Source: Alphaproteobacteria bacterium (GTDB lineage: Bacteria; Pseudomonadota; Alphaproteobacteria; Rhizobiales; JAKIUO01). From it: 35,069 nt of DNA. The position numbers and the translations under genes are program-made. The stretch's first letter is position 1. The number at the start of each line of letters is the position of its first letter. Of the stretch, positions 1 to 35,069 are shown piece by piece. The stretch lies in the NCBI GenBank assembly GCA_024279115.1, contig JAJRRW010000084.1:1-35069 (forward strand), in the 5' to 3' direction. The notes below the pieces were generated by a model. That model made no database searches. It was not told where the DNA came from and saw nothing but the letters and a program-made list of their open reading frames with translations.

Positions 1-847
1 CCGCCACACTGTCTTCGCAATCCATGATGGTTGACAGGGCCGCCTCGACCACCAGATCCGCGATACCGGCACGGTCCTGCTTGCCAATCAACGAGTTCCG
101 GTCGATGCGCATTTCCACATGCAAACCGTGGTTGCACAGCAAAATGCCGCGAGGTTTTTTAGAACTTCCTCGATAGCCTGCCAGCTGCGTCTTTGCCGCA
201 AGCGTGGTTGCCGCAAGCGTGGTTGCCTGCCCGTTGGACAATTCAACCCTCAGCGCTCCATCGACAATCGTGAGCGACACCGCATCAACATAAGACCCCA
301 AGGCAAGAGGAAAAGTGCGATCCAGAAAGCGCCGCCCAAAGGCGATGACTTTTTCACCCCGCTCAGGAACATAATCGCCAGAGGGCGTTTGCCCCTCGTA
401 AGGAATGGCATCCGTGCCATATAGCGCATCATATAAACTGCCCCAGCGAGCATTGGCGGCATTCAGGGCATAGCGGGCATTGCTTACCGGCACGACGAGC
501 TGCGGGCCGGCAATGTCGCTGATCTCCACATCGACATTTTTTGTTGTGACGGTAAAATCTTCACCCTCGCCTTCCAGATAGCCGATCTCTTGCAAGAAGC
601 TGCGATAGGCATTGGCATTGATGGGGCCGTCTTTATGCGAGAGATGCCAGGCATCAATTTTGCCTTGCAGGGTCTCTCGCTCTTCCAGCAATGCTTTATT
701 GAGCGGCGCGAGGTCATTGACGATCTGCGCAACGCCTTGCCAGAATTCGCGCTCGTCAATCGGCAGCCCCGGCAAAGCCTCCTCCTTGATGAACGCAGCA
801 AATTGTGGATTGATAGTGAGACCTTCAACGGTCAATTCTGGTGACAT
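1..847 (-). CDS. glcB: Malate synthase G, N-terminal part (gene runs off the left edge)
   Basis: Condenses glyoxylate with acetyl-CoA to malate and CoA in the cytoplasm; second step of the glyoxylate shunt and the sink for glyoxylate from glycolate oxidation. The reverse strand reads open from the ATG at 845-847 to the window edge, giving 282 residues of a protein usually about 720 long, so the TIM-barrel catalytic core is outside. The visible part matches the family N-terminus as I know it: INPQFAAFIKEEALPG, the stretch PQLVVPVSNARYALNAANAR, WGSLYDALYGTDAIP, and near the edge EAALSTIMDCEDSVA. An AAGGGG Shine-Dalgarno lies about 8 bases before the start. Odd point: a 15-bp tandem duplication at 195-227 gives the peptide TTLAATTLAA. 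Only 59 bp separate this gene from the regulator upstream on the same strand, so the two may be co-transcribed. Identification is confident; completeness cannot be judged. Confidence 0.95.
   Translation of the reverse strand, partial: MSPELTVEGLTINPQFAAFIKEEALPGLPIDEREFWQGVAQIVNDLAPLNKALLEERETLQGKIDAWHLSHKDGPINANAYRSFLQEIGYLEGEGEDFTVTTKNVDVEISDIAGPQLVVPVSNARYALNAANARWGSLYDALYGTDAIPYEGQTPSGDYVPERGEKVIAFGRRFLDRTFPLALGSYVDAVSLTIVDGALRVELSNGQATTLAATTLAAKTQLAGYRGSSKKPRGILLCNHGLHVEMRIDRNSLIGKQDRAGIADLVVEAALSTIMDCEDSVA
195..227. repeat. 15-bp tandem duplication inside glcB
   Basis: The unit GCCGCAAGCGTGGTT occurs twice in direct succession (195-209 and 210-224) followed by GCC. The length is a multiple of three, so the frame is kept and the protein gains a second TTLAA. 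It looks like a recent slippage event in a surface segment of the N-terminal region. Confidence 0.85.
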
Positions 848-906
848 ATCACGACCCCTTATTGTTATTATTATTGTTTTATGACGCGATCATGCAAAGG
901 CCGCGA

Positions 907-2322
907 TCACGCAGAGATATAGGCGGACGCACCGCGCCTGTTGGCATCAAGATTAAGTTTGTGGTGAGCGGGAGGGAAAGCGCGCTGGGAACATTCAAGC
1001 CGTGGGCAGACCTGGCACGAAATACCAATCGGCACAACATTGCGCTCATCATTGAGCGAAATGCCATCCGCATAAACCAGCTGTGGGGCATACTCGATAT
1101 CGACGCCAAGACCGATGGATAAATGGCGCATCTGCGCCCCGTAGCGATTTTCCCCTTTGACAATGGTGCGGGCGATACAAAAAAACCGTTTGCGATCGGG
1201 CATCTCGGAAATCTGCACATTGATATTGCCGGGATGCAAAAACGCCGTATAGACATTCCAGCGTGGGCAGGCACCTGAATGGCGCGGAATATGAATACCC
1301 GACAGGGAAAAACGTTTGGAAATATTGCCGGCAATATCTGTCCGCACCATATGAAACGGCAAGCCCTTGGCGCCCGGCTTTTGCAAGGTGGTGAGGCGAT
1401 GACAGATCTGCTCGAAGCTGACATGAAACTGCTGCGACAGTAAATCAACATCATAGCGCAGGCCCCTGGCAGCCGACAAAATCTGCTCATAGGGCATCAA
1501 GATGGCGCCAGCGCAATAGTTGGCGAGGGCGGTTTTGGCCAGAATTTGCGCATCCTTGCTGGGGAAGTTGCCCTCTTCAACCAGCGCTTCGAGCTCGGGT
1601 GCGCCCGCCAGCAATGCCGTTTGCACCGCCACCTGAAAGGACCGGCTGCGCGACGACAGATTTTGCGCAATCTCCAGCTTGTGAGCAAGCGGATCATAGC
1701 GCCGCGCCAAACGATTGGGCAGACCGACAAATCTGGTGTGAACATCAAAGGCGTTGAGCATAAAGGTGATCAGTCCCTGCATGCGATCTTCCCCGGCCTG
1801 GGCACAATCCGCCCGCACCCGCTCGGCGACCTGTTCAAGGCTTGGAAAAAAGTTGCAATTGGCTTGCAAAAAATCCGACACAGGCTCACTTGCCAGGCCG
1901 CGCGCCTCGCCCTCCTCCTCGCTTTCACTCTCCCCGCGCGGGCTATTTTTCTTGACCCGCTGAAAGCTGTCATAAAGATGCAACAAGGCCTTGGCGATGG
2001 CGAGATTGGAGCTCACAACATCGCGCACATCCATATTGGTAATATCAATATCGGCAAAAATATCGTCGCCAAAACACTCCATCAGATCATTGGCCACACT
2101 CGCTTCATCGCCCTCGGAAAGATCGGTGATTTCGAGACCGAAATAGCCCGCCAGCTTCAATAAAAGCGGCACCGTGACATTGCGCCGATTGTGCTCGATC
2201 AGATTGAGATAGCTGGGAGAAATGCCAAGCGCCGAGGCCAGGTCAGACTGGTTCATGCTGCGCTGGCGGCGCAAGCGCCTGATTTTGCCACCAATACGGG
2301 GCTGGGCCGTGTTATTCGCCAT
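907..2322 (-). CDS. ScfR/RamB/PccR-like short-chain acyl-CoA-responsive regulator
   Basis: Predicted cytoplasmic DNA-binding regulator of 471 aa. Residues about 10-65 form a Cro/CI-type HTH (IGGKIRRLRRQRSMNQSDLA, then LGISPSYLNLIEHNRR). The middle resembles the IrrE/M78-like fold of this family, but the HExxH zinc motif of true M78 peptidases is absent (LARRYDPLAHKLEIAQ instead). The C-terminal part carries GACPRWNVYTAF and a cluster CQVCPRLEC (Cys436, 439, 444) typical of the former DUF2083 region, possibly a metal or Fe-S site. Known relatives are RamB (acetate/glyoxylate genes) and PccR/MccR (propionyl-CoA genes). The position between glcB and the aceA side suggests control of the glyoxylate shunt; that is inference. 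The start has GGAGAG upstream, and the preceding intergenic region is full of TTTACA half-sites, suggesting autoregulation. Confidence 0.85.
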   Translation of the reverse strand: MANNTAQPRIGGKIRRLRRQRSMNQSDLASALGISPSYLNLIEHNRRNVTVPLLLKLAGYFGLEITDLSEGDEASVANDLMECFGDDIFADIDITNMDVRDVVSSNLAIAKALLHLYDSFQRVKKNSPRGESESEEEGEARGLASEPVSDFLQANCNFFPSLEQVAERVRADCAQAGEDRMQGLITFMLNAFDVHTRFVGLPNRLARRYDPLAHKLEIAQNLSSRSRSFQVAVQTALLAGAPELEALVEEGNFPSKDAQILAKTALANYCAGAILMPYEQILSAARGLRYDVDLLSQQFHVSFEQICHRLTTLQKPGAKGLPFHMVRTDIAGNISKRFSLSGIHIPRHSGACPRWNVYTAFLHPGNINVQISEMPDRKRFFCIARTIVKGENRYGAQMRHLSIGLGVDIEYAPQLVYADGISLNDERNVVPIGISCQVCPRLECSQRAFPPAHHKLNLDANRRGASAYISA

Positions 2323-2389
2323 CTTCTCTCCTCAAAGCCTTAAGCCTGGTCATCTCAGCGCCGCTCCCCATCATTCGAAATTTTCAACA

Positions 2390-2487
2390 TTTACAAAACC
2401 CGGCAAGTATACTGTAAATTATTTACAGATTTACAAGACCTATAGATGAATTATCTTGCGCTTTACAGTCAATGTCAATATTTTACA
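2390..2487. promoter_or_regulatory. Cluster of TTTACA/TGTAAA half-sites, probable operator region
   Basis: Between the divergent regulator gene (start 2322) and the small gene at 2595 there are six copies of TTTACA or its complement: 2390-2395, 2413-2418 (inverted), 2422-2427, 2430-2435, 2462-2467 and 2482-2487. The second and third form a perfect inverted repeat, CTGTAAATTATTTACAG, at 2412-2428. The two at 2462 and 2482 are 20 bp apart. I did not see such a cluster in the gap upstream of glcB or directly before aceA. The best candidate protein is the adjacent ScfR/RamB-like regulator; related regulators are described as binding A/T-rich TTTGCAAA-like sites, which this resembles but does not equal. 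The sites are clear; the binding partner is inference. Confidence 0.6.
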
Positions 2488-2594
2488 GACATGATGTTTA
2501 TGTGGGCAAACAGCCCATGAGTAACAGTTCTGATCTCTAAAGCGGACACGCGCATGAGGTTATGTCAAAGCAAGTCAATTTAAGGAATGACAAG

Positions 2595-2855
2595 ATGACA
2601 CTTCAGGAAACCACAACCCCGCAAACCTCCTCGTTGCAAAACGAGTGCATTACCATTATTGCCCGCAGCCCCGGACAAGCTCTCAAAGAGTTTCACCGTC
2701 GCGGCCTTGGTAAGCAGGGCTATGCGATTTGTGGCCGCGTGGTTCCTCACAAATTTGAAGTGATCAATGAGGAGGGCGCTGCTGAAGAGCTGTTCAATGG
2801 GGAGCATTTTTATTCGGCGACGTTCTTTCGCAGGCAAGAACAGCCGCCTCGTTAA
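2595..2855 (+). CDS. Small unknown protein upstream of isocitrate lyase
   Basis: I do not recognise a function. The reading frame could start at 2562 (97 aa), but the ATG at 2595 (86 aa) has a better Shine-Dalgarno (AAGGA, 8 bases upstream), so I place the start there; the first ATG has only GAGG three bases away. The protein is soluble-looking, with a core from about residue 17 (numbered from 2595): ECITIIARSPGQALKEF, HRRGLGKQGYAICGRVV, PHKFEVINEEG and HFYSATFFRR. This reads like a compact single domain of beta strands and one helix. It lies downstream of the TTTACA operator cluster and 220 bp before aceA on the same strand, so co-regulation with the glyoxylate shunt is likely. No signal peptide or membrane segment is visible. 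That it is a real gene is fairly likely; its role is open. Confidence 0.65.
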   Translation: MTLQETTTPQTSSLQNECITIIARSPGQALKEFHRRGLGKQGYAICGRVVPHKFEVINEEGAAEELFNGEHFYSATFFRRQEQPPR

Positions 2856-2875
2856 ATCTGATGACAATGCTCTTT

Positions 2876-2909
2876 GAGTGGTTTTGCGCCAAACTCTGTG
2901 AAACCACTC
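2876..2909 (+). terminator. Stem-loop between the small gene and aceA (possible terminator or attenuator)
   Basis: GAGTGGTTT (2876-2884) and AAACCACTC (2901-2909) are perfect 9-bp arms with a 16-nt loop, 21 bp after the stop of the small gene. No run of T follows, so a classical terminator is not supported. It may be an mRNA-processing or partial-termination element setting the ratio of the small gene to aceA. Confidence 0.4.
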
Positions 2910-3075
2910 CTCTCCCTTCCTTCCAACTGAACCTCTCATCGACAGCTCTTGTGAGTTTTTGGTGACAGGTTCGTTTTTTTTCAACACCTGGCCGGACGCA
3001 AAAGCCGCTCCCCCTCCAGCATTGCCATGAAATGAAAATCACATGAAGCCACTCATCCTCACCAAAGAGAAAACC

Positions 3076-4671
3076 ATGCCACAATATCAAGACGACATTG
3101 CCAGCATTAAAGCCCTCAAAGAGGCTCAGGGAAAATCATGGGAGGCCATCAGCCCCGAATCTGTCGCCCGCATGCGCGCCCAGAACAGATTTAAAACCGG
3201 GCTGGAGATTGCCCAGTATACCGCTGACATCATGCGCGCCGATATGGCGCGTTACGATGCCGATAGCGCCAACTACACCCAGTCGCTTGGCTGCTGGCAC
3301 GGCTTTATCGGCCAGCAAAAAATGATTTCCATCAAGAAGCATTTTGGCGGCAAAACAGATGGCCGCTATCTGTACCTGTCTGGCTGGATGGTGGCGGCCC
3401 TGCGGTCCGAATTTGGCCCCCTGCCCGATCAGTCCATGCATGAAAAAACATCCGTGGCGGCGCTGATCGCCGAATTATATACCTTTCTTCGTCAAGCAGA
3501 TGCGCGCGAGCTTGGCGGCCTGTTCCGCGATCTGGATGCGGCGCGAAGTGCGGGCGATACCGCCAAAGAAACCACCATCCAGCAGGCCATTGATGGACAT
3601 GTCACACATGTCGTGCCGATCATTGCCGATATTGACGCTGGATTTGGCAATGCCGAAGCCACTTACCTGATGGCCAAACAAATGATCGAAGCCGGGGCCT
3701 GCTGTATTCAGATCGAAAATCAGGTGTCGGATGAAAAGCAGTGCGGCCATCAAGATGGCAAGGTCACCGTGCCTCATGTGGATTTCATCGCCAAGCTGCG
3801 CGCCATTCGCTATGCCTTTCTTGAACTGGGCATCGACAATGGCATTATTGTTGCACGCACCGATTCTCTGGGGGCCGGTCTCACCAAGCAAATCGCCGTC
3901 ACCAGCCAGCCTGGCGACCTTGGCGATCAGTATAATGCTTTCCTTGATTGCCAAGAGGTGACCACTGACACCATCAAGAGCGGCGATGTGCTTATCAAAC
4001 AAGATGGCAAACTCATGCGCCCCAAACGCCTCGCCAGCAATCTGTTCCAGTTCAGACAAGGCACGGGGGAGGCGCGCTGCGTGCTGGACTGCATCACCTC
4101 ACTGCAAAACGGCGCTGATCTGTTGTGGATCGAAACGGAAAAGCCGCATATTGACCAGATCGGCGGCATGGTCCGCGCCATTCGCGAAACCATTCCCAAT
4201 GCCAAGCTGGTGTACAATAATAGTCCCTCTTTCAACTGGACGCTCACTTTCCGCCAGCAAATGTTTGATACCATGAGCGCCGCAGGCGAAGATATGTCGC
4301 CCTATAATCGCGACGATTTGATGGATGTAAAATATGATGAAACGCAGCTGGGCGTAAAAGCCGATGAAAAAATCCGCACCTTCCAGGCCGATGCGGCACG
4401 CGAAGCGGGCATTTTCCACCATCTGATCACGCTGCCCACCTATCATACGGCGGCGCTCTCCACCGACAAGCTGTCAAAAGACTATTTTGGCGATCAGGGC
4501 ATGCTTGGCTATGTGCTTGGCGTGCAGCGCATCGAAATCCGCGAAGGCATCGCCTGCGTCAAACATCAAAACATGTCGGGTTCTGACATTGGCGATGATC
4601 ACAAGGAATATTTCTCGGGGGACGCCGCCTTGAAAGCGGCTGGTGAAGACAACACCATGAACCAGTTCTAG
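3076..4671 (+). CDS. aceA: Isocitrate lyase, long (531 aa) form
   Basis: Cleaves isocitrate to glyoxylate and succinate in the cytoplasm; first committed step of the glyoxylate shunt. The frame is open from 3043, but the ATG at 3076 gives MPQYQDDIAS and 531 aa, the length I recall for the Pseudomonas-type enzyme; AAAGAGA lies just upstream. Visible family marks are QSLGCWHGFIGQQK, PIIADIDAGFGNAEATYLMA, the catalytic loop SDEKQCGHQDGKV (KxCGH), VARTDSLGA, WIETEKPH, NNSPSFNW and the C-terminal VKHQNMSGSDIGDDHKEYF. All catalytic motifs are intact. The E. coli enzyme is about 100 residues shorter; the extra length is normal for this subgroup. A perfect 11-bp hairpin follows the stop. The neighbours (glcB, ScfR-like regulator) agree with the function. 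Confidence 0.97.
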   Translation: MPQYQDDIASIKALKEAQGKSWEAISPESVARMRAQNRFKTGLEIAQYTADIMRADMARYDADSANYTQSLGCWHGFIGQQKMISIKKHFGGKTDGRYLYLSGWMVAALRSEFGPLPDQSMHEKTSVAALIAELYTFLRQADARELGGLFRDLDAARSAGDTAKETTIQQAIDGHVTHVVPIIADIDAGFGNAEATYLMAKQMIEAGACCIQIENQVSDEKQCGHQDGKVTVPHVDFIAKLRAIRYAFLELGIDNGIIVARTDSLGAGLTKQIAVTSQPGDLGDQYNAFLDCQEVTTDTIKSGDVLIKQDGKLMRPKRLASNLFQFRQGTGEARCVLDCITSLQNGADLLWIETEKPHIDQIGGMVRAIRETIPNAKLVYNNSPSFNWTLTFRQQMFDTMSAAGEDMSPYNRDDLMDVKYDETQLGVKADEKIRTFQADAAREAGIFHHLITLPTYHTAALSTDKLSKDYFGDQGMLGYVLGVQRIEIREGIACVKHQNMSGSDIGDDHKEYFSGDAALKAAGEDNTMNQF

Positions 4672-4677
4672 TTTTTG

Positions 4678-4716
4678 CCCCCTCACGCCCTCCCCGCCCG
4701 GGAGAGCGTGAGGGGG
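4678..4716. terminator. Long GC-rich hairpin between convergent aceA and the helicase gene
   Basis: CCCCCTCACGC (4678-4688) pairs perfectly with GCGTGAGGGGG (4706-4716) around a 17-nt loop. It begins six bases after the aceA stop and lies between convergent genes, a natural place for a terminator. The T-tract is weak on the plus side (TTCAACAATC) and only CAAAAAC on the other, so Rho-independent termination is only probable. A short GAAA-tetraloop hairpin (4753-4768) sits just before the helicase stop. Confidence 0.5.
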
Positions 4717-4776
4717 TTCAACAATCAAAAAATGGCCGCATACCCCTTGGAGCGGATCGAAAGATCCGGTCCTCTT

Positions 4777-6894
4777 TTAGTCGCTCTTTTTGCGCTTGCG
4801 TGGGGCCAGCCCTGCCTTGGATACCTGACCCGGCGCGGAAGGCAAGTCCCCTTTCAGTCTCAACTGCTCTCGCGCCGCTGCTCGCCTCAACTTGCTGGGA
4901 GATTTTTTCTTGGGAGTGCTATCGCCCCGGGGCTTGGCGTTCGCGCCAGCAGGTTTGGAGCGCCGCGCTTTCCCCCCTGGCCCTTTTGCCGAGCTGTCTT
5001 TAGGGTCCCAGGCGGCCTGCGCCGGCTTGTCTGTTTTGGGTGCTGCTTTGCGCGGGGTCGCGGGTTTTGCATCGCTGCGATCCTTGTAAGGCTTGCCCTC
5101 GCTGGCCCTGTCTTTCTGGGGCCGGCCTTTCGCCTCCCAGTCTTTTTTGGGAGCACGTTTTGGAGCCTCTCCCTTGCCGCCTCGGCTGTCGTCTCGGCGG
5201 CGCGGCTTTGATCCCTCATAGGGTTTTTTGTCGCCAAAGGGTTTTCGTTTGCCATCGCGGCGCGGCGGCGCACTACGGCCTCCCTTGGGAGGCCCATCCA
5301 GGCGATTGATCACGATATTTTTTTCAACCGTTCTGTCAGGACCAAGCGCTTCGAGAAACTTATCAACACATTTGGGATCGATTTCCACGCTGGTTTCCGC
5401 ATGGTCAATACGGATGGCACCAATATCACGTTTTGTGATGCCCCCGGCACGGCACAACATGGGGAGCAGCCAGCGCGGTTCGGCATTTTGCTTGCGCCCG
5501 ATGGACATGGAAAACCACACGCCATTGGCAAAATCGTCCCGCCCTCTGGATGAGCGCTCACCGCGCCCGCGCTCTTGGGGAGCATTGTCCAGCAATTCTT
5601 CAGGAGCCGTTTGTTCCTTGCGATAAAGCCGCACAAAAGCGGCGGCGATCTGCTCGGCGCTGTGCTCAGCCAGCAATTTGGCCGCCAGAACCTGTTCTTT
5701 CTCACTGACCGCTTCGCTAAGCGTGCTATCAGCCAGCAAACGTTCATCATCGCGCGCAATGATCTCTTCAATGGTGGGTGGCTTGGCCCAGGTGACCGAT
5801 ATTTTGGCGCGCTGCAACAAACTTTCGGTGCGTCGGCGCTGATTATAAGGGACAATCAAAGCGCAAACGCCCTTGCGCCCGGCCCGCCCCGTGCGCCCGG
5901 AGCGATGCACCAGACTTTCACGGCTTTTGGGAATGTCGGCGTGGATCACCAGCTCCAGATTTGGCAAATCAATGCCGCGCGCCGCCACATCGGTGGCGAT
6001 ACAGATTTGCGCCCGACCATCGCGCATGGACTGCAAGGCGTGGGAGCGCTCGTTCTGGCTCAATTCACCAGACAAGGCGACAACCGAAAAACCACGATTT
6101 GAAAATCGTGAGGTCATATGGTTGACGGTCGCGCGCGTGGAACAAAAGACCAGCGCGTTCTTTGGCTCAAAATAGCGCAACACATTGACAATGGCATTTT
6201 CGCGATCATTGGGAGCAACAGCCAAGGCCCGATATTCAATATCCAGATGCTGCTTTTCTTCAGATTTTGTCGACAATCGCACCGCATCGCGCTGATAGCG
6301 CTTGGCCAAATTGGCAATCGTGCGTGGTACGGTTGCAGAAAACATCAAGGTACGCCGCTCTTCAGGAGCTGCACCAAGAATATATTCCAGATCGTCGCGA
6401 CACCCCATATCGAGCATTTCGTCCGCTTCATCCAGCACAACGGCGCGCATGGCGCTCATGTCCAGTGAGCCGCGTTCAATATGATCGCGTAAACGCCCTG
6501 GCGTTCCCACCACAATATGGGCGCCGTGCTCCAATGCCCGGCGTTCGCCGCGCATATCCATGCCACCAACGCATGACGCGCAACTGGCCCCGGTACTCTC
6601 GTAAAGCCATTCCAACTCGCGCTTGACCTGCAAGGCAAGCTCTCTTGTCGGGGCCACCGCCAGAGCCAGAGGGGCCTTGGCGCGCGCCAATTTATCATCG
6701 CCTCGCAACAAGGTGGGCGCAATGGCAATGCCAAAAGCCACCGTTTTGCCGGATCCCGTTTGGGCCGAAACCAGCAAATCCTGGTCGGTCAGTTTGGGAT
6801 CAAGCACCGCTTGCTGGACAGGGGTCAGCTTACTATAGCCGCGTTTTGCTAGCGCCGTACCAAGCGCTTCGACGATACCATCAAATTCAGTCAT
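4777..6894 (-). CDS. DEAD-box ATP-dependent RNA helicase with DbpA-type RNA-binding domain and basic tail
   Basis: Predicted RNA helicase (705 aa) for ribosome assembly or mRNA remodelling. I start it at the ATG at 6892-6894 (MTEFDGIVEALG), with GAAAG upstream; the frame also extends upstream to 6969. Helicase core: Q motif near 20-31 (YSKLTPVQQ), Walker A AQTGSGKT at 44-51, PTREL at 82-86, DEAD at 155-158, SAT at 186-188, then ATDVAARGIDLP and HRSGRTGRAGRKG. A DbpA-like RNA-binding domain follows (GVWFSMSIGRKQNAEPRW to CVDKFLEALG). The last 150 or so residues are a Lys/Arg/Pro-rich, apparently disordered tail, which also explains the spurious plus-strand open frames there. It resembles the CsdA/DeaD group in architecture. 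Upstream are two small inverted repeats (6997-7009 and TTGATTAATCAA at 7039-7050). Function class is certain; the specific orthologue is not. Confidence 0.93.
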   Translation of the reverse strand: MTEFDGIVEALGTALAKRGYSKLTPVQQAVLDPKLTDQDLLVSAQTGSGKTVAFGIAIAPTLLRGDDKLARAKAPLALAVAPTRELALQVKRELEWLYESTGASCASCVGGMDMRGERRALEHGAHIVVGTPGRLRDHIERGSLDMSAMRAVVLDEADEMLDMGCRDDLEYILGAAPEERRTLMFSATVPRTIANLAKRYQRDAVRLSTKSEEKQHLDIEYRALAVAPNDRENAIVNVLRYFEPKNALVFCSTRATVNHMTSRFSNRGFSVVALSGELSQNERSHALQSMRDGRAQICIATDVAARGIDLPNLELVIHADIPKSRESLVHRSGRTGRAGRKGVCALIVPYNQRRRTESLLQRAKISVTWAKPPTIEEIIARDDERLLADSTLSEAVSEKEQVLAAKLLAEHSAEQIAAAFVRLYRKEQTAPEELLDNAPQERGRGERSSRGRDDFANGVWFSMSIGRKQNAEPRWLLPMLCRAGGITKRDIGAIRIDHAETSVEIDPKCVDKFLEALGPDRTVEKNIVINRLDGPPKGGRSAPPRRDGKRKPFGDKKPYEGSKPRRRDDSRGGKGEAPKRAPKKDWEAKGRPQKDRASEGKPYKDRSDAKPATPRKAAPKTDKPAQAAWDPKDSSAKGPGGKARRSKPAGANAKPRGDSTPKKKSPSKLRRAAAREQLRLKGDLPSAPGQVSKAGLAPRKRKKSD

Positions 6895-7038
6895 ATTGTT
6901 TCTTTCAAAATGCCGGGCGCAAAACCTTGGGAGCCGGTCATCTTTAGGGGGGATTGTTCGCGCCATCATAGACTGATGAGGCGCGCATGGGAAGAAATGA
7001 TCATATCATCTTGAAAAGGCAAACCATTTAACAAAGTT

Positions 7039-7050
7039 TTGATTAATCAA
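7039..7050. promoter_or_regulatory. 12-bp perfect palindrome upstream of the helicase gene
   Basis: TTGATTAATCAA lies 145 bp upstream of the chosen helicase start. Its arms equal FNR/FixK half-sites (TTGAT/ATCAA) but with 2 bp between them instead of the usual 4, so I do not call it an FNR box. A further inverted repeat (ATGAT-CAT-ATCAT) is at 6997-7009. Confidence 0.25.
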
Positions 7051-7070
7051 CAAGAGCACTCCAGGGGCTA

Positions 7071-7370
7071 TCAGGCCCATGTAAGATGGCGCAGACGCGG
7101 CTCTGGTGATTTCTTGCTATAGCAACCAGAAGCAAAGGCTCTTACCTCTATGCGCCGCGCTCTGGCAGCCTCTTTACCTTCATACTGACTGGCCAGCTGG
7201 GCCAGAAAAACGGATCGGGCGGCAATAATCGGGCGATTGGCGGTTGTTTGGGAGGTTATGTCGCGCCCCATCAGACCAGAGCCATTGGATGGATGCGAGA
7301 TAGCGGGCCTGAAGGCTGGCACCAAAGCGCCGCCTTTTCCGGTTTCTTTTCGTGTATTACGCATACTCAT
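7071..7370 (-). CDS. Small basic hypothetical protein
   Basis: A 99-aa frame from the ATG at 7368-7370 (a TTG at 7385 is an alternative start). The Shine-Dalgarno is weak (GAG or GGGA further off). No signal peptide or membrane segment is visible; the protein is rich in Arg, Ser and Ala. The C-terminal half, RPIIAARSVFLAQLASQYEG followed by KEAARARRIEVRAFASGCY, reminds me of small alphaproteobacterial proteins with a conserved FxAQL...RRxxxxxA pattern, though I cannot name a family. It sits alone between the helicase and a divergent c-di-GMP gene. Probably a real gene, function unknown. Confidence 0.5.
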   Translation of the reverse strand: MSMRNTRKETGKGGALVPAFRPAISHPSNGSGLMGRDITSQTTANRPIIAARSVFLAQLASQYEGKEAARARRIEVRAFASGCYSKKSPEPRLRHLTWA

Positions 7371-7642
7371 CTTAACTCGTCCCAATTTGAAACAATAATC
7401 TGCAATTGTACTCTACCATTGCCATAGACATCGCAAGATCAGGGCCAAACAGCCTGATTTGGGATAGAATATTCATCGCCCCCGCACAAAACCGATTACC
7501 GAATTCTTAACCACTCACACCTATGGTTTTCAAGTGCCCTGGCATTGTTGCTCCTTGCATTGTGGAAAACTGCCATTCGCACTGAGATTATAAAAAATTG
7601 CGACATCGCTTGTGAGGCAAGACAATAATAAGAAAGACGTCT

Positions 7643-9373
7643 ATGTCGGACACGCAAAAACCTGATCAACGAACTGTGAGCGGCTCAAAGGAGGCTGAAT
7701 TCAGCCTCAATGCGATTTTGACCGCTGCTGGCGAAACAGCCTATTACTGGGACCTGGCCTCAGACCGGATCGTCTGGGCGCCCAATGCGCCAGCAATTCT
7801 CAATGTAAATGACATCAATCTGTTGCGCACCGGCTATGGCTTTGAAACCCTTATTTCGCAGGGCCTGTCAAAATCCCGCCGCGACACCGTACTTGCTTCA
7901 AACCGCAAAATGGATGAGCAAGACGCCCTGTTTTCCATTCAATATGCCCTTGGCAAAAATAAATATGGCAATCCCTTATGGCTTGAAGATCACGGGCGCT
8001 GGACCACGAATGACGCGGGCGAACCGGCCATCGTCAAAGGAGTGGTGCGGCTGATCTGCGAGCGCTATGAAAAAGAGCAGAAACTGGATTTCCTGTCCCG
8101 CCATGACCAACTCACCGGCCAGATCAATCGCGGTGAATTATGGGCAGCGATTTCTGACGCTTTTATACTCAGCTCCAAATCAGATCATGCCTATGCCTTG
8201 TTGATTGTCGGCATCAATAATCTGTTGATGATCAATGATGCCTTTGGATTTGATACGGGCGACGAGGTGATTGCCGCCATTGCCCGCAGACTACGCTCGC
8301 AACTGCGCGACACAGATATTGTCGGGCGCTTTTCCAGTAATAAATTTGGACTATTGCTATCAGAAACAAGCCCCGCCGTCATGGCCAGGACCGCTGAACG
8401 CCTGTTGCGCTCAATCCGTGATGAAGTCATCGAGACCAGTCTTGGGCCCGTTGCCGTGACCGTTTCCATTGGCGGCGTGATGGTGCCAGATCAGGCAGAA
8501 AATGTCTCCGAAGCCTTTGGTTTTGCTCTGGAGGCACTCGCCAAGGCCAAGGCCAAATCCTATGATCTGTTTGTCCCCTTTGATCCTCTCGAAGATAAAA
8601 AAGAGGTCCGCAAACGCAATCGCGACATCGCAGATGAGCTGATTCTCGCCCTTCGTCAGCAGCGTCTGGTTCTGGCCCTGCAGCCAATTGTCAACTCCAA
8701 TACGCTAAAGACCGAAATTCACGAATGTCTTTTACGGATCAAAAAACCTGATGGAGAAATCGTTTCGGGCGGCAATTATATACCGGTGGCCGAAAAGCTT
8801 GGTCTCATCCGTCTCGTCGATTACCGCGTTCTGGAACTGGCCATTGATGTGGCTCGCCATCACCCCGAACTCACCTTGACCATCAATGTATCGGGCCTCA
8901 CCGCCACCGACAATAACTGGCTGGATCTGTTAAGGTCCCTGACCAAGGGCGATTTGTCGTTGACCAACCGGCTGATTATCGAGATCACTGAAACCGCCGC
9001 CATACAAGATGTCGAAGAAAGCTGCCTGTTCGTCAAGCGGGTCAAGGAATTGGGCTGCCGGGTCGCCATGGATGACTTTGGCACGGGCTATAATTCTTTC
9101 CGCAATCTGCAACTACTTGGCATTGACATGGTCAAGATCGATGGCTCTTTCGTCGAAAACATGCTCGAAAACAAAGATGACCAGCTCTTCGTCAAACTGC
9201 TGGCCGATCTTGCCAATGCCTTCAATCTGGAGATGGTCGCAGAATGTGTCGGAGACGAGGAAACCATAAAAATGCTGCGGGATATGGGGGTCAAATATCT
9301 GCAAGGCTATCATCTGGGCAAACCCATTCTCGCCCTGCCAGAGGACTATCGCAAACCGACAAGCGAACAGTAG
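7643..9373 (+). CDS. GGDEF-EAL protein with degenerate GGDEF, probable c-di-GMP phosphodiesterase
   Basis: 576 aa, no signal peptide or membrane helix, so probably cytoplasmic. Residues about 20-150 resemble a PAS-like sensor (AYYWDLASDRIVWAPNAPAI). The GGDEF domain (about 155-315) has the signature replaced by SSNKF at 231-235, so diguanylate cyclase activity is unlikely; it may bind GTP or act as a regulatory domain. The EAL domain (about 330-565) keeps the likely metal and catalytic residues: Glu361 in the ExL motif (read ECL), Asn in TINVSG, Glu in EITE, Asp-Asp in MDDFGTGYNS, Lys in VKIDGSF, Glu in VAECVG and Gln in LQGYHLGKP. Hydrolysis of c-di-GMP to pGpG is therefore the likely activity. 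The Shine-Dalgarno is weak (AAGAAAG). The stop is five bases from that of convergent mutS. Confidence 0.92.
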   Translation: MSDTQKPDQRTVSGSKEAEFSLNAILTAAGETAYYWDLASDRIVWAPNAPAILNVNDINLLRTGYGFETLISQGLSKSRRDTVLASNRKMDEQDALFSIQYALGKNKYGNPLWLEDHGRWTTNDAGEPAIVKGVVRLICERYEKEQKLDFLSRHDQLTGQINRGELWAAISDAFILSSKSDHAYALLIVGINNLLMINDAFGFDTGDEVIAAIARRLRSQLRDTDIVGRFSSNKFGLLLSETSPAVMARTAERLLRSIRDEVIETSLGPVAVTVSIGGVMVPDQAENVSEAFGFALEALAKAKAKSYDLFVPFDPLEDKKEVRKRNRDIADELILALRQQRLVLALQPIVNSNTLKTEIHECLLRIKKPDGEIVSGGNYIPVAEKLGLIRLVDYRVLELAIDVARHHPELTLTINVSGLTATDNNWLDLLRSLTKGDLSLTNRLIIEITETAAIQDVEESCLFVKRVKELGCRVAMDDFGTGYNSFRNLQLLGIDMVKIDGSFVENMLENKDDQLFVKLLADLANAFNLEMVAECVGDEETIKMLRDMGVKYLQGYHLGKPILALPEDYRKPTSEQ

Positions 9374-9378
9374 ATCAC

Positions 9379-12072
9379 TCAGCTGTCTTGCAGATCTTTC
9401 AAGGAATAAAGGGCGTCAAGGGCGTCTTTGGGGGTCATTTCATCGAGGCGAAGATCTTTGAAGGCTTGCTCCAGAGCACTGTCCCTGGTGGTCGGGCGCA
9501 CGCTTTGCGGGCGCGTTGCGGCAAACAAAGGCAGCTCTTCAATCAGTTCGGCTGGCTTTTTGCGATCGCTGGCCTGCTCCAGCAAAGACAAGACTTTTGA
9601 AGCGCGAGCAATAACGCTGGCTGGCAATCCAGCCAGACGCGCCACCTGAATACCATAAGAGCGATCAGCCGTGCCAAAATTCACCTTGTGTAAAAAGATG
9701 ATCTCGTCTTTCCACTCTTTGACATTGACCGTCACATTGGTGGCCCGCGCCAGCTTTTGCGTCAAAGCGGTCAGCTCGTGATAGTGGGTGGCAAACAGGG
9801 CCCGGCATTTATTGATTTCGTGCAGATGTTCGATGGTCGCCCAGGCGATGGACAATCCATCATAGGTCGCCGTCCCGCGGCCGATTTCATCCAGGATCAC
9901 CAGGGAGCGCTCGCTGGCCTGATTGAGAATGGCGGCGGTTTCCACCATCTCCACCATAAAAGTCGAGCGCCCGCGCGCCAGATCATCAGAGGCACCAACC
10001 CGCGAGAACAACCGGTCCACCAGACCGATATGGGCCTTGTTTGCTGGCACAAAACATCCCGCCTGTGCCATCACCGCGATCAGCGCATTTTGCCTCAAAA
10101 AGGTCGATTTACCCGCCATATTGGGACCGGTCAGCACCCATAAACGCCCGCGCTTGTTCTCGCCCTCACCCTCTTCAAGTACACAATCATTTTCGATAAA
10201 TGGCCCGTCATTGCCTTTCACCAGGGCGCTCTCGACAACGGGATGACGCCCCCCTTCAACCGCAAAGGCCAGACTGGTATCGATCCGGGGGCGCACATGG
10301 TTTTGCTCTTCGGCCAATTGCGACAAGCCCCCATAGACATCCAGTTCCGCCAACCCTTGAGCCGCCGCGCCAATCACCGCTTGCGCCGATAAAATGCTGG
10401 CACTCAGATCTGCAAACAGATCCAGCTCGATGGCCAGCGCCCGTTCGCGCGCCGTGGTGATTTCTTGCTCCGCCTTGGACAACTCAACAGTTGTAAAGCG
10501 AACCGCATTGGCCAGCGTTTGCCGGTGCACATAAGTTTCATTAAAGGGCGGCTGCATCAAACGATCGCCATTGGCCGCCGTCACTTCGATAAAAAATCCA
10601 AGCACATTATTGTGGCGCACCTTGAGGCTTTTAATATCGGTATCTTGCACATATCTGGTTTGCAATTCGGCCAGTACCTGTCGGCTTTCATCGCGCAAAC
10701 GACGCACCTCGTCCAATTCGGGCCGATAGCCTTGCTTGATAAAACCACCTTCACGCGCCAAAATTGGCAACTCGTCCACCAGCGCACACGACAAATCATC
10801 AAGCAATCGCTCATCCAGCGCATTCAGGCGCATCACAATGCTGGTCAATGCTTCTGGCAGGATGCATTGAGACAAGCGAGAGGCGATATTGGCCGCTTGC
10901 GCCAATCCGGTCATAACAACGCCCAGATCCCGTGGTCCGCCCCGCGCCACCGACAAGCGCGCGATGGCCCGCGCCATATCCGGGGTCGATTTGAGCGCAC
11001 CGCGCACATCATCACGCAACCTCGTATCCTCAAACAAAAAGGCAATGCCATCAAGCCGTTGCTCTATCAGCTCAACCTCCATCAAGGGGGCCGACAAGCG
11101 CGATGCCAGCTCTCTTGACCCAGCCCCCGTCAACGTCCGGTCCATGGTGCCAAACAGGCTGATTTGACGCTCCCCCTTAAGAGACGACAATAGTTCCAGA
11201 TTGATCCGCGTCGCGGCATCAATCACCATGGTGCCGTGCTGGCCCCGGCGCCGGGGCACCCCAAGCACTGGAAAATGTTCAATCTGGGTAAGCTCCACAT
11301 AGCGCAACAAAGCCGCCGCTGCGGCAAGTTCAAGACGTGAAAAATCGCCAAAACCATCAAGCGCCTCCACCTGCAAATGCTTTTTCAGCTGCGCGGCCCC
11401 CGCCCGACTATCAAATGAAACCGCTGGCTGCGGCGACAAGGTGGCACCGATCTGGACGGCGACAGCCGTGAGATCAAACCCGTCATCATCAAGGCCAAGC
11501 CCCTTGTCACAGAGCAAAATTTCTCGCGGCATCAAACGGATCAGCTCGCCAGCCAGATCGCTGACTTTGACCTCGCAGATTTCGAAGTCGCCGGTTGAAA
11601 TATCAAGGGAGGCCAGCGCCGCGTCGATACCATTTTTAGCGCAAAAAACCGCCGATAAAAAATTGTTGGCACTGTTGTCCAGCAGATTTTCTTCGGTGAT
11701 GGTGCCAGGGGTCACAAGGCGCACCACATCGCGCCGGACCACCGCCTTGGCGCCGCGTTTTTTGGCCTCGGCAGGATCTTCCATCTGCTCGCAAACCGCA
11801 ATCTTGAAACCAGCCTTGATGAGTTTTTGCAAATACTGGTCGGCGGCGCGCACCGGCACCCCGCACATGGGGATGGCGTCCCCCATATGCTTGCCTCTGG
11901 TGGTCAATGTGATGCCAAGGGCCTGCGAGGCTATTTCGGCGTCGCCGAAAAACAGCTCGTAGAAATCTCCCATCCGGTAGAATAACAGACTATCCAGATT
12001 AGCCGCCTTGATCTCCAAAAACTGCGCCATCATGGGCGTTGTCTGGGCATCTGATTTTTTTGCTACTGCCAT
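9379..12072 (-). CDS. mutS: DNA mismatch repair protein MutS
   Basis: Recognises base mismatches and small loops and recruits MutL for methyl- or nick-directed repair. 897 aa, a usual length for the family. The mismatch-reading Phe-x-Glu is at residues 37-39 (GDFYELF). The connector, lever (QGYRPELDEVRRLRDESRQ) and clamp follow. The C-terminal ABC-type ATPase has Walker A GPNMAGKSTFLRQ near residue 648, FMVEMVETAAIL, Walker B LVILDEIGRGTATYDG, and the His switch FATHYHEL. The C-terminal tail ends in DALDALYSLKDLQ, as in other alphaproteobacterial MutS. GGGGG precedes the ATG. It is a single gene, divergent from maeB and convergent with the c-di-GMP gene. No defects seen. Confidence 0.98.
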   Translation of the reverse strand: MAVAKKSDAQTTPMMAQFLEIKAANLDSLLFYRMGDFYELFFGDAEIASQALGITLTTRGKHMGDAIPMCGVPVRAADQYLQKLIKAGFKIAVCEQMEDPAEAKKRGAKAVVRRDVVRLVTPGTITEENLLDNSANNFLSAVFCAKNGIDAALASLDISTGDFEICEVKVSDLAGELIRLMPREILLCDKGLGLDDDGFDLTAVAVQIGATLSPQPAVSFDSRAGAAQLKKHLQVEALDGFGDFSRLELAAAAALLRYVELTQIEHFPVLGVPRRRGQHGTMVIDAATRINLELLSSLKGERQISLFGTMDRTLTGAGSRELASRLSAPLMEVELIEQRLDGIAFLFEDTRLRDDVRGALKSTPDMARAIARLSVARGGPRDLGVVMTGLAQAANIASRLSQCILPEALTSIVMRLNALDERLLDDLSCALVDELPILAREGGFIKQGYRPELDEVRRLRDESRQVLAELQTRYVQDTDIKSLKVRHNNVLGFFIEVTAANGDRLMQPPFNETYVHRQTLANAVRFTTVELSKAEQEITTARERALAIELDLFADLSASILSAQAVIGAAAQGLAELDVYGGLSQLAEEQNHVRPRIDTSLAFAVEGGRHPVVESALVKGNDGPFIENDCVLEEGEGENKRGRLWVLTGPNMAGKSTFLRQNALIAVMAQAGCFVPANKAHIGLVDRLFSRVGASDDLARGRSTFMVEMVETAAILNQASERSLVILDEIGRGTATYDGLSIAWATIEHLHEINKCRALFATHYHELTALTQKLARATNVTVNVKEWKDEIIFLHKVNFGTADRSYGIQVARLAGLPASVIARASKVLSLLEQASDRKKPAELIEELPLFAATRPQSVRPTTRDSALEQAFKDLRLDEMTPKDALDALYSLKDLQDS

Positions 12073-12274
12073 AGGCCCCCGTCAAACCATGTCGTTTATT
12101 GCCAACACATAACCTATTGCAGCGGGCAACAAAAAGAGAAAATGGAATATGCACCCCATTCCTCTTGACGGCCATTGATTTCGTGTCTTCTCTATGGTTG
12201 AGATTTGCACAGGCTGGTCCTATGTTGAACTCGAAATATTTGACAATAAAACCAAAATGATACGCGAGAATAAT

Positions 12275-14554
12275 ATGCCATCACGCAAAGACAAACTTGG
12301 ATGTACTGACGAAGACGCCCTTCATTTCCACACCATGGACGGCAAGCCGGGCAAGCTGGAAATCTGCCCCACCAAACCCATGGCAACACAGCGCGACCTG
12401 TCTTTGGCCTATTCTCCAGGGGTCGCGGCCCCCGTGCGCGCCATCGCGCAAGATCCCGGCAAAGCCTATGACTATACCAACAAGGGTAATCTGGTTGCCG
12501 TGATCACCAATGGCACCGCCATTCTTGGACTTGGAGATTTGGGCGCATTGGCAGCAAAGCCGGTGATGGAAGGCAAGGCCGTCTTGTTCAAGCGCTTTGC
12601 CGATGTCGACAGTATCGATATTGAAATTGATACCACAGACGCCGAGCAGTGTATCAATTCGGTGCGCTATCTCGGCCCCAGCTTTGGCGGCATCAATCTC
12701 GAAGACATCAGCGCCCCCGATTGTTTCATCATCGAACAAGAACTGCGCGAAGTGATGGATATTCCGGTCTTTCATGACGATCAGCACGGCACGGCGATCA
12801 TCTCGGCTGCCGGTCTCATCAACGCCATTGATCTCACGGGGCGCAACATCAAAGACATCCGCATGGTGGTGAACGGCGCGGGCGCTGCGGCCATTGCCTG
12901 CATTGAACTGGCCAAGAGCATGGGCGTGCCCCACAATCATGTGACTTTGTGCGACAGCAAAGGCGTCATCTACAAGGGACGCAAAGAGGGCATGAACCAG
13001 TGGAAATCCGCCCATGCCATCGAAACGGATGACCGCACCCTCACCGACGCCATGACCGGCGCCGATGTGCTTTATGGCCTGTCCGTTGCCGGAGCTATTT
13101 CTGCGCAGATGGTGGACAAAATGGCCAAACGGCCCATTATTTTCGCCATGGCCAATCCCGATCCTGAAATCACTCCTGAAGAAGTGCTGGCCATCCGCCC
13201 CGACGCCATCATGGCAACCGGGCGCTCTGATTATCCCAATCAGGTCAATAATGTACTGGGCTTTCCCTATATATTTCGCGGCGCCCTTGATGTGCGCGCC
13301 AGCGCTATTAATGATGCCATGAAGATTGCCGCCGCCCGCGCTCTTGCCGAACTGGCCCGCGAAGATGTGCCAGACGAGGTGGCCGTCGCCTATGAGGGCG
13401 CACGTCCTCAATATGGTCCAGAATATATTATCCCGGCACCTTTTGACCCTCGCTTGATCCACAAAATTCCCGTCGCCGTCGCCAGAGCGGCCATGGATAC
13501 CGGCGTTGCCAACAAGCTGATTGTCGATATGGACGCCTATGAAGCCCGCCTGTCCGGTCGCCTTGATCCCGCCGCCTCTATCTTGCAAACGATCTTTGCC
13601 AAGGTCAGGCGCGACCCCAAGCGGGTGGTGTTTGCCGAGGGAGAAGAGGAACAGGTGGTGCATGCTGCCAACGCCTTTTTGAACGCTGGTCTTGGCCAGC
13701 CAGTGCTGGTCGGGCGTGCCGAAAAAATCGAACAGGCCTTTGAAAAAGCCGGCATCAAGCGCCCCGCAGAAATCGAAATTCAAGCCGTCGAAGCGGGAGA
13801 AGGCAACAAGCAATATGTTGACTTTTTCTATGAGCGCAATTGGCGCAAGGGCTTTTTATATCGCGATTGCGCCCGCCTGGTGCGCCTTGATCGCAATGTG
13901 TTCTCGTCGTGCATGGTGGGCATGGGACATGCCGATGCCATGGTCACGGGCCTCACCCGCAACTGGTATATCTCCTATAAAAATGTCCAATATGCCCTTG
14001 ATCAAAAACCCGGCCGCACGGTTATTGGAGTTACCCTTGCCATCAATAAGGGGCGCACCGTATTGCTGGCAGACACGGCCATTCACGAAACCCCCAACCC
14101 AGAACAACTCGCTGACATCGCCATCGAAGCCGCCAGAGCAGCGCGCCGTTTTGGCTATGAACCCCGCGTCGCCATGCTGGCCTATTCAACCTTTGGCTAT
14201 CCCAAGGGACAAAGCGCCGGGCGCATGAAAGAGGCGATCAAAATTCTTGATCATCGCGGTGTCAATTTTGAATATGACGGAGAAATGGCTGCTGACGTCG
14301 CCCTCTCTTCCAAAGCCATGGCACTCTATCCCAATTGCCGCTTGTCCCAACCGGCCAATGTGCTGGTCATGCCGGGCTGGAACTCGTCCTCGGTGTCCAT
14401 GAAAATGCTGGAGACCCTGGGCGGCAGCACCGTCATCGGGCCTATGTTGGTGGGGCTTGAAAAACCGGTGCAAATCGCCAATTTTGGAGCCAGTGACAGC
14501 GATCTGGTGAATCTGGCTGCCATCGCCGCCTATGATGCCGCCGACAACAGCTAG
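12275..14554 (+). CDS. maeB: NADP-dependent malic enzyme fused to phosphotransacetylase-like domain
   Basis: Oxidatively decarboxylates malate to pyruvate with NAD(P)H formation. The frame is open from 12194, but the ATG at 12275 ([19 protein letters not shown]) fits the family start and gives 759 aa, the length of the rhizobial TME/DME enzymes. The N-terminal malic domain shows [35 protein letters not shown], the Lys in [13 protein letters not shown] and the metal-binding FHDDQHGTA. The NAD(P) domain shows [12 protein letters not shown] and [14 protein letters not shown]. From about residue 430 a phosphotransacetylase-like domain follows ([35 protein letters not shown]), which in characterised relatives lacks acetyl-transfer activity and may bind acetyl-CoA as effector. 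Links the glyoxylate-shunt product malate to pyruvate. NADP over NAD preference is by family only. Confidence 0.95.
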
Positions 14555-14588
14555 AAAGATTGGGTCGTGTCTCATTTTAACTATTAAA

Positions 14589-14713
14589 GCGCCCCGGACC
14601 AGCAAAATTGCGGGAGCGGTTTTGTGCCGAGCCGGGGCAAAGGGGCGCATGCACGAAGGGTTTGCCTGTTTGCCCCTGGATCCCGGGGCAAGCCCGGGAA
14701 GCGAACTATTTCA
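14589..14713. repeat. Dispersed structured intergenic repeat, copy A
   Basis: This 125-bp element between maeB and the GST gene has a second copy at 33471-33593 in the same orientation. By hand alignment about 98 of the first 110 positions agree without gaps. Both copies keep nested inverted repeats: GCGCCCC with GGGGCGC (14589-14595/14642-14648), GCCCCGG with CCGGGGC (14591-14597/14632-14638), and CCCGGG-gcaag-CCCGGG near the right end. The left flanks also share GGTCGTG and a T/A-rich stretch. The element encodes no plausible protein; open frames through it on the minus strand (reading MRPFAPxRHKTxPA) are by-products. It looks like a non-autonomous dispersed repeat of the kind seen in alphaproteobacterial genomes. 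Confidence 0.8.
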
Positions 14714-14794
14714 AACGCAGACACTATTAAAATTTGACAAACTCAACGTAATCGTTCTATTTTTGTTCTTGATCAGAAACGCAAGGAACCTGAC

Positions 14795-15505
14795 ATGCTT
14801 GAACTTCATCAGTTTCGCAAACAGTTCGACCTTCCCAACCCCAGTCCCTTTTGTATAAAAGTCGAGGCTTTTCTGCGCCTTGCCGGTATAGAATATGAGA
14901 CCCAACTGGTCACGGATCCTGGCAAAGGCCCCAATGGCAAGGCGCCGTGGATCATTGATGAGGGCAATACCATTCCCGACAGCCGCTTTATCATTGATTA
15001 TCTAAACCGCAAGCATGGCGATCCGCTGAAAGGTGATCTAAGCGACCAACAACTCGCTCACCACCATGCTTTGGGGCGCATGCTCGATGAAAGTACCTAT
15101 TGGGCCATGGTCTATGAGCGCTGGATCATCCCTGAAAATGCCCCGACCATCAAAGAAGCCTTTTTTGGCTCCCTGCCCGCTCCCGTGCGCAAACTGGTTT
15201 TTATCGTCGCCCAGCGCGGCGTCAAACGGTCATTGCATGGGCAAGGCACCGGGCGTTTGTCAAATGACGAGATATGCCATCTGGCCAAAACAGATATGGA
15301 TGCCCTGTCTCTCATTTTGGGTGATCAGCCCTATTTCGGCGGGAAAAAAGCCGCCGAGATCGACACAACGACCATGGCCTATATTGCCAGCTTTATAAAA
15401 TCGCCTGTCAAGTCAGCGATCCAGGATCACCTCAAAACAAAAGACAATCTTGTTGCCTATCATCAACGCATGATGAAAGAGGTGTTTCCCGAATTTGCTG
15501 CGTAA
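14795..15505 (+). CDS. Glutathione S-transferase family protein (Fax/metaxin-like)
   Basis: 236 aa with a thioredoxin-like N-terminal domain (MLELHQFRKQFDLPNPSPFC, then IKVEAFLRLAGIEYE) and a helical C-terminal GST domain (about 90-225; ILGDQPYFGGKKAAEIDTTT is the typical segment before the last helices). SPFC at the active-site turn and the KAPWIID motif followed by DSRFIIDYL are typical of the Failed-axon-connections/metaxin-like GST group that bacteria also carry. Substrates are unknown; a glutathione-linked role is inferred only from the fold. AAGGA precedes the ATG with good spacing. It stands alone after the dispersed repeat and ends in a strong terminator shared with the convergent chemoreceptor gene. 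Confidence 0.85.
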   Translation: MLELHQFRKQFDLPNPSPFCIKVEAFLRLAGIEYETQLVTDPGKGPNGKAPWIIDEGNTIPDSRFIIDYLNRKHGDPLKGDLSDQQLAHHHALGRMLDESTYWAMVYERWIIPENAPTIKEAFFGSLPAPVRKLVFIVAQRGVKRSLHGQGTGRLSNDEICHLAKTDMDALSLILGDQPYFGGKKAAEIDTTTMAYIASFIKSPVKSAIQDHLKTKDNLVAYHQRMMKEVFPEFAA

Positions 15506-15508
15506 AAC

Positions 15509-15550
15509 GAACAAGGGGACCTGAAATGCTTCAGGCCCCCTTGTTCAATT
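15509..15550 (+). terminator. Strong Rho-independent terminator after the GST gene
   Basis: GAACAAGGGG (15509-15518) pairs with CCCCTTGTTC (15537-15546) and, after one A/C mismatch, CCTGAA (15520-15525) pairs with TTCAGG (15530-15535) over a four-base loop. AATTTT follows on the plus strand. On the other strand the stem is followed by GTTTTACG, so it may serve the convergent chemoreceptor gene as well. Confidence 0.85.
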
Positions 15551-15607
15551 TTACGAAAAGCCTGGATCATAAGACCGCTAAATAGGCCGCTAAGTGGCTT
15601 TTGGCGA

Positions 15608-16954
15608 TTACGCCGCTTTGACCTTTGCAAGGAACGTGTCGACACTTTCGCCCAATTGCTCGCCCTGCGCCGAAAGGTCTTGCACCGAAACCAGCAAATC
15701 ATCTGCGGCTGCCGAGCTATCAGCCGCGGCAGCTGAAACATTGATGATATTTTCGGTAATCAGGCTGGTTCCTTGAGCTGCATCCTGGGCGCTGCGGGCA
15801 ATTTCGCTGGCAGCGGCATTTTGCTCATCCACCGCAGCCGACACAGCAACCGTTGCTTCATTGATCTCGCCGATCGCTTCGCCAATGGTGGCAATGGCGG
15901 TCACCGCATCATTGGTTTCCGTCTGCACGCGCTGGATATGATCGGAAATATCCTGGGTTGCCTTGGCGGTCTGATTGGCCAGCGATTTAACCTCTTGGGC
16001 GACCACCGCAAAGCCTTTGCCAGCGTCCCCGGCTCTGGCTGCTTCAATGGTTGCATTGAGCGCCAGCAAATTGGTTTGCTCGGCAATATCTTGAATGAGC
16101 ACCGTCACTTCGGATATTTTTTCGGCGGCCTGCGCCAGATTGCGGATCTGCTCATTGGCACTATCAGCTTTGCTCACAGCATCATTGGCACGCTCGCTCG
16201 AATGGCCTAGCTGACGGCTGATTTCGGTGATGGAACTGGTCAGCTCTTCAGCTGCTGCTGCGACCGTTTCCACATTGCTCGTGGCCATACCAGCCGCATC
16301 AGAGACCTGCCCGGTACGTGCACTGTTTTCCGCCGCCACCTCTTTCATGGAGTTGGCCGTTGCGTGCATCTGGTTGGTTGCTTCGCCAATTCCTTGCGCA
16401 ATTGATCCAATGCTTTGCTCGAAATTAACGGAAAGCTGCTGCAAGGTCCGCTCTTTCTCGGCCTCCCCTTCCTGCAGATAAATCGAGATCGCAAAATCCA
16501 TATCCAGCATGGCCGCTTTGGTAACTGCGCGTATCGCTTCTTGGCGCTTTGCAACATTGCCAGCTCCAAACCGACTGGAGAATTGCTCCGACAAAATAGC
16601 CGTCAGCTCTCCAAGGATCATCGAATATCCAGCAATATACCAGCGAGGCTCAAGACCGATTCTATGATGGGTCATGCCGATACGTTGCACTGCCGAGACA
16701 TAGCTTTCATCAAAGCGACCGGTCAAAATATTGGCCCAATGGCTTGCTTGAGCAGTCTTGGCTCCCTCAATCATCGCGTTGGATGAAAACATGCTGGCGA
16801 CTTCGGGGTAGCTGGACATGTGATCATAAAAAGCTCCCAGAATACGAGGCAGTTCCGGCTCCAGGATTGGTTTGATTTCAGCGAGTAGCTCTCTGGTCTT
16901 TTGATCGATTCTCAAGAATTGTAGACGTTGATCAAGCTGAATATCATTGGTCAT
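15608..16954 (-). CDS. Soluble globin-coupled methyl-accepting chemotaxis transducer
   Basis: 448 aa, no transmembrane segment, so a cytoplasmic receptor. Residues 1 to about 165 form a protoglobin sensor domain: [15 protein letters not shown], then [18 protein letters not shown], in which His96 or His97 is the expected proximal haem ligand, as in HemAT. Residues about 185-445 form an MCP signalling domain with the conserved hairpin tip [20 protein letters not shown] followed by [15 protein letters not shown], which contacts CheA/CheW. The likely role is oxygen (or other gas) sensing for aerotaxis. AGGGG lies upstream of the ATG. No che genes are in the window, so it must signal to a cluster elsewhere. 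Family assignment is firm; the ligand is by analogy. Confidence 0.93.
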
Positions 16955-16985
16955 GGATCGCCCCTGCTTTTGATTGTATGTTGGT

Positions 16986-17013
16986 TTTATACACTCTATG
17001 AGAGAATGGTTAA
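16986..17013 (-). promoter_or_regulatory. Possible promoter of the globin-coupled receptor gene
   Basis: On the minus strand TTAACC (17008-17013) and TATAAA (16986-16991) are 16 bp apart and 32 bp or more upstream of the ATG at 16954. The -10 box is good, the -35 weak. The rest of the gap 16955-17282 holds only the cytochrome terminator and no convincing gene. Confidence 0.3.
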
Positions 17014-17204
17014 CGAAATATGACCATCAAACAAGCTCTCTATCGACACCTGCTAGGCGTCACAATGAATGATTCTCGATTACCAAGCCGTTAAATCTTA
17101 CTAGCGAATTACAAGTTATATCAAGAGACATGAACCGGGCACTCAAGGCTGTTACCCGACACGCTCAACATCAAACAACACCGACCAAAACTTGTAAAAG
17201 GCAA

Positions 17205-17234
17205 ACAAAAAGGCCCGGGGATTTCCCGGGCCTT
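17205..17234 (-). terminator. Rho-independent terminator of the cytochrome c gene
   Basis: AAGGCCCGGG (17210-17219) and CCCGGGCCTT (17225-17234) form a perfect 10-bp stem with a 5-nt loop. Read on the minus strand the stem is followed by TTTTTGTTTG, about 50 bp after the cytochrome stop codon. A textbook terminator. Confidence 0.9.
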
Positions 17235-17282
17235 CAAAATGATCAAAGGAGATGAACTCTCCCTCGTTGGGTCTTTGCAGAT

Positions 17283-17717
17283 TTACTTGGCAACAAATGT
17301 TTTCAAATAAGCAATGACATCAGCACGCTGCTGAGGTTTTTTCAAACCGGCAAAAGCCATCTTTGACTTACCTTTAGGCTTGCCACCTTTTTCAACGATA
17401 AAGGCTTTAAGCGTTTTGTTCATGCCTTTTTTATCGAGATATTTGTCCAGCATGGCTTCATCCCATACGAGACCAAGCTCGGCAGCACCCTTGACAAGTT
17501 TGGAATATTTGAATTTTTCAACAGCGCCGGCCTTACCGCCAACAATACCATTGAGCTGTGGTCCAACGCCGTTTTTTGCGCCATCGCCAACTTTGTGGCA
17601 GGCTTTACATTTATTGAAGATTTTTTTGCCCTTGGCAGCATCGCCTTCTGCATGCGCAACGCCTGTAAATGACATCAAAGCCAAGGCAGCAAAAGCAATT
17701 TTCACAATTTTCATCAT
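17283..17717 (-). CDS. Periplasmic class I c-type cytochrome (cytochrome c2-like)
   Basis: Soluble electron carrier, 144 aa before processing. The start is the ATG at 17717 with GGAGGAG upstream (the next codon is also ATG); the frame is open further up, but nothing supports that. Signal peptide residues 1-23 end in AHA before EGDAAKGKKIF. Haem attachment is CKACH at 37-41. The likely Met ligand is in the late KSKMAFAGLKK segment, followed by the C-terminal helix QRADVIAYLKTF. The insertion TLKAFIVEKGGKPKGKS makes it longer than mitochondrial-type cytochrome c, as in cytochromes c2/c550. It has its own terminator, so it is probably monocistronic. An inverted repeat ATATCA-N6-TGATAT lies upstream at 17794-17811. 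The partner complex is not shown. Confidence 0.92.
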   Translation of the reverse strand: MMKIVKIAFAALALMSFTGVAHAEGDAAKGKKIFNKCKACHKVGDGAKNGVGPQLNGIVGGKAGAVEKFKYSKLVKGAAELGLVWDEAMLDKYLDKKGMNKTLKAFIVEKGGKPKGKSKMAFAGLKKPQQRADVIAYLKTFVAK

Positions 17718-17793
17718 ATGGATTTCTCCTCCAGTGGTAAAATTCTTAACGGGGACATCAGCAAACCAGAACGCCATCTGTCCCCAGTCAACA

Positions 17794-17811
17794 ATATCAG
17801 ATCAATGATAT
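17794..17811. promoter_or_regulatory. Inverted repeat upstream of the cytochrome c gene
   Basis: ATATCA (17794-17799) and TGATAT (17806-17811) flank GATCAA. It lies 77 bp upstream of the cytochrome ATG, a reasonable distance for an operator. No known consensus is matched exactly. Confidence 0.25.
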
Positions 17812-18026
17812 CAGCCAACATCCGTCCCTAGGATAGCGCAATCAATCGAGCAGAAAAATGTCCTTACGCGCGACGAATTGATGCAGGTTAACTCAATCAC
17901 ATATTTCCCGGCATGATCAAGCTGGCGAAAACCCGCACGCGCATGAGTGAAAACCCCTGCGTCCATGATCTCGTCACATAAATGGGAATATTCTGGAAAA
18001 TCCTCTATGCAATCACAAACGGGCAT
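17811..18026 (-). CDS. Possible small cysteine-containing protein in the cytochrome-glcD gap
   Basis: A 71-aa frame from an ATG at 18024-18026 (MPVCDCIEDFPEYSHLCDEI), continuing through RQLDHAGKYVIELTCIN to FFCSIDCAILG. It has six cysteines, a sensible amino-acid mix and no signal peptide. The ribosome site is poor (AAGG only two bases from the ATG), and a TTG at 18041 would add five residues. It is the only candidate gene in the 413-bp gap between the cytochrome start and glcD. It could be chance; I recognise no family. Confidence 0.3.
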   Translation of the reverse strand: MPVCDCIEDFPEYSHLCDEIMDAGVFTHARAGFRQLDHAGKYVIELTCINSSRVRTFFCSIDCAILGTDVG

Positions 18027-18130
18027 GGCCTTGTTAAGCAAAGCTACTTATAGTGGATGTTTGAGACGCGACGAATCATCAAAGCCCTCTTCTTGCGAGC
18101 GAGCTATTTTTGAAAACAGAGCCAGAGAAT

Positions 18131-19621
18131 ATGTCTTTCATACCCCTTCCGGATCCAGATCCAGATATTCTCAAACGGCGTGCGCAGATCGCCAAAAGCC
18201 TCGCCAAAATCGCTCCCGATGCCATTTTTATCGAGGATGAAGCAGGCCGCGAGGCCTATGAAACGGATGCCCTTGCCACCTATCGCCGTCTGCCGCTTCT
18301 GGTCATCTTGCCCTCTTCGACCCTTGAAGTCAGCCAGCTACTGGCCTATTGCCATAAAGAACATATTCAGGTCATTGCCAGAGGCGCTGGCACCTCGCTT
18401 TGTGGCGGCGCTGTGCCGACCAATGATGCGGTTGTCATTGGCTTGTCGCGCATGCGCCGTATCCTGGACATCAATTATCAAAACCGCACGGCAAGAGTAG
18501 AATGCGGGGTCACAAATCTTGGCATTTCTGATGCCATGAGTGATCAGGATTTCTTCTATGCCCCGGACCCCTCTTCGCAGATTGCCTGCACCATCGGCGG
18601 CAATGTGGCCATGAATTCAGGGGGAACCCATTGCCTTAAATACGGCGTCACCACCAATAATGTGCTGGGCGTCAAACTGGTTTTGATGGACGGTGAAGTC
18701 ATCGAAATTGGCGGCGAAGGGCTCGATAGCAATGGCTATGATCTGCTCGGTCTGATCAATGGCTCCGAGGGCCAGCTTGGTATCGTCACGCAAATTACGG
18801 TGCGCATTTTACGCAAGCCGGAAATGGCGCGCCCCATGCTGATCGGTTTTAACAGCAATAAAGATGCGGGCAATTGTGTCACTGCCATCATTGCCAGCGG
18901 CATGATCCCCGCCGCGCTGGAGTTCATGGACAAACGGGCCATTCACATTTGCGAAAATTATGCCAAGGTCGGCTACCCCCTTGATGTGGAGGCCTTGCTG
19001 ATTGTCGAGGTCGAGGGTTCCGAAAACGAGATCAATCTGCAATTTGACCATGTCCGCGATATTGTCGAAAAATTTGCCCCCAAAACCATTCGTGTCGCCC
19101 AAAATGATGAGGAAGCAGAAAAAATCTGGAGAGGCCGCAAATCCGCACTGGGGGCGATGGGGCAGCTATCGGATTTTTATTGCCTGGACGGCGTCATCCC
19201 TATATCGCGTCTGGCCGATGTTTTGGGCTGGGTCGATCATATCGCGCGCCACCATGATTTCGAAGTGGCCAATGTTTTTCATGCTGGCGATGGCAATCTG
19301 CATCCCTTGATCCTTTATAATGCCAATGATGAAGAAGAGCTGTTGCGCGCCGAGGCTTGCGGAGCCGAACTTTTGCGTTTGTGCGTCAAGGCCGGGGGAT
19401 GTCTGACCGGCGAACATGGCGTGGGCATCGAAAAGCGCGAGCTGATGCGCGAGCAGTTCAGCGAACTTGACCTCATCCAGCAGACCCGGATTAAAACGGT
19501 ATTTGACCCCAACTGGCTCCTCAACCCGGCCAAAGTATTTCCCCTCACCGCCCCCGGGCGAGGCGGCATCGAGGCCGACATTGCTGAAATCAGCATGCCG
19601 GGCGGGGAGAGTGAGCGATGA
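18131..19621 (+). CDS. glcD: Glycolate oxidase subunit GlcD (FAD-linked)
   Basis: Catalytic flavin subunit that oxidises glycolate (also D-lactate) to glyoxylate at the membrane with GlcE and GlcF. I use the ATG at 18131 (MSFIPLPDPDPDIL, 496 aa); a TTG at 18110 would add seven residues. The PCMH-type FAD-binding domain shows PSSTLEVSQLLAYC, ARGAGTSLCGGAVP, PDPSSQIACTIGGNVAMNSGG and GSEGQLGIVT. The C-terminal domain shows FHAGDGNLHP, with a His-x-x-x-x-Asn-x-His metal pattern, and LTGEHGVGIEKRELM, both typical of GlcD/D-lactate dehydrogenases. It overlaps glcE by four bases (ATGA), so the two are translationally coupled. Confident because all three subunits occur in order. Confidence 0.96.
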   Translation: MSFIPLPDPDPDILKRRAQIAKSLAKIAPDAIFIEDEAGREAYETDALATYRRLPLLVILPSSTLEVSQLLAYCHKEHIQVIARGAGTSLCGGAVPTNDAVVIGLSRMRRILDINYQNRTARVECGVTNLGISDAMSDQDFFYAPDPSSQIACTIGGNVAMNSGGTHCLKYGVTTNNVLGVKLVLMDGEVIEIGGEGLDSNGYDLLGLINGSEGQLGIVTQITVRILRKPEMARPMLIGFNSNKDAGNCVTAIIASGMIPAALEFMDKRAIHICENYAKVGYPLDVEALLIVEVEGSENEINLQFDHVRDIVEKFAPKTIRVAQNDEEAEKIWRGRKSALGAMGQLSDFYCLDGVIPISRLADVLGWVDHIARHHDFEVANVFHAGDGNLHPLILYNANDEEELLRAEACGAELLRLCVKAGGCLTGEHGVGIEKRELMREQFSELDLIQQTRIKTVFDPNWLLNPAKVFPLTAPGRGGIEADIAEISMPGGESER

Positions 19622-20838
19622 GCGAGCTTTTACTGCCACGAGATCACAAGGATCTGGGCGACATCATCACCAAAGCCAGTGAGGACAAGACCCGTCTGGA
19701 AGTAATTGGTGAAAATTCCAAGCAATATATGGGCCGCCCCATGCGTGTTGACCGGACCTTGTCAACGCGCCAGTTAAGCGGCATCAACTTCTACAGCCCC
19801 GAAGAACTGGTAATTTCACTGCGCGATGGCACCTCTTTGTCCATGGTTGAACATACTTTGCGCCATGAAGAACAGCAATTGGCATTTGAACCGATTGACT
19901 ACGGCCATCTGTTTGGCTTCAAAACCGGCCAGGGGACCATAGGCAGTGTGATGGCTTGTAATAATTCTGGCCCGCGCCGTATTCGCACGGGGGCGGCGCG
20001 CGACTCGTTGCTGGGAGTTCATGGCGTCAACGGGCGCGGCGAATATTTTCAAAATGGGGGCCGTGTGATGAAAAATGTCACCGGCTATGACCTCACCAAG
20101 GGACTATGCGGGAGCTGGGGAACACTTTGCGTCTTCAGCGAAGTGACCCTCAAGGTAATCCCCCGGTTTGAAACCTGCATCACCCTTGTCTTGCAGGGCC
20201 TTGATGACCGCTTGGCCATCAATGCCTTGTGTGACGCCATGAAAAGTCCCTATGAAGTCACCGGGGCCGTGCATTTGCAAAAAACCCCTGTGACGCTTTT
20301 GACCGATCCAAAAATTTCCTCGCTTGGCACCAGTCTCACCGCCATTCGGCTGGAAAATTTTGAAGCCGCCGTCCGCTATCGCAGCTCGAAATTGCGCACC
20401 CAGCTAAGCTGCTATGGCGATGTACTGGAATTTGGCGAACAACAGACCGACAGTTTTTGGCAAGACATGCAGCACCTGAAATTCCTGACCCAGTCAAAAA
20501 CCCCGGTTTGGCGTGTCTCGACAGCCCCTCAAAACGGACCTATTCTGGTCAGCGAAATCGAACGTGTGGTGCCCGTCAGCGCTGTCTATGACTGGTCGGG
20601 GGGTCTTATTTGGCTGGAAGTCCCCGCCACTTCTGATGTCAGCGCCTCCGATATCCGGCGATCGCTTGCCCATTTGGGGGGCCATGCAACCCTCATACGT
20701 GCCGATCGTGAAGTGCGCACCAGAACCGAAGTTTTTCATCCCATACCAGGGGCAATTGGTAAAATCACCCGTGGCATCAAAAACAGTTTTGATCCCCACC
20801 ATATTCTCAACCCGGAACGCATGTATGCTGGGCTGTAA
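19618..20838 (+). CDS. glcE: Glycolate oxidase subunit GlcE
   Basis: Second FAD-binding subunit of glycolate oxidase, 406 aa. Its ATG overlaps the glcD stop. The N-terminal FAD domain shows STRQLSGINFYSPEELVISL, FKTGQGTIGSVMACNNSGPR, DSLLGVHGVNGRGEYFQNGG and MKNVTGYDLTKGLCGSWGTL, a set characteristic of GlcE. The C-terminal part ends with FDPHHILNPERMYAG, also usual in this subunit. It is shorter than GlcD because the C-terminal substrate domain is reduced. 66 bp separate it from glcF, so the three form one operon. Confidence 0.96.
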   Translation: MSELLLPRDHKDLGDIITKASEDKTRLEVIGENSKQYMGRPMRVDRTLSTRQLSGINFYSPEELVISLRDGTSLSMVEHTLRHEEQQLAFEPIDYGHLFGFKTGQGTIGSVMACNNSGPRRIRTGAARDSLLGVHGVNGRGEYFQNGGRVMKNVTGYDLTKGLCGSWGTLCVFSEVTLKVIPRFETCITLVLQGLDDRLAINALCDAMKSPYEVTGAVHLQKTPVTLLTDPKISSLGTSLTAIRLENFEAAVRYRSSKLRTQLSCYGDVLEFGEQQTDSFWQDMQHLKFLTQSKTPVWRVSTAPQNGPILVSEIERVVPVSAVYDWSGGLIWLEVPATSDVSASDIRRSLAHLGGHATLIRADREVRTRTEVFHPIPGAIGKITRGIKNSFDPHHILNPERMYAGL

Positions 20839-20904
20839 GCTTGACCAATATCATGGCAATGGCCCCATTGAGCATATCGGTCGCGAACAAGGAAACGTCC
20901 GTTC

Positions 20905-22263
20905 ATGAAAACGAGTTATTCTCCCGAACAGCTCAAAGACCCTCTGGTGGCCCAGTCGGAGGCCATAATGCGCAAATGTGTGCATTGTGGGCTGTGCACG
21001 GCGACCTGCTCCAGCTATGTCATTCTGGGGGACGAGCGCGCCTCGCCGCGTGGGCGCATCTATCTCATCAATCGCATGATGAAGAACAATGAAAACCCAT
21101 CAAGATCGAGCGTTGGATTTCTCGATAATTGTCTGACCTGCCTGTCCTGTATGACCACATGCCCATCTGGGGTCGACTATGTGCATCTCATTGACATGGC
21201 GCGGGCCCGCATCAACAAAAAAGCGCGGCGCAAACTATCCAGCAGGCTGACGCGCTCCGTGCTGGCAGGCTTGCTCCCCTATCCAGCACGCATGAAAACC
21301 GCCATGAAATTTGGCCGATTGGCGCGACCGTTGACGCGCAGTTTTGAAAAACTGGGACTGACCTCGATCGCTGGCCTGCTCGAAGCCCTGCCACAAAAGC
21401 CGGCCCACAGCCCCCGTTACGAAAAGCGCAGCCCCGCCAAGGGCAAAAAGTTGAAGCTCGTCGCCATGCTGCCCGGCTGTGCCAATGACCTGCTGCGCCC
21501 CTCTATTAATGAAGCCACCACCGCCTTGCTATCGCGTATGGGGGTTGAAGTGATCGTGCCCTCTGGCCTTGGCTGTTGCGGCGCGATCGAGCATCATCTT
21601 GGCGAGCAGGAAAAAGCCATCCGCTCGGCGCGACGCAATGTCGATGTGCTGTCAAAATTGCATGATGAACAACCCCTTGATGCCATTCTTATCACCGCAT
21701 CAGGCTGTGGCAGCATGCTAAAAGACTATGCGCATTTGCTGCGCAATGAAGAAGGCTATGCCAAACGCGCTGCAGATATCGCCGAATTGACCCATGATGT
21801 TACACAAGTTCTTGACGCCATTACCATGCTCGCCCCGACCCAATGGAGCGATATCAAAGTCGCCTATCACGGGGCCTGCTCCCTCGAACATGGTCAAAAA
21901 GTCACCAAACAGCCCCGCTCCTTGTTAAGTAAAGCGGGTTATACGGTTCTGGAAGTGCCCGAAGGGCATATATGCTGTGGATCGGCGGGGACATTTTCGA
22001 TCATGCAGCCGGTCATTTCAAAGGCTCTTTTGACCCGCAAGCTGAACAATATCGACAAGGTAGAACCCGATATCATCGCCGCTGGAAATATTGGTTGTAT
22101 CAACCATATGACCAAAAAGTCCGACATCCCCATCGTCCACACGATCGAATTGTTGAACTGGGCCTATGGGGGCGAATGTCCTCGTGAACTCAAACATCTT
22201 GAAAGCCGCATCCAGAAAATATCTGGCGTCATGGTCGTCTCACGCATGGATGAGTATCAATAA
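20905..22263 (+). CDS. glcF: Glycolate oxidase iron-sulfur subunit GlcF
   Basis: Iron-sulfur subunit carrying electrons from the flavin subunits to the respiratory chain, 452 aa. The first [4Fe-4S] motif is Cys25, 28, 31, 35 (CVHCGLCTATC) and the second Cys76, 79, 82, 86 (CLTCLSCMTTC). Two cysteine-rich CCG-type domains follow: GLGCCGAIEHHLGE and GHICCGSAGTFSI, with MLPGCANDL and AYHGACSLEHGQ, as in heterodisulfide-reductase-like subunits. AAGGAA precedes the ATG. No membrane helix, so it is probably attached peripherally. Transcription probably ends at the hairpin 22324-22357, inside the end of the convergent gene. No glcC-type regulator or glycolate permease is adjacent. Confidence 0.96.
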   Translation: MKTSYSPEQLKDPLVAQSEAIMRKCVHCGLCTATCSSYVILGDERASPRGRIYLINRMMKNNENPSRSSVGFLDNCLTCLSCMTTCPSGVDYVHLIDMARARINKKARRKLSSRLTRSVLAGLLPYPARMKTAMKFGRLARPLTRSFEKLGLTSIAGLLEALPQKPAHSPRYEKRSPAKGKKLKLVAMLPGCANDLLRPSINEATTALLSRMGVEVIVPSGLGCCGAIEHHLGEQEKAIRSARRNVDVLSKLHDEQPLDAILITASGCGSMLKDYAHLLRNEEGYAKRAADIAELTHDVTQVLDAITMLAPTQWSDIKVAYHGACSLEHGQKVTKQPRSLLSKAGYTVLEVPEGHICCGSAGTFSIMQPVISKALLTRKLNNIDKVEPDIIAAGNIGCINHMTKKSDIPIVHTIELLNWAYGGECPRELKHLESRIQKISGVMVVSRMDEYQ

Positions 22264-22323
22264 TATCAGACCATGGAACTGTTTGCGCTCCAGGTCATAA
22301 ATTCACAAACCGATTTTGGTTGT

Positions 22324-22361
22324 GCCCGGCTTTATCGCCCCGCGCCATAGGCCGGGCTTTT
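22324..22361 (+). terminator. Terminator of glcDEF lying within the 3' end of the convergent gene
   Basis: GCCCGGC (22324-22330) and GCCGGGC (22351-22357) are perfect arms with a 20-nt loop, followed by TTTTGATCTTTTT on the plus strand. The right arm and T-tract overlap the last codons of the minus-strand gene ending at 22332. Confidence 0.65.
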
Positions 22362-24587
22362 GATCTTTTTGGCCTGGTCCAGTAATGGCAACGGCGCCAC
22401 AAACCAGCTGCCGGTGCCTGGTATGTTTCCAGGCACAAAGAACATGAATTCTCCATCTGGTTTTTTACCTGCGCGCGTTCCAGCGTTTTGCTTTGCCGCG
22501 CTTTGGCGGGCGCTATCGCGAACGGCCATACGGGGGCCTTTACCCGCCAGGGGCTGTCCGGGCTTGGCTGTTGCGAGGCCCGAATTGGCTGGGGTTGCAT
22601 ACATATAGACCCAACGATTATTTTTGCGCACCCAGATTTTCTGGGTTTTTGTGATCTGTGGCTGGCTCGCCTCGGGGCCTTCCGCCAGTCCGCTTTGGCG
22701 GCCGGTTTGCGGTGCCTGTTTTGCGCGCGGTTTTTCAACCAGCGCAATGCCGGGTATTTTTCCGTCAGCCTTTGGCTCTGCTTTCTTTCGCGGTTTTTCT
22801 TGCCCCTTGTTTGGGGCCTTTGCGGGGGCAGCCTGCGCGTCGTTTGCAGCTTTATCGGTTGAGGTTTTCCTGGAACCGGTCACACCCGTTATGGGCGATG
22901 CTGATTTTTTTGGCCGGGGTGCCACATAGACCCAGCGTCCATTGCGCTGCACCCAGCCCCCCGTTACGGGAGCTTTGGCGACCTGTTCGGCCAGGCCTTT
23001 CATCGTCCCACTAGCGGTCTCACCCGGGCGCGATTGCGGTACAAAGACCCAGCGATCATTGACCCGCGACCATTTCCCGTTGCGCGCCGCATTGACACCG
23101 GCATTGGCCTGCACTGCACTCTTGTTCAATGGCTTTTTGGTATTTTGTTTGGGGGCAGCCTGCGCAATTTTCTGGACGGGCTTTTGAACCTCAATGCCTT
23201 TTGGCGGCTTGACTGTCGTGTTCAGCTTGGCCGGTCCTGACTTCACGGTCTTCATGGTCTTCACGGTCTGTCCTGCCTTGTCGTTTTTGGCGGCCTTCAC
23301 GGTTTTCTCGGGCTTGTCGTTTTTGAGTGTCTTTGCAGACTTATCCGCTTTTTTGGACGCGGTTGACTTTGGCACTTCCGTTGCACCCGCTTTAAGACTG
23401 GCAACTGGCTTGACCGAATTGGCGAGCTTGGATGCCGCCGTTTTGCGAGCCTTGGAGCCTCCAACAATCGAGCCGTAGCTGCGGTCTTTATCGAACACAT
23501 AGACCCAGTTGCGCCCCCCGCCAACCCACACGCCAGCATCCCCGGCAGCGTGAATTTCAGCGCTCAAGCCATAGACGCCTGGCAACTGGCCCGTTTTTTT
23601 AGGGGCAAATACCCAGCGTCCATCCGTGCGGTTCAAATTTCCCATGGCTTGCAGGCTCTTGGCGGGAATGCCGGTCAAACCAAACCGTTGAGACAGCTGC
23701 GAACCAATATTGGGCACCCAGATATATGTGCCCTTGTCATTGGCCACCAATTGTTGTTCAGGCGATTTTGCTCGCACCGTGTCCATTGCCATTACGGTGG
23801 TTTTTTCAAGCGATGATGCGTTGGCTTTCGTGCTTGTCGCAGCCGGTTTGCCGATCGTTAGTTTGCCAGTCTCCGGTTCTGGAGCCACCTTGGCATTCTT
23901 TTGGCCAACCGCCTTGCTATTTGAGCCGGTTTGGCCAGTTGGCGCCACTGCGGAAGCTGGGTTTGCAGGGACATTGAGCAAAGAGCCCTGCGCTTTTTGC
24001 GCGGGCTCATCCCTTGGCGCCGATGCCACCCTGGCACCAGATTTTGGCGTTCCAGGAACCGGTTTGGCCACCTTAACAGCGGGCTGTGCGGAAAGCTCGG
24101 GCTTGGTCGCGGCGGTCCTCTGCATTTTTGTGTCGGTCATTTTTTTCTTGCCATCAATCACAGCCTTGCTTTCGAAAGTCGTCTCGGGGCTGGCTTGGAT
24201 CCGCGCCGCTTTATGATCTGGCTTGATCACTTGTGCCGGCTTCCTCACCTGCTTTTTTTCGACGGGAGTCGGGTTGGTCATCGCTGGCTTGGCGGCCTGT
24301 TTTAGGGGGGCCATCGGGGCATCTGCGTTAGGCGCTTTGGCAACTGGTACAACCGTTTCCTCACCGCTGGCTTTTGGCGTTTTGATCTCGCCTGGCGCTG
24401 GCGCTTTTGGCGACCAGAAATATTTACTTAGTCCCGACAAGCCCTTGCGAATATTATCAATGAACTGACCAGGATTGCCGTGATCTTCGTCCACGGCATA
24501 GGCTGCGCTTGCTTGATGAAAGGTCAAACCCGCCACCACAACAACAAAACTCAACGCGGAGACAACAGAGCGATCAGACATTTTCAT
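22332..24587 (-). CDS. Exported Ala/Lys/Pro-rich protein with recurrent RWV[FY] motifs, function unknown
   Basis: 751 aa. I do not recognise the family. The N-terminus is a signal peptide (hydrophobic SALSFVVVVAGLTFHQASA, cleavage near residues 28-31), so the protein is exported to the periplasm or beyond. Most of the length is low-complexity Lys/Ala/Pro/Thr, probably disordered and strongly basic. Embedded in it are short aromatic modules: TYIWVPNIGS (about 286), GRWVFAPKK (about 324), NWVYVFDKD (about 360), DRWVFVPQSR (about 512), GRWVYVAPRP (about 551), NRWVYMYATP (about 658) and SWFVAPLP near the C-terminus. Several follow the plan W-x(2)-N-x-RWV[FY], i.e. paired Trp strands. A Lys-rich stretch near 425-450 comes from 9-bp tandem repeats (23242-23268). 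Possible roles are envelope or polysaccharide binding; that is a guess. The start has GAG close by; codon 3 is also ATG. Confidence 0.8.
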   Translation of the reverse strand: MKMSDRSVVSALSFVVVVAGLTFHQASAAYAVDEDHGNPGQFIDNIRKGLSGLSKYFWSPKAPAPGEIKTPKASGEETVVPVAKAPNADAPMAPLKQAAKPAMTNPTPVEKKQVRKPAQVIKPDHKAARIQASPETTFESKAVIDGKKKMTDTKMQRTAATKPELSAQPAVKVAKPVPGTPKSGARVASAPRDEPAQKAQGSLLNVPANPASAVAPTGQTGSNSKAVGQKNAKVAPEPETGKLTIGKPAATSTKANASSLEKTTVMAMDTVRAKSPEQQLVANDKGTYIWVPNIGSQLSQRFGLTGIPAKSLQAMGNLNRTDGRWVFAPKKTGQLPGVYGLSAEIHAAGDAGVWVGGGRNWVYVFDKDRSYGSIVGGSKARKTAASKLANSVKPVASLKAGATEVPKSTASKKADKSAKTLKNDKPEKTVKAAKNDKAGQTVKTMKTVKSGPAKLNTTVKPPKGIEVQKPVQKIAQAAPKQNTKKPLNKSAVQANAGVNAARNGKWSRVNDRWVFVPQSRPGETASGTMKGLAEQVAKAPVTGGWVQRNGRWVYVAPRPKKSASPITGVTGSRKTSTDKAANDAQAAPAKAPNKGQEKPRKKAEPKADGKIPGIALVEKPRAKQAPQTGRQSGLAEGPEASQPQITKTQKIWVRKNNRWVYMYATPANSGLATAKPGQPLAGKGPRMAVRDSARQSAAKQNAGTRAGKKPDGEFMFFVPGNIPGTGSWFVAPLPLLDQAKKIKSPAYGAGR
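23242..23268. repeat. Three 9-bp tandem repeats in the Lys-rich linker
   Basis: TTCACGGTC, TTCATGGTC, TTCACGGTC in direct succession, encoding a three-residue Lys-containing period. Related longer repeats (CTTGTCGTTTTTG) flank it near 23277 and 23312. Such repeats can expand or shrink without changing frame. Confidence 0.75.
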
Positions 24588-24686
24588 AACTCAAAAAACC
24601 TTTTACTGGACGCGCAAACAAACCCTGTTTGTGAACATATCCCTCGATTGGGCAGACAAGCACTTGTTGGATAAGCAACATTTTAC

Positions 24687-24703
24687 ATGAGATAGCGTCT
24701 CAT
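24687..24703. other. Small hairpin downstream of mobB
   Basis: ATGAGA (24687-24692) and TCTCAT (24698-24703) with a 5-nt loop lie 24 bp beyond the mobB stop and 100 bp upstream of the RWV-repeat gene. There is no T-tract; it may be a weak terminator or lie in the leader of the next gene. Confidence 0.3.
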
Positions 24704-24726
24704 CCAAGGGTAAAAGTATAACTTCA

Positions 24727-25263
24727 TTAAGGCTGCGGCAGCTTTATTGCCAGCGTTTGCGCGATGAACCCCGCAATCGCGCTGATATCACCGGCCTCAA
24801 ACAAAGGCAGATCGTCTTCCCGAAGGGGAGCATCACTGGCGATCGCCACAATATCGGAGCGGCCGCTGGACAGCTCCTGCCGGGTTTCTTGAAAACGGCT
24901 GCGCACCTCTATCTTGGGAAAATCGAGCTGTTTATAGCCTTCGACCAGCACCAGATCAAAACCCTTGAACTGCGCCAGAATGGTCTCGAAATCTGGTTCT
25001 CGCTCGGGCACCAGTTCGGCCACCATTGCCCAGCGATATTTTGAGACCACGGCAATCTGGCGAGCACCGGCTTCACGCATCAAATAAGAATCGCGCCCTT
25101 GATGATCTATTTCAAAGGAGTGGTGGGCATGTTTGATGGCCCCAACCCGCAGACCCAGACCTGAAAAATGGCTGATCAACCCGGTCGTCAGCAACGTTTT
25201 GCCAGAATTTTTCCAACCGGCAATCCCGAACACGGGAACTTCATGAACAGAAAATTCACTCAT
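24727..25263 (-). CDS. mobB: Molybdopterin-guanine dinucleotide biosynthesis protein B
   Basis: GTP-binding accessory protein for attaching GMP to molybdopterin, helping MobA make the MGD cofactor. 178 aa. The P-loop is GWKNSGKT at residues 16-23; further family marks are GLRVGAIKHAHHSFEIDHQG, followed by DSYLMREAGA, and LVLVEGYKQLDFPKIEV. MobB is often next to mobA or moeA; here neither is present, so it is solitary. The gene is divergent from a Crp/Fnr regulator with 189 bp between starts. That fits a link between molybdoenzymes and respiratory control, but this is only suggestive. Confidence 0.92.
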   Translation of the reverse strand: MSEFSVHEVPVFGIAGWKNSGKTLLTTGLISHFSGLGLRVGAIKHAHHSFEIDHQGRDSYLMREAGARQIAVVSKYRWAMVAELVPEREPDFETILAQFKGFDLVLVEGYKQLDFPKIEVRSRFQETRQELSSGRSDIVAIASDAPLREDDLPLFEAGDISAIAGFIAQTLAIKLPQP

Positions 25264-25452
25264 AATACTTTGTGTATCCCCTGATTGAGTAAAATGCTGG
25301 CTGCGACATGTTACCCCGCCAAACTACGTAGTTCTCCCAATATCTAGCGACGCAGAACTCGTTTGTAATGAACACCTAAGGGAGAAGGCCAAATGAGAGC
25401 AATAGTTTTATTCATCTAAAGCTAAGGCGTTTTGAGGAAGGGAACACACGAC

Positions 25453-26211
25453 ATGGATATGGTGACATCAATCAACACGGAACATTCACGAACACACCGG
25501 TATTTACCCCCTGATCGCCCGAACAATGATATCCGGCAATTCGGCGTTTCTGGCCTGATGGCCACGCTCAAGAGCTGTACGCTGTTGAGCGATATTGCCA
25601 ATAGCCGTACCCTTGCCGCCGGGGAAACCTTGTTCTGGGAAGATGATCCCATCCAACATATCTATTTCCTGGTTGATGGCACCATGAAAGCCTACAAGCT
25701 TTTGCCCAATGGGCGCAGCCAGATCACCCGCTTTATAACATCGGGAGACATCATCACCTCTCCATTGACCAACAATTACGCCTATAGCGCCGAAGCCCTT
25801 GGAAGTTGCAGCATTTTGCAATTTCCGCAAAAGCGCTTCAACAACATTCTGGCCAATGACCCCTCCCTCCTGAAATCGGTATTTGGCAAGCAATCGATTG
25901 AATTGCAGCAGGCCCAAAAGCAGATCCTCTTATTGGGGCGCATGCCGGCCATTGAACGCGTGTCAAATTTTCTCCTCGAGATTGCGCAGCGGCAAAACCC
26001 CAAGACCACCCGGTTTGAAGCTGGTCTTGTTATCACCTTGCCGATGGCGCGCGCTGACATTGCGGATTATCTTGGCTTGACGATCGAAACGGTGAGCCGG
26101 GCTTTTTCGAAGTTTCGCCGCGATGGCCTGATCGATTTGCCACGCCCAAACCTTGTCCGCTTGCGGGATCAAACAAGGTTGCGCGAACAAAGCGCATCAC
26201 ATGCCAGCTAG
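25453..26211 (+). CDS. Crp/Fnr-family regulator (FixK-like, no FNR cysteine cluster)
   Basis: 252 aa from the ATG at 25453, preceded by GAGGAAGGGAA; a TTG at 25432 would add seven residues. It has an N-terminal cyclic-nucleotide-type beta barrel (GETLFWEDDPIQHIYFLVDG, TRFITSGDIITS, YAYSAEALGSCSILQF), a dimerisation helix and a winged HTH: LPMARADIADYLGLTIETVS, then RAFSKFRRDGLI. The recognition helix carries E-T-V-S-R as in FNR/FixK, predicting TTGAT-N4-ATCAA targets. The N-terminal CxxC...C ligands of FNR are missing; only two scattered cysteines remain. It is therefore probably not a direct oxygen sensor but a FixK/AadR-like relay. Targets in this window are not evident. Neighbouring mobB (divergent) would be a reasonable partner. 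Confidence 0.88.
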   Translation: MDMVTSINTEHSRTHRYLPPDRPNNDIRQFGVSGLMATLKSCTLLSDIANSRTLAAGETLFWEDDPIQHIYFLVDGTMKAYKLLPNGRSQITRFITSGDIITSPLTNNYAYSAEALGSCSILQFPQKRFNNILANDPSLLKSVFGKQSIELQQAQKQILLLGRMPAIERVSNFLLEIAQRQNPKTTRFEAGLVITLPMARADIADYLGLTIETVSRAFSKFRRDGLIDLPRPNLVRLRDQTRLREQSASHAS

Positions 26212-26499
26212 GCTTTGGACCGATTAATTTTAGTTATCTGGTCATTTTCGCACACCAGAACGGGTTTCGCCAAATTAAGGTCACGTTCTTACGCTCCATA
26301 ATAATGCAACAGTTGGAACAAAATATTGCCCTTTTAAAAACAGGCATCTTCAATTGTAATTGCCCGACGGTCACGCTCTAATCCAGCCGCCCGCCGGGTA
26401 TCGGGAGGCTCATCGCGCCGCAGTTATTGACCAAGCGCTCGAAGAGTTCCTTGATTTTTGGGGTGAAATGGGCGTAGATACCCGTGTCTGGAGAGCGAT

Positions 26500-27162
26500 A
26501 TGTTGCGTGTGATTTTTTCTTTTTTGCTAATGGCCGGCCTGACGACTACGCTTGTCGGATGCGGTAGCATGGCACAAAACGGCTCCACACTTTCCTATGC
26601 TCCCAATGATGGTATCTTGTCCTATGGTGGCAATGGCAAAGCCCGCCGATATACCGAAGAGGGCGAAAATCGCCAACGCTCGGCGCGGCTCTCCGACCGC
26701 ATCCCGCGCGGCAAATATAGCAAAGCCCCCGAAGACGCCTTTAAAAACCGCGATTACAGCAAGACCCGTCTCAATCCTGATACTGCCAGAAAAATGATCA
26801 ACTCCTATCGCGCCAGCAAGGGCTTGAAACCACTCAAGATTAATAGAAAACTGGTTGAAGCGGCCAAGATGCACGCCAAAGATCTGGCCAGTCACGACCG
26901 CATTTCCCACTATGGCTCTGATGGCTCTGATCCGCTGGTACGCGTTCAACGCACGGGCTATCCAGTGCATCTGGCAGCTGAAAATGTTGGCACGGGGCAA
27001 GTATCTCTGGCCGAAGTGTTCAAGGGCTGGCAGCAAAGCCCCGGGCATAACGAAAATCTGCTCTTGAAAAACGCCAGGGAAATGGGCATCGCCCTGATTA
27101 TCGATCCTGATACAGAATATAAAACATTCTGGACCCTCGTTCTGGGCACCAAGCGCTCTTAG
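26500..27162 (+). CDS. CAP/SCP-domain lipoprotein
   Basis: 220 aa. The N-terminus is a lipoprotein signal (hydrophobic FSFLLMAGLTTTLVGC, lipobox cysteine Cys21), so the protein is membrane-anchored in the envelope. After a linker of about 70 residues rich in Arg/Lys (RYTEEGENRQRSARLSDRIP) comes a CAP (CRISP/antigen 5/PR-1) domain: MINSYRASKGLKPLKIN, LVEAAKMHAKDLASHDRISH, YGSDG, HLAAENVGTG, GWQQSPGHNENLL and TFWTLVLG. The two His and Glu of the CAP cavity (SHYG, AAENVG, PGHNENL) are kept. Bacterial CAP proteins have no general known activity. GGAGAG lies six bases from the ATG. The 288-bp gap before it contains no other gene. Confidence 0.9.
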   Translation: MLRVIFSFLLMAGLTTTLVGCGSMAQNGSTLSYAPNDGILSYGGNGKARRYTEEGENRQRSARLSDRIPRGKYSKAPEDAFKNRDYSKTRLNPDTARKMINSYRASKGLKPLKINRKLVEAAKMHAKDLASHDRISHYGSDGSDPLVRVQRTGYPVHLAAENVGTGQVSLAEVFKGWQQSPGHNENLLLKNAREMGIALIIDPDTEYKTFWTLVLGTKRS

Positions 27163-27171
27163 CTCATCCCC

Positions 27172-27399
27172 TCAGCAAATGGTTGGTTGCTCATACCCCT
27201 CATATTGCAGACGTGTCACCACCCGCCCCCAGGCCTCGGCCCGCACCTCATCTCCGATCATCGCTGGTTCATGGGCGAAAAAATCAGCAATCATCGCAGC
27301 ATATGAGCCGTGCTGATCCTTGATCACTTCCGCCATCTTGATGATATCGGGTTCCGAAAAAAACAGCGATTGTGTCGGTAGCGGGGTTGCTCTGGCCAA
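27172..27399 (-). CDS. Small conserved-looking hypothetical protein (75 aa)
   Basis: The start is a TTG at 27397-27399 with an excellent AAGGAG eight bases upstream; the nearest ATG lies in another frame. The sequence (LFFSEPDIIKMAEVIKDQHG, then SYAAMIADFFAHEPAMIGDE and AWGRVVTRLQYEGYE) is amphipathic, helical-looking and soluble, with no membrane segment. I recognise no family. It is convergent with the CAP lipoprotein, stops nine bases apart. Composition and ribosome site make it a likely real gene. Confidence 0.6.
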   Translation of the reverse strand: MARATPLPTQSLFFSEPDIIKMAEVIKDQHGSYAAMIADFFAHEPAMIGDEVRAEAWGRVVTRLQYEGYEQPTIC

Positions 27400-27542
27400 A
27401 ATTCATTCTCCTTGATCTGAACTTTCAAGGGATTAGCAAGAACCGCACCAACTACCCGCTCTCGCCGATCTACGGTGAAAACGGACCGATTTGGAGTTAA
27501 TCTGGCCACATTGGTTCAAAACAGGGGCCTTGAGCAGTTTAA

Positions 27543-28409
27543 TCACAGCGCGACAGCTCTGCGATTGGCGAGCAGGGCGTGAACGCTGACCGACACCAAC
27601 ACAATTCCCCCTCCAACAAGGGTCATTTGAGCCGGCACCTCATTGACGAATATAAACACCCAGACAGGCGCCAGAATGAATTCCAGCAGGACCAGCAGGG
27701 TCAGCTCCGCCCCTTGCAAATGGCGCGAGGCCCTTACCAGCAACAAATAGCTGCCCCCCGAGATCAACGCCCCCCAGATCAGGCACAAAATGAGATCATG
27801 CGCCGATAAGAGCAAAGCGCCCCTCGTCATGTAAAGCGCCACACTGGCCGCAATCAACGCCGCCACGATCAGCGAGGCCAACATATTGACAAAGCGCCCC
27901 TTGCGTAAAATCACCACAAAACAGGCAAACCCAAAGGCTGTCATGATGGCCATCAGATTGCCAAATACAGAACCTTGGGCAAAGCCGTCGCCCACCATCA
28001 GCGCAATGCCAATGCTGGCCACCAGAATGGCCGCTATGGTCAAGGGCTTGACCCGTTCTCCCAGGATCATCCAGGCCAAAATGGCGGTAAAAAACGGAAT
28101 GGCGCTCATGGTAAACACCGTATTGGCGACCGTGGTGTGGGTGAGGGCCAGTACAAATCCCATGATCGTGCCGGCAAAAAACACTCCGCCAAGAATGCCG
28201 AGCCAGCCGATACGGACCATTTGCCTGAAGGCCGCGCCTTTATAGTCAAAAAGCAACAAGGCGGCCATGGCCACCGCCAGCCCGATACTGCGCCAGAACA
28301 CGATCTGCCAGTCTGTTGCCGCCTCCAGATTGCGCACCAGCAAACCACTTAAGCTCATAATCCCCGAGCTGGCGACCATCATCGCTATGGCTTTTTGGTG
28401 TGTGGTCAT
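27543..28409 (-). CDS. EamA/DMT-family transporter
   Basis: 288-aa integral membrane protein with about ten transmembrane helices in two halves, as in drug/metabolite (EamA) exporters. Marks are IMSLSGLLVRNLEAATDW at the start, the first-half end FFTAILAWMILGERVKPL, followed by TIAAILVASIGIALMVGDG, and the second-half end LLVLLEFILAPVWVFIFV. Substrate cannot be predicted; relatives export amino acids, nucleosides or drugs. The ribosome site is weak. It stands alone between the 75-aa gene and a 388-bp gap before asd. No motif points to a specific subfamily. Confidence 0.9.
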   Translation of the reverse strand: MTTHQKAIAMMVASSGIMSLSGLLVRNLEAATDWQIVFWRSIGLAVAMAALLLFDYKGAAFRQMVRIGWLGILGGVFFAGTIMGFVLALTHTTVANTVFTMSAIPFFTAILAWMILGERVKPLTIAAILVASIGIALMVGDGFAQGSVFGNLMAIMTAFGFACFVVILRKGRFVNMLASLIVAALIAASVALYMTRGALLLSAHDLILCLIWGALISGGSYLLLVRASRHLQGAELTLLVLLEFILAPVWVFIFVNEVPAQMTLVGGGIVLVSVSVHALLANRRAVAL

Positions 28410-28797
28410 TGCTTGAGGATTTCTATCAGTTAAGAAATTTCAGATACTCTCTAACGATTATTTTTGCCAATATCTTTGGCCCACCTGACCACACTCCAAA
28501 TTCCCTTGGCTCCAAACAACAACCAAAGAGCGGCAAGCAATTCAGCAGTCACCGCCATAACAATCCCGACGACCCGAACAGCTATAGCTGTCAGTATCCT
28601 GAAATGCATGGATTTTCCTCACACCGAGAATTGGAATCTCAACTTGCTCCCTCTCCCCAAAGAGAGGAGAAGGGACAAAAACTAGCTACAACACGACCAA
28701 TCCATAAAGGAGGAATCCGACTCAAGAGAGGCAAGGGCGACTGCCCGTCGCGCTTCGCGCAGGCCCGAGCAAAGCAAGGATTAGCCGCGAGCGCAAA
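28410..28797. other. 388-bp gap with several short hairpins, no convincing gene
   Basis: Open frames exist here on the plus strand (up to 133 codons) but show no recognisable domain or ribosome site. Visible structures are CCTCT/AGAGG (28650-28654/28663-28667), GGGC-gact-GCCC (28735-28746) and GCGC-ttc-GCGC (28750-28760), the last two just before the asd stop codon, where they could act as a terminator on the minus strand without a T-tract. The G/C-rich right part contrasts with the A/T-rich left part and may be a degenerate dispersed repeat. Confidence 0.4.
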
Positions 28798-29829
28798 CTA
28801 AGCCGCTTTTTTCTTCAGCAGACCGCGATTGATGATGGTTTCGGCGATCTGTACGGTATTGAGCGCCGCGCCCTTGCGCAGATTGTCAGACACCACCCAC
28901 ATGTTAAGGCCGTTCTCCAGCGTAATATCTTCGCGGATACGCGACACAAAGGTAGCGAAATCACCAGCACATTCGGCTGGCGTCACATAGCCCCCATCTT
29001 CGTGCTTGTCGATCACCAGAATACCCGGCGCCTCACGCAAGATTTCGCGCGCGTCTTGCGGCGACAATGGTTCTTCAAATTCGATATTGACCGCTTCGCC
29101 ATGGCCCACAAACACCGGCACCCGCACCGCCGTTGCCGTGAGATTGATACTGGGGTCGAGAATTTTCTTGGTCTCGACCATCAGTTTCCACTCTTCCTTG
29201 GTGTACCCATCTTCCATGAACACATCGATGTGAGGAATGACGTTAAAGGCGATCTGCTTGGTGAATTGGGCGGGATCTACTTCTTGCCCCGGTACGAACA
29301 TGCCCTTGGTCTGGTTCCACAATTCATCCATGGCGTCCTTGCCAGCCCCCGATACGGACTGATAGGTGGAAACCACCACGCGCTTTATTTTAGCTTCATC
29401 ATGCAAGGGTTTAAGCGCCACAACCAGCTGGGTGGTGGAGCAATTGGGATTGGCGACAATGTTCTTTTTGGCGTAGCCTTCTACGGCCTGCGGGTTAACT
29501 TCAGGCACCACCAGCGGCACGTCAATATCATAACGCCAGGCGGAGGAATTATCGATGACGATGCAGCCTTTTGCGCCGATTTTTAGCGCCCATTCCTTGG
29601 AAATGGCACCGCCAGCCGACATCAGCGCAAAATCACATTGCGAGAAATCAAACTGCTCAAGATCCAGACATTTCAAGGTCTTGTCGCCAAATGATATTTC
29701 GCGGCCAAGGCTGCGGCGCGAGGCAATAGCAAATACTTCATCAACTGGAAATTGGCGCTCATCCAGAATGCTCAGCATTTCCTGGCCCACATTACCCGTG
29801 GCTCCGACAATGGCGATTTTGTAACCCAT
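28798..29829 (-). CDS. asd: Aspartate-semialdehyde dehydrogenase
   Basis: Reduces aspartyl-4-phosphate to aspartate-4-semialdehyde with NADPH; branch point to lysine/diaminopimelate, threonine and methionine. 343 aa. The N-terminal dinucleotide motif is AIVGATGNVGQEML. The catalytic cysteine is Cys130 in NPNCSTTQLV. Substrate-binding stretches include VSTYQSVSGAGKDAMDELW, FNVIPHIDVF and VRVPVFVGHGEAV with the conserved His. The C-terminus has WVVSDNLRKGAALNTVQIAE. All key residues are present. Proximity to leuB/leuD is a common alphaproteobacterial arrangement. The 5' region (29830-30110) is shared with the divergent proline iminopeptidase gene and shows only a small GTCA-ttg-TGAC repeat at 29957-29967. 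Confidence 0.97.
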   Translation of the reverse strand: MGYKIAIVGATGNVGQEMLSILDERQFPVDEVFAIASRRSLGREISFGDKTLKCLDLEQFDFSQCDFALMSAGGAISKEWALKIGAKGCIVIDNSSAWRYDIDVPLVVPEVNPQAVEGYAKKNIVANPNCSTTQLVVALKPLHDEAKIKRVVVSTYQSVSGAGKDAMDELWNQTKGMFVPGQEVDPAQFTKQIAFNVIPHIDVFMEDGYTKEEWKLMVETKKILDPSINLTATAVRVPVFVGHGEAVNIEFEEPLSPQDAREILREAPGILVIDKHEDGGYVTPAECAGDFATFVSRIREDITLENGLNMWVVSDNLRKGAALNTVQIAETIINRGLLKKKAA

Positions 29830-30043
29830 GAGATTTTGGTACCCTCTTTATCTCCCCAATTATTGATCTCAATGCCCACCGGGGAAGAGATCACGGGGCA
29901 AGAGGAAAGGCTACGCGGCCACTATAATGGTGCGTTTGGTAATTTTTGCAATGGTTGTCATTGTGACCATCAAGAATTTCCCGGACTGCCTGTCGTTTCT
30001 TGCAATAAGTTGCTGGTCTGTTTGGAACACCAATTTTTGCCTG

Positions 30044-30075
30044 TTGTCAAGATGATATATGATCCATCATATATC
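30044..30075 (+). promoter_or_regulatory. Palindrome overlapping a possible promoter upstream of the proline iminopeptidase gene
   Basis: GATATATGAT (30054-30063) and ATCATATATC (30066-30075) are perfect 10-bp arms separated by CC, ending 35 bp before the ATG. A TTGTCA at 30044-30049 could be a -35 box, which would put the palindrome over the spacer and -10. That is the layout of a repressor operator. The cognate regulator is unknown and not obvious in this window. Confidence 0.5.
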
Positions 30076-30110
30076 TTCCAACCCTTGCAAAATGATAAAA
30101 AGAAGAGCCG

Positions 30111-31088
30111 ATGCCTGATATGTCGCAAGCCCCTCTCCCGCTGTTCCCGCCAATCAATCCCTCTAAAACCAGTGTTTTGGAGGTGTCAAACGGCTATCAG
30201 ATTTATTACGAGTGCTCCGGCAATCCTCGCGGCCAGCCCGTTTTGTTTTTACACGGGGGACCAGGAACCGGGTGCACGCCAGATACGCGCCGCCTGTTTG
30301 ACCCCAAAACCTGCAATATTGTTCAATTTGACCAGCGCGGTTGCGGCAATAGCACGCCGCACGGCTCGCTCACCGATAACAGCACCGAGCACCTCATTGA
30401 CGACATGCTCAAGCTGCTGGACCTGCTGCAGATTGACAAGGCGCATCTTGCCGGTGGTTCCTGGGGCTCCACTCTGGCGCTGGCATTTCCCATGGCGCAT
30501 CCAGACAGGGTCCGCTCGCTGATGGTCTACGGAATTTTCCTGTGCCGCTCGTCAGAATTCAAAGCGCTGTATTTCCAAGGCGGGGTGGTGTCGCAAATAT
30601 ACCCCAAGACCTTTGCAACCTTTATCGAACTGCTGCCCGTGACTGATCGGGCAGATCCCATCAAAGGCTATGCCAAACTGTTTGCCAGCGATAATGAAAC
30701 GCGGCGCAACGAGGCTTTGCATGTCTGGACCTTGCTGGAGCAACAAGCGTCTCGCTTGATCGTCGATCAGTCGCGCTTGCAAACCGAGATGGCCAATCCT
30801 CGCTATGTGCTGTCACACTCGCTGATCGAAAATCATTATTTCCAGCACAATGGCTTTATCGATGGCGATGAGCTGCTGTTAAAGATCGGCGACAGGCTGG
30901 CCCACATTCCCACTCACATCATCAATGGCCGCTATGATCTGATCTGCCCGATGATCACCGCCCATGAGCTGCACAAAGCGATGCCCCACTCTGTCCTCAC
31001 CGTCGTGCCAGATGCGGGACATTCGTTTCGTGATCCCGGCATGACTGATGCCCTCATCCGGGCCAGCTGTGAGCTGCATGGAGAATAG
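30111..31088 (+). CDS. pip: Proline iminopeptidase (alpha/beta hydrolase)
   Basis: Removes N-terminal proline from peptides; cytoplasmic, family S33. 325 aa. The oxyanion-hole motif HGGPG is at 48-52, followed by the family signature DQRGCGNSTPHGSLTDNST. The nucleophile is Ser117 in GGSWGS. The catalytic Asp is in NGRYDLICP and the His in DAGHSFRDPG near the C-terminus. Length and motifs match the monomeric proline iminopeptidases rather than other hydrolases. AAGAAGAG precedes the ATG; a second ATG three codons later is possible. It is divergent from asd. Its stop codon directly abuts that of the convergent DUF420 gene with no base between them. Confidence 0.94.
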   Translation: MPDMSQAPLPLFPPINPSKTSVLEVSNGYQIYYECSGNPRGQPVLFLHGGPGTGCTPDTRRLFDPKTCNIVQFDQRGCGNSTPHGSLTDNSTEHLIDDMLKLLDLLQIDKAHLAGGSWGSTLALAFPMAHPDRVRSLMVYGIFLCRSSEFKALYFQGGVVSQIYPKTFATFIELLPVTDRADPIKGYAKLFASDNETRRNEALHVWTLLEQQASRLIVDQSRLQTEMANPRYVLSHSLIENHYFQHNGFIDGDELLLKIGDRLAHIPTHIINGRYDLICPMITAHELHKAMPHSVLTVVPDAGHSFRDPGMTDALIRASCELHGE

Positions 31089-31505
31089 TCAGGCCGGCGC
31101 AATGACATGGGCGTCGATCAAAGGATAAAACAAGATCCCCAGAGCGCAGGTCCACAACCACACCCATATGGTTTTGCGAGCCAGCAATTTGTGAGGTAAA
31201 AACTGATGCCTGATCACATGCAACAGCGTGGCGATCAGTAAAGCAATCGTCACAATGACACTGGCACTATAGGTCCCAAAAACGGTCTCGGGCACAGCGC
31301 TTAGAACGACCACGCCGCGTCTCCACAAATAGAACGCCAACAGTAACAGCGTCGCCCCCCATATCGCCCAAGACGCCACCATAAAATGGCGATGGATCAA
31401 CCAGTTGCCGCGCAAAATGGCTTTGCGCGCCAACCAGATGCTCGCCAAATTGATCGCACTCAGGGCGCTAAGCACATAAGGAAGGATTGCCATCAGTGTT
31501 GTCAC
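31089..31505 (-). CDS. DUF420 family integral membrane protein
   Basis: 138 aa, about four transmembrane helices. The DUF420 pattern is visible: LPYVLSALSAINLASIWLAR, then GNWLIHRHFMVASWAIWGA, a central helix VIVTIALLIATLLHVIRHQF, and KTIWVWLWTCALGILFYPLI. Relatives occur near cytochrome oxidase genes and some have been linked to oxidase assembly, but no oxidase genes are here. The start is uncertain: GTG at 31503-31505 has AAGGGA ten bases upstream, while an ATG at 31491-31493 gives 134 aa. It follows the exported cysteine-containing gene by 20 bp on the same strand, so the two are likely co-transcribed. Confidence 0.8.
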   Translation of the reverse strand: MTTLMAILPYVLSALSAINLASIWLARKAILRGNWLIHRHFMVASWAIWGATLLLLAFYLWRRGVVVLSAVPETVFGTYSASVIVTIALLIATLLHVIRHQFLPHKLLARKTIWVWLWTCALGILFYPLIDAHVIAPA

Positions 31506-31525
31506 GTGCCCGTTGTCCCTTTTTA

Positions 31526-32182
31526 CTATTTGACGGCGGGCAATTCGCTGGCCACCTGGTCGCATTTTTTGGTCATGAAACCATTGACGATCTTGACAAT
31601 CTTGCCGCCACGAAAATTGACCTGATTGTCGAGTTTAACGCCGGGCCAGATGAGGCTTTTGAACAGGATCGGTGCCTCGACACTGCCCCAGTTCATGCGC
31701 CCTTCAATGGCGTTACCGCCCTTGCATTTAACATTTGGCGCAATGCCAACGGAAATTTCGTGCCACAGATTGTCTTTTTTGCGGTCGACTTTGCAGCGGA
31801 TGGTATGGGGGGCGATTTTCAGATCAAACTCCCCCTTGGTGACCGCGCTGGCCAGATCCGCCTGGGCAAGATTTAGATCAAATTGGCAATACATCTTGCC
31901 CCAGCGCCAGCCGATTTTGCCGCCGGTGACCATTTCCTTGATGGCCTTTTCGCGCATGCTTTTTTTGATGGGGCACGAAATGCGCTCACCGCTGACTTTT
32001 TTGGAGCGAAAGACGCTGCAAATCTTGATTTTGCAGGCCTTGCGGCTTTCTTTTTCCGCCAGCTCTTCTGGCGTCAGCACGATTTTTTCCTTGTCGCCAG
32101 CCATCAACGGGGTTGGCGCAAACGAAACCGCCAGCAAGGCCAGAGCAAGGGTCAGCGAGCGGATATGTAACGTGATGTTCAA
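31526..32182 (-). CDS. Exported cysteine-containing protein of unknown function
   Basis: 218 aa from a TTG at 32180-32182, chosen because AGGAG lies seven to eight bases upstream; an ATG at 32197 would add five residues but has no ribosome site. A signal peptide (SLTLALALLAVSFAPTPLMA, cut before GDKEK) directs export. The mature part has several cysteines that could form disulfides (ACKIKICSVF, ISCPIKKSM, MYCQFD, TIRCKVD, NVKCKGG, KKCDQVA), a basic middle and strand-like segments such as GRMNWGSVEAPILFKSLIWP. I do not recognise a named family. It is followed closely by the DUF420 membrane protein and preceded by leuB 70 bp upstream on the same strand, so it may belong to the end of a leu transcript. 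Confidence 0.75.
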   Translation of the reverse strand: MNITLHIRSLTLALALLAVSFAPTPLMAGDKEKIVLTPEELAEKESRKACKIKICSVFRSKKVSGERISCPIKKSMREKAIKEMVTGGKIGWRWGKMYCQFDLNLAQADLASAVTKGEFDLKIAPHTIRCKVDRKKDNLWHEISVGIAPNVKCKGGNAIEGRMNWGSVEAPILFKSLIWPGVKLDNQVNFRGGKIVKIVNGFMTKKCDQVASELPAVK

Positions 32183-32252
32183 AACAGGTCTCCTCATTGA
32201 GATTAGAATCTGTTTGTTGTTTAGCCCAATGATCTCGTCTCAATTGTGACGA

Positions 32253-33356
32253 TCAGGACGACGCCTCCAATTCAGCTAAAATTGCGTCTCCCATACCACT
32301 GGTTGAAACACGGCTCATGCCGTCTTGCATGATGTCGGCAGTGCGCAAGCCTTTGGCCAGCACATTGGTGATGGCGGCCTGCAATTGATCGGCCTGGCGG
32401 CCCATATCGAACGAATAGCGCAGGCACATGCCAAAACTGTCGATCATGGCGATGGGATTGGCCTCGCTCTTGCCAGCAATATCGGGAGCGGACCCATGCA
32501 CCGGCTCATACATGGCTTTCATTTTGCCATCTGTGCCAAGCGCGCCAAGCGAGGCGGAGGCCAGCATGCCAAGCGATCCGGTCAACATGGCTGCAACATC
32601 CGACAAAATATCGCCGAACAGATTATCGGTGACAATGACATCAAACTGTTTGGGATTTCGCACCAGTTGCATGGCGCAATTATCGGCCAGAATATGATGT
32701 AGCTCGACGGCGGAAAAATCTTCGCCATGCACGCGCTCCACAACCTCTTTCCACAACACGCCCGTGGCCATGACATTGTGTTTTTCTGCCGAATGCACCT
32801 TGTTGGAGCGCTTTTTCGCCAGATCAAAAGCAACGCGCGAGATGCGGTCGATTTCATAGGTTTCGTACACTTGCGTATCAACGGCGCGCTTTTGGTTGCC
32901 CTCGCCGGTAATCTGCTTTGGTTCACCAAAATAGACGCCGCCAGTGAGTTCGCGGACAATCATGATATCAAGCCCTTCCACCAGTTCGGGCTTTAGCGCA
33001 GAGGCCGTGGCCAGCGCTGGATAGCACACAGCGGGGCGCAGATTGGCAAACAGTTCCATGTCTTTGCGAAGGCGCAGCAAACCAGCTTCGGGGCGCACAT
33101 CATAAGGGACGCCCGCCCATTGCTGGCCGCCCACCGCGCCAAACCAAACGGCATCAGCAGCAAGCGCTTTGGCCATCATGTCATCGGTCGCAGGGGATTT
33201 ATGAGCGTCATAAGAAGCGCCGCCAACCAGATCATCCTGGGTATTGAACTGATGCTCGCCATGCTCATTGAACCAGCTGATAATGCGCTTGGTCTGCGCC
33301 ATGATCTCGGGACCAATGCCATCCCCGGCCAGCAGCAAAAGATCGTAAGTCGCCAT
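32253..33356 (-). CDS. leuB: 3-isopropylmalate dehydrogenase
   Basis: Oxidatively decarboxylates 3-isopropylmalate to the 2-oxoacid precursor of leucine with NAD+. 367 aa, the usual length. Visible motifs are [60 protein letters not shown], and the metal-binding [15 protein letters not shown] (the two Asp). The NAD-binding end shows [15 protein letters not shown] and [13 protein letters not shown] lies nine bases from the ATG. Between leuB and the next upstream gene is a 274-bp gap that contains copy B of the dispersed repeat, so leuB may have its own promoter or may have been split from the leuD transcript by that element. Confidence 0.97.
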
Positions 33357-33470
33357 ATCGAAAAACCTTGTTTACCTGTGTTTTATGATTTGTTTCCAAA
33401 ACAGGTAAAGCCAGCAGAGCAAAATGGCAAGTCCGCTCTCTTTTTTGGTCGTGCCCCAGTTTGAATAACG

Positions 33471-33593
33471 GCGCCCCGGACCAGCAAAAACGCGGGAACG
33501 GTTTTGTGTCGGACCGGGGCAAAGGGGCGCATGCACAAAGATTTTGCCTGTTGGCCCCTGGGTCCTGGGGCAAGCCCGGGACGCAATCATTTC
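33471..33593. repeat. Dispersed structured intergenic repeat, copy B
   Basis: Second copy of the element at 14589-14713, same orientation, located between leuB and the ABM-fold gene. The outer inverted repeat GCGCCCC/GGGGCGC (33471-33477/33524-33530) and GCCCCGG/CCGGGGC (33473-33479/33514-33520) are unchanged. The right hairpin reads CCTGGG-gcaag-CCCGGG, where a C-to-T change still allows G-T pairing, hinting that structure is kept. The left flank shares GGTCGTG and CAGTTTGAATAA-like sequence. Confidence 0.8.
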
Positions 33594-33630
33594 ACCCGGA
33601 AAGCCATCATTACAAATATAGACACCATCC

Positions 33631-33963
33631 TCATTTTTGAAAATCATAGGCGCGCTCGACTTTGGCGATCTGCAAAGAAAAACGGGCATACCACTTGTCT
33701 TTGCCCAGCTGTTGGGCGTGCAGATGTTCGCCTTGGCGTTTCCACGCCGCGATCGCGGCCCGGTCGCGCCAATAGGAGACCGTGATGCCAAACCCGTCAG
33801 CGCTGCGCGTGCTGTGTGATCCCAAAAAACCGGGCTGTTGCGCGGCCAGCTCGTCCATGTGCACCGCCATGCGCTGATAGCCTGCTTCATCATCTTTTGT
33901 GCGTTGAGCGGTAAAAATAACGGCGTAATAGGGAGGCTGGGGCAGTTTGGCAAAGTCACTCAT
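33631..33963 (-). CDS. ABM-fold small protein (antibiotic biosynthesis monooxygenase family)
   Basis: 110 aa from the ATG at 33961-33963 (MSDFAKLPQPPYYAVIFTAQ); the frame extends further upstream but would overlap the next gene. The dimeric alpha/beta ABM pattern is visible: YAVIFTAQ, YQRMAVHMDELAAQQPGFLG, GITVSYWRDRAAIAAWKRQG and HLHAQQLGKDKWYARFSLQI. Relatives include haem- or quinone-modifying monooxygenases, but many have no known substrate. It follows the 73-aa membrane protein by 10 bp, forming an operon with leuD. The ribosome site is weak (AGAG). Confidence 0.85.
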   Translation of the reverse strand: MSDFAKLPQPPYYAVIFTAQRTKDDEAGYQRMAVHMDELAAQQPGFLGSHSTRSADGFGITVSYWRDRAAIAAWKRQGEHLHAQQLGKDKWYARFSLQIAKVERAYDFQK

Positions 33964-33973
33964 AAAAAAATCT

Positions 33974-34195
33974 CTATGACAGTTTGAGCGCCAATGCCCC
34001 GACAAAGCTGGCAACGCCAATGATCAACAAGGCGATGGCCGCGCCTGGCAATGATTTTTGTCCCTGCGAGCGCCGCTTCATGGCGGCATAGATCACCAGC
34101 ATGAACAAAAAGGCGGCCAGGATAAACAATCCAAGCGACAGTCCTTGCACCACCTCAGGGGCCAGTCCCCATGCGTTTGTTGCGGCCATTTCCAT
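33974..34195 (-). CDS. Small two-helix membrane protein
   Basis: 73 aa from the ATG at 34193-34195, with AAGGGG eight bases upstream. Two transmembrane helices are clear: LSLGLFILAAFLFMLVIYAA and AAIALLIIGVASFVGALAL, with a basic loop MKRRSQGQKS between them, predicting both ends in the periplasm. No family recognised. It lies 31 bp after leuD and 10 bp before the ABM-fold gene, so all three are probably on one transcript. Confidence 0.7.
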   Translation of the reverse strand: MEMAATNAWGLAPEVVQGLSLGLFILAAFLFMLVIYAAMKRRSQGQKSLPGAAIALLIIGVASFVGALALKLS

Positions 34196-34226
34196 CTTTT
34201 GCCCCTTTGCGCTTTGCGACCTAGAC

Positions 34227-34832
34227 TTAAAGCCAGGGCCTGCTTTGTGCCAATTGTTGTTCAAATTTTTCGATGACCTCAGATTTTTGCAAGGTCAGGC
34301 CAATATCATCCAGTCCCTCAATCAGGCAATGTTTGCGAAACGGGTCGATCTCGAAATGTATTTTGCCGCCATCGGGGCCGGTTATTTCTTGTGCGGGCAG
34401 ATCAATGGTGATGGTGGCGTTGGCGCCGCGCTGCGCATCATCCATCAACAGCGCCACTTGAGACGCGGGCAGCCTGATCGGCAAAATACCGTTCTTGAAA
34501 CAGTTATTGTAAAAAATATCGGCAAAACTCTCGGCGACAACGCAGCGAATACCAAAGTCCAAAATGGCCCAGGGCGCATGTTCGCGCGACGAACCGCAAC
34601 CAAAATTTTCGCCTGCAACAAGGATTTTCGCCTGGCGATAGGCGGGCTGATTGAGCACAAAATCGGGGCGTTCAGCGCCATTTTCATCATAGCGCATTTC
34701 GGAAAACAGATGCTTGCCAAGGCCCGTGCGTTCAATGGTTTTCAAAAACTGTTTGGGGATAATCATATCGGTATCCACATTGATCAAGGACAGGGGCGCG
34801 CCAACCCCGGTGAGTCTGGTGAATTTCTCCAT
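34227..34832 (-). CDS. leuD: 3-isopropylmalate dehydratase small subunit
   Basis: Small (swivel-domain) subunit that with LeuC isomerises 2- to 3-isopropylmalate in leucine synthesis. 201 aa from the ATG at 34830-34832 ([14 protein letters not shown]), with AAGGA upstream; the frame runs on to 34904 without support. Motifs are [20 protein letters not shown], the substrate loop [18 protein letters not shown] and [18 protein letters not shown], all typical of LeuD. leuC is not in the 237 bp visible upstream and must lie elsewhere, as is common in alphaproteobacteria. It leads a run of minus-strand genes to leuB. Confidence 0.97.
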
Positions 34833-34979
34833 GATATGTGATCCTTGTTGTTGCTGATCAGCGCGCTTGTACCGCGCCCAACCACAGATGCCATACTCGC
34901 GCAATCAATGCAAACCAGACCGCCAAAAGGGTAGTGTCTCAGTTTGAAATCAATTTGAATATAGTAGCCTGCCGCCGCG

Positions 34980-35041
34980 GTCTGAAATGTCTTCGCCAGA
35001 CGGGCTGCCTATGCAGCAGGCACCAAAGGCCAAGCCTTTGG
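34980..35041. other. Three consecutive hairpins at the right edge, upstream of leuD
   Basis: GTCTG/CAGAC (34980-34984/34997-35001), GCTGC-ctat-GCAGC (35004-35017) and CCAAAGGC-caa-GCCTTTGG (35023-35041) follow each other with only 2-5 bases between them. GCCTGC near 34967 can also pair with GCAGGC around 35016-35021, enclosing the first two. This could be a structured RNA, a leader of leuD on the minus strand, or part of a dispersed repeat. The remaining bases to the window end show no gene. Confidence 0.4.
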
Positions 35042-35069
35042 AAACCATTTGATAACAGGGGGTTGGGGA

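Follow-up and report, generated by a model that had tools for sequence, protein, structure and literature searches.

The repeat and its gene context

The window, a stretch of 35,069 nucleotides from an alphaproteobacterial contig, carries two copies of an intergenic repeat in the same orientation, which a repeat search recovers as 114-nt segments at 14589-14702 and 33471-33584 with 89% identity (101 of the 114 positions). The inverted repeats that an initial annotation had described in them are present in the letters of both copies. Copy 1 starts 8 bp past the stop codon of maeB, whose product has the NADP-dependent malic enzyme as its best NCBIfam match, at a score below the cut-off, and the gene on its other side is GST-like, again with a best NCBIfam match below the cut-off. 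Copy 2 lies upstream of leuB (above the NCBIfam cut-off), at the stop codon of a minus-strand frame. Both window copies are located at gene ends, in positions that look neutral and seem to leave the genes intact. Among plasmids, the best hits to the maeB region come from Shinella, Methylobacterium and Neorhizobium, which suggests an alphaproteobacterial origin. The window was compared with its own assembly (G000; 2.83 Mb in 145 contigs) and with four congeners (G001 to G004). The features considered below, with the complete repeat termed element A and a second miniature element termed element C, are as follows:

14555-14562, no strand: left target duplication of copy 1, AAAGATTG, directly after the maeB stop codon; the empty site of G001 has AAAGTTTG
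14563-14728, plus strand: copy 1 of element A, 166 bp, flanked by maeB and the GST-like gene, delimited by the alignment of 11 copies and by its target duplication; empty site in G001 and G003
14563-14589, plus strand: left terminal inverted repeat of copy 1, an IS1-type end whose outermost 20 bases agree with GGTAGTGTCTCAGTTTGAAA at 15 positions
14588-14704, plus strand: double-hairpin palindromic core of copy 1, common to repeats without IS1-type ends
14703-14728, minus strand: right terminal inverted repeat of copy 1, an IS1-type end whose outermost 20 bases, read inward, agree with GGTAGTGTCTCAGTTTGAAA at 16 positions
14729-14736, no strand: right target duplication of copy 1, AAAATTTG; its last 3 bases are the first three of the TTGACA promoter-like hexamer before the GST-like gene
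14734-14763, plus strand: sigma-70-like promoter match before the GST-like gene, a consensus match only (1 found, 0.5 expected in shuffles)
33439-33446, no strand: left target duplication of copy 2, TCTTTTTT
33447-33629, plus strand: copy 2 of element A, 183 bp long owing to a 19-bp insertion, delimited by the alignment of 11 copies; empty site in G001, G002 and G003
33631-33638, no strand: right target duplication of copy 2, TCATTTTT, which includes the stop codon of a minus-strand frame at 33631-34020
34930-35069, plus strand: the initial 140 bp of a second IS1-type miniature element, C, which the contig end truncates

Copies, boundaries and target-site duplications

The notion of a two-copy element did not survive a search of the whole genome: a 141-bp query found 41 places in G000, 11 of which, with the query's own place counted, are full-length at 83-100% identity; the others include a few partial or diverged matches, and most correspond only to the ~30-nt CCCGGG hairpin. 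The 40 other genomes searched gave short matches in four, two of these belonging to the same genus. The alignment of the 11 full-length copies extends at both sides past the coordinates initially drawn, which had hit upon a real repeat and stopped short of its terminal repeats, with which it spans 14563-14728 and 33447-33629. All 11 copies share a left end, GGTCGTGTCTCATTTTGAATATTAAAG, and a right end that reads inward as GATAGTGTCTGCGTTTGAAATAGTTCGC; the element measures 165-166 bp in ten of them and 183 bp in window copy 2, the latter because of its 19-bp insertion, and over this range of 165-183 bp none of the 11 encodes a transposase. Their pairwise identity of 76-98% suggests that the copies are fairly old. 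The idea that the window copies form a special pair was rejected: their identity across the whole element is 82%, less than the 89% that copy 1 reaches with others.

Compared with each other, the left and right ends of element A agree at 11-16 of 20 positions (4-9 of 20 differ), and the terminal inverted repeats are therefore imperfect. The flanks, where the initial annotation had proposed to look for target-site duplications, do carry 8-bp duplications. Across the 11 copies the mean flank identity is 5.73 of 8, as against 2.41 of 8 for mismatched flanks (110 pairs); at least six of eight identities are seen in 8 of the 11 copies and in 1 of the 110 mismatched pairs; and agreement is maximal at length 8 (0.72, versus at most 0.47 at any other length in the range 2-12). 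The exact duplication AAAATTGG flanks one of the copies. Three of the 11 show a weak duplication or none in the fixed register (3, 3 and 4 of 8), namely a copy on contig C19 that adjoins other insertions, window copy 2, and a copy on contig C85. For window copy 2 the agreement rises from 4 of 8 to 7 of 8, as judged by eye, if the duplication is shifted by one base from the consensus end.

Empty sites in congeners

We compared the sites of both window copies with the four congeners and found an empty site for copy 1 in two of them (G001 and G003) and for copy 2 in three (G001, G002 and G003). At copy 1 the matches end at 14562 and resume at 14729 (G001) or 14730 (G003), overlapping by 8 and 7 bp respectively: the window reads CTAG-AAAGATTG-(166 bp)-AAAATTTG-ACAAA, and the congeners are continuous, with CTAG-AAAGTTTG-ACAAG in G001 and CTAA-CAAGTTTG-ACAAG in G003. 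At this site G002 has different DNA and G004 gives no match, neither being continuous across the joint. At copy 2 the matches in G001, G002 and G003 overlap by 8, 6 and 6 bp, with joints at most 4 bases from the assigned element ends, and the intergenic DNA of G004 does not align. Both window copies are insertions at the joints predicted from their ends. These untouched landing sites in close relatives establish the repeat as real mobile DNA, and sites before and after insertion are now available for element A in sister species.

The same comparison bears on a reading without transposition, in which the copies would be intergenic repeats inherited from an ancestor or would have arisen by recombination or gene conversion. 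Such an origin would be compatible with the age of the copies (76-98% mutual identity) and with an assembly in 145 contigs, but it is contradicted by the congener empty sites at the predicted joints, which are strong for the two window copies, and by the 8-bp duplications, and we regard it as extremely improbable. In place of an isolated and immobile pair we find 11 full-length copies and empty sites, and the miniature mobile element that the initial annotation had offered as one possibility is borne out by the terminal inverted repeats, the 8-bp target duplications and the empty orthologous sites in congeners.

IS1-type ends and related transposons

Together the 11 copies have 22 ends, which agree with the end of an IS1-type transposon at 14-18 of 20 positions (2-6 mismatches), i.e. 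they are similar and not identical to it, and their placement by fuzzy match to the element A consensus somewhat favours this similarity. A transposon on an Acidiphilium plasmid combines the same type of end with an exact target duplication (AAGCCGAG), an MPKGPRGEKRP frame and an IS1-like transposase, which passes the cut-off of the Pfam model DDE_Tnp_IS1 (32.3 bits against 24.1) and remains below that of the NCBIfam IS1 model (64.9 bits against 100). Similar ends bound related transposons of Hoeflea, Mesorhizobium and Methylocapsa; 8-bp duplications were recognized by eye in the first two (GATGATTG in Hoeflea and CGCTGGTG in Mesorhizobium), and the flanks of the Methylocapsa element, which were also examined, show no target duplication. 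Like element A, the transposons from these four genera have ends of the form GGTA..G...TCAGTTTGAA, and 8-bp duplications, as in element A, accompany three of the four (two of these by eye). They differ from it in being ~2.6-4.2 kb long and carrying a transposase and further genes, whereas element A is 166 bp long and has no transposase. Duplications of 8 bp are also given for ISAba3, an IS1-family relative with an end starting GGTGGTGTTTCA (PMC6382973). The exact end GGTCGTGTCTCATTTTGAA occurs at 2 loci among 84,980 genomes, a set that possibly excludes the window's own genome and in which ~1.9 loci are expected by chance, and at 0 loci among viral contigs.

A search for an IS1-type transposase in the window's own assembly gave 0 matches, a weak sign of its absence given that the copies of a transposon of this kind may be collapsed at contig ends. 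In the congener G002 the C-terminus of a transposase (50% identity over 44 aa) lies at an IS1-type end. The end of contig C62 shows an IS1-type end followed by a frame starting MPKGPKGEKRP, and it is not element C; this end, together with the start of the short frame, suggests a candidate autonomous copy. One plasmid record with a similar end codes for an IS1595-family transposase, which prompted us to consider mobilization by an IS1595-type system; this was rejected on the basis of 0 matches to PF12762 in the genome and of the IS1-like transposase encoded by the complete Acidiphilium element. As a separate observation, a small frame of the type MPKGP(K/R)GEKRP is found in the Acidiphilium IS1-type transposon (L088:3279-3509) and begins at the C62 contig end (L051, L185); the Acidiphilium protein of this type has no Pfam or NCBIfam match.

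Element C, which begins close to the right end of the window, is 246 bp long when complete, has ends that mostly read GGTA(G/T/A)TGTCTCAGTTTGAAA, of the type that bounds the Acidiphilium transposon and that the ends of element A resemble, and is present in closely similar copies in the same genome. Complete copies at C35:3760-4005 and C87:20751-20996 are flanked by exact 8-bp duplications detected by script (AATAAATA and CAATAGCA, respectively), and a third, on C19, has GGCTGTCC on both sides, as seen by eye. Among 19 genome matches to the element C end, 8 face a contig end that lies 121-141 bp away, the window's right end and the C62 end described above being two of them, and element C therefore probably breaks the assembly. 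A group of IS1-type transposons is hence linked to two miniature families, A and C, within one genome.

On this evidence element A is very probably a MITE-like non-autonomous element in which IS1-type ends surround a double-hairpin repeat, and which an IS1-type transposase would move in trans. Consistent with its being a MITE, it has terminal inverted repeats and an 8-bp duplication, is short and devoid of a transposase gene, occurs in several copies, and has inserted into sites that are empty elsewhere. Imperfect terminal inverted repeats of ~20-27 bp and of IS1-family type flank the double-hairpin repeat, which constitutes the whole cargo. In the mechanism that we propose, an IS1-type transposase would insert the element in trans, a step that appears well supported. 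The core would have been captured between the IS1-type ends, as is suggested by its existence without them, and the CCCGGG hairpins would have arrived with it.

The double-hairpin core with and without IS1-type ends

The CCCGGG hairpin is matched 54 times in G000 (with the copies inside element A counted), 24 times in G004, twice in G001, once in G003 and not at all in G002; a control with the reversed pattern gave 0 in all five genomes. In G004 none of 14 distinct copies of the core (13 loci) carries an IS1-type end on its left when up to 6 mismatches are allowed, and the one right-end match, at 6 mismatches, is at a level also reached by some shuffles of other loci. For G000 we classified the ends around 57 core matches in 58 stretches against 285 shuffles. 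An IS1-type left end (at most 6 mismatches) accompanies 17 of the 57, as against 3 of the 285 shuffles, and 13 of those 17 also have an IS1-type right end at up to 7 mismatches, a level that 11 of the 285 shuffles reach on that side. A different left end, of the CTAGTGG type, is found with 25 of the 57 and with none of the 285 shuffles, and the remaining 15 have neither type. Since cores devoid of IS1-type ends are found in both G000 and G004, the core is independent of element A. Searched against plasmids, it gave 1 weak match.

Another family of repeats around the same core has a start like CTAGTGG(C/T)CTGCCTCTCTTAAATTGATGGGTATCGCAATTTG, with some copies ending in GGCCACTAG (L132-L135, L138, L144-L146, L150-L152, L155, L157, L162, L166, L176, L179). 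A short repeat starting CTAGAGCGGTTTGC(A/G)TTC lies beside several such elements (L024, L026, L027, L201) and is also found in the congener G001.

Of all 81 hairpin matches, 40 have T-A as their outer pair, 38 have C-G and 3 have something else, and the inner pair is G-C in 52, C-G in 16 (all in G004) and something else in 13. Two pairs of the CCCGGG hairpin hence covary in the wider core family, the copies being related, such that these counts are of sequences and not of events.

An independent core raises the question of what the moving unit is. It could be the core itself, mobilized in the manner of a REPIN by a Y1 (RAYT) transposase, with the IS1-type ends merely incidental, and the core, like a REPIN, does pair two inverted palindromes, has a covarying CCCGGG hairpin, and occurs without IS1-type ends in G000 and in G004 (0 of 14 with such a left end). 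However, Y1 (PF01797) has 0 matches both in G000, with its 54 core matches, and in G004, with its 24 (an assembly only 88% complete), and G001, with 25 Y1 matches, has 2 core matches. Furthermore, the boundary and the 8-bp duplications of the 11 copies are located at the IS1-type ends and not at the core, and the two tested empty-site joints likewise fall at IS1-type ends, rendering mobilization of the core by itself very unlikely. Some of the 25 Y1 transposase matches of G001 contain internal stops.

With transposition at the IS1-type ends as the preferred account, a broader and tentative possibility is that one double-hairpin core has repeatedly been taken up as cargo by unrelated miniature transposons of a single lineage, with IS1-type ends in one case and CTAGTGG-type ends in the other. 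If true, the core would hitch-hike and spread through changes of carrier, with no transposase of its own. The nested core offers a tractable case for studying how palindromic intergenic repeats may spread in this way.

Conservation of the alternative hairpins

The initial annotation had stressed two alternative pairings in the left half of the repeat, GCGCCCC/GGGGCGC and GCCCCGG/CCGGGGC, and had seen in their mutually exclusive nature a sign of selection for structure. Both pairings are indeed kept in the two window copies, but this does not extend to the family, in which only 2 of 11 copies have GCGCCCC intact. A T stands in the middle of this motif in 9 of the 11, where it breaks the alternative pair in 8 copies and leaves a T-G pair in 1, and selection through mutually exclusive pairing is unsupported for element A. 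Considered pair by pair, six of the seven pairs in the GCCCCGG/CCGGGGC stem are each retained by 10 or more copies, and the first pair is standard in 3 of 11; in the GCGCCCC/GGGGCGC alternative the middle pair is standard in 3 of 11 and the other pairs in 8-11 of 11. RNAalifold applied to the 11 copies returned +0.69 kcal/mol as the covariation term and a double change in 2 of 48 pairs, which lends no support to covariation within element A.

These results weigh heavily on the view that element A is a structured RNA or regulatory element (a switch, an attenuator or a terminator) under selection for hairpins that exclude one another. Taken singly, three copies fold better than their shuffles (z = -2.73, -2.94 and -2.45), the middle parts of the two window copies fold alike, and both window copies adjoin stop codons, all of which would suit such a function. 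Better-than-shuffle folds would, however, be expected anyway from a palindromic core placed between inverted ends. Beyond the altered GCGCCCC and the small number of compensated pairs, the copy L004 folds unlike the window copies, a scan of 14480-14860 found no terminator-like site, the window has no match in Rfam at gathering scores, and the empty sites show insertion. We consider a role of this kind very unlikely; an RNA function is unsupported, and none is needed to explain the repeat. A documented mobile element thus takes the place of a possible RNA switch. The case illustrates how the hairpin letters of two copies can mislead, the apparent conserved pairing being absent from the other nine full-length copies.

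Comparison with known systems

A literature search on element A, on IS1-type MITEs in Alphaproteobacteria and on nested MITE/REP arrangements returned no title or abstract describing element A among the matches listed. The RIME of rhizobia is a palindromic repeat that may, from its description, be set beside the core of element A; no paper about RIME was among the matches listed by a search for it. The Bru-RS1 and Bru-RS2 repeats of Brucella are palindromic and 103 and 106 bp long (PMC10800456), and, compared by description, they resemble the core in size and palindromes. REPINs (PMC3116915) are like the core in comprising an inverted pair of palindromes with a spacer, but they are linked to RAYT genes, whereas the genome with element A has 0 Y1 matches and element A has additional transposon ends. 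Element A as a whole may be compared with bacterial MITEs such as MITEAba12, which is 111-114 bp long with ISAba12-type ends and 9-bp duplications (PMC6382973): both are short, have terminal repeats in common with an insertion sequence and are flanked by target duplications. Element A differs from MITEAba12 in its IS1-type ends, its 8-bp duplications and a separate repeat as its cargo. The more unusual side of element A is precisely this cargo, which is another repeat that occurs with other ends too.
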